A stretch of DNA of 39,942 nucleotides, taken from positions 1-39,942 of IMG/VR virus record IMGVR_UViG_3300027763_000110; one strand, 5' to 3'. Both the position numbers and the translations under genes were made by a program. Below are positions 1 to 39,942 of this stretch, one piece after another (positions within the stretch are counted from its first letter, which is position 1; each line of letters opens with the position of its first letter). Source of the stretch: a virus. The notes beneath the pieces were generated by a model that did not search any database, had not been told where the DNA came from, and saw nothing but the letters and a program-made list of their open reading frames with translations.

Positions 1-498
1 ATTATACCAAACGCCTGTGACTAAAGTAGTAGTACCCGTTATTCTTGTCGCACCCTGCCAGTATAGGATCACCTTTGAACCAACAACGGCCACATCGGGA
101 ATTGCAAGATTGCCTAATAAAATGCCCAATGGTCTCATATCAATTATTTGCTGAGTCCCTGCAACGGATGAAAACTTCACCCAAATGGAACAAGTAAAAC
201 CACCGCTTCCAAAATTAAAGATGGAATTGGTAGCCGTTGAAACACTTTTATTTGTTACAAAAATAAACCCTCCACCATTAAGGGGCGTATAGGTGGGCGT
301 GTTTACAAGAGTACCTGTTTGGGAGTTACCAGATAAATCGAAAACAGAAGAACCAGAACCAGGGTAACAAGTGGTGTTCCCGAAATCCCAATAAACCTTT
401 CGATCTGGAATGATCGTAAACGCATTGTTATTCTCCCCTGTTTTTGAACCAAGCCCTACGGCTTGATTGCCTATCCCTGAAATCATTGAATACCCCAT
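1..498 (-). CDS. LamG-like tail appendage protein, N-terminal part (runs off left edge)
   Basis: The reading frame starts at an ATG that overlaps the stop of the fibre gene (TAATG) and stays open for 166 codons to base 1. Visible are an N-terminal linker, 'KVYWDFGN', 'VFDLSGNSQTGTL', 'FTCSIWVKFSS' and finally 'TGVWYN'. That succession is typical of a LamG/concanavalin-like glycan-binding jelly roll. The missing second half ('TRVGTTITLYLNG') matches the fragment at the right edge of the window, so the two pieces are probably one gene of about 244 codons. Placed right after the fibre gene, it is likely a host-surface-binding appendage. An alternative ATG lies four codons downstream. The fold is inferred from pattern only. 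Confidence 0.75.
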   Translation of the reverse strand, partial: MGYSMISGIGNQAVGLGSKTGENNNAFTIIPDRKVYWDFGNTTCYPGSGSSVFDLSGNSQTGTLVNTPTYTPLNGGGFIFVTNKSVSTATNSIFNFGSGGFTCSIWVKFSSVAGTQQIIDMRPLGILLGNLAIPDVAVVGSKVILYWQGATRITGTTTLVTGVWYN

Positions 499-2897
499 TA
501 GTTTGAATTTACGAGTTGATTTTGTAGAACGGTCAAAGTGTTTCCTGCTGCACTAAGATTCGCATCAAGATCAATTACTAATGTTCCTGTGGTTGCAATT
601 CCTGAGGATGTCGTAGTTGATGAAATCAAAACGGTTCTGTTTACGAGTAAAGTTCCTCCTGAAAGGATTCGCATATCGCAACGAAAAGCCGCAGTACCTG
701 CTGCACCAATGGCCGTACAAAGGATGGTATACTCAACCGTGATCGGTTCGGCAGACATACTTATGGTGTAAGTAATTGCTCCACTATCGCATATTGTAAC
801 CCCACCTAGTCTAACCCTGAAGGCAATCGTTCCCGCATTGACTCCCGTAGCAAGAGTACCCGACATTTTACCCGTTATGACCTTACCAACTCCGAAAAAT
901 AATGCAGGTAATGTTGCACTACCGTTCAGGGTTCCTGTAAGGGTAGATGTTGCACCAGTTCCGGTAATAGTTACCGTTGTGATTTGCGAAATGATCCCCA
1001 AAGACTGGATTTCTCCACCTCTGGTTATATTTCCTGCCGCATCCACATTCAAGGCAGCCGCAGCAGACGATCCTGTAAGACTTGAATTTATAGCTGCTGT
1101 TAAAATTGGCGTTGCTATCGTGCCTTTGTAAAGGATAAGATTCGGAACGGATGACACGTTCTGATAGGTCAGCATTCCATCGGTGGTTCCTGTAAAAGTA
1201 GCCGATGAAGGCGTAAGTGTAAAGTGTGGAACAGTTGCCGTACCTGCACCTAAGGCTAATCTTGCCGAGATGGTCGTACCAAATCCAATCCCTAATCTGG
1301 CATTTGTGTTATCCCAGAAGAAGGTTGAGTTCGCTTGAGCGAGAACACCAGAGGTTCCTGCAAATAAAACACTTCCTGCCGTTGCACTTGTAATTGATCC
1401 ACCTATTGACATTCCACCACTTCCCGAAGGAGCTGCCCACGTTCCATCTGCCCGTAGGAAGTTGCTTGTGCCACCTCCAGAGGCAGGAACTAACCCCTGC
1501 AACAGGGATGTAAATAGATTAAGGTCAGCAGTTACTTGAGTAGGGGAAAGATAAGACGGGGTAGTTACTGAAAACTTTACATAACCTGTTCCAGACAATG
1601 CTGATTGTTTGCCATTGAACGAATCGTAGTCCGTTTTGCTTATAAGCCCTGCCGTCACACCTGATGCCGAGGCAAGTGGAATGTTTAAGGTGTGTGTTGC
1701 CGTTGTGCTATTCCACGCAGGAGCAGTTCCGCTTGTACCGGGAGTAGCGAAAGATTGAATCTGAGCCGTTAAGCCATTAAGAGCCGTTAAGCCTGTTGAG
1801 AATGTCGTGATTACTTGGCAAAGATTACTATCCTCTGTGTGAAGGGTAATTGTCTTGCTGCTATGTATCACATAGACTCTTATGGCAAGTCTATCAGCAG
1901 CAAGTAATACCGTGCTTGGAACTGCAAGAGCAGTCGTGTAAAGATCAACTTGAGTGCCATTTGTGATGTATTCGGGATTGGCTGAACTTGTTGCTATTAA
2001 TGTTAATGTGCCTCCACTTAGCTTGTAAAGTTCGATATAAAATCTTGGTGATCCACCCCCACTATTCGCACTAAAATACATCTCAAAGTTCCAATTCCCG
2101 GCAGGAATTAAAAGTTGATTTGGAACACTTGCGTCTGTGATGAATGATTGAATATATCCATCGGCATTTATACTAAAATCTGTTCCTGCACCTATTACGG
2201 GAGTGCCGCTCATCTGTTTGAATGCAACTCCTCCAAGAGTTCCTTGATCAACAGAGCCATTGAGATAGTAGTTTAAACTTGAACCACCTCCGCCTGAGGT
2301 TGGGAAGTTGGCAAGTGTTCCATCTCCACGAATGTACTGAGAAACTAATCCTGCTCCGGTCACGGCAAGTGTGCCATTTGAGGTTAGAGGATTTGGTAAG
2401 GCAACCGTGAAGGCTGAAGGCATTGATAAACCAACACTTGTCAAGCCACCTCCTGAAGCAACCACCGACCAGACGGCAGAACCTGGCGTGGCAGAAGTAC
2501 AAATGTATTGCACATTGGTTACCAGATTAATAAACCTTGAACCAACCTGATAGAAGAGGGTGCTATCGAATCCAGAGTTAGGAATCTGATCGACTGCACT
2601 CATCGCATAGACAATGCCGAGATTCGTTGGACGAAAATAGGCTACTCCTTCCTTCCATTGGAAGTCATATCCTACGATGCACTCAAGTGCAATACCTCCA
2701 TTCGTGCCTTCCTTCAATTGTGAGCCATTCTGAACGGCCACATAGCCATTGGCTTCTAATGTATCCCCTTTCTTGTTGAGAAATGAATCGAGATGATTCA
2801 GGTTGAATGCCTTCTCATCATCACCTCTCGTATTCTTACCGTTGCCGAATGTTGCCGTATTTTGGGCGATCAATTCGGCCCTTGATTTTACTGCCAT
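498..2897 (-). CDS. Tail fibre / receptor-binding protein
   Basis: This 799-residue protein is rich in Gly, Ser, Thr and Ala. It has the linker signatures of trimeric fibres: 'YIRGDGTLANFPTSG' (about 188-202), 'FLRADGTWAAPSG' (about 480-492), and a 'FWDNTNARLGIG' repeat unit (about 527-538). A beta-rich C1q-like module lies at about 205-370 with 'LAADRLAIRVYV' and 'KTITLHTED'. A second beta-sandwich-like module fills about 640-799. The N-terminus (1-150) probably attaches to the tail. It is followed by the LamG gene with a TAATG overlap, so the two are likely translated together. The role is inferred from family patterns and location; the receptor is unknown. Confidence 0.85.
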   Translation of the reverse strand: MAVKSRAELIAQNTATFGNGKNTRGDDEKAFNLNHLDSFLNKKGDTLEANGYVAVQNGSQLKEGTNGGIALECIVGYDFQWKEGVAYFRPTNLGIVYAMSAVDQIPNSGFDSTLFYQVGSRFINLVTNVQYICTSATPGSAVWSVVASGGGLTSVGLSMPSAFTVALPNPLTSNGTLAVTGAGLVSQYIRGDGTLANFPTSGGGGSSLNYYLNGSVDQGTLGGVAFKQMSGTPVIGAGTDFSINADGYIQSFITDASVPNQLLIPAGNWNFEMYFSANSGGGSPRFYIELYKLSGGTLTLIATSSANPEYITNGTQVDLYTTALAVPSTVLLAADRLAIRVYVIHSSKTITLHTEDSNLCQVITTFSTGLTALNGLTAQIQSFATPGTSGTAPAWNSTTATHTLNIPLASASGVTAGLISKTDYDSFNGKQSALSGTGYVKFSVTTPSYLSPTQVTADLNLFTSLLQGLVPASGGGTSNFLRADGTWAAPSGSGGMSIGGSITSATAGSVLFAGTSGVLAQANSTFFWDNTNARLGIGFGTTISARLALGAGTATVPHFTLTPSSATFTGTTDGMLTYQNVSSVPNLILYKGTIATPILTAAINSSLTGSSAAAALNVDAAGNITRGGEIQSLGIISQITTVTITGTGATSTLTGTLNGSATLPALFFGVGKVITGKMSGTLATGVNAGTIAFRVRLGGVTICDSGAITYTISMSAEPITVEYTILCTAIGAAGTAAFRCDMRILSGGTLLVNRTVLISSTTTSSGIATTGTLVIDLDANLSAAGNTLTVLQNQLVNSN

Positions 2898-2911
2898 TTT
2901 ATTTTTAGAAT

Positions 2912-5170
2912 TTAATCGCCTGTGAAGTAATCGTTAGAGTTGTAATCACCTAAGAAATAATCCCCAGGTAGATTTATTTTGTTCGCCAAAGTTAATTTAA
3001 ATGTCGTTGTACCTGAACTTGGATCGACTGGTTTGTTAATCCCGTCAATAAGGTAGCCATAGAAGGACTTTCCACCAGATGTCACCTTTATCAAACCGTA
3101 GGCAATGTTTGCCATATCGATAAAGGAACAGAGGCTTTGCGGAAATTCAAAGTCAAATCCAATCGGCTTAAAAAGATATTCATTTAAACCTTCCTCAAGT
3201 ATTGCCTCTGAAATATTAGTTTTCTCTGATACCTCTCCACTTATCTCTTGATATTCTACAGGGAAAAAGGCATCATCAACCTCACTTACCAGATCGGTGT
3301 AATATTCACCAGACTGGAAGAACAGAGCCGCCTTGGCAGTTGCTAGGCCATAGGTGTGCATTCCAAGCAACTTCCAGAACCTTGCGGCTATTCGTGCAGG
3401 AGTGTGTAGGATATTATAGATTGATGTGATTGGGCTTTCACTTGTCCCGACCAGATTGGAACCAACTGAAACCGTACCGGGGTCGAAGGTTACAGAACCT
3501 GTTTCTTCAGGAAATTGATACCCTGTTTCTTCAATTGATTCAAAAATAAGTGTGTCAAGGTTTAACCAGATCAAAAAGATACCATAATCATTTGGCCGAT
3601 CTGATGATCCTGAATCGTCCCTAAGGTATTGTAATCGCCTTGAAAATTCAATTGCATAGCCTGCACAGATGATATTAGACCTAAGGTCTTCAACCTTCTT
3701 TTCGCTTGATCTTGACTTATTAGGAGTGAAATAAGACCTGTATGTATGAGGCTCAAATATCCCAGATACTGCGATGTTCTTCCAAAGGTCGGTGAATCCT
3801 AATTGGAAACTATTGACCAGTTTATCCGATAAGGCGTACTGTGTAATATTTGAGGCTTTATTGAACTCCCCTATTTTGACATCACTTTTATAAAAAAACT
3901 CAACAGGCTCAATTCTTATCTGCCATTGATTTAAAGTGGTATTATACTCGAATCCCCACCCCAGATTGAAAATCCGTGAAAGGTCTTCAAAGAACTTTTT
4001 GAAAGTAACGGTGATCTGAGGGTTCGCCTCGTCAATCAATTGACCGTTTCGGATGTAAAGACCTGTCGTGATTAAATTGTTCCACATCACCCCTGTATTA
4101 AGGGCGAAGTAGTCAGAGATTAGAGGAGTATCATCTCCTGTAATGATTTGTAGGGTTCTCTTTAAGGCATTAAAAACATAAAGGCCATTGCAATTTGATG
4201 CATTGACCTGAGAGAATTCCTCCAAACGTAAAGTGTTCGTATTCGGGAAAGTAATATCCCAACCACCGACTGGGTTAAAGTCTAAATTAATATAATAAAC
4301 TAAACGATACTCTTCCTGAATCGAAATAGGAACTTGAGTAAAAGTGTAGTCTAAATTATATGTGGCCCCTGGGTTAATAAAAGGGGTTGTAAATATGGTA
4401 GTAAATATTGCGGTTACGGCTCCTGCTGCATCATATTGCAAAAGTGTCACATAGGCTTTATAGGCATTTGATGGATGCTTATTTTTTATTGAAGCAACCG
4501 CCCGACCAGAGAAAAGCAGATTTCTGGTTCCTAACCCATTGTTTACGAAAATTACATTTGTGTTGCTTACATATGTAGCCTTTGGATCAAAAGTATTCCC
4601 AAACTGATTTTTAAAATCGGTGTTTTGCCAAAAAACAGGAAACACGGGTTCAAATGGAGTTCCAAAAGATAAAGATCGAGCATCGTATTGCTTTGCATTT
4701 GCTTGCAAATAAAGCTGCTGAGAATGCAACCTAACCGAGTCAAAAACTAAAGGATCAATTGCTACCTCATCAAGATTTTTAAGGGTCAAAAGGTCTATTT
4801 CAACATCCTGCCGGGTTAGGAAGTTTTCCCGAAATGGGTCTTCGACTATTCCAACGGTAATCTCATATCCATTCGTGTCACAGGTGTTCTTTTCCGAATA
4901 AACGGCCATATTAACGAACCCATTGAACTCATAGTTCTGGCCTTGTATAAGCGTGTCAGAGGTCATCCTAAACGGAATGTCATCGTTGATAAACCCTGAA
5001 TCAAAGAAACCTTTCAGGATGTTTGCAGCCTTGCCTATAAAGGCGATCTCGGTGGTAAATGGCTGATCAATGCCGTGATTTTCTAGCCTCTTGGCGGTAA
5101 ACTCGATGGCATCAAAACCAATCGGTTCAGCTACCTCGATATTGTTAAGATAAAACTTCCATCCTGCCAT
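2912..5170 (-). CDS. Tail protein, probable distal tail/baseplate hub component
   Basis: The frame is 752 residues from an ATG at 5170. It could be extended upstream 22 codons, but only by reading through a terminator hairpin and using a TTG, so 5170 is preferred. The protein begins 'MAGWKFYLNN' and has long beta-rich stretches with many aromatic residues. I recognise no catalytic motif. Its place between the tape measure and the fibre is where distal tail and tail-associated (Tal-like) proteins sit in siphoviruses, and its size fits a fused Dit/Tal. It has its own promoter-like TACCTTTG only 4 nt before the ATG. Function is inferred from synteny. Confidence 0.65.
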   Translation of the reverse strand: MAGWKFYLNNIEVAEPIGFDAIEFTAKRLENHGIDQPFTTEIAFIGKAANILKGFFDSGFINDDIPFRMTSDTLIQGQNYEFNGFVNMAVYSEKNTCDTNGYEITVGIVEDPFRENFLTRQDVEIDLLTLKNLDEVAIDPLVFDSVRLHSQQLYLQANAKQYDARSLSFGTPFEPVFPVFWQNTDFKNQFGNTFDPKATYVSNTNVIFVNNGLGTRNLLFSGRAVASIKNKHPSNAYKAYVTLLQYDAAGAVTAIFTTIFTTPFINPGATYNLDYTFTQVPISIQEEYRLVYYINLDFNPVGGWDITFPNTNTLRLEEFSQVNASNCNGLYVFNALKRTLQIITGDDTPLISDYFALNTGVMWNNLITTGLYIRNGQLIDEANPQITVTFKKFFEDLSRIFNLGWGFEYNTTLNQWQIRIEPVEFFYKSDVKIGEFNKASNITQYALSDKLVNSFQLGFTDLWKNIAVSGIFEPHTYRSYFTPNKSRSSEKKVEDLRSNIICAGYAIEFSRRLQYLRDDSGSSDRPNDYGIFLIWLNLDTLIFESIEETGYQFPEETGSVTFDPGTVSVGSNLVGTSESPITSIYNILHTPARIAARFWKLLGMHTYGLATAKAALFFQSGEYYTDLVSEVDDAFFPVEYQEISGEVSEKTNISEAILEEGLNEYLFKPIGFDFEFPQSLCSFIDMANIAYGLIKVTSGGKSFYGYLIDGINKPVDPSSGTTTFKLTLANKINLPGDYFLGDYNSNDYFTGD

Positions 5171-5174
5171 AGGA

Positions 5175-5182
5175 CAAAGGTA
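5175..5182 (-). promoter_or_regulatory. Bacteroidetes -7 element TACCTTTG before tail gene
   Basis: TACCTTTG matches TAnnTTTG, the -7 consensus of Bacteroidetes sigma factor. It lies directly after a terminator, and only four bases separate it from the ATG at 5170, which would make a nearly leaderless mRNA. No good -33 TTTG is seen at the right distance, so the call is tentative. Confidence 0.4.
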
Positions 5183-5186
5183 AAAC

Positions 5187-5212
5187 AAAAAACCCGACCT
5201 TTTTAGATCGGG
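5187..5212 (-). terminator. Factor-independent terminator after the tape measure region
   Basis: A 7-bp stem, CCCGATC/GGTCGGG with one G-T pair and a 6-nt loop, is followed on the minus strand by six T. The plus strand also has five T after the stem, so it may act in both directions. It separates the tape-measure transcript from the distal-tail transcript. Confidence 0.75.
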
Positions 5213-5261
5213 CTTTTTGAACAAACGAAGAAACAAAAAATATAGGCTGAAAAACCTTTTG

Positions 5262-5269
5262 CAAAGATA
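5262..5269 (-). promoter_or_regulatory. Possible -7 element TATCTTTG just after the tape measure gene
   Basis: TATCTTTG on the minus strand fits TAnnTTTG and lies ahead of the terminator at 5187-5212. If active it would make only a short RNA of about 65 nt that ends at the hairpin, or read through into the tail gene. The -33 position holds TTTA rather than TTTG. Confidence 0.3.
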
Positions 5270-5278
5270 GCAACAAAA

Positions 5279-7741
5279 TTAACTACTAAACCTATTATTT
5301 AAAATTGTTGTCTCTCTTGATTTGGTTTGAATCTTTTTCGTAAAGCCTCTTTCGTCCATTGTCAAGGATGTAATTGGCAGTTTTGATAAGGTATTCTCAA
5401 TGCTAATCAACCTTTCCACTAACTGACCATTTCCAGAGTCACCACGGCTTTGGGTCATCATCTTGGAACCCATAAACCTTTCCGCTTTTATCACGTCTTT
5501 ATTCGGGATTACCTGCGATCCTTTAGGTAAGTCCACCAATGTCGCAACACCAGGTGTTTCGTACACTTGCCCAGATGTAGTGACTACCCACTCTTTACCA
5601 ATCTCACCAACGATGGCCTTACCACCTTTAAAAGGTTTACCTTTCGTTCCTTCAGCAAATTCTGGAACTGGTTGGGCGAGGATGAACCCTATCTGAGCGG
5701 CTGCGGTTGCTGCTGCGGCAATAGCCAACGGTATTGTTACAGCTGCTGCCGCATATTTAGCAACAATAGGAGCCGTGTTAAAAACCACGTTTGCAACTGC
5801 TTGTAATTGATTGGCACGAAATTGTTTTTTTTGATATTCCTTTTCCGCTTGAGCCCTTTTTTCTTCGATTTCTGTCTGTTTCTGGACATTATCACCTGCC
5901 AATCTTAACTCCTCATCATAGCCTTTCATTTTTTGCTTAAAGGCATTCTGATCGTATTGACTTTGGAGGTCAAAAAGTGCGTTAGCAGAATTTACTGCAA
6001 GATCATATGTTTGCTTTGTCAACTCTTGATCTACCTGCTTTTTTAATTGAATCCTTTTTTCCTCTTTTTTTAATTGCTCATCTCTTTGACGATCTAACTC
6101 GTCCATCATATCTTTATTATCCTTTACGGTTTTATCCATTGATTCTTTCCTGGCTTTTTCAATGTCTGCCTCCGTTGTAGTAGTAGCTTTATAGCGATCC
6201 ATTAGTGCAGCCTTTTCCAATTGCTCTAAATCTTTTGCCGCTTTTTCTCCTTGTGCTTTTGTCAAATCAATGTCTTCCTTTTTAAACTTTAAACCTTGAT
6301 TGATAAAATCTAATTGTAATTTAAGTTTTGCCTCATACAATGATTTTTCTGCGGCTAATTGGCCTTCTGGACTATCTTGCTCTAGCTTCCTTATTTCAGT
6401 AAGGATATTTAATAGTTCAAGTCTTTTAGAATATTCTTTTTGTAATTCAGCCTGTTTCTTGGCCAATGCTTTGGCTTCGGCTTCTGCCTGTGCTTTTTTC
6501 TGTTTTTCAATGTCAAGCAATTGATTAGCCGTTTGCAAAGCCCCTTCTGACCTTAGTTTTATTTGGTCTTCTGCGGCAGCCATTGAACCTGTAAGCCCTG
6601 CTAAAGTTTCGCTAAGAGATAGTATCTGTTTTTCAGCTTCTACAACCCCACCTGTTTTAACATTACCAAAAATTCCAGAACTTCCCTCCTCAACCTTTTT
6701 ACGTTGCACTGATATTGCGTCTTGTATTTCTTTGATTCGGGCTTGCCTTCTTTCAATAAACTCACTTAACTGATCATCCGTATATGTAAGAAGTTCATCC
6801 TGATACACTTTATAGGTTTCAAGTTCCCCTGCTGCAAACCTTTCACTATCCGACCTTGCTCCACCAAAAATTTTATTGATACCATCCATAAATTGGGATG
6901 TTGTATTAAGTGCTTCGGTCAGAACTGGTCCTAAAAGTGTTCCTATTTTATTAAGAAATCCATCCCAAGCATCACCTAAATTGTTTACCTTTCCTCCAAG
7001 GGTATCCGATACTGCGGCTGCTGATCCTGCGACACCTGTATAATCACCAAGCCCAACTAAATACTCACGAATTGCAGCATTATTATTTTTAACCTGGGTT
7101 TCGACACCTTTAAATGTAAATATTACTTGATCACCTGCTTTTTGAGCCCTTACTCCAAATTCTTTTAATCTTTCAAATTCACCTACCTGAGCATCTATAA
7201 TTGCCTCAGCTAATTGGTCAAATGATTTACCAGTTGAGGATGCCAAATCTCCTAACTTACGCATTTGGTCAATTGTTGGCGTAAATCCTTGATTTGCTAG
7301 CTTTACAAATGAGGCGGTTAATTCACTAACGGCGAAAGGGGTTGTTTTTGCAAACTCCTTTATGTTATCAAGTGCCATTGATGCAGCTGCACCGCTCCCC
7401 AATGTATTTTTCAATACTGCCGAAAGCTTTTGGAATTCAGCCGTTACATTAAAAACCTGTTTACCAAATGATACAACTGCTGCAATTGAAAATGCCCCGG
7501 CCAATAGTGGTCCAAGTTTAATGGCAGAGCCGCCAATGTTATTCATTCCACCTGAAACCTTATCGGTTGCTTTCTTTCCTTCCTTTCCGGTTTTTTCTAA
7601 TTCATCAGCTAATTTTTTAGCATTTGCAATTGCATCTTTTTCGGCTTGGCTTAATTTGTCAAACTCATCTTTGGCTTTTTTTACATCACCTTCCCTAATG
7701 ATGTATTCGACAACAATCTGATTGGTACTTAAAGTACTCAT
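5279..7741 (-). CDS. Tape measure protein
   Basis: This 820-residue protein has the build of a siphovirus tape measure. There is an N-terminal helical region rich in Lys and Glu, then a conserved tape-measure domain at about 95-260 ('FQKLSAVLKNTLG', 'FAKTTPFAVSELTASFVKLANQG'). A long coiled coil spans about 405-645, an Ala-rich hydrophobic segment lies near 660-695, and the Gly-rich C-terminus includes 'GEIGKEWVV'. It sets tail length and passes down the tail tube. The ATG overlaps the stop of the -1-frame tail chaperone extension (ATGA), which supports this start. A 12-bp inverted repeat ends four bases before the ATG. Confidence 0.92.
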   Translation of the reverse strand: MSTLSTNQIVVEYIIREGDVKKAKDEFDKLSQAEKDAIANAKKLADELEKTGKEGKKATDKVSGGMNNIGGSAIKLGPLLAGAFSIAAVVSFGKQVFNVTAEFQKLSAVLKNTLGSGAAASMALDNIKEFAKTTPFAVSELTASFVKLANQGFTPTIDQMRKLGDLASSTGKSFDQLAEAIIDAQVGEFERLKEFGVRAQKAGDQVIFTFKGVETQVKNNNAAIREYLVGLGDYTGVAGSAAAVSDTLGGKVNNLGDAWDGFLNKIGTLLGPVLTEALNTTSQFMDGINKIFGGARSDSERFAAGELETYKVYQDELLTYTDDQLSEFIERRQARIKEIQDAISVQRKKVEEGSSGIFGNVKTGGVVEAEKQILSLSETLAGLTGSMAAAEDQIKLRSEGALQTANQLLDIEKQKKAQAEAEAKALAKKQAELQKEYSKRLELLNILTEIRKLEQDSPEGQLAAEKSLYEAKLKLQLDFINQGLKFKKEDIDLTKAQGEKAAKDLEQLEKAALMDRYKATTTTEADIEKARKESMDKTVKDNKDMMDELDRQRDEQLKKEEKRIQLKKQVDQELTKQTYDLAVNSANALFDLQSQYDQNAFKQKMKGYDEELRLAGDNVQKQTEIEEKRAQAEKEYQKKQFRANQLQAVANVVFNTAPIVAKYAAAAVTIPLAIAAAATAAAQIGFILAQPVPEFAEGTKGKPFKGGKAIVGEIGKEWVVTTSGQVYETPGVATLVDLPKGSQVIPNKDVIKAERFMGSKMMTQSRGDSGNGQLVERLISIENTLSKLPITSLTMDERGFTKKIQTKSRETTILNNRFSS

Positions 7742-8040
7742 TTTTTCGCATTGGTTTTTTGTTCTTTAAGTGTTGCTAACCAATGCGAATACATCAGGTA
7801 GTAAGTGTAGAGTGGTTGTTCGACCAGTCGAGAAAGGTCCGTTCCCATTCCTTTTGCAAAGCTAAGATTTTCCGAGTATCTAGATTTGAATCTTCTAAGG
7901 CTAACAATGTAATATGATGCTCTAACATCTTTAAATTCATCAGAGTTTCCCCCTGTAAAAAGGTGGTCAAACTCTTCTGTAATTCTTCGCCAGTACTCAG
8001 ATATTGACTTTGCGGCAGATTCAAAAAAAAAGTAGGCACA
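7738..8040 (-). CDS. -1 frame extension of putative tail assembly chaperone (frameshift product)
   Basis: In the frame one base back from the 7794-8651 gene, codons are open from 8040 (just after a TGA at 8041-8043) to a TGA at 7738-7740. The frame has no suitable early start codon, but it joins the upstream frame at nine consecutive T (8023-8031). A -1 slip there adds 94 residues from the GAA at 8022. Segments such as 'ISEYWRRITEEFDHLF', 'FAKGMGTDLSRLVEQP' and 'TYYLMYSHWLATLKEQK' look like a real helical protein. The stop overlaps the tape-measure ATG. A frameshifted chaperone directly before the tape measure is the lambda G/GT arrangement. An indel in the T9 tract of the assembly would give the same picture. 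Confidence 0.65.
   Translation of the reverse strand, partial: CAYFFFESAAKSISEYWRRITEEFDHLFTGGNSDEFKDVRASYYIVSLRRFKSRYSENLSFAKGMGTDLSRLVEQPLYTYYLMYSHWLATLKEQKTNAKK
7745..7789 (-). repeat. 12-bp perfect inverted repeat before tape measure start
   Basis: TTCGCATTGGTT (7745-7756) and AACCAATGCGAA (7778-7789) are perfect complements around a 21-nt loop. The repeat lies inside the last codons of the -1-frame chaperone and ends three bases from the tape-measure ATG. There is no T-run, so it is not a typical terminator. An RNA hairpin controlling tape-measure translation is a possible role (inference). Confidence 0.6.
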
Positions 8041-8651
8041 TCAGCATTTTTGGCCCAATTTTCGATCTTGTTCTTATTGTAGAGGTGCTGATAATCGAAT
8101 GGATTTTCGACCTCGTCAAAGTACTTTACCGTTGCTAATTTAACCTGAATCTGAATGGATATGGCTAATTCTTTACGCTCCTTTAGTCGAGCGTTCAGGA
8201 TGCCTATCTCGATTAGTTTCTTGTTGATCTTGATCTTTTCGGATTCTAGAACCGAATCAACGGCCTTGCAATGGCTATCTAAGTAGATTGGATTGATGGC
8301 AGCATCTAACTCCCGGTAGATGTCGATGGCTGCGTGCATCCGCTCGTATGGTATGTTAATATCGTGATCAAAACAGAAGTAGTTCCTGTTTCCAGAACGA
8401 AAGGCGAACCTTATCTTATCCCAATGCTTGCGGTCTGCCGTGCCGTTGTAGGTTGGCAAATCACTTTCTACCTCGACAACTTGTCGAGTATCGCTTGCCA
8501 CATCTGCAGCACTCCAAAATTTAAGCCTATTCCAATTAATACCCATCCAATCAAATTTTCCTTCGGGCAAATATCGCATAAAAAAAACATCAAAAGGAAT
8601 ACCCAGGTATTTTGGCAGAAGATGCAAAGGGCTAAAGGTTTTGAAACCCAT
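7794..8651 (-). CDS. Probable tail assembly chaperone, 0-frame product
   Basis: The ORF gives 285 residues from the ATG at 8651, but its first 61 codons overlap the membrane-protein gene at 8468-8773 in another frame. The real start may be the GTG at 8501 or the TTG at 8459. The region from 'DRKHWDKIRFAF' and 'FCFDHDINIPYERMHAA' onward looks conserved and helical. Codons 207-210 read through a T9 tract (ACT TTT TTT TTG) where a -1 slip would switch to the overlapping frame ending at 7738. Position immediately before the tape measure supports a chaperone role. At this length it is larger than typical G proteins, so the call rests on synteny and the slip site. Confidence 0.6.
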   Translation of the reverse strand: MGFKTFSPLHLLPKYLGIPFDVFFMRYLPEGKFDWMGINWNRLKFWSAADVASDTRQVVEVESDLPTYNGTADRKHWDKIRFAFRSGNRNYFCFDHDINIPYERMHAAIDIYRELDAAINPIYLDSHCKAVDSVLESEKIKINKKLIEIGILNARLKERKELAISIQIQVKLATVKYFDEVENPFDYQHLYNKNKIENWAKNADVPTFFLNLPQSQYLSTGEELQKSLTTFLQGETLMNLKMLEHHITLLALEDSNLDTRKILALQKEWERTFLDWSNNHSTLTT

Positions 8652-8773
8652 TCAGGAAGTGCCTGAACTTTATCGTAGTACCACTTTCCAATTGGGTGGT
8701 GATCGTAGCAAAAGGAAAGGAAACAAGACACCATTGCGGCTGATATGGCCGTGAAAACCGTGAAGAAAAGCAT
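8468..8773 (-). CDS. Small membrane protein with CxxC motif
   Basis: This 101-residue protein has a hydrophobic N-terminus (about 3-23) and two further hydrophobic segments (about 47-64 and 70-88). A 'CIFCQN' motif sits at the start of the second segment. Similar small membrane proteins with Cys pairs occur in phage late operons, but I cannot assign a function. It starts just after the stop of the 39-residue gene upstream, and its 3' end overlaps the next ORF by 183 bases in another frame, which raises doubt about that neighbour's start rather than about this gene. Confidence 0.6.
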   Translation of the reverse strand: MLFFTVFTAISAAMVSCFLSFCYDHHPIGKWYYDKVQALPEWVSKPLALCIFCQNTWVFLLMFFLCDICPKENLIGWVLIGIGLNFGVLQMWQAILDKLSR

Positions 8774-8774
8774 C

Positions 8775-8894
8775 CTACTTTTTGGGTAGTTGTTTAGTCG
8801 GCTTTAAAGGGGTAGCCGTCTGTTTCGGCTTTTGGTTGATTGTTTTGGCCTGAGCCATTTGAATCTGTTTTTGTCTACACGCTGCACACGCCAT
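8775..8894 (-). CDS. Small CxxC protein, 39 residues
   Basis: This short frame starts 'MACAACRQKQIQMAQAKT' and ends in a Lys, Gln and Pro-rich tail. It fills the gap between the 133-residue gene and the membrane protein, with one base between its TAG and the next ATG. The CxxC pair at residues 3-6 could bind a metal. The tight spacing and same strand support a real gene. Function unknown. Confidence 0.5.
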   Translation of the reverse strand: MACAACRQKQIQMAQAKTINQKPKQTATPLKPTKQLPKK

Positions 8895-8917
8895 AGGTTT
8901 TTTAGTTTAAAGGTTGA

Positions 8918-9319
8918 TTAATAGCCCTGAGGGATTTCGTTGTAAAAGGCATTCACAAAGGCCACGGTTTCATCTGTCGATCCTCCGGCCACAGTAAATG
9001 AGATGCAATTGTATGTCTTGCCATCCAGAGCGACAAAGTACAATTCTTGCAGGGATGGATTAAAGAAGCTGATCTGATAAGGCCCACCGTAGGGCGAAAA
9101 GAACCCTTGCGGAATCAATGTATTATCCAAATCAATCTGAATGTGCGTACCACCGATGACCTCAGAGGTTTGGTAAGTGATATGATTCTGACCGTTACCG
9201 ATCCTGATCTTAACCGTTTCATCTGCATATCCAATCGGCAAATAAACTAAGAGCGTATCAAAGCAGGAGATCAAAGGATCGCAGATGGAATAACAGGTGG
9301 TACAACAGGAATTATTCAT
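8918..9319 (-). CDS. Hypothetical virion-associated protein, Cys-rich N-terminus
   Basis: The 133-residue protein begins with a cluster of Cys ('MNNSCCTTCYSICD') and continues as a beta-rich domain ('KIRIGNGQNHITYQTS', 'YQISFFNP'). The ATG overlaps the TerL stop (TAATG), which implies translational coupling. I do not recognise the family. Location between TerL and the tail genes suggests a head-tail connector or tail component, but nothing in the sequence proves it. Confidence 0.6.
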   Translation of the reverse strand: MNNSCCTTCYSICDPLISCFDTLLVYLPIGYADETVKIRIGNGQNHITYQTSEVIGGTHIQIDLDNTLIPQGFFSPYGGPYQISFFNPSLQELYFVALDGKTYNCISFTVAGGSTDETVAFVNAFYNEIPQGY

Positions 9320-10617
9320 TATTCAATTTCGTAATCGTTTGCAATTTCACTAAAATTTGTGAAAACAAAATACCTGAATTCATCTAGGCTATGCGAAAGA
9401 TTCGGATTCTTCAGTTTCCACGGGTCTAGACTTCCTTTCCGATCGACCTGGGCTTGCTTTAAGTCTTCAATAAGTAAGTCGTTTTCTTCGGCTATCCTGA
9501 CGTTACACCGTTGCAGGACCATATTGGTGATTACTCTTGATTGGATGTGTGACGGGTTCGCAGGTGCTACCTGAATCTGCATATCATTTAGCTGAAGATG
9601 CGATTTAATGGCCGTGTAAGCACTAATATTATCAGAGGTAAAGGCTGACTTGTTTTGACCAGATGCATCCCCGTTAATGATAAACTTTGCCTTTGGGAAT
9701 TCAGCCTTGATTGTTTCACAAAGGATTTTCAAATCCCCGATTCGATAGGTCTTGATCTTGTTGATGGTCGCATAATACTTCTGGCCTTTGATGTTCTTCA
9801 GGAACTGGTACACACCACAGGTGTTGGTCACGTTAAAGTCAAATGATAGGTATATCTCAAACTGAGGGTTAATGTTGATCTTGCCCTTGATAACGTGCTT
9901 CTCTGCCTCGAAAGAATAGGCAAAGGTCGAATCAATATCCTCTACTCCCCAATCGCCCAACGCCCAGACCTTATACCTTCTTTCGCCCTCCATCCCGTGA
10001 CCTTTGATCCTTAAGAGGCGTTCGTGCAAGGCTTCCCGGTCGATGGTGTAGTTATCCCAGAAGGTAGACTTATGGAAGATGCAGTCGGGTTTATCCTTGT
10101 TTTCATCCACTTCCCTCTTCAGCCAATGGTTTATCGATTCGGGATTCCAATCCATTATCAACGATATAGGAACCCCTGTTTCCCCTCGAAGGGTTGTGTC
10201 GATGTAATCCACATCTTCCCGGGTGAATTGGTTCGCCTCGTTTAACCAAGCAATGTTGGCACCTTCCACGCCCTTACCTTTTTCGGCCTTGTCCATCCCT
10301 AACCCCCTGAACCAGTTACCCGTGTGCTTGTTGATTATTTCAAAGTGATTTTTACGGATGATAAAATCATTTTTGAAGTTCTTATAAATCAGGTTAGTCA
10401 AGAGGGTAAAGGTCGAACCTTCGATATCGGAATAAACCTTTCTCGAATGAATCACATTGAACTGGTAAGGCTGAAAGGAGTGATAGATTAGCTTTCGGGC
10501 AATGTTGTGACTCTTGGCCGATTGCCTTGTGCCATAGTGGCCTTCCTTCGTGTAGAGAGTCTCTACGTAGGGCCAATACCATTTAAGCCAGTATTTCTTT
10601 TCGAAGTTGTAGTGCAT
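9319..10617 (-). CDS. terL: Terminase large subunit
   Basis: This 432-residue protein has the two-domain plan of DNA-packaging terminases of the PBSX/Terminase_6 type. The ATPase half carries a Walker A-like 'GTRQSAKS' (29-36) and a Walker B-like 'NIAWLNEANQ' (121-130). The second is unusual, with N in place of the first acidic residue. The C-terminal RNase H-like nuclease half has acidic residues at D260 ('SFDFN'), D317 ('INGDASG') and D412 ('SHSLDEFRY'), matching the metal-binding triad. It packages DNA into proheads through the portal and cuts concatemers. A putative small terminase lies just upstream. Confidence 0.95.
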   Translation of the reverse strand: MHYNFEKKYWLKWYWPYVETLYTKEGHYGTRQSAKSHNIARKLIYHSFQPYQFNVIHSRKVYSDIEGSTFTLLTNLIYKNFKNDFIIRKNHFEIINKHTGNWFRGLGMDKAEKGKGVEGANIAWLNEANQFTREDVDYIDTTLRGETGVPISLIMDWNPESINHWLKREVDENKDKPDCIFHKSTFWDNYTIDREALHERLLRIKGHGMEGERRYKVWALGDWGVEDIDSTFAYSFEAEKHVIKGKININPQFEIYLSFDFNVTNTCGVYQFLKNIKGQKYYATINKIKTYRIGDLKILCETIKAEFPKAKFIINGDASGQNKSAFTSDNISAYTAIKSHLQLNDMQIQVAPANPSHIQSRVITNMVLQRCNVRIAEENDLLIEDLKQAQVDRKGSLDPWKLKNPNLSHSLDEFRYFVFTNFSEIANDYEIE

Positions 10618-10653
10618 ACGCTAATTTGATTGGGGAATAAATTAGCAAATGAG

Positions 10654-10956
10654 TTATTCGTTCGGTGGTGTTGGGCCGGAAATGGTCACCGTTAAAGTCG
10701 ATGGTGTTTCGATCGGTTGTGCTGCCTTGCCGTAAGCCCGATCCAGAAGCAACTCAGCAGCCCTTACATCGCCTTTAATAGCCTTGTTGCGTATTGCCAT
10801 CAGGATGGCCTCGGCAGCCGTCTTGCCGTCCTTTTCGTCACCTAAAACATTGGCCAATAGTTCCCGAAGTTCAGGAATCTTTTTAGGTCGGCCCTTAGGG
10901 TTTCCCGTCTGGCCTTTTTTGAACTTTGAACTATCATTAGGAAATGGCATCTTCAA
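10654..10956 (-). CDS. Putative terminase small subunit / DNA-binding protein
   Basis: The 100-residue protein has an N-terminal 'FKKGQTGNPKGRPKK' motif (about 12-26), typical of the DUF5681-like basic segment found next to phage terminases. A helical region follows ('LRELLANVLGDEKDGKTAAEAI'), then 'GDVRAAELLLDRAYGK'. It overlaps the end of the methyltransferase gene by 20 bases and sits directly before terL, the usual place for terS. The start could also be the ATG two codons later. The terS role is inferred from location; only the DNA-binding-like motif is seen. Confidence 0.65.
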   Translation of the reverse strand: MKMPFPNDSSKFKKGQTGNPKGRPKKIPELRELLANVLGDEKDGKTAAEAILMAIRNKAIKGDVRAAELLLDRAYGKAAQPIETPSTLTVTISGPTPPNE

Positions 10957-12067
10957 CCTGTTTTATACCTGTTTTTAAATAAGCCTCTCCATTGCGTTTG
11001 ATGACCAGATTTGGGTCAAGTTTCAGCATCCTATCGACAATCACTTGACAATATTTCGGGTCAAGTTCCATACCGTAACACTTGCGGTTTAATTGGTGCG
11101 ATGCGACCATTGTTGAACCACTTCCTAGAAATAAATCTAAAACCTTTGCATTATCATTTGAAAAATGCTCAATAAATTGTGCAGGAAGTTCAATCTTTTT
11201 TTCTTGTTTATGAATAGTTTCGCCTTTATTTGAATGAATTTTACAACATTCAATTAAGGTCGTAAATCCATCATTTAAATTATTAAAAGTTGTTTTTTCT
11301 GAATTTCTAAATTCAACAACAAAATCAACTCTATTCATTGGTCTATTATTTGCAATTAAATGTGCCTGCCTAAAATCTATTGCGTACCATCTTATCATCA
11401 ATTCTCGATGCTTTGAACTTATATCAACATTCCTCTGTTCTGAATTGCAAATAAATTGATGACCATATGAAAATAAAAAAAGATTATTTGTAAAAGATAG
11501 GTCTTCTAAGTCGTATGGAGGGTCTGTAAATACAATATCCGCTTTCTGTCCATCCATCAATCGTGCAACTGCATCGCTATCTGTTGAATCCCCACAAAGC
11601 AATCGATGCTCACCAATCTCAAATAGATCACCAAGCACAATGTCAGTTTCAATTCCCCCATCAGGCACTTCAAAATCATCCTCTTCGGCTTCAGGTTCTT
11701 CCTCAAACCCCGGCACATCTAATCCCCACTTATCCAAATCAGCAGCCTCCCATTCATTTGCGAGAACATCCCATTCCCACTCACCAAAGCCGACATTATC
11801 CTTTATAATAAACTCCTTTTGCTGCTGCTCTGACCAATCAACAACTTCAATTGGCACTTCTTTCCATCCGGCTTCTTTCATTGCCTTGAGCCTCATGTTA
11901 CCCCCTAAAACAACAAAGTCCTGATTGACTACAATCGGACGAACATTTGCCATTTCGGGGAAATCTTTCAAGGACTGGACAAGCTTTGCAAACTTATCAT
12001 CTTTGATCAGCCTCGGATTATTTGGATTCGATTTTACATCTGAAATCTTTACAGATTGAATTGCCAT
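10937..12067 (-). CDS. ParB-like domain fused to DNA N6-adenine/N4-cytosine methyltransferase
   Basis: Residues 1-95 form a ParB/Srx-like domain ('LGGNMRLKAM' 54-63, 'IIKDN' 87-91). Residues 140-376 form a beta-class methyltransferase, with catalytic 'TDPPYD' (181-186) ahead of the SAM-binding 'DLFLGSGSTM' (311-320). Such fusions are common in phages and usually modify phage DNA against restriction. The target-recognition part between the two motifs is short, so the enzyme may be poorly specific or act with a partner. The gene lies upstream of the terminase pair and overlaps the next gene. The methylated base cannot be decided from sequence, though DPPY is usual for m6A. Confidence 0.88.
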   Translation of the reverse strand: MAIQSVKISDVKSNPNNPRLIKDDKFAKLVQSLKDFPEMANVRPIVVNQDFVVLGGNMRLKAMKEAGWKEVPIEVVDWSEQQQKEFIIKDNVGFGEWEWDVLANEWEAADLDKWGLDVPGFEEEPEAEEDDFEVPDGGIETDIVLGDLFEIGEHRLLCGDSTDSDAVARLMDGQKADIVFTDPPYDLEDLSFTNNLFLFSYGHQFICNSEQRNVDISSKHRELMIRWYAIDFRQAHLIANNRPMNRVDFVVEFRNSEKTTFNNLNDGFTTLIECCKIHSNKGETIHKQEKKIELPAQFIEHFSNDNAKVLDLFLGSGSTMVASHQLNRKCYGMELDPKYCQVIVDRMLKLDPNLVIKRNGEAYLKTGIKQVEDAIS

Positions 12068-12112
12068 AATTATAATTAAGTAGTGCCGTTTCCACGGTAA
12101 ATGTTGAATTGA

Positions 12113-12271
12113 CTATTTCTTTTTGGTCGGCTTCTTGGCCGTCTTAGCGGCCTGTTTGAAGTCAGACGCAGATGGTGCAGCTTTAGAGCCTACACGGTTC
12201 ATCTTCTCGCCTGAACCTGCTTCAATGCGTTTCTTTTTTGCATTGATGTTAGCGTACAATCCTGGTTTCAT
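12113..12271 (-). CDS. Small basic phage protein, 52 residues
   Basis: The frame begins 'MKPGLYANINAKKKRIEAGS', continues 'GEKMNRVGSKAAPSASDF', and ends in a Lys-rich tail. This pattern recurs in many phage and environmental genomes as a conserved small basic protein of unknown function. It starts 2 bases after the stop of its upstream neighbour. High Lys content suggests nucleic-acid binding (inference). Confidence 0.7.
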   Translation of the reverse strand: MKPGLYANINAKKKRIEAGSGEKMNRVGSKAAPSASDFKQAAKTAKKPTKKK

Positions 12272-12273
12272 TT

Positions 12274-12504
12274 TTAAGTTCGTTTAAATTTTATTGCTTT
12301 TGATTTAACTGACTTCTTACCCTCACATCCCCAAGCTTGACGGCTGAGATCGTTGGGGCAGGGTGGATTCTTGCACTTTTTTATTCCGGCTGATCTGGCA
12401 CAATAGGAGTCACCTTTAGCCGTGCCGGGTGCGATGGAGTAACCCTTCGCCCCGAACTTGACTGTCTTGTCTCCTATTGTCTTCTTAAACTTCTTTTCAG
12501 CCAT
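12274..12504 (-). CDS. Small Cys-containing basic protein (DUF6321-like)
   Basis: This 76-residue protein contains 'KGDSYCARSAGI' (about 30-41) and 'CKNPPCPNDLSRQAWGC' (about 44-60). The four Cys could form a metal site. The 'SYCARS...PNDLSR..W.C' pattern matches a small phage family that I recall as DUF6321. It lies in a cluster of small basic genes upstream of the methyltransferase. Function unknown. Confidence 0.7.
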   Translation of the reverse strand: MAEKKFKKTIGDKTVKFGAKGYSIAPGTAKGDSYCARSAGIKKCKNPPCPNDLSRQAWGCEGKKSVKSKAIKFKRT

Positions 12505-12505
12505 C

Positions 12506-12652
12506 TTACATTTTCTTGCCCTTTGGCTTCTTAGACTTACCTGCCGTGCTTAGTGCGATTGCGACCGCTTGCTTCTGTGGCTTGCCTGACTTCATCTCAG
12601 ATTTAATGTTTGATGATATAGTCTTTGCGGAGGTTCCTTTTTTTAGTGGCAT
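12506..12652 (-). CDS. Small basic protein with [10 protein letters not shown] motif, 48 residues
   Basis: The preferred start is the ATG at 12652, giving '[20 protein letters not shown]' then '[13 protein letters not shown]'. A 13-codon upstream extension is possible but lies over the promoter. The core matches a small family common in phage and bacterial genomes (DUF6496-like). A TATATTTG promoter element lies 19 bases before the ATG. It is followed by the DUF6321-like gene with one base between. Function unknown; perhaps DNA binding. Confidence 0.72.
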
Positions 12653-12670
12653 TTTCTTTTTTGATTTCGG

Positions 12671-12678
12671 CAAATATA
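12671..12678 (-). promoter_or_regulatory. Bacteroidetes -7 element TATATTTG
   Basis: TATATTTG directly follows the terminator T-run on the minus strand and precedes the 48-residue gene by 18 bases. It fits TAnnTTTG exactly. A -33 TTTG at normal spacing is not evident because the terminator stem occupies that place. It would restart transcription toward the methyltransferase and terminase. Confidence 0.5.
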
Positions 12679-12701
12679 AAAAAACCCTCAATTATGAGGG
12701 T
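12678..12701 (-). terminator. Factor-independent terminator containing a stop codon
   Basis: ACCCTCA and TGAGGGT form a 7-bp stem with a 4-nt loop, followed by a T-run on the minus strand. The plus strand is also T-rich after the stem. The stop codon of the 56-residue gene lies within the hairpin (12688-12690). Confidence 0.8.
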
Positions 12702-12858
12702 CTTCTTTTTTTAAGTCGATGAGCAGCTTTTTAAATGCTGCCTTCAGATGTATAGCAAACTTGAGAGGCACACGGAAGGCGATGGTGGTGGTTGTCTCGC
12801 TTGGCTTTCGTCCGGCTCCTGGTTTGCGATTTCCGGTGGTTGGAATTCCTTTAGGCAT
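12688..12858 (-). CDS. Small putative DNA-binding protein, 56 residues
   Basis: The protein begins '[20 protein letters not shown]' and continues '[21 protein letters not shown]'. The [16 protein letters not shown] pattern is seen in small phage proteins resembling ribbon-helix-helix or AT-hook regulators. The ATG overlaps the end of the 94-residue gene by eight bases, and the stop falls inside the terminator hairpin. A regulatory role is inferred. Confidence 0.65.
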
Positions 12859-13135
12859 TGAATTTGTTTAAAAAGTATTCAACTGCGATTTCTTCCTCAT
12901 CATCGTTAATTGCTACTAATAGCCTAAAGCCATCGCAGTCGAAAATTGGGTAGTAGTTACCTAGCCAATCTAAGGCATCTCCAACGGTTTCAAATTTTCC
13001 TTTAAGAAAAGGATCATCACTTACGGTTTCACCGTTTTTGTCGATTTTCCAGATGTAGGCATTTGAAATAAATGCTTCGCCTTGGTTAAGGATAATATTT
13101 CTGTCGATGATTGATTCGAATTTTTTGTTTTTCAT
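12851..13135 (-). CDS. Hypothetical protein, 94 residues
   Basis: The frame is acidic near its C-terminus ('AINDDEEEIAVEYFLNKF') and contains 'DDPFLKGKFETVGDALDWL'. I do not recognise a family. The leader carries a run of AAAC repeats (four copies before AAAATG), an A-rich leader style found at other genes here. It is the second gene of the small-protein set behind the strong promoter at 13395-13425. Confidence 0.6.
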   Translation of the reverse strand: MKNKKFESIIDRNIILNQGEAFISNAYIWKIDKNGETVSDDPFLKGKFETVGDALDWLGNYYPIFDCDGFRLLVAINDDEEEIAVEYFLNKFNA

Positions 13136-13163
13136 TTTGTTTGTTTGTTTGTTTTAAAGTTAA

Positions 13164-13177
13164 GGGGCCGAAGCCCC
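13164..13177 (-). other. GC-rich UUCG hairpin between small genes
   Basis: On the minus strand GGGGC-TTCG-GCCCC makes a very stable 5-bp hairpin with a UUCG tetraloop, in the 49-base gap between two small genes. The following sequence is only weakly T-rich, so it may act as an mRNA stabiliser, processing site or weak terminator. Confidence 0.55.
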
Positions 13178-13184
13178 GGTTTGA

Positions 13185-13367
13185 TTATTTTAATTTATTT
13201 TTTTTGTCTAAAAACTTAGCCCACAATTTTAGAAGCCTTGGATTTGATTCTCCGAACTTCTTATCTAATTCTCTTAAAGCATCCATTCCAGATTCTAAAT
13301 CTTCAACGTCTGTACAATTGCTTACTTTTAAGTAAGGATTTGATTTGATGGTCTGTGCAAGTGTCAT
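13185..13367 (-). CDS. Hypothetical protein, 60 residues, first gene of late block
   Basis: The ATG at 13367 ('MTLAQTIKSNPYLK') is preferred over the one ten codons upstream, because the promoter -7 box at 13395-13402 would leave almost no leader for the longer form. The protein is helical and charged ('LRELDKKFG', 'LLKLWAKFLDKK'). No family is recognised. It is the first gene after the best promoter of the window and may be an early or late regulator. Confidence 0.6.
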   Translation of the reverse strand: MTLAQTIKSNPYLKVSNCTDVEDLESGMDALRELDKKFGESNPRLLKLWAKFLDKKNKLK

Positions 13368-13394
13368 TTTGTTTTTGTTTCTGTTTGTTGAATG

Positions 13395-13425
13395 CAAAAG
13401 TACACCTTTATTTTATTCCTGCAAA
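13395..13425 (-). promoter_or_regulatory. Consensus Bacteroidetes promoter for the minus late block
   Basis: TTTG (13422-13425) and TACTTTTG (13395-13402) are separated by exactly 19 bases, matching TTTG-N19-TAnnTTTG. The first downstream gene starts about 28 bases beyond the -7 box after an A/C-rich leader. This is the likely start of the long minus-strand block. Confidence 0.75.
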
Positions 13426-13482
13426 CTTTTTAATAAAAAAAGATGAAAATATTTTTTACGCCCTACTTTTAGAATGTTTCAA

Positions 13483-13490
13483 TACTTTTG
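13483..13490 (+). promoter_or_regulatory. Plus-strand -7 element TACTTTTG for the lysis genes
   Basis: TACTTTTG lies 20 bases before the ATG at 13510 and is divergent from the strong minus promoter. The -33 region has no clear TTTG. It could need an activator or be weak. Confidence 0.45.
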
Positions 13491-13509
13491 AGCTTTGAAG
13501 TTTCAAAAC

Positions 13510-13797
13510 ATGTTTAAGAACTTTTTGCTACCAGTTATTGAATATTTATTAGATTGGAGTTGCCCGAATAAAAAGGCTCTGCTTATCGATGCTCCTTTGA
13601 TCGCAATAGACTTTACAACGGCTTACGTCTTGCTATTTATACCTCCTGAATTCCTGACCGAAGGCCAACAACTGGCGGCTATTTTCGCAGGGATTGGAGG
13701 AGGGGCATTCTCCTTTGTTCGAATGTTTTTTTTCCTGAAAGAAAAACTATCCCCAAATCCAAATAAAGGTATGGGTGGTTCTGAAGGCTTCTTTTAA
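13510..13797 (+). CDS. Holin-like small membrane protein
   Basis: From the ATG at 13510 the protein has 95 residues. A hydrophobic segment covers about 28-46 ('LIAIDFTTAYVLLFI') and a second about 57-78 ('AAIFAGIGGGAFSFVRMFFF'), followed by a charged tail 'LKEKLSPNPNK'. Two membrane spans and a polar tail fit a class II holin. It is the first gene of a plus-strand set with a spanin-like lipoprotein and a cell-wall enzyme. A second holin-like gene lies at 15507, so which one triggers lysis is open. Confidence 0.55.
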   Translation: MFKNFLLPVIEYLLDWSCPNKKALLIDAPLIAIDFTTAYVLLFIPPEFLTEGQQLAAIFAGIGGGAFSFVRMFFFLKEKLSPNPNKGMGGSEGFF

Positions 13798-13817
13798 TTT
13801 TAAATTTACTTTTCACT

Positions 13818-14129
13818 ATGAAAAAAATATTCTTTCCATTTCTTTTCCTCGCCTTCTCTTGCTCTGGTCCATCCATCAAATCAACGGAAGTATGCGATAC
13901 ACTTCTCTTGCGGATCATCTCCAACCGACTGGCAAACGATTCGATTCGTGATGAAATCCAGATTAGCAGCTTGCACCAACAGATCGACACTCTCAAGGCT
14001 ATCACATACATCTTGAATAAGACGATCAGCAATCACGACTCTCTTATAAATGATAGGCAGTTCAAGAGAGACAGAGCGACCAGAAGAGGTTTATTTGCAG
14101 GTGAATTAATTAAGGCATTTATAAAGTAA
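13818..14129 (+). CDS. Spanin-like lipoprotein with coiled coil
   Basis: The N-terminus 'MKKIFFPFLFLAFSCSGPS' is a lipoprotein signal with the lipobox Cys at residue 15. Residues about 40-75 are predicted coiled coil ('DEIQISSLHQQIDTLKAITY'), followed by a basic C-terminus. An outer-membrane lipoprotein with a helical periplasmic arm beside a holin and a wall enzyme is the plan of a spanin (Rz1- or u-spanin-like). The stop overlaps the next ATG (TAATG). The role is inferred from context. Confidence 0.6.
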   Translation: MKKIFFPFLFLAFSCSGPSIKSTEVCDTLLLRIISNRLANDSIRDEIQISSLHQQIDTLKAITYILNKTISNHDSLINDRQFKRDRATRRGLFAGELIKAFIK

Positions 14130-14695
14130 TGAAACCAACCTTCGACACTATTCGGGCCTCTTACGATACGATGAATTATACGTGGCATCCAAAGTTCAAT
14201 CTGTTTGGGATTCGTAATAGTGAATACGATACAAATACATTCAACGACCTTGTTGGGTATTGTTTGCTTTTGCCCGATGGTCAATGGGATTTCAAGTGCT
14301 ATGAAGCAACCACCGATCCTGGTCACGCAGTAAGGGGCAATGAAGTGCCAAAAGGAACTGCAATAATGAAATCTGGATTCTACCCTCGTTTATATTCCAA
14401 AGGCTTTCATAAAGGCCGCAAAGACCATCCTGCTTTAATTCAGGTTGGCAAGGCGTTCTTTTACCGCAAGAAAGGCGATAAGCTTTTTGATTCATCTACT
14501 TTGGTCAATGCCATAATCGGGGCAAACCTGCATGGAACCAAAGAGGATTTGATCCCAAAGGACGTTGATAATTTCTCAAAAGGCTGTCAGGTGGTTCGTC
14601 GGTGGACATCAAAAGATGCTATCTTGGATGCTTTTGATAGGTCTGGGGTAGACGTTTGCAATTATGCTCTGTTTCAAGAAAAAGAAGTAGGGTAA
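14129..14695 (+). CDS. L,D-transpeptidase (YkuD)-like cell-wall enzyme, probable lysis protein
   Basis: This 188-residue protein has the pattern of a YkuD-type Cys enzyme: 'GANLHGT' (131-137) followed after 13 residues by 'SKGCQV' (150-155), with H135 and C153 as candidate catalytic residues. Upstream are conserved-looking 'YEATTDPG' (58-65) and 'GTAIMKSGFYPRLY' (76-89). No signal peptide is seen, so export would need the holin. It is coupled to the lipoprotein gene by a TAATG overlap. It could cut or edit peptidoglycan cross-links during lysis. The YkuD assignment comes from spacing of the HG and SxGC motifs, not from a search. Confidence 0.6.
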   Translation: MKPTFDTIRASYDTMNYTWHPKFNLFGIRNSEYDTNTFNDLVGYCLLLPDGQWDFKCYEATTDPGHAVRGNEVPKGTAIMKSGFYPRLYSKGFHKGRKDHPALIQVGKAFFYRKKGDKLFDSSTLVNAIIGANLHGTKEDLIPKDVDNFSKGCQVVRRWTSKDAILDAFDRSGVDVCNYALFQEKEVG

Positions 14696-14697
14696 TA

Positions 14698-14729
14698 TTT
14701 GGTAAATATCCATTTTTAACATACATTTG
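14698..14729 (+). promoter_or_regulatory. Consensus promoter immediately before the GIY-YIG gene
   Basis: TTTG (14698-14701), a 20-base spacer and TACATTTG (14722-14729) match the Bacteroidetes consensus. The ATG at 14733 follows after only three bases, so the message would be leaderless. The same stretch holds an ATATCCA/TGGATAT inverted repeat. Confidence 0.6.
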
Positions 14730-14732
14730 GAT

Positions 14733-15503
14733 ATGCAATACTACGTTTACGAACACATCCGATTAGATAATGCGATGCCATTCTATGTTGGCAAAGGCAC
14801 TGTAAAAAACAGAAGGGCCAATGTTTCTTCTTCTAAGCCAGAAGCATGGAAGGAGATTGCAAGCATCTCTGGGTTTAGGCCAAGGATTATTAAATATTTC
14901 GAATCAAACGATGAAGCCCTTGCCTTTGAAGCAGAAATACAGCCAATTTATGCTTCAATTGGAATCCAATTGGTAAATCAATTAAAATGTGGCGGGAACT
15001 CTGGACCGCTAGGGCAAAAACACTCAAAAGAAAGTATTCAAAAAATTTCGGAAGCATCTAAAAAAGCATGGTCTAATCCAGAATTTCATGAAAAGGTTTC
15101 TGAAAAGTCAAAGGGTCTTAAAAATCCTTTTGCAGACCATCGGGTTCATAGTTTTTGGCACAAAGACCATGGATTTATAAATGAAACTAATTATGGATTG
15201 AGGTCAAAATACAAGACAAGTGAATCCCATTTAAGCGATGTTATTAATGGGAAAAGGTTTGAGACGCATGGATGGAGATTGGCAAAAAATGCAAACAAAC
15301 TAAAACCAAGTATTGATAGTAGAGTTTTAAAATGGATTCACCCTATTCACGGTGAACGAAATTGCATAAAGGTTGATTTAATGAAAGAATTTCCAGAATT
15401 AGATCAAGGTACTTTATGCCACATGATAGCAGGACGTATAAAAAGTACAAAGGGATGGAAGTTATTCCCTTCCATAAAGGAAATTCAGGTAATCAATCCA
15501 TAG
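14733..15503 (+). CDS. GIY-YIG homing endonuclease
   Basis: The N-terminus reads 'MQYYVYEHIR' then 'PFYVGKGT' (16-23) and 'NRRAN', a GIY-YIG nuclease core. A NUMOD3-like segment follows at about 94-113 ('GQKHSKESIQKISEASKKAW'). The C-terminus carries two IENR-like repeats ('HLSDVINGKRFETHGWRLA' near 166-184 and 'TLCHMIAGRIKSTKGWKLF' near 227-245). These are typical DNA-binding parts of free-standing homing endonucleases. The gene sits between the wall enzyme and the second holin-like gene, probably as an intruder, with its own leaderless-type promoter. An alternative TTG start lies two codons upstream. Confidence 0.85.
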   Translation: MQYYVYEHIRLDNAMPFYVGKGTVKNRRANVSSSKPEAWKEIASISGFRPRIIKYFESNDEALAFEAEIQPIYASIGIQLVNQLKCGGNSGPLGQKHSKESIQKISEASKKAWSNPEFHEKVSEKSKGLKNPFADHRVHSFWHKDHGFINETNYGLRSKYKTSESHLSDVINGKRFETHGWRLAKNANKLKPSIDSRVLKWIHPIHGERNCIKVDLMKEFPELDQGTLCHMIAGRIKSTKGWKLFPSIKEIQVINP

Positions 15504-15506
15504 CCT

Positions 15507-15737
15507 ATGGCAACAGGAACCTACAACAAGAGGATGCAGGTTCTTGGTTACCTTGCCACCTGTGCGATCTTCTGCGGTGCGGTTCCGGCACTAGGATGGG
15601 TTAATAAAACATTAGACCTCCACATATCCAATGATGTCATTCTTTTGATTTTAGGAGGTCTTCTGGGCTTGTTTCAAGACCTGACCAAAAAGATTTTCAG
15701 GATTCAGGGGGATGAAAAGGTGAAAGGTGGGGAGTAG
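15507..15737 (+). CDS. Holin-like membrane protein
   Basis: This 76-residue protein has two hydrophobic segments: about 12-31 ('VLGYLATCAIFCGAVPALGW') and about 43-57 ('DVILLILGGLLGLF'). A charged C-terminus follows ('DLTKKIFRIQGDEKVKGGE'). Size, two spans and the basic tail fit a phage holin. It was probably next to the wall enzyme before the homing gene was inserted. Its end overlaps the convergent minus-strand gene by 41 bases. Confidence 0.6.
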   Translation: MATGTYNKRMQVLGYLATCAIFCGAVPALGWVNKTLDLHISNDVILLILGGLLGLFQDLTKKIFRIQGDEKVKGGE

Positions 15738-15906
15738 ATTCAAACAAATCTGGCCTTCTTTCCTTGATGCTTGCAAGCAAGTGAATCTTGTATTGCTCTG
15801 GCATTTTTAGAAAATTAACAAGGAGGATTGAATTAACTTCTGCCCAACTTTTATTTTCAAAATGGCGTTCCGCTTGTTCTTTTTTCATTGTCTTATTTTC
15901 CATCAT
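15697..15906 (-). CDS. Hypothetical protein, last gene of replication operon
   Basis: The frame has 69 residues; possible starts lie at 15906, 15903 and 15888. It is helical ('KEQAERHFENKSWAEVNS', 'LKMPEQYKIHLLAS') with a Pro/His tail. It overlaps the upstream gene by 14 bases, consistent with operon membership, and its 3' end overlaps the convergent holin-like gene. Function unknown. Confidence 0.5.
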   Translation of the reverse strand: MMENKTMKKEQAERHFENKSWAEVNSILLVNFLKMPEQYKIHLLASIKERRPDLFESTPHLSPFHPPES

Positions 15907-16210
15907 CCCAACTATTAAGGTGTTGCATATAGCTTGTGTACTCTTCTTTTTCTAATCGCATAATCTTGTGGACGATCTCAAAAATGATCCCATCCATATC
16001 CTCTACGGCATCGACCGACTTGCCTTCAAGGTTCTTATTCAATTCAAATTCGTAGTTCTTAGCTGCCGTTATTAGCCTCTTGTAAATCAATTTCCATTCG
16101 TTCCTCACCTTAGGAGTTAATCGGTCACCGATCAGTAACGAGGACAAAATTAAACCTTTAACGTGATAGGTCAGAATCGCAAAGTCTACCTTCAGATTAT
16201 CATCCTGCAT
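15893..16210 (-). CDS. Hypothetical helical protein, 105 residues
   Basis: The sequence is mostly helical ('FAILTYHVKGLILSSLLIG', 'LIYKRLITAAKNYEFELNKN') and has an acidic stretch ('VDAVEDMDG'). I do not recognise a domain. It overlaps both neighbours by 11-14 bases, so it belongs to the replication operon read from the HNH leader RNA. Confidence 0.6.
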   Translation of the reverse strand: MQDDNLKVDFAILTYHVKGLILSSLLIGDRLTPKVRNEWKLIYKRLITAAKNYEFELNKNLEGKSVDAVEDMDGIIFEIVHKIMRLEKEEYTSYMQHLNSWDDGK

Positions 16211-16400
16211 TTTTCACTAATTTTTTGTTTTCCTCTTCTTTTTCTTCGATTGCCCTCAATACAAGGTTTCTGACGAGTTCACTTCTGTTGGCAGTACCAA
16301 ACGCATCCAAAAACCTGTCCATATCCTCACGGGTGATTGTGGTAGCTAATTTTGTCCATTCCACCCATTCCTTCGAATGTTTATTTCTAATTATTTCCAT
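16200..16400 (-). CDS. Ribbon-helix-helix-like small protein
   Basis: The 66-residue protein contains 'TTITREDMDRFLDAFGTANR' followed by 'SELVRNLVLRAIEEKEEE'. The beta strand, then helix, 'NRSELVRN' turn and helix is the usual shape of Arc/MetJ-type DNA-binding proteins. It may regulate early phage transcription. It overlaps its upstream neighbour by 14 bases. Family inferred from pattern only. Confidence 0.6.
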   Translation of the reverse strand: MEIIRNKHSKEWVEWTKLATTITREDMDRFLDAFGTANRSELVRNLVLRAIEEKEEENKKLVKNAG

Positions 16401-16617
16401 ATGTTTTTTGTTTTAATTGTTTGTATTCGGAAAGCATCAACCTAACCTCTTGCAAGAATTCGATATTTGATTGATGTGTGTTAATTTGTTTTTTTGTTTT
16501 TAAGGTTTCCATTTTTGACAGGTGAAAATCCATTTTCCTTGAAAGGGAATCAATCGTTTCATTAATCCGAATGATCTCTTTCGAATTATCATTCAGGGTT
16601 TTATTTGGTTGTTTCAT
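16387..16617 (-). CDS. Coiled-coil small protein, 76 residues
   Basis: Nearly all of the protein is predicted helix with heptad-like spacing ('IIRINETIDSLSRKMDFHLS', 'IEFLQEVRLMLSEYKQLKQ'). No enzymatic motif is visible. It overlaps the 54-residue gene before it and the RHH-like gene after it, so the three are probably translated together. Confidence 0.6.
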   Translation of the reverse strand: MKQPNKTLNDNSKEIIRINETIDSLSRKMDFHLSKMETLKTKKQINTHQSNIEFLQEVRLMLSEYKQLKQKTYGNN

Positions 16618-16765
16618 TTTGAGGCTCTTTTAGAATTTCCTTGACCAGGGAAATAAATGTTATAAAGTCATTTTTGGTCACAGTCCCATTTTTTACCTTT
16701 TCGTTCAAGACATTAGAAAAAGGCAAGATCAGTTCACATTCTTTTTTAAATAGTGGTTCTTTCAT
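16601..16765 (-). CDS. Hypothetical protein, 54 residues
   Basis: This short frame ('MKEPLFKKECELILPFSNVL', then 'TKNDFITFISLVKEILKEP') starts inside the last codons of the helicase gene (20-base overlap) and ends 17 bases inside the next gene. It fills what would otherwise be a gap of about 130 bases in a tightly packed operon. Function unknown. Confidence 0.55.
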   Translation of the reverse strand: MKEPLFKKECELILPFSNVLNEKVKNGTVTKNDFITFISLVKEILKEPQNETTK

Positions 16766-18083
16766 AATCGGAAAACTTCATAAGGTTTGAATCCCATTTC
16801 AAAGGCAAAAGCTTTGTTTCCCCTGCCCTGAATTTCGCAATGGATAAAATACAAAGGTTCTCTGTCGGGTATTGATCGCCCTCCACTTCGGTGGTGGGTG
16901 AGTCCCTGAATTGAGAATAATAACCAGGTCGCATTAAAAACCATATCGAATCGGCATCCTGTTCGATGGCTCCAGATTCCCGAAGGTCGGATAATTGCGG
17001 CATTTTATCGGGTCTAGACTCGACCGCCCTCGACAACTGGGAAAGGGCAATAATCGGGATGTTCAGGTCTTTCGCCAGAATCTTTAAGCCTCTGGATATT
17101 TCGCTGATCTCAGACTCTCTATTGCCCTTCTTATTATCGCAAGACATCAGTTGCAGGTAATCAACACAAAGAAGCCTTATGCCGTGTTCCTTCTTCCATA
17201 GGTGGGCTTTAGTTCGTAATCTTCGAAGGGTCATCCCTGCATCATCGTTGATATGCAATGGCCACTTTTCGATTCTAGACGCAGCCTCATAAAGTCTTTG
17301 TCGGTCAAAGTTGTCATACTTATCGTTTCTGATCTTGTATGCAAAAACATCGGATTCCAGAGAAAGCAACCTTTGAACCAGTTGCGTTTGGCCCATTTCT
17401 AGGGAAAACATTCCGACCGGAATATTCCTTCTGCAATATGACTGCAATAGAGACATTATGAAGGCCGTTTTCCCTTGTCCGGGCCTTGCACCCATTACGA
17501 TGAGATCGGTGTCTACAAGGCCGCCTGTAGCCGCATCTAGAGCATTGATTCCTGTGGCCATCCCTGCAAGTCCAGAAATATTTTCAATTCCCCATTTTTT
17601 GCGGATTTCACCGAGGGTTTCATTAATGCTTTTTTCGTCTTTAATCACCACCTGGTTGATTAGGTTTTCTAGGCCAGACTGAACCTTTGAAACTCTTTCA
17701 AAAATATCATCCGCATCGTTGATGGAAGAGGTGAGTAGTTCCTGTGCGAATGATCCCACGCCCCTTTTAACGAATGCCTCTAAAAGTATTCGTATGTGAA
17801 TTTGAAAATGGATGGCACTTGATATTTTTGAGGAAATGGTAGCAAGTGTTTTTCCGCCACCCATATTTTTATAGTGTCCTGACTTTTTCACCCATTCGGC
17901 AATGGTGACTATGTCGATAGGTTTATTTTGATCGTAGAGCGATTTTAAGGCGTTACAAACGATCTTGTGCTTTTCTTCGGTAAAGACATTCGAGGTTTGT
18001 ACTAGGTTGAAAAATTCAATCTGTGCGTCCTTGTCGATAATCACCGAACCAAGGATAACTTGTTCAAGTTCTAATTGTGTCAT
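16746..18083 (-). CDS. dnaB: Replicative DNA helicase, DnaB family
   Basis: The 445-residue length and motif order match DnaB. An N-terminal helical domain (1-100, 'LEQVILGSVI') precedes a RecA-like core with Walker A 'GARPGQGKT' (198-206) and 'GMFSLEMG' (224-231). Walker B 'LLCVDYLQLM' (304-313), 'PIIALSQLSR' (343-352) and 'KFRAGE' (417-422, arginine-finger region) complete it. It unwinds phage DNA at the fork. The gene overlaps the upstream initiator/loader gene by four bases (ATGA), so both are coupled. No primase domain is fused, so the phage may use the host primase. Confidence 0.95.
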   Translation of the reverse strand: MTQLELEQVILGSVIIDKDAQIEFFNLVQTSNVFTEEKHKIVCNALKSLYDQNKPIDIVTIAEWVKKSGHYKNMGGGKTLATISSKISSAIHFQIHIRILLEAFVKRGVGSFAQELLTSSINDADDIFERVSKVQSGLENLINQVVIKDEKSINETLGEIRKKWGIENISGLAGMATGINALDAATGGLVDTDLIVMGARPGQGKTAFIMSLLQSYCRRNIPVGMFSLEMGQTQLVQRLLSLESDVFAYKIRNDKYDNFDRQRLYEAASRIEKWPLHINDDAGMTLRRLRTKAHLWKKEHGIRLLCVDYLQLMSCDNKKGNRESEISEISRGLKILAKDLNIPIIALSQLSRAVESRPDKMPQLSDLRESGAIEQDADSIWFLMRPGYYSQFRDSPTTEVEGDQYPTENLCILSIAKFRAGETKLLPLKWDSNLMKFSDYERTTI

Positions 18084-18769
18084 CTGTTCATATTTTTAGA
18101 GTTGAAGGCAAGAGGTCCGGTAGGGGCTTGTTGGTTTTTATTAAAGTCTTTATCACGTCTTGCCCAATTGTCAAGTCTTCTTTCCAAATCCCAAGTCTTT
18201 TGTAATTCCTTACGCATTTTTGTTTTGGGAATATTTGGTTCAGACCAGTAATTGAAAAAATCAGTTATGATTATTTTAGGGTATTTACTTGAAAACGATT
18301 CAAGCTCGTTAGCAAACTTTAGTTTGCGTTCCTCTATTGTATTTGTTTTAGGTTTAAGGTTACTGGTTATAGGTTTATATATGGGTGTAGGTAGCGGTTC
18401 TGGTAGCAGTATAGGTAGCGGTTCACTTTGTGGTACAGTTGAGGTATAGGTTGAGGTATTGGTAGAGGTGCTTTTTAGTACCACTAAACTAATCTTTGGA
18501 GCCTTCCACATATTCTCTCCTTTCTCATAATTAAGTAGTCCCCAGGATTGCAAATCATCAAGACAAGCATAGTATGTTTTCTTGCTGCCTATACAGGAAC
18601 CAGTCATACCTAAATCAATTGGACATTTGAACCATTCCACCCAGTTGTTGCGATTGTTCTGGTTTAAAAGGAAGACATACAGACTGACGTGCTGAGGCTT
18701 AAAATCGTATTGTTGGTTAAATACAATACTGTAAAAAGCCGAAATTTGATGAAAGCCATTAATTCTCAT
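18080..18769 (-). CDS. Replication initiator / helicase loader-like protein
   Basis: The 229-residue protein has an N-terminal winged-helix-like region (about 1-90, 'VSLYVFLLNQNNRNNW', 'IGSKKTYYACLDDLQSWGLL'). A Ser/Thr/Pro-rich linker with repeated 'EPLP' follows (about 95-140). The C-terminal domain contains 'FFNYWSE', 'KMRKELQKTWDLERRLDNWA'. This plan is usual for phage replication proteins of the DnaD/O type encoded directly before DnaB. The linker DNA holds direct repeats that could be origin iterons. It overlaps HNH upstream and helicase downstream by four bases each. Confidence 0.7.
   Translation of the reverse strand: MRINGFHQISAFYSIVFNQQYDFKPQHVSLYVFLLNQNNRNNWVEWFKCPIDLGMTGSCIGSKKTYYACLDDLQSWGLLNYEKGENMWKAPKISLVVLKSTSTNTSTYTSTVPQSEPLPILLPEPLPTPIYKPITSNLKPKTNTIEERKLKFANELESFSSKYPKIIITDFFNYWSEPNIPKTKMRKELQKTWDLERRLDNWARRDKDFNKNQQAPTGPLAFNSKNMNR
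18388..18424. repeat. Direct repeats inside the replication gene, possible iterons
   Basis: TAGGTAGCGGTTC occurs exactly twice (18388-18400 and 18412-18424), with a third related GGTAGCAGT between them, giving a spacing of about 12 bases. They encode the 'EPLP' linker of the initiator-like gene. Lambda-type phages place origin iterons within the initiator gene, so an origin here is possible; it may also be simple codon repetition. Confidence 0.35.
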
Positions 18770-19194
18770 TTTAAACTAAATTTAAAAACCTTCATTATTT
18801 GTTTTTGAGTTTCAGGAGTCAAATTGTAGCCAATTATAAAATTTCCATCATCGTCAAAAATTCTCATTCGAGTTATTCCCGTTTCTACATTAGATAAAAA
18901 CATTATACGACTTCCTCCTTTCCAATCATCTGATTTATAGATTCGATAATTTTGAAAATCTTGATGAGGTTCTTTGTCATCTTCTATTTCCTTGTGACAA
19001 TGTTCGCAAAGAGTCACAAGGGCCGTATTTGGGTAATCCCAAGGATCATTACCTGTTTCATAATACTTATGATGAACGTGCAATGTGGTTTCTGTGTCTC
19101 TGCAAAGCTTACAAGTAAATTTATCCCTGTTTAAAATTTGAAGCCTTTTCTTTTGCCAATTTGGGTGCTTTAGTTTTTCAGAATATGTTGCCAT
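18766..19194 (-). CDS. HNH endonuclease
   Basis: The 142-residue protein has a classical zinc-type HNH core: C28-x2-C31, 'HVHHKYY' (39-45), N56, and 'CEHCHKE' (63-69). A C-terminal beta-rich part (about 75-142) has no known match to me. It is the first gene of the operon that continues with initiator and helicase (four-base overlap), so it may be a resident phage enzyme rather than an inserted one, perhaps helping replication or packaging. Its leader is the structured RNA at 19201-19303. The related leader at the two homing HNH genes suggests common regulation. Confidence 0.85.
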   Translation of the reverse strand: MATYSEKLKHPNWQKKRLQILNRDKFTCKLCRDTETTLHVHHKYYETGNDPWDYPNTALVTLCEHCHKEIEDDKEPHQDFQNYRIYKSDDWKGGSRIMFLSNVETGITRMRIFDDDGNFIIGYNLTPETQKQIMKVFKFSLK

Positions 19195-19200
19195 AAAAAT

Positions 19201-19303
19201 AAAAAAGCCTTTATGAGCCGTTCCGGGTCGCAGTCCGTACTAGGCACATAAAGGCATTAAAATGAAAGAATTTTCTGATGCTGCGACCCATCAGCCTTTC
19301 GGC
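19201..19303 (-). ncRNA. Kissing-loop structured leader RNA 1 (HNH / replication operon)
   Basis: On the minus strand, a 5' hairpin (stem 19289-19294 with 19275-19280, CTGATG/CATCAG) has the loop GGTCGCAG (19281-19288). A long 3' hairpin (GCCTTTATG/CATAAAGGC, 19247-19255 with 19207-19215) carries CTGCGACCC (19225-19233) in its apical part, complementary to that loop plus one base. T-rich sequence follows the 3' stem, then the HNH ATG. A GCC-GAAA-GGC hairpin lies at the 5' end. A TATATTTG element lies just upstream. Role as attenuator, switch or separate RNA is inferred. Confidence 0.65.
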
Positions 19304-19307
19304 ATTG

Positions 19308-19315
19308 CAAATATA
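19308..19315 (-). promoter_or_regulatory. -7 element TATATTTG for leader RNA 1
   Basis: TATATTTG on the minus strand matches TAnnTTTG. The predicted start of the RNA falls at the first hairpin of the leader. The best -33 candidate (TTG at 19338-19340) has a long 22-base spacer, so the promoter may be weak or regulated. Confidence 0.5.
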
Positions 19316-19320
19316 AAAAA

Positions 19321-19821
19321 CTATTTCAAAATAAACGCAATCAAAAGAACTAAAACAAAAATCCATCCCACTATGGCTAGAACCTTAGTGGAGATGATCG
19401 AATGAATCAGGTCGGTGTTGTGCGATTCAAGAATCATACAATCACCTTTTAGCTTGTTAATCACCTGCTCACTGGTTTGGTTTTGTGAAACTAGGCTTTC
19501 TATCGTTTTGCTTTTTTCGGAGACCTTACTACTTAATCCGTCAAGTAATTCGGCTCTTTCTTCGTAAAGTTTAAAGAGTTCATCCTTTGATCCACGCAGG
19601 TCAGCGTTGCAGTTTTGCAGGGTTTCAAGATCGGTCTTGTAGTACAATGTCAATGCTGCATTTTCATTTTTAAGTCTTTTTATAACTTGCTTTTGAGCTA
19701 TCCAATCATCATAATGAAGTTTTGACTTGGATTCCCAGTACTCTGCTTTCTTTCTATTGGAATCAGCTTTGTTTTTCCAGTCTTCAATGGTGTATGGTTT
19801 TTGACCTCTAATTTTTGTCAT
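19321..19821 (-). CDS. Coiled-coil protein with C-terminal membrane anchor
   Basis: The 166-residue protein is mainly coiled coil (about 10-140: 'KSKLHYDDWIAQKQVIKRLK', 'KDELFKLYEERAELLDGLSS') and ends in one hydrophobic span ('VLAIVGWIFVLVLLIAFIL', about 147-165). It would be tail-anchored with the coiled coil in the cytoplasm. Its own promoter at 19844-19875 shares an unusual leader with two other promoters. It might act on host membrane or superinfection, but nothing visible proves that. Confidence 0.6.
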   Translation of the reverse strand: MTKIRGQKPYTIEDWKNKADSNRKKAEYWESKSKLHYDDWIAQKQVIKRLKNENAALTLYYKTDLETLQNCNADLRGSKDELFKLYEERAELLDGLSSKVSEKSKTIESLVSQNQTSEQVINKLKGDCMILESHNTDLIHSIISTKVLAIVGWIFVLVLLIAFILK

Positions 19822-19843
19822 TTTCTTTGTTGTTAATTTTCGA

Positions 19844-19875
19844 CAAATAAATAATACATTTTTTTCTGTTGCAAA
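19844..19875 (-). promoter_or_regulatory. Promoter with TTGCAA/TTTGTCG leader module (copy A)
   Basis: TTTGCAA (-33 region, TTTG at 19872-19875), a 20-base spacer and TTTATTTG (19844-19851, one mismatch to TAnnTTTG), followed by TCGAAAATTAACAACAAAG and the ATG. The stretch after the -7 box is nearly the same as at 20656 and 26816. Confidence 0.6.
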
Positions 19876-19878
19876 TAA

Positions 19879-20271
19879 TCAGGAAAAATAATTATCAATC
19901 TCTTGAATAACGTGATCTAAGGAATAGGACACGATCACCCTCCAATTATGGGCGAAAAAATGCCGTTGCATCTCCTCCTGGTTTTCTGTGCATTTATTTC
20001 TACCAACCTTTAACTCGATGGCAAAGCCATTATAGAAGTGCCTCCGCTCTAATATCAATATGTCAGGGATGCCGGGCTTCACCCCCATTGCCTTGAGTTT
20101 AGAAGCCTCTGCAATGTTTCTACTGCCTCCATTGGGGCAATGAAACCACAGAACACCCTTCGCATCCAAGTACCTTGCAACCGATTTTTGGAAGTTATCT
20201 TCTGATCCTTGATAAGGAAGAAACTCTCCTATTTTTTTGACTGGTAAAATTGACATTGAGAAACCCGGCAT
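19879..20271 (-). CDS. VRR-NUC domain nuclease
   Basis: With the ATG at 20271 the protein has 130 residues; a start at 20256 is equally possible. It shows the PD-(D/E)xK core of VRR-NUC enzymes: 'GIPDILIL' (67-74, D70), 'FAIELKVG' (83-90, E86 and K88) and Q98 ('TENQEEMQRHF'). The 'FHCPNGGSRNIAEASKLKAMG' segment before it also fits this family. Phage VRR-NUC proteins cleave branched DNA and usually lie beside replication genes, as here. It is transcribed divergently from the small gene at 20325. Confidence 0.85.
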   Translation of the reverse strand: MPGFSMSILPVKKIGEFLPYQGSEDNFQKSVARYLDAKGVLWFHCPNGGSRNIAEASKLKAMGVKPGIPDILILERRHFYNGFAIELKVGRNKCTENQEEMQRHFFAHNWRVIVSYSLDHVIQEIDNYFS

Positions 20272-20278
20272 TATTTCT

Positions 20279-20309
20279 TTGCAAATTGCAAAAAGTTGCA
20301 TTACTTGCA
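20279..20309. repeat. Four TTGCA repeats in a divergent promoter region
   Basis: TTGCA occurs at 20279, 20286, 20296 and 20305, within 31 bases between the divergent starts of the VRR-NUC gene and the small plus-strand gene. The repeats could be an operator or overlapping -33 elements; the hexamer TTGCAA recurs in other promoters of this phage. Confidence 0.45.
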
Positions 20310-20324
20310 ATAGAAATTAAGATT

Positions 20325-20549
20325 ATGGCGAAAAAACAACAACCTGAAAAAATAATAATGGCCCTCACGCCATCGGATTTTTCAAGGTTATACAATATAC
20401 CGAAATATGCCATCACACGGCATTCTGATAGATTTGTCTGGGCGATTAGCATAGAAGGCTGCAAGCCAAAAATACTTGATACTGAAGAGAATAGAAACGC
20501 AGCCTTAGAGATCGAATCAACAAGGCATAAGCGTTTTCGAAAAACTTGA
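20325..20549 (+). CDS. Small putative DNA-binding protein, 74 residues
   Basis: The ATG at 20325 gives 'MAKKQQPEKIIMALTPSDFS'. A longer upstream extension would run through the divergent promoter region and is rejected. 'LTPSDFSRLYNIPKYAITRH' resembles a helix-turn-helix of small regulators, followed by 'ILDTEENRNAALEI'. It lies alone between the divergent promoter and a terminator, which suits an early regulator. The HTH call is by eye. Confidence 0.5.
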   Translation: MAKKQQPEKIIMALTPSDFSRLYNIPKYAITRHSDRFVWAISIEGCKPKILDTEENRNAALEIESTRHKRFRKT

Positions 20550-20578
20550 TTTTCTAATTGTGTTATTACTCTTGAAAC

Positions 20579-20607
20579 TAGGTCGGATTTTCTGACCTAT
20601 TTTTTTA
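20579..20607 (+). terminator. Factor-independent terminator
   Basis: TAGGTC (20579-20584) pairs with GACCTA (20594-20599) around a 9-nt loop and is followed by T8. It closes the transcript of the 74-residue gene before the next promoter. Confidence 0.75.
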
Positions 20608-20626
20608 TCATTTTTATTTTTTATTG

Positions 20627-20656
20627 TTGCAATTATGAAATAAAGAATTACCTTTG
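20627..20656 (+). promoter_or_regulatory. Promoter with TTGCAA/TTTGTCG leader module (copy B)
   Basis: TTG (20627-20629, within TTGCAA), a 19-base spacer and TACCTTTG (20649-20656) match the Bacteroidetes consensus. The next bases, TCGAAAGTTTAACAAACAAAG, lead to the SSB-like gene at 20681 and closely match the leader at 19843-19822 on the other strand. Confidence 0.7.
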
Positions 20657-20680
20657 TCGAAAGTTTAACAAACAAAGAAA

Positions 20681-21340
20681 ATGGCAATAACCGCAACCAA
20701 CACAGGTGGCTCGTCCTACGAGCCAATTCCGGCCGGAACTTATCTGGCCCGATGTTATTCAATGGTCCAGATCGGAACCGTTGAGGAGGAGTTTCAAGGT
20801 CTTAAAAAACAAGTGAACAAGGTTCGCATCACTTGGGAGTTACCAACCGAACTCAAAGTCTTTAACCCTGAGAAGGGTGAGCAGCCTCAGGCAATCTCAA
20901 AAGAGTTTACTCTTAGTATGCACGAGAAAAGCAGCCTACGTGCTTTCCTGACCTCGTGGAGAGGAAAGGGATTCACCGAAGACGAAGCTAAGGCTTTCGA
21001 TGTCACTAGGCTTCTGGGAGTGCCTTGTATGCTTTCAATCGTTCACGAACCTGGGAAGAAAGACCCTTCAAAAACGTACGATAAGATTGCATCGGTTTCA
21101 ACGGTGATGAAAGGCGTAACAATGCCTCCACAGATCAATCCAAGTTTTGAATTTACTCTTGAAAACTTTGAACAGAATAAGTTTGATTCTTTGCCCGATT
21201 TCTTGAAAGACAAGATACGCCAGTCAAGAGAGTATAAAAATATGATTTCACCAGAAATCCGACATATGGAAGAAACGCAGCAAAAACCTGCTGAATTCCA
21301 AGTCCCAGATAGCGAATACCTTGAACCTCTTCCTTTCTAA
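20681..21340 (+). CDS. Single-stranded DNA-binding-like phage protein
   Basis: The 219-residue protein starts 'MAITATNTGG' and has 'IPAGTYLARCYSMVQIGT' (about 16-33), then 'NKVRITWELP' (46-55), the opening strands of phage SSB-like proteins. The C-terminus ends 'SEYLEPLPF', resembling the acidic SSB tip (DDIPF) that recruits partner proteins. It has a strong promoter of its own and is followed by one more gene. The SSB role is a family inference; an annealing function is possible. Confidence 0.65.
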   Translation: MAITATNTGGSSYEPIPAGTYLARCYSMVQIGTVEEEFQGLKKQVNKVRITWELPTELKVFNPEKGEQPQAISKEFTLSMHEKSSLRAFLTSWRGKGFTEDEAKAFDVTRLLGVPCMLSIVHEPGKKDPSKTYDKIASVSTVMKGVTMPPQINPSFEFTLENFEQNKFDSLPDFLKDKIRQSREYKNMISPEIRHMEETQQKPAEFQVPDSEYLEPLPF

Positions 21341-21343
21341 GCT

Positions 21344-21811
21344 ATGAACAACATCGAACTTATCAAATCCGGCCCCCAGAGTGGGGCTGAGATTTCAGGA
21401 TTCCAGAATGAAATATTGGAGTCAGTTAAAAACGGATTCGAGGATCCACTTTTCTTACTTGTAAAGCTCAAGGCAATGAGCAAGGCTCTGGATGGGGCAA
21501 TAGATGCAATTCACGAACACGCCCTGTCAGAGGCCCACAAACACGGCCAAAAATCATTCGGGCTTTATGGGGCAAAGGTCGAGATCAAAGAGATGGGAAC
21601 TAAGTGGTTTTTTGACCAGACGGGTGATCCTATTATTTACCGTATTGAGCAGGATAAGAAGGCCATCTCTGAAAAGGAAAAAGAGCGACAGGCTTTTTTA
21701 AAAACATTACGAGAAAAAACATCATTTTTGGACGAGGAAACAGGAGCAGTATTCACGGTTTTTCCTGCGAGAAAAGAATCTAAGACAGGTATTGCGGTGA
21801 CGATCCTGTAA
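21344..21811 (+). CDS. Hypothetical replication/recombination-associated protein
   Basis: The 155-residue protein has a helical N-terminal half with 'LVKLKAMSKALDGAIDAIHE'. 'AHKHGQKSFGLYGAKVEIKE' and 'DQTGDPIIYRIEQDKKAISE' follow; this layout is common in phage genes next to SSB or recombination genes. No catalytic motif is visible. It follows the SSB-like gene after three bases and ends before a bidirectional terminator. Confidence 0.6.
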   Translation: MNNIELIKSGPQSGAEISGFQNEILESVKNGFEDPLFLLVKLKAMSKALDGAIDAIHEHALSEAHKHGQKSFGLYGAKVEIKEMGTKWFFDQTGDPIIYRIEQDKKAISEKEKERQAFLKTLREKTSFLDEETGAVFTVFPARKESKTGIAVTIL

Positions 21812-21845
21812 AAATTTTGGTTAATTTGGTTATAAATTTGATAAT

Positions 21846-21882
21846 AAAAAAAGAGGGGTTTTTAGCCCCTCTCTTTTTTTTT
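21846..21882. terminator. Bidirectional terminator between early and capsid blocks
   Basis: AGAGGGG (21852-21858) and CCCCTCT (21866-21872) form a 7-bp stem. A T-run follows on the plus strand and another on the minus strand. It lies between the converging SSB block and major capsid gene and would stop both transcripts. Confidence 0.85.
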
Positions 21883-21905
21883 AACCGAATTAATCAGTTG
21901 AACTA

Positions 21906-23045
21906 TCAGGCTTGGGTGAAGGCGGCTTCAAAGACACCATTCACGCCAGAAAGTCGATCAGATGCTTTGAACAACTCCATTGAAGGCGTGTAGATTTCAA
22001 AGAATTGATCCAAGAAAACTGCGTAGTTTTCAGAACACTCGTCAGGAAGAATCCTTACATCTAAACTCACGTTTGGCAACTGTGGAATTGGCATAGTGAA
22101 TCTCTTCATTACACCGATATCTCCGAAGTTTCCAACGTACTGCAAGAACGGCAGGTACAACATTGAACCAGGCATAAACACGATAGCAGCATCTTCAGAA
22201 GCGAATTGATCTACTACGTTTTCATCGGTGAACAAACGCATCTCCTGACCTGCTGCACCTCTTACAGAAGCGAAATCGAATCCATTAGCACCTGGTCCGA
22301 AGTATCGGCTATCCTGTTGGAAAATTCGATCCATTGCACCGTATCCAGAGATGATGTGCGGAAGACCGTTGAACTTGGTTGCACGAGCATCTTGACGAAA
22401 TCCTAAGAGACCTCCGGCATTGATTGATCCTGCACCATTTACATACGTTGAACCATTCTGAACAACATAAGATTTAGTGGCCGAACCACCGACCCAAGTA
22501 CCTTTAGCTGCGTCAGCGTAAGCAAGAATCTTCTTATTCACGGCCTGAATCATCGCATCCATTGAAAGTTGGAAGTCAGAGAACATCTCACGAATAACGG
22601 AAAGTTCGGTGGTAGCACTACCCATCTCAGAAGCCTTCATAACGATTTGACGAGGGTCCTTTGATCCTGTCAAACGTACTAACTCAGAGTAAGAAGAATC
22701 ATACTGACGAACGGTTGATTCGTTCAATAAGAACTTACCACCCACGTAATCGGTAATGGTTACTACCTCCTCTTCGTATAATAACTCAGAACCTGGAGTA
22801 CAATCTTTTGAAGAAACGGTATCATCGGCAGTTTGTCGTTGCTTTGTAACAACTCGAACCTGCTTCTGGTGACCAGTTCCGTCATCATTTGCCAATCGGA
22901 TGATCTTACCAGAGGCAAGGTTTTCAGCCGTATTTAATGCTCCTAAAGCACCTGTGTTGATACCAACGGTTTCAGCGTTGTTTATCATATTCGCTGTAAG
23001 TGAGGTTAATACCCCAAGCGAAATATTATTTAATGAAACAGACAT
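21906..23045 (-). CDS. Major capsid protein
   Basis: This 379-residue protein is well supported as a capsid. It has a beta-rich N-terminal part ('GKIIRLANDDGTGHQKQVRV'), a central helix region ('IREMFSDFQLSMDAMIQAVN') and a C-terminus 'DQFFEIYTPSMELFKASDRL'. I recognise the last motif from capsid proteins of Bacteroidetes phages. A scaffold-like gene precedes it, the usual order. It is the final gene of the minus late block, placed just before the bidirectional terminator. No cleavable propeptide is obvious. Confidence 0.8.
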   Translation of the reverse strand: MSVSLNNISLGVLTSLTANMINNAETVGINTGALGALNTAENLASGKIIRLANDDGTGHQKQVRVVTKQRQTADDTVSSKDCTPGSELLYEEEVVTITDYVGGKFLLNESTVRQYDSSYSELVRLTGSKDPRQIVMKASEMGSATTELSVIREMFSDFQLSMDAMIQAVNKKILAYADAAKGTWVGGSATKSYVVQNGSTYVNGAGSINAGGLLGFRQDARATKFNGLPHIISGYGAMDRIFQQDSRYFGPGANGFDFASVRGAAGQEMRLFTDENVVDQFASEDAAIVFMPGSMLYLPFLQYVGNFGDIGVMKRFTMPIPQLPNVSLDVRILPDECSENYAVFLDQFFEIYTPSMELFKASDRLSGVNGVFEAAFTQA

Positions 23046-23067
23046 TTTTTTAAAGTGAATTACCGAA

Positions 23068-23967
23068 CTAACCTATGTTAGGTATGTTCAGGTTCGCCAA
23101 TGCAGCAGACACCATTGGGTGTTGCTTTGGCTGAGTGCTACCGCTTCCATTATTATTGGATGGGGTAAAGGGGGGAGTGGGTGAAGGATTCGGATTGCCA
23201 CCTCCTGATTCCTTCATAAGTTTATGTTCCTGCAAAATTACAGAATGCAAATCGTTAAATGCAAATTCTTTTCCTGAAACGACTAAAGGCAAAGTATCGT
23301 CTTTAGCGTTTACCAATCGAGCCGAAAGTGTATCAGCATCAAAGACAAGTTTAGCGTCCATCTTTGAAAGTTGAGCAGACATTGCAGCGTTATAGGTTGC
23401 TTCCCGGGCAATCTCTGGTATGGCTTCGTTCCATTGTACCGATGCAAGTTGATTCCTCATCCAAAGGTTCTGCTGCTTTGCCTTCTGAGTTTCTAATATT
23501 TGAAACTTTTCGGCTTCAAACTTTTTTGTCGCATCTTCCAAAGCTTTTTGAGCCTCTGATAATTTTCTCACGTATTCATCGGAACCGGGCTTGTGCTTTT
23601 TGGCCTCGTCAATTCTTGAATTATACTTATCCAGAATCTTACTCATCCTTTGACCTGTCGATTTGGACGCAGCTTTGATTTCTTCAATTTCCACATCGTC
23701 AAACCCGGATGCCTTTAATTGATCAAATACTGCTGATTCCATCCCGTTAAATGCCATCCCGGTGAAATGGTTTTTAAGGTCTAGATTTGACTTTGCGGAA
23801 TTGAAATCCATCAGGTTTGTATTAACCTGGTTGATCACCGAGTCAGGTAATTCTAATCCTTTGAGCGTATCAGCAGCCGATCCTGCCAATGCAAGATCAA
23901 ACTCTTGATTATCTTTAATCCCTGCCCTTGCAGCGATGTTTTTGATAAAGTCTAGTACAGTTGCCAT
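23068..23967 (-). CDS. Scaffold-like capsid assembly protein
   Basis: This 299-residue protein is mostly helical, with a charged central coiled coil ('SEAQKALEDATKKFEAEK' near 137-154) and a Pro/Asn/Ser-rich linker (about 252-275). A short C-terminal helix follows ('PMVSAALANLNI'). Helical scaffold with a C-terminal capsid-binding helix directly before the capsid gene is the standard arrangement. No protease motif is seen. It begins three bases after the preceding gene. Confidence 0.7.
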   Translation of the reverse strand: MATVLDFIKNIAARAGIKDNQEFDLALAGSAADTLKGLELPDSVINQVNTNLMDFNSAKSNLDLKNHFTGMAFNGMESAVFDQLKASGFDDVEIEEIKAASKSTGQRMSKILDKYNSRIDEAKKHKPGSDEYVRKLSEAQKALEDATKKFEAEKFQILETQKAKQQNLWMRNQLASVQWNEAIPEIAREATYNAAMSAQLSKMDAKLVFDADTLSARLVNAKDDTLPLVVSGKEFAFNDLHSVILQEHKLMKESGGGNPNPSPTPPFTPSNNNGSGSTQPKQHPMVSAALANLNIPNIG

Positions 23968-23969
23968 AA

Positions 23970-24377
23970 TTAAATAAGGGGATCGTTTTCGATGTCAATT
24001 TCCACTTTTGCTTTTTCAGCCTCTTTTTCGGCTTTCTTTTTGGCCTTCTCCCCTGCCTTCAGTTGCTCTAAAAGTTCAGGATTGGCGAGAACCTTCTGGA
24101 TTAATTCATCGTCTGAAAGTGGGTTTGTATCCTGCTTTGCAGGGGCTACAACCTGACCTGACAATTGAGCCTCGTATCCTAAAGGATAAATACGCCTCCA
24201 GATCGGTGGTCGTTGATTAACTGGTAAAGAAAGGTACTGAAGTGCCGTAGTAGCATTCACAAGTATCTTTGCATCAATTTTAACAAGCCCCGTTTCTGGA
24301 CTTATCTTCGTTCGAATTACCATTGCCCTTTCGCCTCTTGTGATGGCTGCACGGATGTAACCTAATTGTTCTGACAT
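23970..24377 (-). CDS. Hypothetical capsid-block protein
   Basis: The 135-residue protein has a beta-rich first half ('AAITRGERAMVIRTKI', 'PPIWRRIYPLGYEAQ') and a Lys/Ala/Glu helical tail. 'LSDDELIQKVLANPELLEQL' resembles short helical segments in head proteins. Its place just before the scaffold suggests a head component or decoration factor. I do not recognise a family. Confidence 0.6.
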   Translation of the reverse strand: MSEQLGYIRAAITRGERAMVIRTKISPETGLVKIDAKILVNATTALQYLSLPVNQRPPIWRRIYPLGYEAQLSGQVVAPAKQDTNPLSDDELIQKVLANPELLEQLKAGEKAKKKAEKEAEKAKVEIDIENDPLI

Positions 24378-24387
24378 ATAAAAAAAA

Positions 24388-25056
24388 TTATTGAGTGTGC
24401 TTAATTAATGAAGGATTACACATTGTAATCTTTGCCTGACAAATGACATTGTTGCCTTCGAAACCGAATGACTTGACCTTATCCTGAAGCCCTGTAAGCT
24501 GCCAATCGATGCCACCTGTTTGAACGTGTGTTTGATCGTAAAAGAACTTAGCAGCGTTCTGATTGATCGCATAGGCGTGAGTTAACCACATACCGCAGCC
24601 TTTATAAAGCAAAGGGAAATCCTGATGTTCTACCCTTTGCAAGTTGTTTTTAATTGACTTTTTATTACTGATGTAGCCAAAGTTCACATAATCCCATTCA
24701 GGGAACTTAGCAAAGTTCGAAAAGACCTTTTCAGCATTTTGGCCGAATCTCGCATCGTCTTCCAAGATCAAACAGTTTTCTAAACCAGATTCCATAAAGT
24801 CAGACCAGACCTGTCGATGAGATGCAAAGCATCCTATTTCGCCTTGGCTGATTAGTTGCTTCCTGTTCTGCTTCTTGATCGAATTATCAATATGGTGACC
24901 GTATCGAGTCCCGTTGTTAGCCGGGAAGACTACAGGCCCATTCCCATTGATATCAGTCACACCACCGAACCTGTCGAACTCCTTGAAAAGGTTTGTTCGC
25001 CTGTTCGTTGATTTCGGCAGACTAATAATATAAATTTTTTGGAACGGGAAAACCAT
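24388..25056 (-). CDS. Family 25-type glycosyltransferase
   Basis: From the ATG at 25056 the protein has 222 residues. It shows the GT25 pattern: 'IYIISLPKSTNRR' (8-20), 'GEIGCFASHRQVW' (72-84) and 'LILEDDARF' (96-104), where EDD is the metal/sugar-nucleotide site. GT25 enzymes add galactose or similar sugars to lipooligosaccharide or to hydroxylysine. Within a virion block it may glycosylate a structural protein or the host surface. It has a consensus promoter of its own whose -7 box ends six bases before the ATG. A TTG start three codons upstream is unlikely. Confidence 0.85.
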   Translation of the reverse strand: MVFPFQKIYIISLPKSTNRRTNLFKEFDRFGGVTDINGNGPVVFPANNGTRYGHHIDNSIKKQNRKQLISQGEIGCFASHRQVWSDFMESGLENCLILEDDARFGQNAEKVFSNFAKFPEWDYVNFGYISNKKSIKNNLQRVEHQDFPLLYKGCGMWLTHAYAINQNAAKFFYDQTHVQTGGIDWQLTGLQDKVKSFGFEGNNVICQAKITMCNPSLIKHTQ

Positions 25057-25062
25057 CACTTG

Positions 25063-25094
25063 CAAATTTACATTTGAATATTTGAATTTTCAAA
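25063..25094 (-). promoter_or_regulatory. Consensus promoter for the GT25 gene
   Basis: TTTG (25091-25094), a 20-base spacer and TAAATTTG (25063-25070) match TTTG-N20-TAnnTTTG on the minus strand. Only six bases lie between the -7 box and the ATG, so the message should start at or very near the initiation codon. Confidence 0.65.
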
Positions 25095-25113
25095 TAGTTG
25101 CAAGTTTAAAGAA

Positions 25114-25584
25114 TTAGCACCTTTCGCACACGATGGTTTCTACGTTCGTAAAATCGATACTAAAGAAGTACGTTTCGAATTGGTGTTCCTCTGTCCCGAA
25201 GTAGGTCTGAGCAATTGACTTGGCTGCGTTATCGGTTCCGGTATAATTTAACCCAGGTATCGAGTTGATGATGGCAGTCAGGTTGAATTCTGAATCGGCA
25301 TTCTTTGAGTTCCCGATTAGTTTAAACGTCACCTCTCTGGATAACTTATTCCGATAGCCACCTTTAAGTTGATCTTTAGGACTTGCCCCAGTTCGGATAA
25401 TGAATAAAACTAGGTCATAGTTATCATTTACCGCACACGGGATTGCCTGTGAAATACTAGCATAGTTTGCACCTTCATTCTCTAATATCACCTCGTGAGC
25501 CTCCCCATAGTTTAGGCAGTTGATGCCGAATTTAAGGCTGATCTTATCGCAAAGTTTCTGAAGGTCGTTGGTAGTTGTTGTCAT
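25114..25584 (-). CDS. Hypothetical virion protein, 156 residues
   Basis: The ATG at 25584 ('MTTTTNDLQKLCDKIS') is chosen because the longer form would overlap the divergent RNA 2 leader. The protein mixes helices and strands ('YDLVLFIIRTG', 'SREVTFKLIG', 'QFETYFFSIDFTN') and ends with 'CERC'. Position next to the gp10-like gene suggests a head-tail joining or tail completion protein, but no family is recognised. Confidence 0.6.
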   Translation of the reverse strand: MTTTTNDLQKLCDKISLKFGINCLNYGEAHEVILENEGANYASISQAIPCAVNDNYDLVLFIIRTGASPKDQLKGGYRNKLSREVTFKLIGNSKNADSEFNLTAIINSIPGLNYTGTDNAAKSIAQTYFGTEEHQFETYFFSIDFTNVETIVCERC

Positions 25585-25614
25585 TTTGTAAAAGTATAAA
25601 AAATCGTATATTTG
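25585..25614 (+). promoter_or_regulatory. Promoter for leader RNA 2
   Basis: TTTG (25585-25588), an 18-base spacer and TATATTTG (25607-25614) on the plus strand. The spacer is a base or two shorter than the usual 19-20. Transcription would begin about 25620 and enter the structured leader. Confidence 0.55.
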
Positions 25615-25730
25615 TAATGCTATTTTATTATTAGCAATTTCGATGTACCAGATCGAAAAAGACTTTGTTGAAAAACAAAACACGGCCCTGAATTAGAGTA
25701 ACTGGTACTTACTTTGATTTGGGGCTTTTG
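25615..25730 (+). ncRNA. Kissing-loop structured leader RNA 2 (HNH homing endonuclease)
   Basis: Hairpin 1 is TTTCGAT/ATCGAAA (25638-25644 with 25652-25658, 7 bp) with loop GTACCAG (25645-25651). Hairpin 2 pairs 25685-25701 with 25709-25725 in 17 consecutive pairs including G-U, closing the loop CTGGTAC (25702-25708). The two 7-nt loops are perfect complements. TTTTGTTTT follows, then the ATG at 25739. A TGCTA/TAGCA hairpin lies at the 5' end. It is the clearest of the three copies. An attenuator or translation-control role is inferred. Confidence 0.75.
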
Positions 25731-25738
25731 TTTTAAAA

Positions 25739-26314
25739 ATGGAAAATCAAATAGAAATCTGGAAAGACATTGTTGGGTATAATGGTCTTTACCAAATAAG
25801 TAATTATGGAAATGTTAAAAGCTTGGTAAGAAAATCAATTTTTGTGAGAGGCAGTATTGTTATAAACAAAATCATAAACGAACGCATTTTAAAAGGCTGT
25901 AAAGATGGATATGGTTATCCATTTATCAATCTTTACAAAGAAAGTAAATCAAAGCCCTTTAAAATTCATAGACTGGTATGCATAGCCTTTTTGCCAAACC
26001 CTGAAAATAAGCCACAGGTAAACCACAAGAATGGAATTAAAACAGATAACCGTGTTGAAAATCTAGAATGGGCTACTGCAAAAGAAAATTCAATTCACGC
26101 TGTTTCAACTGGACTTTCCAAGGTTGCTAAAGGTAAATTTTCAAAGCATAGTAAACCAGTTTCGCAATTTACTAAAGATGGGATTTTGGTAAGGGATTGG
26201 GATTTTTTAAGCGAAGTAAAAGATTTTGGGTACAATTTTGGAAATGTTGGGTCTGTTTGTAGGGGTAAAATTCCATTTGCACACGGTTTTATTTGGAAGT
26301 ATAAATTACTTTGA
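25739..26314 (+). CDS. HNH homing endonuclease with NUMOD4
   Basis: The 191-residue protein has an N-terminal NUMOD4 module ('EIWKDIVGYNGLYQISNYG', 7-25) and an HNH core ('KIHRLVCIAF' 75-84, 'VNHKNGIKTDNRVENLEW' 94-111). A C-terminal NUMOD1-like DNA-binding part runs at about 139-190. It is paralogous to the gene at 32334. It runs opposite to the flanking structural genes and its end overlaps the convergent gp10-like gene by nine bases, as expected of a selfish gene inserted in an intergenic gap. The structured leader probably limits its expression. Confidence 0.92.
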   Translation: MENQIEIWKDIVGYNGLYQISNYGNVKSLVRKSIFVRGSIVINKIINERILKGCKDGYGYPFINLYKESKSKPFKIHRLVCIAFLPNPENKPQVNHKNGIKTDNRVENLEWATAKENSIHAVSTGLSKVAKGKFSKHSKPVSQFTKDGILVRDWDFLSEVKDFGYNFGNVGSVCRGKIPFAHGFIWKYKLL

Positions 26315-26770
26315 TAAAATTTTAATAGCCTGTTTATTGATCTCGTTCAGGCTGACTTGTAATTCATACTTTGATGGATCAAAGATAGTACCGAATAGTT
26401 GTTCATTCCATCCTGCTTTTTTGAACTCATCCGGGCCGAGAAACCCAACCCCGTAACTATTCGGCCCTGTCGGTCCTGCCTTCAGGGAGTCCATCATCGC
26501 ACCCGAAAAGGTCAGATCAATTATAGCTGTTTGCCTTTCTTTTTTATTCCTGAACCGTCCGTAAGCCTTCGAGTAAGCCCCATATTTTTGACTTGATTTA
26601 GTCCGCATTTTCACATCTGCCGAGTTCTTTCCATCGTTCTGGATTCGTCTTTTCATTTCTGGAACCACAATGATCACCGCCTGACGCAAAACTTTATTGG
26701 CATCCGTAGCATTCTGAAAGTTAGCCAGTTGTTGAGCCGCAAACGCCTGAAGAGAATTATATTTTGGCAT
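26306..26770 (-). CDS. HK97 gp10-like tail completion / head-tail joining protein
   Basis: The 154-residue basic protein has a helical start ('LANFQNATDANKVLRQAVII'), 'PEMKRRIQNDGK', then 'TKSSQKYGAYSKAYGRFRNK' and 'IIDLTFSGAMMDSL'. That succession is typical of gp10-like phage morphogenesis proteins, which complete the tail or join it to the head. It is separated from other minus structural genes by the inserted HNH gene and the plus-strand glycan operon. Confidence 0.65.
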   Translation of the reverse strand: MPKYNSLQAFAAQQLANFQNATDANKVLRQAVIIVVPEMKRRIQNDGKNSADVKMRTKSSQKYGAYSKAYGRFRNKKERQTAIIDLTFSGAMMDSLKAGPTGPNSYGVGFLGPDEFKKAGWNEQLFGTIFDPSKYELQVSLNEINKQAIKILSK

Positions 26771-26786
26771 TTGTTAAAATTATTTG

Positions 26787-26816
26787 TTGCAATTCAGAAA
26801 AGTATTTCTAATTTTG
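26787..26816 (+). promoter_or_regulatory. Promoter with TTGCAA/TTTGTCG leader module (copy C), glycan operon
   Basis: TTG (26787-26789, within TTGCAA), a 19-base spacer and TAATTTTG (26809-26816), followed by TCGGACAAATTAACAAAAAC and the ATG at 26840. It matches the Bacteroidetes consensus and shares its leader with copies A and B. It likely drives the whole operon to 31074. Confidence 0.7.
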
Positions 26817-26839
26817 TCGGACAAATTAACAAAAACAAA

Positions 26840-27199
26840 ATGGAAACAATCGAAACAAAACCTTCAGGTAATCATTTGACCGCAATCGCATTATTGTCTC
26901 AATCGCATTTCACCACAAGTATAAGTATTTCAGAGGTAACTCTGGAAGGTATTCAGGAACTCGTTTTATTTTTTGGCGGTAGGATTACAACCAGAGAAGT
27001 AAACGATCAGCACACTCCTTATATTACATACAGTTGTTTGGTTAATAATTGCCACGTATTTGCAAGTCAAATGGTGAAGAACATAGCCGTAATTAATCAG
27101 CAGGCTTCCTTTGGGGGCTTTGAGATGGATTTTGTCAAAGGCTCAAAACTCACTATATTGGATAATCAATATTTTGTTTTGTCCAATGATCCCGAATAA
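26840..27199 (+). CDS. Hypothetical protein, first gene of glycan operon
   Basis: The ATG at 26840 gives 119 residues ('METIETKPSGNHLTAIALLS'). Strand-rich sequence follows ('ISISEVTLEGIQELVLFFGG', 'TPYITYSCLVNNCHVFAS'). I see no catalytic motif and no family. A longer upstream form would cross the promoter and is rejected. It may be a regulator or host-takeover protein that happens to lead the operon. Confidence 0.6.
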   Translation: METIETKPSGNHLTAIALLSQSHFTTSISISEVTLEGIQELVLFFGGRITTREVNDQHTPYITYSCLVNNCHVFASQMVKNIAVINQQASFGGFEMDFVKGSKLTILDNQYFVLSNDPE

Positions 27200-27326
27200 C
27201 GAAACCAGAAGGGAAATGAAAGAGGCTTACTTTGGCCTCTTTTGTTCTACAATGATTGGGGCTATGGCCCTTATTTTAATTATCAAAATTCTAATTCCTA
27301 CGATGTTATACTATGCAGGAAATTAA
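27186..27326 (+). CDS. Small membrane protein, 46 residues
   Basis: The frame starts at the ATG at 27186, overlapping the preceding gene by 14 bases, or at 27216. It has one long hydrophobic span ('FCSTMIGAMALILIIKILIP') and ends 'TMLYYAGN'. It overlaps the next gene by 14 bases. A single-span peptide beside glycosyltransferases might anchor or regulate them; this is speculation. Confidence 0.5.
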   Translation: MIPNNETRREMKEAYFGLFCSTMIGAMALILIIKILIPTMLYYAGN

Positions 27327-27531
27327 GAAACGTATTCCTCAATATTCAATTGTGAGGATTACCCATACATTAATGGATAAAAAAACGGGAAGCATCATAG
27401 CACCTAACTGCGATGTTGTGATCTTGGACTACCGAAGTGAAAACACGGTTTTGGTCTGTGCTTTTGGAAATTATATGAAATCAGTCGAAACCGACATTAA
27501 CCTTTTAACGGCTTATGGGAATGGAAAGTAA
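27313..27531 (+). CDS. Hypothetical protein, 72 residues
   Basis: The small protein is mostly beta ('YSIVRITHTLMDKKTG', 'CDVVILDYRSENTVLVCAFG'), resembling a compact SH3-like barrel. It overlaps both neighbours by 14-17 bases. No family recognised. Confidence 0.55.
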   Translation: MQEIKKRIPQYSIVRITHTLMDKKTGSIIAPNCDVVILDYRSENTVLVCAFGNYMKSVETDINLLTAYGNGK

Positions 27532-28219
27532 AGAAATTACCGTTTGCCTCACCTCCTGCGGTCGATGGGATTTGCTAGAAATCACGATCAAAAGTCTGGT
27601 TCAATTTTGGGATGGCCCACCACCGAAAGAATTATTGATTTATGAAGACCAGGATTTGAGTGTTGAACAGTTCAACATTCAATTTGGAATTGTTTCGGAA
27701 TGTTTGGGATCAACAAAATGGGCTTTTACTATTTATCACGGAAAAAAAGGCCAAATCCCTGCAATTGATTTTCTTTATTCGAAAGTTGAAACGATCTATA
27801 TCTGGCATCAAGAAGACGATTTCCCCGTTACCAAATCAGGCTTCATCCAGAAGTCGCTTTCGATCTTGGAAGAAAAACCAATGATAAGTCAGGTGTGGAT
27901 TCGTAATCCTGATGACAGGAACGGTCACCCGGCTATTGGTCACGTTCAAACTACCTCGGACGGTGTAAAGTACCAACTTATGAAAACGGGTTATAGAGGT
28001 GTCTGGCACGGCCATTCTTGGAATCCTGGTCTTCGAAGGGTATCCGATTATAAAAAGATTTTCCCAAAAGGAATGTACCAATCTATTCATTGGTCACCGT
28101 CAAATCCATTACAGGCAGAACAATTGGTAGGAAAACATTATCTGAGGTATGGGTTTAGGGCTGCTACTTTATTGGAAGGTTATTGCGTTCACATTGGTAT
28201 TAATCGTCACGTAAAATGA
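27515..28219 (+). CDS. GT-A fold glycosyltransferase
   Basis: The 234-residue protein opens with 'ITVCLTSCGRWDLLEITIKS' (8-27), the nucleotide-binding start of GT-A enzymes. It continues with 'LLIYEDQD' (40-47) and 'IWHQEDDFP' (96-104), where the EDD triplet is the likely metal and sugar-nucleotide site. 'HSWNPGLRRVSDYK' follows. It probably transfers a sugar from a nucleotide donor in the cytoplasm. The acceptor is unknown. It is coupled to the next gene by an ATGA overlap. The alternative start at 27521 removes two residues. Confidence 0.8.
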   Translation: MGMESKEITVCLTSCGRWDLLEITIKSLVQFWDGPPPKELLIYEDQDLSVEQFNIQFGIVSECLGSTKWAFTIYHGKKGQIPAIDFLYSKVETIYIWHQEDDFPVTKSGFIQKSLSILEEKPMISQVWIRNPDDRNGHPAIGHVQTTSDGVKYQLMKTGYRGVWHGHSWNPGLRRVSDYKKIFPKGMYQSIHWSPSNPLQAEQLVGKHYLRYGFRAATLLEGYCVHIGINRHVK

Positions 28220-28509
28220 GCCAATTATCACTTTTTACCGTTGATCCTAAACAGGCTAAATTCGAGCAATACCACTCTGCAAATCCTGAAATATGGAATA
28301 TGTTTAAGGAACTAACCTTCCAACTTATCAAAGCAGGAAGAAGGCATTATTCAGCAGACGGAATATTACACGCTATACGATGGAATACCGCCTTACGGGG
28401 TAACGATGAAAGAAAAATAAATAACAACTACTCATCTATGTATTCACGGATGTTTACCGCTAACTTTCCAGAACATAAGGACTTTTTTGAACAAAGAATA
28501 TTGAAATGA
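28216..28509 (+). CDS. Conserved-looking protein with HYSADGILHAIRW motif
   Basis: The 97-residue protein has a dense set of motifs: 'NPEIWNMFKELTFQLIKAGR', 'HYSADGILHAIRWNTA', then 'KINNNYSSMYSRMF' and 'FPEHKDFFEQR'. I have seen similar small proteins in phage and bacterial genomes without known function. It sits between a glycosyltransferase and a methyltransferase, with ATGA overlaps on both sides. The many charged and aromatic residues suggest a globular enzyme or DNA-binding protein. Confidence 0.6.
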   Translation: MSQLSLFTVDPKQAKFEQYHSANPEIWNMFKELTFQLIKAGRRHYSADGILHAIRWNTALRGNDERKINNNYSSMYSRMFTANFPEHKDFFEQRILK

Positions 28510-29009
28510 AATTAATTGAATTTAAAAACCACGTTTACCCTCACTTTCAATCGGAGGGGTTTGCCGCAAAATATGCCTTTCCATTTGCTGAAAAACTTTG
28601 CCAGGGTCGGGGGGTTGATATTGGGTGTATGAAAAAAGAATGGTCTTTTCCGGGTTCTTGTCCGGTTGACATTTCTTTTAATGATGGATTCCACGCTTTG
28701 CGATTGCCATTTGAAAAAACAGGATTGGACTACATTTTTTCAAGTCATTGCCTAGAACATTTGGAAAATTACGTAACCGCTTTGGAATATTGGCACAAAC
28801 AATTGAAACCGGGTGGAACGCTATTCCTTTATTTGCCAGATATGAATTCACAGGTCTATTGGAGGCCGTGGCACAACCGGAAACACATTCACTACCTCTT
28901 TCCTGAAATGATGCGTTTATACGCTGAAGATTGCGGCCTTTGGGAAAATGTATTTGTATCCGACACTGATTTGAATTCAAGTTTTTACTTTGTAGCTGAA
29001 AAGAAATAA
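28506..29009 (+). CDS. SAM-dependent methyltransferase, class I
   Basis: The 167-residue protein has the class I order: 'GVDIGC' (36-41) for SAM binding, 'DYIFSSHCLEHL' (75-86) and 'LKPGGTLFLYLPD' (100-112), close to the Methyltransf_11 type. It is followed by an FkbM-type methyltransferase and a GT2, so a sugar O-methylation role is likely. The gene is coupled to both neighbours (ATGA, TAATG). The acceptor cannot be told from sequence. Confidence 0.82.
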   Translation: MKLIEFKNHVYPHFQSEGFAAKYAFPFAEKLCQGRGVDIGCMKKEWSFPGSCPVDISFNDGFHALRLPFEKTGLDYIFSSHCLEHLENYVTALEYWHKQLKPGGTLFLYLPDMNSQVYWRPWHNRKHIHYLFPEMMRLYAEDCGLWENVFVSDTDLNSSFYFVAEKK

Positions 29010-29728
29010 TGAAAGTCCAATTAAGAGAGTTTGAATTTGAAGTTCAGAATGATGAACAATTTTGGAATGGGGTTGATTCATGGGAACCGGAAACATTTGA
29101 CATAGTAAAAAGGTACGCTGACCCGGCAAAATCATTTATTGACATTGGGGCATGGAACGGGGTTGTAAGCCTTTACGCTTCTCACCTGTTTAACAATGTG
29201 GTTGCTATTGAACCGGACACGGTAGCCTTTGAAAAGCTATCAAAAAATATTGAATTGAATCCGTGTTGGAATGTCAGTTGTCAAAATGTGGCAATATCGA
29301 ATACCAATGGGAGTTCAATGTTGAATCTTTCGCTTGCCGGGGATTCGATGAGTAGTTTACTTCCAAGGGATACAAATCAATTTCCAACAGTTGATTTTCA
29401 CAGTGTAGAAACCAAAAGATTTGGCGAAATCATTAAGGGTTCAAATGTTCCAATTGGCCTGATAAAAATGGATATTGAAGGTGGTGAAATTCTGGTTATT
29501 CCAGATATGTTGGAATTTTTGGAAGATTACAAACCGCCTATTTACATTTCCTTTCATCCGTTCTGGTTTCCAGAAAATGAAAAGGATTCCTTCATAGTTG
29601 ATTTTGCGGATTACCTTTTTGGGATTTACCAGGTCGTAAGAGATGGGCAATTCAACCTGGTTACAAAGGATGAGTTTATTAATGGTATGCTTTCAAATTC
29701 TTTCACCTACGTTTTTGATACGAAATGA
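29009..29728 (+). CDS. FkbM family methyltransferase
   Basis: The 239-residue protein shows 'FIDIGAWNGVVSLYA' (43-57), 'VAIEPD' (65-70) and 'IKMDIEGGE' (152-160), the hallmark of FkbM O-methyltransferases that methylate sugars or polyketides. Together with the preceding methyltransferase and two glycosyltransferases it points to synthesis of a methylated glycan. ATGA overlap with the GT2 gene implies coupled translation. Confidence 0.88.
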   Translation: MKVQLREFEFEVQNDEQFWNGVDSWEPETFDIVKRYADPAKSFIDIGAWNGVVSLYASHLFNNVVAIEPDTVAFEKLSKNIELNPCWNVSCQNVAISNTNGSSMLNLSLAGDSMSSLLPRDTNQFPTVDFHSVETKRFGEIIKGSNVPIGLIKMDIEGGEILVIPDMLEFLEDYKPPIYISFHPFWFPENEKDSFIVDFADYLFGIYQVVRDGQFNLVTKDEFINGMLSNSFTYVFDTK

Positions 29729-30375
29729 AAACCGGATTGCTCATAACCGCCTACAACCGTCCTGAGTACCTTGAAAAGGGCCTTGAATCAGTTGCAAAAG
29801 TTCCGTTCAATGGTGATCTTGAAATACTGATTATTGACGATCACAGTACCGACAAAAGAACAGGCCAATTGATTGATTTATTTATTCAGATGTGGCCTGA
29901 AGTCAAAAAGATTCGTATGATTCGAAACCAGGGGATTAAAGAATGCTTACGGACCGGGTTTAACTTTCTTTTTGCTTCGGGTTGTCAGAATGTAATTAAC
30001 CTGGATGGTGATGCGATTGTAAAGCCTGAATTTTTAGAGGTTTTGACGAATTTAAAAGCCCGGTTCCCAGATGCAATTGTTTCTGGGTTTAATACCCAAA
30101 CAACGGACCCAAAGACAGGAAAGGTTAGGCATCGGACCATTGGCGAATTTGACGTTTATTGCCTCAAAGAATCAATCGGGGGAATTAATATGGTAATCAA
30201 TGAGGCCCAATATAAAACGTTTCTCTTACCTGCTTTTAAAGGCCAAAACCATTGGGATTGGAATTTGTGTAAAATAGTAAAATCTTTTGTCGTTTCAAAG
30301 CCTTCCGTAGTTCAACACATTGGAATTGAAAAGGGATCAAATCTTAATAATCCAGATGTAGCTTTTGATTTTTAG
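29725..30375 (+). CDS. Family 2-type glycosyltransferase
   Basis: The 216-residue protein starts 'LLITAYNRPEYLEKGLESV' (5-23), has 'LIIDDHSTD' (35-43) and the DxD metal site 'NLDGDAIV' (92-99). These are classical GT2 features. It lacks membrane segments, so it should act in the cytoplasm on a soluble or membrane-surface acceptor. It is short for GT2, lacking the long C-terminal domain of many family members. Confidence 0.88.
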   Translation: MKTGLLITAYNRPEYLEKGLESVAKVPFNGDLEILIIDDHSTDKRTGQLIDLFIQMWPEVKKIRMIRNQGIKECLRTGFNFLFASGCQNVINLDGDAIVKPEFLEVLTNLKARFPDAIVSGFNTQTTDPKTGKVRHRTIGEFDVYCLKESIGGINMVINEAQYKTFLLPAFKGQNHWDWNLCKIVKSFVVSKPSVVQHIGIEKGSNLNNPDVAFDF

Positions 30376-30378
30376 TTT

Positions 30379-31074
30379 ATGTCAGTAATCGTATTACAAC
30401 CTCACGGCATTGGTGATCACATCTTTTGTCAAAGCCTTGTTCATCAAATTGCAGATTGTCAGGAAATTGTTTGGCCTGTTTTACCTCACTTTTTGCCGGG
30501 ATTACGTGTTGCGTATCCAGAAATCAATTGGTTGCCTTTTGGAACTTTAGGCCACATCGAAAACATCAAAAGGGATTCAATCGTAAACGGCAACCGGGTA
30601 ATTCCCATCAGATGGGCCGATTCCATTACGAGAGTAAAATACAAGGACTGCATGAAATCCAAATATGAAATGTACGGTTTGGATTGGCGGTCTTGGAAAT
30701 ACTTTGGGTACAAACGAAATGTTGAAAAGGAAAACGATTTGTTTTTAAATGTTTTGAAGCTTCAAAATGATACTGAATTTAGGTTGATAAACGACCGATT
30801 CACAAGCCTTGAAACAAAGAAAGTAAGCATTGCAGAAAGTTCGGACTTGGTAAATGTTTACATGAAATCAATTTCAGGATTTAGTTTATTTGACTGGTCT
30901 TTGGTAATTGAAAAGGCAACTGAAATACATACCGTGGGAACCTCAATAAACTACCTCATTGAATTACTTGATATTCAGGCCAAAGAAGTGGTTTTATATA
31001 AAAGATTGCCAGATGAAAACCATTATGAAAATTACGATTACATTCTGGAAAAGCATTCCTACATTTACACTTGA
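30379..31074 (+). CDS. Glycosyltransferase-like protein (GT-B, GT9-like start)
   Basis: The 231-residue protein begins 'VIVLQPHGIGDHIFCQSLVH', which resembles the GT9 (heptosyltransferase-like) opening. Later 'ATEIHTVGTSINYLIELLDI' resembles the donor-binding turn of GT-B enzymes. It is shorter than full GT9 proteins, so parts may be reduced. It is the last gene before a terminator and follows the GT2 after three bases. Confidence 0.65.
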   Translation: MSVIVLQPHGIGDHIFCQSLVHQIADCQEIVWPVLPHFLPGLRVAYPEINWLPFGTLGHIENIKRDSIVNGNRVIPIRWADSITRVKYKDCMKSKYEMYGLDWRSWKYFGYKRNVEKENDLFLNVLKLQNDTEFRLINDRFTSLETKKVSIAESSDLVNVYMKSISGFSLFDWSLVIEKATEIHTVGTSINYLIELLDIQAKEVVLYKRLPDENHYENYDYILEKHSYIYT

Positions 31075-31114
31075 AAATTTAATTTTCGGAAAATAAGACT
31101 TGAAAGGGTAAAAT

Positions 31115-31141
31115 GCCGGGGTAATTTATCCCGGCTTTTTT
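31115..31141 (+). terminator. Terminator of the glycan operon
   Basis: GCCGGG (31115-31120) pairs with CCCGGC (31130-31135), followed by six T. It ends the plus-strand operon where it meets the convergent structural gene, whose stop codon overlaps the T-run. Confidence 0.85.
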
Positions 31142-32192
31142 ATGGCCTTCTTCCTGTTGTCGCAATCATAGCCTGATCTTCGCAGTCAAAGCATAAACCC
31201 TCGGCACCTAGGTTTAATTGTTCAGCCCAGTTGTTTATAGCCTCTTTAAACTTCTCTTCAAAGGTCACAAGAGAACGCTCTGTTCGCTCCGTGTTTGATT
31301 GGGTAAAGTAGTTTACACGATTAGAGCCTAATTTGAATCTAAGCGTCTGAGCAGCTAGTAAATTGCCCCAAGACTCCAGAAGAAACTCCCTCTGTCCACA
31401 GATGAAGGCATCCAACGAGCATAATAATTCCGCATCCCAGTAGATGCCTGATTGACTAAAATCATTGTTCCATAATTCGCCTAAACCGTAATTCAGAGGA
31501 GCCGTCACCGGAAAGATATTATATCCTGAGGTATTTAGCCAAGAGTAATAACGAGAGGCACATTGGGCATCCATCCCCTGCCAGTTCCAACTTCCGTTAT
31601 CGATGAACTGCCCAGTTAGCGTTGGAAGGTTGGTACAATCAACCAACATCGCTATGTTGATCTTATCGAATACAAGATTAAAGGTTTGATTGATGGGTAT
31701 GAAGTTCGCACCGGGATTAACGGTTACCGTTTTTTGGTAAAGTATTGTACCATCCTGACATTGGAATATTTTGATCGGTACATTTTCAACGGCTACCGAT
31801 CCAGAATTGTAGATGTATGCCTTTTTAATCCGTAAAGCTGAATACTTTGATCCTGCGATCGATGTAAACACACCTTTGAAAATAGCTTCAGCAGGAACGG
31901 GATTGATTTGCTGCCATTGTTGGACAAAGAGCCGAGAGGTCTGGAATAGAACCTGATCAAGTCTTGCACCTGCAAAGTCCTTCAATGCCTTCTGTACAGA
32001 TGTCTTGAGTTCAAGGTATGCCGTCTGTTGAATGTCTTGCCAGACCTGTGCAAAAGTTATTTGATCCTGACTTGCTACCTTGTCAATTAGTTCGGTCGAT
32101 AGACCCGGGTATTGGTTAATGTAGACACCAGATTCTGGTTCGGTGGTTGAGCAACCTCGAAGGCCAATATAATCTTGAAGGCAAATATTCAT
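31140..32192 (-). CDS. Virion structural protein of Bacteroidetes phage type
   Basis: The 350-residue protein starts 'MNICLQDYIGLRGCSTTEPE' and later has 'YINQYPGLSTELIDKVASQD'. It ends 'LCFDCEDQAMIATTGRRP'. The opening and closing segments are ones I associate with a structural protein conserved in Bacteroidetes phages, without a defined role. Its place after the minor head protein suggests a connector or tail adaptor. It runs opposite to the preceding glycan operon. Confidence 0.65.
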   Translation of the reverse strand: MNICLQDYIGLRGCSTTEPESGVYINQYPGLSTELIDKVASQDQITFAQVWQDIQQTAYLELKTSVQKALKDFAGARLDQVLFQTSRLFVQQWQQINPVPAEAIFKGVFTSIAGSKYSALRIKKAYIYNSGSVAVENVPIKIFQCQDGTILYQKTVTVNPGANFIPINQTFNLVFDKINIAMLVDCTNLPTLTGQFIDNGSWNWQGMDAQCASRYYSWLNTSGYNIFPVTAPLNYGLGELWNNDFSQSGIYWDAELLCSLDAFICGQREFLLESWGNLLAAQTLRFKLGSNRVNYFTQSNTERTERSLVTFEEKFKEAINNWAEQLNLGAEGLCFDCEDQAMIATTGRRP

Positions 32193-32202
32193 CGTTCAAT
32201 TT

Positions 32203-32234
32203 TTTGTAAAAATAAGTCTTTTTTTATATCTTTG
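32203..32234 (+). promoter_or_regulatory. Consensus promoter for leader RNA 3
   Basis: TTTG (32203-32206), a 20-base spacer and TATCTTTG (32227-32234) match TTTG-N20-TAnnTTTG on the plus strand, opposite to the structural genes. RNA should begin near 32240. Confidence 0.65.
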
Positions 32235-32325
32235 AACTGTTGCGGAGTAGAGGCCAAAACAAAGACATTGGTTTTTTAACCTTTAAGCCTGGCGAACGGT
32301 CCTCTACCCGTTTTGCCGGGCTTTT
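32235..32325 (+). ncRNA. Kissing-loop structured leader RNA 3 (HNH homing endonuclease)
   Basis: A 3' hairpin pairs 32285-32298 (AAGCCTGGCGAACG) with 32309-32323, with G-U pairs and one bulged base. Its loop GTCCTCTACC contains CCTCTAC (32301-32307), the exact complement of GTAGAGG (32247-32253) near the 5' end. The 5' element is enclosed only by weak pairs (TTG/CAA). A short U-run follows the hairpin, then the ATG at 32334. The layout is the same as RNA 1 and RNA 2 with different bases. Confidence 0.6.
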
Positions 32326-32333
32326 AAATTTTT

Positions 32334-32906
32334 ATGACAGTAGATGAAGTTTGGACCCCAGTACAAGGTTTTGAAGACCTTTATGAAGTGTCGAGTAATG
32401 GCTTAGTAAAGCGTTTGCAAAGGGAAATATATCGGGTTAATAACGGCACAATATGCACACACTTGTATAAGGAAAAAATTAGAAAGCAGGTAATTGATCA
32501 GTATGGGTATTTAACGGTAGGACTACATAAAGACAAGAACTTAAAAAATTGCCTTGTTCATCGCCTCGTAGCCCTAGCCTTTATTCCTAACCCCGAAAAT
32601 AAACCTACGGTAAACCATAAAAATGGAATTAAAACCGACAATCGAGTAGACAATTTAGAGTGGAATACTCATAGCGAAAATGTGAAGCATTCTCATAAAA
32701 CTGGGCTAAAGATACAGGCAAAAGGATTAAACAGTACCAGTTCAATTCCAATATCTCAGTTTGCATTAGATGGCACTTGGATTAGGGATTGGGCCGGATC
32801 GCACGAAGTGCAGAGGGAAATGGGATATCACAGAGGCAATATTTCCAGATGTGTTTGTGGTAAGGTAAAATCCGCATCTGGATTTATTTGGAAACGGAAA
32901 GGTTAG
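32334..32906 (+). CDS. HNH homing endonuclease with NUMOD4 (paralogue)
   Basis: The 190-residue protein has the NUMOD4 start ('EVWTPVQGFEDLYEVSSNG', 5-23), HNH core 'VHRLVALAFIPNPENKP' (75-91) and 'VNHKNGIKTDNRVDNLEWNT' (93-112), and a NUMOD1-like tail. It is clearly related to the gene at 25739. Its stop overlaps the convergent minor-head gene by four bases. The gene plus leader fills a gap between two minus-strand virion genes. Homing into a related phage lacking the insert is the expected activity. Confidence 0.92.
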   Translation: MTVDEVWTPVQGFEDLYEVSSNGLVKRLQREIYRVNNGTICTHLYKEKIRKQVIDQYGYLTVGLHKDKNLKNCLVHRLVALAFIPNPENKPTVNHKNGIKTDNRVDNLEWNTHSENVKHSHKTGLKIQAKGLNSTSSIPISQFALDGTWIRDWAGSHEVQREMGYHRGNISRCVCGKVKSASGFIWKRKG

Positions 32907-33769
32907 CGCAATCCAGCAAGGTTTTTTTTCTCCGCCACTCGATACTGAGTCTGGGTAATCGGATAATAATCGTGGCGGCAGTTGTAGCCTCCTAACAAGG
33001 TAAATATTGTGGATTTTGTAGTGCCTTTCGCACGCCCTGACCAGTTACCTAAATTAGCCCAATTTTCGACTTCTGATTTCTTGAAGTATCGCCCGTGTCT
33101 TGCTCGGCAAAAAGAGCGAGTATCTTTAATGGCCGTACCAGAGTAGAATCCGAATTGCAAATTAAGGTCTTCGGCAATCGTTTGATTGTACTGCCTTGAA
33201 AAGTTCATTATAGAATCATTTGTAACTTGAGATACATATCGATTAAGATACGCTTGTTCCTCTGGAGTGCCTTCAATAAACTGCCTTAGTGTCTTTTGCA
33301 AAACGGTTCTATTTGTTGTGCCGCTTGCATTAGCCAATAAGGTCTCTTGTATTGCATTTGCAAAGTTATTCCTGATCCCAGACCCCAAAAGCATATCTTT
33401 CGTAATCTCCACATTGGCTTTTAGGATTTCTTGGTACAAGACTTCTTTGGCGTTGAAACCGTCAATGAGTTCACTAAAATAAAGATCAGATAGTTTTTTA
33501 AGGTCTTTAAAGCCTTCCAGAACTATACCAACCTCGGCTACATATTCAGGATTGGTTACAATTACATTTGTTAATTGAGCCTTTAGCCCGATGATGGCTC
33601 TGATGTTTGCGGCTCGTTTCTTTGGGTCAAGTGGTAGATCGTTGGTCAGTTCAATAACTTGATCTGATAAGCCCTTGAATATTTCAGGGAGGCGTTTGTT
33701 CATCCCCTCCTCAAGTTGTGCCTGAAGGGTTTGAATTCTCTTGATTATTTCAAGCTGCTTGTCGGTCAT
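32903..33769 (-). CDS. Minor head protein, Mu gpF-like
   Basis: The 288-residue protein is helical in its first 200 residues and ends with a Mu F-like module: 'DTRSFCRARHGRYF' (216-229), 'VENWANLGNWSGRAKGT' (234-250) and 'GGYNCRHDYYPI' (260-271). Conserved Cys and His of this domain probably bind metal. F-like proteins join the head and portal. The ATG overlaps the portal stop (TAATG), the usual gene order. Confidence 0.85.
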   Translation of the reverse strand: MTDKQLEIIKRIQTLQAQLEEGMNKRLPEIFKGLSDQVIELTNDLPLDPKKRAANIRAIIGLKAQLTNVIVTNPEYVAEVGIVLEGFKDLKKLSDLYFSELIDGFNAKEVLYQEILKANVEITKDMLLGSGIRNNFANAIQETLLANASGTTNRTVLQKTLRQFIEGTPEEQAYLNRYVSQVTNDSIMNFSRQYNQTIAEDLNLQFGFYSGTAIKDTRSFCRARHGRYFKKSEVENWANLGNWSGRAKGTTKSTIFTLLGGYNCRHDYYPITQTQYRVAEKKNLAGLR

Positions 33770-35589
33770 TATTGAGGCATCAAGGTGACCATTCCGGCTT
33801 TGATCTCCTGTTGCTTGGCAATCGCCATAGCTTTGACATCAGCACGTTGCTTGGGCCGTGGTTCGTTTATCCAATCCATATTTGCTTCTATTAACTCCGT
33901 CACAAAGGCACTCAGGTAGGCCGAGGTGATGTAGTCGAGTTCTGTGCAACCAAAGGAATCTTTCAGAATAAGTTTCTCCTCGGTGGTCATATATGCCAAA
34001 GGATCAAGGGAAGTCTTTATCTTTAAGACCTTCAATTGATAGCTATTTTCACCGAATACCTTCTCGGTATACTGAGCAGTCAGGCCCATTGTAATGATAG
34101 GGTCAAACTGATTTCTGATGGCTTCGGAAAGGTTGGTAGAAAGGACCGCAGTAGTCAGTACATCGTAGTCTGAAGGTATTACAACCTTAGGCTTATTTGC
34201 CTCGATCTGATCTAACGTAAGAAGCCTTGATTCGATCTCGGTCCTGTATCGTTGTAGGAATATCGCAAAGGATACTTCTTCGATTAAATACCCTAAGTGA
34301 ACGGCAACCTGAAAAAAGAAGGTGTTTAATTCCTTCCTGTCGTACTGTTTAGCAACGCCTGATTGAGCCGCAGGAACATTGGCTAATAGTTCAATTCCTA
34401 TAGCCTGAAAGCCTCGGTAGATGTCATCATCGATGTCTTTCTTTTGGGCTTCGAGAGCAGCAATGTCAAGTTGAATATATCCGGCAGGTGGGCCAGTTGG
34501 ATACTGAACATCGGGGTTTGTAGCGTTCTTTTTTTGTAGGTTTATTTCAATACTTGCGAACGGTGAACCTTCTGAGCCTAATCCGTTTCCATTGCAGCTT
34601 CCACAGGTGCGTTGAGTGTTGTCCTTTCCTGATAATAAGCCTGAACCATTACACGTCTTACAGGGAGAGTTTTTATACCTCCAGAAGATCGGGTTTGAAT
34701 GGAGTGCTTTATTGACAAGCAAATCATCGTTGGTAAACAAAGCGTCATTCCAAGCAGGTAGACAAGGTGTAAGAATTGAATCATAAACTATTTGTCCTTC
34801 TTCGATCTCGCAGATAATTGAGCCAATCGAACAGATCGGATATTGAAGGAATTGATAAGGAACAGGGAACTGATCAAATACGTCTTCATCCCCATTATAA
34901 GGTCGAATCTGCCGAACCAAAACCATCCCTTCCATTGCAATGGCAAGGAATTGATCGTACTTTTTCTTTGTCCCATCATTGGCTTTATTTTCATATTGAT
35001 CGAGTTTGAAAATGATTCCTCCATCGGATTTGTACACGATGTCTTCCTCTTCAAAAACTTGTGGGTAGGGGTTTTCCCAGTTAATAAACTGCTCATTGCC
35101 CGGTGTTGGGTCTTTGATCCAATCGGCTAGATCAGGACCAACGAAGACCACCGAATTAGGATTTTCTAGGTACTTGGAAAGGCCCAAAGAGAAAGCCCAG
35201 GTTTCGATTGATCCAAACTTAGGCAGGTTCTCAAGGGTGTATTTTGAAGGTAAACCTTTCGGATTATTGTCACTTATCCCGATATCGGTAAAGTCATTTT
35301 TGAAAATGATTTTGAAATCATCGGCCTGTTGAATCTTTTGGAGAGTCGTATAAACACGTCCTGTTGCCGTTCTGGTTTTCGGTTGCCATCGCTCTTTGCG
35401 ATAGATTTTCATCCAATCCTGCTCACCGGGATGCTGAATACGAAGCAACTTCTTAGGGTAGTCCTCGTCAAAGTGCGGTTCCAGTTCTTCCGCTATCTCA
35501 CGGATGTCGTGGATGTACTCTGTTTTACCTTCTCTAATCTTATCTTGAGAAAGTAGTTTGATTATACTCAAAAGAAGTTGCTCGTTCAC
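33769..35589 (-). CDS. Portal protein with DnaJ-type Cys-rich insertion
   Basis: The 606-residue length, place before the gpF-like gene, and segments such as 'AKQYDRKELNTFFFQVAVHL' and 'YRGFQAIGIELLANVPAAQS' support a portal (head vertex ring). Residues 310-336 contain two CxxCxGxG units (C310, C313, C329, C332), the zinc motif of DnaJ, in a loop region. This is unusual in a portal and could bind a metal and stabilise a vertex contact. The start at 35589 is the first ATG. Portal assignment is by synteny and size; no search was run. Confidence 0.78.
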   Translation of the reverse strand: MNEQLLLSIIKLLSQDKIREGKTEYIHDIREIAEELEPHFDEDYPKKLLRIQHPGEQDWMKIYRKERWQPKTRTATGRVYTTLQKIQQADDFKIIFKNDFTDIGISDNNPKGLPSKYTLENLPKFGSIETWAFSLGLSKYLENPNSVVFVGPDLADWIKDPTPGNEQFINWENPYPQVFEEEDIVYKSDGGIIFKLDQYENKANDGTKKKYDQFLAIAMEGMVLVRQIRPYNGDEDVFDQFPVPYQFLQYPICSIGSIICEIEEGQIVYDSILTPCLPAWNDALFTNDDLLVNKALHSNPIFWRYKNSPCKTCNGSGLLSGKDNTQRTCGSCNGNGLGSEGSPFASIEINLQKKNATNPDVQYPTGPPAGYIQLDIAALEAQKKDIDDDIYRGFQAIGIELLANVPAAQSGVAKQYDRKELNTFFFQVAVHLGYLIEEVSFAIFLQRYRTEIESRLLTLDQIEANKPKVVIPSDYDVLTTAVLSTNLSEAIRNQFDPIITMGLTAQYTEKVFGENSYQLKVLKIKTSLDPLAYMTTEEKLILKDSFGCTELDYITSAYLSAFVTELIEANMDWINEPRPKQRADVKAMAIAKQQEIKAGMVTLMPQ

Positions 35590-35601
35590 GTTGTTATGCA
35601 G

Positions 35602-36438
35602 TTACAGTACGGTTACAGAAACATCTAAAGTGCCAAAGATACATCCGGCCTGATTGGATGCCACAACGGTAATAACGTAGCTACCGATTGAAGGACTTGT
35701 AAAAGTCACCCCTCCGGTTGTTTCGTTGATTGTAACATCTAAATCTGTAATGGTTTCAGCACTTGCATCCAAAGACCAAACAATTGAAGGAAGACTTTGA
35801 GAACCAAAATCGTAATTCAACGCAGCGGTGTAAGAAACAGAAGTTCCAGAAGTGGTAATTGAAAGTGAATCTGATCCAGAAATTTCATAAAACAGACCTT
35901 CAAGAAGTAGGTCAGTATCGAAATTTGAAGGGACCGGGTTAGTATCGGAAACCCATTTAACCATTACATCACCTGTGATGAATTGAGTTAGGTCATTCTG
36001 GATTACTGGATCACCTATAACGGTTACCTGAGTTCCTGACGCATCCCAATAAAGTTCTGGAGTGAAATAATAGAAATCATAGTTCTGAGAAGAACGTAGG
36101 ATCTTGTTATACGAATCAACATTGGCAATCACCTGAGCATCGACAAAGTTCAATGTGTGAGTTTTTGCACCAGGTCGATTGATACGCATACCTACTCCCG
36201 GTAATTCAGCGGTTTCAGGCTTCGGTTTGTCACCTGCAATGTTCAGGAAAAGAATGGCGTTGCCATCCAATGCCTGATAGAACAATGAATTAAGAAGAGC
36301 CTCGGCATCGCTCTTATCAATCAGACTTGATACCGACTTAGAAACCAAAGCAGCACCGATAATTCGGCCTTTATAATCCACGTCACACCTGTAATTCTTG
36401 TAACAAGATACCGGAGGACAATTGAGAGTAATATTCAT
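35602..36438 (-). CDS. Structural protein with C-terminal Ig/PKD-like domain
   Basis: The 278-residue protein starts 'MNITLNCPPVSCYKNYRCDV' and has a beta-rich body. The C-terminus 'TGGVTFTSPSIGSYVITVVA' followed by 'AGCIFGTLDVSVTV' resembles a PKD/Ig-like domain used by phages for surface binding. Position between a large virion protein and the portal suggests a head decoration or tail tube component. The role is inferred. Confidence 0.6.
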   Translation of the reverse strand: MNITLNCPPVSCYKNYRCDVDYKGRIIGAALVSKSVSSLIDKSDAEALLNSLFYQALDGNAILFLNIAGDKPKPETAELPGVGMRINRPGAKTHTLNFVDAQVIANVDSYNKILRSSQNYDFYYFTPELYWDASGTQVTVIGDPVIQNDLTQFITGDVMVKWVSDTNPVPSNFDTDLLLEGLFYEISGSDSLSITTSGTSVSYTAALNYDFGSQSLPSIVWSLDASAETITDLDVTINETTGGVTFTSPSIGSYVITVVASNQAGCIFGTLDVSVTVL

Positions 36439-36454
36439 TTGAATGTTTGAATTT

Positions 36455-38566
36455 TTAACAACCTATACAGTTGTTGTTATCAGGTTGGAAACCCTGAATT
36501 AGTGCTGAAAACTTCATTTGTGCAAGTTTTCTAAAAGAGGTCTTGTTGCTGAAATCCTGAACGGTGGCAACGTCCAAATCGCCAGAAACAAAGATTGATT
36601 GAGAGTCAAAAATAAGGATCGGGCATCTTGTGGCAGAAGCGACCGCATTCCTAGTTTCCAAGTCTAAATAATCACTGTGCAAATCTACTGTTAAATCAGA
36701 ATAATTCGAAGGTCTTTGATAAGTCCCATCTGAATTTCGGTAAATCGATTCCTCGATCTTTGGCTTTTGTCCTCCACCATTGATGGGGAGTCTCAGCCTC
36801 TGCAACCAACCACCGTAATATTCGAACCCTTCAATGATTACATTTTCGCTTGACCCGAACTCCCAAATTGTCGAAAAGCAATCAGAATTGTTAAGGCTTA
36901 AAAGGTTTGATTGAGAGTAGATTTCTTCACCATCAAAGATGATGAACCGATAGCAACCGTCAGGTAGATAAGGGATATTAACTGTTGCTTGAAGTTGGGT
37001 AGCACATCCACAGGCAGCATCTCGATTGAAAAACCCTGGTGTAGGCCAAACACCTAACTCAGTATCATACCCAATTCCTTGAACGCAACATTCAACATTA
37101 TCAACGGTAAAAGATAAAGTAGTGCCTGAATCCTCAATTAAATAGGTAACTGTCCATAATGGGAAAAATTCATTAAATTGGGCAACCACCGAATCCCAAA
37201 AATCAAATTCATCACCTGAAGTATCAAGGTCAGCATATGCGATAAAAAATAAATCTCTTGTTACATCTCCATTTGAATCAACATAATTCCAAATAATTGC
37301 CGAACCAGTAGCCTCTATGTTTACAACAAAATTTTGAACAAAGTAAACCTCAAAAGTAAAATTGATCTTACAGGATGGGAATGTCGCTTCTCCGATGGTT
37401 GTTTGAAAAACGCCTTCACTATCAACGATTCCAATCGAAACGGTGTCCTTCCCTGTAAAGTTGCCTTGATCAGGGATCAGATTAAACTTCAATAGATCAC
37501 CTGTTTTGATCGGCATTAAAAAGACATCAGACTCTTCAGGTTCGCATACGTTATCAAATTGCACCTGTTCAAAATTGTACCAACCTTCACGGTATAATAA
37601 ACTGCCGCTCTCAGGCTCATAAGGTAACGGTGTGCTTATGTTATAAAAACTGAAAAATTGATTATCGGCAGTATTTGACGGATTGAAAAACCTTTGGAAT
37701 TTCCACGTATTATCAATCGTATCTATTCGCCCAATTAAGAAAAACCTACGGCTGCCCGTAAACTCAAAGGATATCCTTTCATCGCCAGTACCCTCGTATA
37801 CTATTACGCAATCAGTATTAAATATAATCGTTTGCCCATAATCATTTAATCCTTCTGCGTCTACTGTGGGGTTCTTAATGGCATAATTAACTACCTTATC
37901 CATTATAGTTAGAAAGTAATTTTCTAACGGCTCTAGGCCAGAAAAAGGAAAATATTGAATTGGGGCAAATGGATATACCTGAACAGGTGATCTGGCAATA
38001 GCCCCAGTATTTAGATCAAGTTGATAGTTGCTAGCTAAGGCAAGAGAAGAGGTCGCTAACCCTGTTGCATAATCAAAAGAATAGGTTAGAGGAAAGATTG
38101 CAGCCCCATTTGCATAGTACACCTGTAAGGCTCGGATTACCTCTAATTCAATCCCTAAAACAGGGGCATCGTAGTTTCCCGTTGCGGATATGATACCAGG
38201 TGCGGTAAATATTGATGAATGCACATCTCCATCTTCCAAGTCTAAAGAAATGGTGATTTTTTGGTCAGGATAAGAGCCAAGCAGTTGATCGTTTTGAATA
38301 TAAAATTCTAGGGTTTGAACACCTGCAATTGTCGGGAATGGTGATGGGTAAACCAACCTAAAGTTACCTTCAACATTTGGCAAATTAAAAGGATCAATTA
38401 CCTCTTGAATTTGTTTGATCGCTTCCGATATTGTATCAGTCACATAAAAACCATCATTAAATTCATTAAAAACGCTATCTAACCATTCGGATATTCTTCT
38501 TGCCTCAGGCATAAACCCTGCATTCACCTCAGACTGGCTGAACCTATAAAATGGAAACGGCCCCAT
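36455..38566 (-). CDS. Large virion structural protein
   Basis: The 703-residue protein is beta-rich with many aromatic residues. It has a C-terminal half with spaced Cys ('DNVECCVQGIG', 'DAACGCATQL', 'NNNCIGC'). 'LPDGCYRFIIFDGEEIYSQS' is a pattern I connect with a conserved structural protein of Bacteroidetes phages. Its size fits a tail or baseplate part. A 16-base gap separates it from the next gene. Function cannot be fixed from sequence. Confidence 0.65.
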   Translation of the reverse strand: MGPFPFYRFSQSEVNAGFMPEARRISEWLDSVFNEFNDGFYVTDTISEAIKQIQEVIDPFNLPNVEGNFRLVYPSPFPTIAGVQTLEFYIQNDQLLGSYPDQKITISLDLEDGDVHSSIFTAPGIISATGNYDAPVLGIELEVIRALQVYYANGAAIFPLTYSFDYATGLATSSLALASNYQLDLNTGAIARSPVQVYPFAPIQYFPFSGLEPLENYFLTIMDKVVNYAIKNPTVDAEGLNDYGQTIIFNTDCVIVYEGTGDERISFEFTGSRRFFLIGRIDTIDNTWKFQRFFNPSNTADNQFFSFYNISTPLPYEPESGSLLYREGWYNFEQVQFDNVCEPEESDVFLMPIKTGDLLKFNLIPDQGNFTGKDTVSIGIVDSEGVFQTTIGEATFPSCKINFTFEVYFVQNFVVNIEATGSAIIWNYVDSNGDVTRDLFFIAYADLDTSGDEFDFWDSVVAQFNEFFPLWTVTYLIEDSGTTLSFTVDNVECCVQGIGYDTELGVWPTPGFFNRDAACGCATQLQATVNIPYLPDGCYRFIIFDGEEIYSQSNLLSLNNSDCFSTIWEFGSSENVIIEGFEYYGGWLQRLRLPINGGGQKPKIEESIYRNSDGTYQRPSNYSDLTVDLHSDYLDLETRNAVASATRCPILIFDSQSIFVSGDLDVATVQDFSNKTSFRKLAQMKFSALIQGFQPDNNNCIGC

Positions 38567-38567
38567 A

Positions 38568-38921
38568 TTAATTAGGCAATTGGGTTAGGTCATCCTTCAC
38601 GATAAGAAGAGGCAATAACTCTTTGACTGCAATGGCTGAAATCTTTAGTTCCTTTTCGCTTTCAATGTCAAGAACCATCAGAGGGAACTCTTCTTCTTCC
38701 TCTAACAATGCCCACTTCTGAGAGGTTATAAAATCGGCTTGGTTGCCATCCTGAACCGTTGCAAATTCATTCTTTACATCCTCGATAAACTTGTCTGCGA
38801 TCCTTTGCAGGTGGTCAAGGTTTCGGCCAATACGGTATGAAGTCTGGAAGGATAGTGGTTGAGTAGCTAAAGGTTGCAAGGTAAAGTAGACCTTCACCGC
38901 CTGTAATGGTTTTAATTTCAT
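38568..38921 (-). CDS. Small tail-block protein, 117 residues
   Basis: The protein has 'SYRIGRNLDHLQRIADKFIE' followed by a charged helix, and ends 'LPLLIVKDDLTQLPN'. The layout resembles the small helical DUF1617-like phage proteins found in tail clusters. It overlaps the preceding gene by four bases and precedes the large virion protein by one base. Role unknown. Confidence 0.6.
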   Translation of the reverse strand: MKLKPLQAVKVYFTLQPLATQPLSFQTSYRIGRNLDHLQRIADKFIEDVKNEFATVQDGNQADFITSQKWALLEEEEEFPLMVLDIESEKELKISAIAVKELLPLLIVKDDLTQLPN

Positions 38922-39367
38922 TCTATAAATGTTTTAGCGGTGGCAGTCCACCAGTTTGGAAGCCCAAAGATATAGGCAATTGATTGAAAACAGTTTGTGC
39001 TTTTTTCCCCTGAATAGATTTTCAATAAAGTAGTCCAATATTTTGCATCGTACCGATTTCCGAGGATCGAATGGAATCTTTTTTCATCATAGCCATCCAT
39101 ATCAATAACTAGGAATTGACGTTTTAAAGTCTTCTGTTCATCTATCCATTGGTCTAGGCTCCTAGTGATATGGAAACCTGATATCGTGGATTCACAGATG
39201 TACAAACGACCAGAAAACGATCTAACGAGTTGGCAATGATTAAAGTCGGCATTCATACCTTTCCTCAACAACCACCAGAAAAACCGATTCAAGGCGTTTC
39301 CGGTGGTATTGCGGATAAGTAGGATTGACTTGTCCTTAATCCTTGTTGTATCGGTTGAACTCATCAT
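38918..39367 (-). CDS. NlpC/P60-like (YiiX-type) putative wall hydrolase
   Basis: The 149-residue protein has 'FNHCQLV' (H44), 'RLYICESTISGFHI' (E59) and 'STNCFQSIAYIFGLP' (C126). This order, His before Cys, matches circularly permuted papain-like enzymes of the YiiX/YebB group. Virion-linked members open peptidoglycan during DNA entry. It overlaps both neighbours. A start one codon later is possible. The active-site assignment is by motif spacing only. Confidence 0.6.
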   Translation of the reverse strand: MMSSTDTTRIKDKSILLIRNTTGNALNRFFWWLLRKGMNADFNHCQLVRSFSGRLYICESTISGFHITRSLDQWIDEQKTLKRQFLVIDMDGYDEKRFHSILGNRYDAKYWTTLLKIYSGEKSTNCFQSIAYIFGLPNWWTATAKTFIE

Positions 39368-39710
39368 CTGTATCCACAGAAAGGATTTTTGCCGTGATCA
39401 AATCGGCCATAATGATCGGCTCACTCATCAAAGAAATAAAGTAGTCGAACTCATTAACCCCACCACCGAGATCAACCGTCTTATCAGCCGTTAGGACTAC
39501 CCATTTTCTCTTTAAAAGTGGATGTGGTGTCTTGACAGGATCAACGCCTTCCTCCTCTGATGGAACCATTATAAAATGATCCACCCTTATCCTGAATCGG
39601 ATTTGCTCACCGTATTCTAGTACATCGTCATCGATGTACAAGCCCGAAAAAGAAGCCTCTCGAATAATATTCTTGTCGATCGGATGGTTTGAAATTGGAA
39701 TGTTTTTCAT
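39336..39710 (-). CDS. Hypothetical tail-block protein, 124 residues
   Basis: The protein begins 'MKNIPISNHPIDKNIIREAS' and is mixed alpha/beta ('VLEYGEQIRFRIRVDHFIMV', 'KWVVLTADKTVDLGG'). Its ATG overlaps the LamG stop (ATGA), and its end overlaps the next gene by 32 bases. No family is recognised. Tight coupling suggests a tail accessory or assembly factor. Confidence 0.6.
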   Translation of the reverse strand: MKNIPISNHPIDKNIIREASFSGLYIDDDVLEYGEQIRFRIRVDHFIMVPSEEEGVDPVKTPHPLLKRKWVVLTADKTVDLGGGVNEFDYFISLMSEPIIMADLITAKILSVDTDDEFNRYNKD

Positions 39711-39942
39711 AAAAATCTGTTTTTGTCGATGTTGTAGTTTTGAAGAACCTGAGTAATGTTGAACCCTGCTGAATAGTACATTGGAAGGGCAATAGTAGCG
39801 GCTAGAAATTCAATAGTACCATTAAAACCGTTTGTCCCAATATTGAACCTAGGATTACTTGCCGGGCTTGCAGAAGATGTGTAAGTACCTTCTGACGCAC
39901 CATTTAAATAAAGTGTGATCGTTGTACCTACTCTTGTGCATA
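39707..39942 (-). CDS. LamG-like tail appendage protein, C-terminal part (runs off right edge)
   Basis: The frame enters from the right edge as 'CTRVGTTITLYLNGASEGTY' and runs 77 codons to a TGA at 39707, overlapping the next ATG. The 'TLYLNGA' strand and the closing 'PMYYSAGFNITQVLQNYN' are standard for the second half of a LamG domain. The first half is at 1-498. Joined as they stand, the two ends are out of frame by one missing base (or two extra), so a small trimming error or a second LamG gene cannot be excluded. Confidence 0.75.
   Translation of the reverse strand, partial: CTRVGTTITLYLNGASEGTYTSSASPASNPRFNIGTNGFNGTIEFLAATIALPMYYSAGFNITQVLQNYNIDKNRFL

Follow-up and report, generated by a model that had tools for sequence, protein, structure and literature searches.

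A gene lying immediately 5' of a phage tape-measure gene carries a run of nine Ts, beyond which two reading frames stay open. Does this gene yield one protein or two and, if two, how is the second frame entered? The gene was examined in the viral record IMGVR_UViG_3300027763_000110; the window is the whole stretch of DNA analyzed, 39,942 nucleotides (positions 1 to 39,942 of the record). Comparison with related contigs suggests that the gene probably yields two products from one start by a -1 ribosomal slip on U_UUU_UUU, and that both would act in tail assembly as chaperones.

Two reading frames after a run of nine Ts

The chaperone-like gene is on the minus strand. Its tract of nine Ts (T9), at 8023-8031, is read ACT TTT TTT TTG in the 0 frame, and the -1 frame, closed by a TGA at 8041-8043, is then open to 7738, 94 codons past the tract; in both respects the sequence agrees with the preliminary description. 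The start given there, at 8651, is not conserved. Relatives align instead to the ATG at 8544-8546, so the predicted shifted product is 269 aa rather than a fusion of about 304 residues. Residues 1-174 are common to the 250-aa (0-frame) and 269-aa (shifted) predicted products. After T9, the 0 frame runs for 76 codons, including the TTG, to the TGA at 7794-7796. The TGA of the -1 frame (7738-7740) overlaps the tape-measure ATG (7739-7741). The features are as follows.

5279..7741, minus strand: tape-measure protein, 820 aa (PHROG tail length tape measure models, E-values to 2.7e-43; Pfam TMP_3, 3e-9, under the cut-off)
7738..8022, minus strand: -1 frame extension, 94 aa plus TGA; open and conserved, with its stop overlapping the tape-measure start
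7794..8546, minus strand: 0-frame gene, 250 aa; start placed by relatives and by translation, stop TGA at 7794-7796
7797..8021, minus strand: overlap, 225 nt, apparently coding in both frames as judged by changes per site at each codon position
8023..8031, minus strand: putative T9 slip tract, read from the sequence and exact in 143 of 144 contigs; it holds U_UUU_UUU and, with G8022, also U_UUU_UUG
8468..8773, minus strand: 101-aa ORF upstream, overlapping the start of the chaperone-like gene; given for context, without a family match at a meaningful E-value

The double open frame at T9 is far from chance. When the 0-frame tail was recoded at random with synonymous codons, the -1 frame stayed open in 86 of 20,000 trials; when, in the reverse test, the -1 tail was randomized synonymously, the 0 frame stayed open in 1,234 of 20,000.

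Conservation of the tract

The family was widened stepwise: viral contigs were scanned first with single proteins and afterwards with profiles, and a tape-measure scan was added. The relatives used were the best 80 of 188 from one scan and the best 80 of at least 132 from a later one, so more relatives exist than those counted here. Among the matches listed, 144 distinct contigs reached the tract, the window included and each contig counted once. Where a contig had a second locus (3 cases in the first set and 17 in the second), that locus was dropped before this count, and two contigs that end before the tract (L035 and L112) were excluded. Identity to the window's 0-frame protein goes down to about 40% among the relatives listed.

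Exactly nine Ts were found in 143 of the 144 listed contigs and seven in one (L220), while the heptamer U_UUU_UUU is present in all 144. The preliminary description had set an eight- or ten-T sequence against its own reading, and neither count occurs among these contigs. The codon that carries the first T is GGT in 94 contigs, ACT in 47, GAT in 2 and AGT in 1; in the upstream coding part, GGT makes up 17% of glycine codons and ACT 30% of threonine codons. By this comparison of sequences, the tract is held while its surroundings change. The same 143 contigs with T9 have GA directly 3' of the tract, and the +1 frame thus stops at once. Runs of at least eight Ts are rarer than expected in the window (10 matches, compared to a shuffle mean of 23.7).

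The single relative listed without nine Ts has, at its positions 2427-2440, GATTTTTTT followed by ATTCAA, and is read GAT TTT TTT ATT. Its seven Ts are exactly U_UUU_UUU, both of its frames are open, and its -1 tail is 54% identical to that of L144. Because ATTCAA is the reverse complement of the TTGAAT found there in many relatives, this site may be a small six-base inversion or an artefact.

Selection on both frames

Both frames are complete in 134 of the 144 listed contigs and open to the contig end in 9 more. The exception is L225, in which a one-base insertion about 30 bases past the tract fuses the 0 and -1 frames; it is possibly a recombinant or chimeric contig, since its parts up- and downstream resemble, by eye, different subclades. 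Counted from the TTG, the 0 frame is 76 codons long in 121 contigs and 67-82 codons in the other complete ones, except L225.

Within the overlap, the second codon position of the 0 frame is the third position of the -1 frame, and the third position of the 0 frame is the first of the -1 frame. If one frame alone mattered, its third positions would change at the upstream rate. Identical sequences and loci cut by contig ends (6 such in the 34-sequence set) were dropped before changes were counted, and L220, L225 and sequences with ambiguous letters were also removed from the 75-sequence set. For the window's side of the family (34 unique sequences), changes per site at 0-frame positions 1, 2 and 3 were 1.15, 0.64 and 5.36 in the single-coding part and 1.11, 1.53 and 1.69 in the overlap. 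For the other large clade (75 unique sequences), the corresponding values were 3.35, 1.24 and 13.42 in the single-coding part and 2.39, 3.91 and 6.79 in the overlap. Throughout the 225-nt overlap, these counts indicate that both frames are under purifying selection. The earlier impression that both frames look protein-like was borne out in two clades, and conservation of the 0 frame alone, which had been named as an outcome against the shift, is not what was found.

Pairwise comparisons were made against recoding nulls. Between the window and L095, identity is 0.42 for the 0-frame tail and 0.44 for the -1 tail, where the null maxima are 0.36 and 0.35, respectively. Between the window and L099, both tails are at 0.45, with null maxima of 0.35 (0 frame) and 0.32 (-1 frame). 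Taken with the selection counts, these values argue that both tails are probably used as protein.

Genomic neighborhood and host

A tape-measure homologue lies directly downstream in 75 of 83 loci, and the other 8 are too short. In 63 further contigs the tape measure follows in 54, 7 are too short, and 2 (L226 and L228) have no tblastn match. The first of these two nevertheless has a tape-measure PHROG match at 3.2e-39, and in the second a partial ORF further on resembles, by eye, a tape-measure start. With 3 duplicate contigs removed, the tape measure follows in 126 of the 128 relatives with enough sequence among the matches listed. Measured from the -1 stop, the tape-measure match starts at +0 or +10 on the window's side of the family and 77-106 nt later in the other large clade, where the -1 tail is conserved nonetheless.

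Between the -1 stop and the tape-measure start, the L113-L145 clade displays a GC hairpin with a T-run, terminator-like, and then a TAnnTTTG box. With these elements in the gap, the tape measure of that clade may be transcribed from a promoter of its own that lies beyond a terminator; in the window's clade this gap is missing. In the window, just past the tape-measure gene, a strong terminator-like hairpin at 5175-5219 is followed by TACCTTTG.

Three ORFs (the 101-aa one, a small one and one of 133 aa) and the terminase lie upstream of the chaperone-like gene. A major tail protein gene was not recognized on that side, and neither the 101-aa nor the 133-aa ORF has a family match in Pfam, PHROGs or NCBIfam. 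A small ORF with CxxC and W motifs and hydrophobic stretches precedes the chaperone-like gene in both clades (8468-8773 in the window and 2684-3073 in L145). The terminase is adjoined by a ParB-like N-terminal domain fused to an N6/N4 DNA methyltransferase (10937-12067), and elsewhere the window carries a family 25 glycosyltransferase gene (24388-25065; Pfam 1.8e-24).

The host is likely a member of the Bacteroidota, as suggested by sequence matches and a promoter-like pattern. The nearest named relatives of the tape measure are Flavobacterium phages, and the best helicase match naming a cultured host, the highest-listed such record, is Cellulophaga phi39:1. The pattern TTTG-N17-22-TAnnTTTG, which we take to be the Bacteroidota-type promoter consensus, occurs 9 times in the window where 2.27 are expected; TAnnTTTG alone is not enriched there (51 compared to 43.8 expected). 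The terminase was considered as a host clue and set aside, its best matches being phages of other phyla and uninformative on the host.

Searches for known relatives

The chaperone-like gene products have no significant match in Pfam, PHROGs or NCBIfam. No tblastn match was obtained for either frame in 50,697 phage records with queries from two clades, and two scans of genome contigs gave no cellular or prophage relatives. Relatives with both tails were thus confined to the viral contigs scanned. Because tail chaperone genes are said to share little sequence (PMC5009743), the lack of chaperone homology is weak evidence.

The predicted structure of the 0-frame protein had a mean pLDDT of 46 and was left out of the fold search. 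The -1 tail alone was predicted as all helical (pLDDT 74), and Foldseek gave no significant match for it in BFVD or the PDB. A Bacillus phage tail assembly chaperone ranked second in BFVD, but its E-value of 2.1 is at noise level and it was rejected. No description of this gene family, or of a T9 tail-chaperone site, was found in the open-licence literature.

How the second frame may be entered

The frame change is most simply read as a -1 slip of the ribosome on U_UUU_UUU. Ribosomes keeping to the 0 frame across ACT UUU UUU UUG would make the 250-aa product. The fraction slipping back by one base on the heptamer would make the 269-aa product, identical over residues 1-174 and different in its C-terminus. 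From the arrangement of the sequence we infer the slipping itself, its ribosomal nature, the ratio of the products and their role as chaperones.

That role is proposed by position and logic, as for lambda G/GT and P2 E/E+E'. By analogy, the common N-terminal part would hold the tape measure here and the shifted end would recruit the tail-tube subunits, while the unshifted product would bring its own long, conserved C-terminal segment. The likeness in position and geometry to the tail chaperone frameshift of lambda-like phages, drawn in the preliminary description, is supported by the tape-measure neighbor, the slip heptamer and the conserved open -1 frame, which together point to a putative tail assembly chaperone.

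More tentatively, and with doubt outweighing confidence, the site could be a device for exchanging C-termini instead of one that yields a short and a long form: a tape-measure-binding N-terminal part would receive either of two conserved C-termini from the same 225 bases. If this is true, each conserved C-terminus would have its own tail-assembly partner. A slip in the opposite direction would meet the third-frame UGA and leave a third form, without a tail.

Transcriptional slippage is the strongest rival to a ribosomal slip, although we consider it unlikely. RNA polymerase would stutter on T9 and produce mRNAs with ten Us, from which standard translation enters the -1 frame; mRNAs with eight Us would stop at the UGA after the tract and give a third, truncated product. 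PMC1088944 describes selection against A or T runs as visible from nine in many bacterial genomes. In the 81 records counted here, runs of ten or more As or Ts are absent where about 22 are expected, whereas runs of eight Ts are not under-represented (27 compared to 27.2 expected). The fixed count of nine with GA after it also fits a stuttering polymerase, but the heptamer together with dual coding of the next codon accounts for nine Ts as well, and eight- and ten-T variants are missing from the listed contigs. An RNA stimulator is not seen: none of the 8 sequences folded has a downstream stem-loop (z between -0.96 and +0.83). This absence would suit transcriptional slippage, yet it does not decide the mechanism, since the P2 site is also without one (PMC3091744). 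The seven-T relative works, by its sequence, without a longer run; with both of its frames open, it mildly disfavors a need for nine Ts. On this single sequence, the comparison mildly favors a ribosomal over a transcriptional slip.

Translational coupling alone, in which the -1 frame delivers ribosomes to the tape-measure start and its protein is unused, is very improbable. Coupling would account for the TGA-ATG overlap in the window and for the tape-measure match at +0 or +10 on its side of the family. However, the gap of the other large clade, with its hairpin and TAnnTTTG box, separates the two genes without loss of the -1 tail, and both frames are selected along the whole overlap.

We give still less credence to a separate protein, begun inside the 0-frame gene with no slipping. 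Such a gene would be consistent with selection on the -1 frame and, in the window's clade, with its ending at the tape-measure start, but it would leave T9 unexplained. Separate initiation is unlikely because in 75 of 84 loci the stretch from the upstream -1 stop to the tract contains no ATG, GTG or TTG; in the other 9, a TTG stands 12 codons ahead of the tract. Past the tract, the first start is most often an ATG 58 codons in (35 of 84 loci), and 18 of the 84 lack any start there.

A sequencing error, a decayed gene or a phase-variable DNA tract is scarcely credible: long homopolymers are error-prone and L225 shows a merged frame, but the same tract recurs in 143 of 144 contigs with proteins down to about 40% identity, T8 and T10 are missing from those listed and both frames are selected, so that error, as judged from the relatives, is already excluded.

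Significance

The site brings to light a family of probable tail chaperones that lacks annotation and is found in many uncultivated phages, with a host seemingly of the Bacteroidota. Of the two conserved products, standard gene calling would miss one. The site is, in addition, an unusually clean example of two selected frames overlapping at length on the same strand, the second apparently entered by slipping. A published frameshift predictor takes a short slip-to-stop distance as a feature (PMC10885494); because it relies on that distance, sites of this layout could be missed. Because the tail specific to the unshifted partner is long and conserved here, its role in lambda-like assembly can now be put to the test.

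Comparison with known systems

As at the site described here, P2 gpE/gpE+E' is encoded directly before the tape-measure gene and its shifted frame overlaps the tape-measure start (NC_001895). Its -1 shift takes place on the T-run TTTTTTG with no downstream RNA structure (PMC3091744). In contrast, E ends about 6 codons past the annotated shift site (19685, with the gene end at 19705), compared to 75 codons past the tract here, and the P2 products are 91 and 142 aa rather than 250 and 269 aa; no sequence relation was found between the two.

The lambda proteins gpG and gpGT share an N-terminus and are related by a low-level -1 shift (PMC5009743), and their gene also lies directly before the tape measure. 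The lambda slip is at GGGAAAG, however, and is followed by 5 codons of 0 frame; a long tail specific to the unshifted product is missing.

The Flavobacterium phage vB_FspM_lotta8-1 (NC_048829) has one of the nearest named tape measures, and its gp38 precedes it. This gene (L098 4212-4936; NC_048829.1) ends ATAAAAAAGATATAA, with A_AAA_AAG and a -1 frame that stays open in the direction of the tape measure. Judged by its sequence, it is an ordinary chaperone frameshift that is absent from the annotation of the record. It differs from the present gene in its A-rich slip, in a 0 frame that ends one codon later and in having no visible sequence relation.

Bacterial transcriptional slippage on A9 or T9, in IS elements and dnaX, likewise combines a nine-base run with a conserved shifted frame (PMC1088944). 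Here, by comparison, eight- and ten-base variants are not seen and the T7 relative keeps both frames.

The clearest departure is in the 0 frame, which in a typical chaperone gene ends soon after the slip. Two published sets have mean slip-to-stop distances of 26 nt and 36 nt (PMC10885494), whereas the present 0 frame continues for 225 nt past the tract, through a stretch selected in both frames. With this long 0-frame tail and no sequence relation found, the gene was not placed in the lambda or P2 chaperone families. It would operate as the known chaperone switch does, yet it is set apart from those families: the kind of mechanism is known and the layout is new.

Follow-up and report, generated by a model that had tools for sequence, protein, structure and literature searches.

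The window, i.e. the whole stretch of 39,942 nt of viral DNA analysed here, carries a leader RNA of roughly 110 bases, in which two hairpins are joined by a loop-loop contact just 5' of a likely transcription stop signal. The leader was found at three sites, W1 to W3. At W1, it lies directly before a homing endonuclease gene:

25584..25614, plus strand: Bacteroidota-type promoter, TTTTG at 25584-25588 and TATATTTG at 25607-25614
25638..25658, plus strand: hairpin 1, stem TTTCGAT/ATCGAAA, loop GTACCAG at 25645-25651
25685..25725, plus strand: hairpin 2, loop CTGGTAC at 25702-25708, the perfect complement of the hairpin 1 loop
25726..25734, plus strand: terminator-like U tract
25739..26314, plus strand: NUMOD4-HNH_3 homing endonuclease gene (Pfam), ATG at 25739

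The stem of hairpin 2 joins 25685-25701 with 25709-25725 in 17 consecutive pairs (18 if the terminal G.U is counted), and two given 7-nt loops would match by chance with a probability of 6e-5. A preliminary description of this DNA had placed hairpins, loops, promoter box and U tract at these positions, which was confirmed, as was the perfect 7-nt complement of the two loops. The U tract could instead pair with AAAACAAAA at 25672-25680. TTTTG and TATATTTG are separated by a spacer of 18 nt and form what we take to be a Bacteroidota -33/-7 promoter. Leader and HNH gene together make up an insert of about 720 bp, and the site is empty in at least nine related phage contigs, where the two flanking genes overlap. 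The TTTTG is complementary to the CAAAATG start of the adjoining gene, and the native CAAAATG is still present at the empty site of the relatives; the -33-like element is supplied by the target site and not by the insert.

The second leader also precedes a homing endonuclease gene:

32227..32333, plus strand: W2 leader with -7 box TATCTTTG at 32227-32234, strand GTAGAGG at 32247-32253 and a U-rich end
32285-32323, plus strand: W2 hairpin 2, containing CCTCTAC at 32301-32307
32334..32906, plus strand: second NUMOD4-HNH_3 gene, 48% identical to the W1 homing gene

The third leader heads a replication operon on the opposite strand:

19195..19315, minus strand: W3 leader with -7 box at 19315-19308 and U tract at 19206-19195
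19294-19275, minus strand: W3 hairpin 1, loop GGTCGCAG at 19288-19281
19255-19207, minus strand: W3 hairpin 2, loop CTGCGACC at 19233-19226, AGTA/GAA internal loop
18766..19194, minus strand: HNH (McrA-like) gene, first behind W3 (PHROG HNH endonuclease E=7e-14; weak Pfam HNH)
18080..18769, minus strand: putative replication protein gene 3' of the HNH gene, positioned before DnaB, with a close orthologue in the related contig G400
16746..18083, minus strand: DnaB-like replicative helicase of the W3 operon (PHROG E=1e-85)

The earlier claim that the same plan recurs before two other HNH genes holds for W2 and W3 in that both follow it with different bases, but needs correction in two respects. 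The W2 strands GTAGAGG and CCTCTAC are complementary, but the H1 hairpin is weak and a different fold is preferred by RNAfold; at W3, both complementary strands lie within clear hairpins, but the gene behind them is McrA-like and not a NUMOD4 homing gene. A third NUMOD4 gene was sought in the window and not found, the third 'HNH' being this minus-strand gene. A GIY-YIG-like gene at 14727 of the window has a promoter-like box but no leader. Separately, a cluster of glycosyltransferase- and methyltransferase-like genes (assigned by eye) occupies 27515-31074 on the plus strand, opposite to the structural genes.

At orthologous loci, near-identical leaders can have different genes behind them. At the W2 locus, which is empty in two relatives, the leaders are 80-100% identical, whereas most of the nucleases encoded behind them share 25-53% identity. 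Two contigs (L394 and L396) have identical leaders and proteins with 43% identity, while in L393 and L396 the proteins share 98% identity and the kissing pair of the leaders differs. The W3 leader was kept at its site in all relatives examined, while the first gene behind it varies between an HNH gene, a 98-aa gene, a 79-aa gene and the replication gene directly. In related phages without an HNH gene at this site, the leader still heads the replication operon, and in G400 a close orthologue of the putative replication protein lies behind the same leader as at W3.

Two classes of the leader in other phages

Searches of viral contigs that made no use of gene information yielded more than 100 relatives of the leader. 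Their common plan, derived from leaders preceding HNH genes in the first viral loci collected, runs strand a, stem strand b, strand a', stem strand b', U tract and start codon. In class A, the transcript starts with a, which is 11 nt long and free, and this strand pairs with a' beside the small hairpin P3. In class B, a lies in the hairpin 1 loop and forms a kissing contact with the hairpin 2 loop, in many cases above an AGUA/GAA internal loop. Since the 5' strand of class A lies outside any hairpin loop, the kissing loops can be regarded as a special case of a wider pseudoknot arrangement.

The gene-blind class A pattern gave 16 viral matches, and the structure was found in 15 of them. Fourteen of these leaders precede HNH genes of two kinds, and one (contig L101, 7945-8052, minus strand) lies immediately 5' of a gene for replication initiation (PHROG E=2e-15). 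The class B pattern, which was built on hairpin 2 alone and held no gene information, matched 96 stretches, 94 of them with an exact 7-nt complement in an upstream hairpin loop and most with a promoter box upstream. Sorted by name, the genes downstream comprised 47 NUMOD4-HNH, 6 other HNH and 5 GIY-YIG genes, 22 replisome-organizer or replication initiation genes and 6 copies of a 77-aa gene, followed in 2 of the 6 by a replication-type gene; the remainder were unassigned or truncated. The element is therefore not restricted to HNH homing genes, as had been assumed at the outset. In reading these gene contexts, it should be considered that they are biased in the HNH-anchored searches and that the gene-blind searches rest on two sequence patterns.

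Scans for structure gave a similar distribution. HNH-gene leaders were among the top scores in 679 kb, and in 1.82 Mb of loci scanned for a promoter, kissing hairpins and a U tract, the matches with G/C loops lay nearly all directly 5' of nuclease or replication genes. Among cultured phages, Cellulophaga phi19:1 and Flavobacterium morran9-1 have the leader as the first element of their replication operon, and Polaribacter phage Danklef_1 has it separated from the replication gene by a gene that looks GIY-YIG-like by eye. These leaders were detected by structure scan and gene context, whereas models R1 and R2 gave no significant match in the three phages, and a direct DNA comparison of the leaders with cultured phages gave no match.

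W3 was matched by the class B model R2 with E=1.2e-6, although it was absent from the training set. W1 and W2 were absent from the R2 matches up to E=5 and share only the architecture with class B. What connects class A, class B and the W2 form is their architecture, position and gene context, with no single alignable sequence, and the three may be convergent. A host-encoded element was considered and rejected: in 395 Bacteroidota genomes, R1 gave one weak match and R2 none, the latter without a positive control genome.

Several further observations were made in this collection. L293 (7033-7127) and L346 contain a class B hairpin 2 that lacks both promoter and loop partner, is matched by the model on both strands and is possibly a decayed leader or a plain terminator. 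Pseudoknot leaders with a P1 of 8-12 bp precede HNH genes in L003, L005, L007, L008 and L029; these contigs look partly non-Bacteroidota, with Shine-Dalgarno-like sites in L008 and L005, and the leader family may be wider than Bacteroidota-type phages. The window as well as L015, L328, L354 and L057 carry at least two leaders each, every one with a different loop or P1 sequence, which, judged from the sequences, could reflect selection against cross-pairing. In class B and in W3 hairpin 2, the flanking stems change while the AGUA/GAA internal loop is conserved, and this loop is similar to the sarcin-ricin (loop E) motif. Finally, before the portal gene of Cellulophaga phage Nekkels_1 (L367, 9545-9698), a hairpin is followed by TTTTTATTTT and a second terminator-like hairpin; the 5' arm CGTCCACTAC of the first could pair instead with the downstream GTAGTGGACG, a possible terminator/antiterminator pair.

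Covariation and the U tract

In class A, 99.4% of the cells in the 11-bp pseudoknot helix are paired, with double changes in 7 of the 11 pairs, and P3 is paired in 76.8% of cells with double changes at all four pairs; the covariation score was reached by none of 500 shuffles. In class B, the kissing pair is paired in 182 of 182 cells, in an alignment (A5) for which an exact loop complement was required and 2 of the 96 matches were dropped. All three free positions of this kissing pair covary, the other four being fixed by the search pattern, and again none of 500 shuffles reached the score. The lower stem of class B is paired in 98.3% and H1 in 86.9% of cells. Covariation was also seen at the orthologous W2 and W3 loci, which is independent of the search patterns: GTAGAGG/CCTCTAC at W2 is replaced by GTAGTGG/CCACTAC, and the W3 site holds the loop pairs GGTCGCAG/CTGCGACC, GGTCGGAG/CTCCGACC and GGTAGGAG/CTCCTACC. 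Loop-loop covariation among homologues, on whose presence the preliminary description had let its proposal depend, is hence found, and its view that structure rather than sequence is conserved is borne out by the same plan with different bases and by the compensatory change. It is near certain that the leader folds into two hairpins with loop-loop or pseudoknot pairing.

A U tract (at least 6 T in 8) is present in 24 of 26 class B, 13 of 15 class A and all 17 replication-gene leaders, compared to 10% of 3182 control starts. A stable stem followed by a U tract is therefore situated between promoter and gene, which is the arrangement looked for in an attenuator.

Known systems with similar features

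The leader RNA family appears undescribed, in line with the earlier statement that no kissing-loop leader of this form was known. At gathering score, Rfam 15 matched no family except a tRNA, permissive Rfam scans of W1 and L274 gave sub-threshold matches only, and no description was found in the literature, with a mention in a large motif paper of 2017 (NAR gkx699) being possible.

A close parallel is offered by the T4-type homing endonuclease genes I-TevI, segB and mobE, which have RNA hairpins upstream; T4 homing endonucleases are limited to middle or late times, partly via hairpins hiding the ribosome site, and this timing was argued to match replication and repair (PMC2988022). Both systems place a structured RNA directly 5' of phage homing endonuclease genes, which is thought to confine expression to part of the infection. 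However, the T4-type systems hide the ribosome site in one hairpin, whose region also includes a late promoter. Here the promoter (TAnnTTTG box) comes first and the entire leader follows it, comprising two hairpins, a loop-loop or pseudoknot pair that covaries, and an end resembling a terminator; this leader also stands at the head of replication operons. Neither the position of this box nor the lack of a Shine-Dalgarno site at the W1-W3 starts fits a T4-type hairpin sequestering the ribosome site.

HMP-PP riboswitches (thiS motif) have a compact structure embedded in a terminator (PMC6478431). They resemble the leader in having a compact conserved structure in an intrinsic terminator stem before a gene, but the leader is phage-borne, has no known ligand and no metabolic gene, and its loop pairs with an upstream hairpin. 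The lysine riboswitch combines kissing loops with a loop-E type internal loop. The likeness, given by the kissing-loop contact and the AGUA/GAA internal loop of class B and W3, is one of motifs only, since the leader is much smaller, lacks the five-way junction and has no Rfam match. The manA and wcaG motifs are likewise structured leader RNAs in phages (PMC2864571), but occur close to metabolic genes in marine and cyanophage sequence; the leader here had no Rfam match. HEARO and IsrB-type omega RNAs share with it the position of a structured RNA 5' of an HNH-containing gene. The associated proteins carry RuvC and HNH, and this candidate was rejected in view of the missing Rfam match, the small NUMOD4-HNH proteins here and the persistence of the RNA without a nuclease.

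Proposed attenuation and alternative readings

The RNA family probably acts as a switch for phage genes. As to how, we incline towards a leader of Bacteroidota-type phages that acts in cis, is embedded in a terminator and attenuates the transcription of replication genes, homing endonucleases having adopted it. Judged from the sequence, transcription would start 4-5 nt past the TAnnTTTG box, and the nascent RNA would first expose its 5' strand, either in the hairpin 1 loop (kissing form) or free (pseudoknot form), which would then pair with the strand inside hairpin 2. Hairpin 2 and the U tract, directly before the start codon, have the make-up of an intrinsic terminator. Most transcripts would end at this U tract, the loop-loop contact would set the frequency of polymerase read-through, and a phage or host state or factor would shift it during infection, i.e. 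by transcription attenuation. The homing endonucleases appear to have taken up the leader, and their expression would be timed and limited with phage replication. The main argument for attenuation, as we infer it, is that a terminator-like end which is conserved and separates an essential operon from its promoter is best explained by controlled passage. A mutually exclusive antiterminator fold was looked for in the main classes and not found.

Alternatively, the leader might be an element for 5' stability and translation control of the mRNA, with a folded 5' end protecting the message and hairpin 2 and the U-rich spacer setting ribosome access, without regulated termination. Indeed, the structure begins very near the 5' end of the transcript, the AUG comes soon after hairpin 2, the starts behind the leaders have no visible Shine-Dalgarno sites, and a U-rich stretch could serve translation in hosts without such sites. 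We consider this unlikely, as stem and U tract are far commoner here than at other starts and the replication-gene leaders keep the U tract beside the stem, even though their AUG is further downstream. Rather less probable is a stand-alone small RNA of about 110 nt acting in trans, e.g. as decoy or antisense, with the gene reached by leaky read-through only: the self-contained fold with promoter and terminator-like end would suit it, and so would the different loops of copies in one contig, as if kept apart, but the leader lies directly before the gene at a fixed spacing and has its loop partner inside the same RNA.

Gene exchange exactly behind the leader and the preference for replication operons would also agree with a feature of the DNA, such as a recombination target, a cruciform or an origin-related site. 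This is highly improbable considering that G.U wobbles in covarying pairs and the polarity from promoter over hairpins to U tract fit an RNA and that the empty W1 and W2 sites hold no leader. An RNA working with the endonuclease, as initially proposed, either as its partner or as its autoregulatory binding site, is hardly plausible any more. HNH or GIY-YIG genes stand behind most matches, but the same leader is also found before small unrelated genes and replication initiators, persists at the W3 locus without any nuclease, and is identical in L394 and L396 despite the divergence of their proteins; near-identical leaders before divergent nucleases and the swapping of the first gene at the W3 site thus speak against it.

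Beyond attenuation as such, we tentatively put forward a phage-specific class of regulatory RNA that times DNA replication, namely a kissing-loop or pseudoknot switch that responds to a signal and is built into a terminator opening the replication operon; homing endonucleases would have adopted it repeatedly. If this were true, homing endonucleases would be made together with replication. Gene control in Bacteroidota phages is little known, and a covarying, widespread leader at replication operons provides a concrete control element, which is testable in the cultured phages Cellulophaga phi19:1, Flavobacterium morran9-1 and Polaribacter Danklef. It also suggests how a single control element may have been taken up by unrelated homing endonuclease families, and how genes get swapped while the leader in front of them stays fixed.
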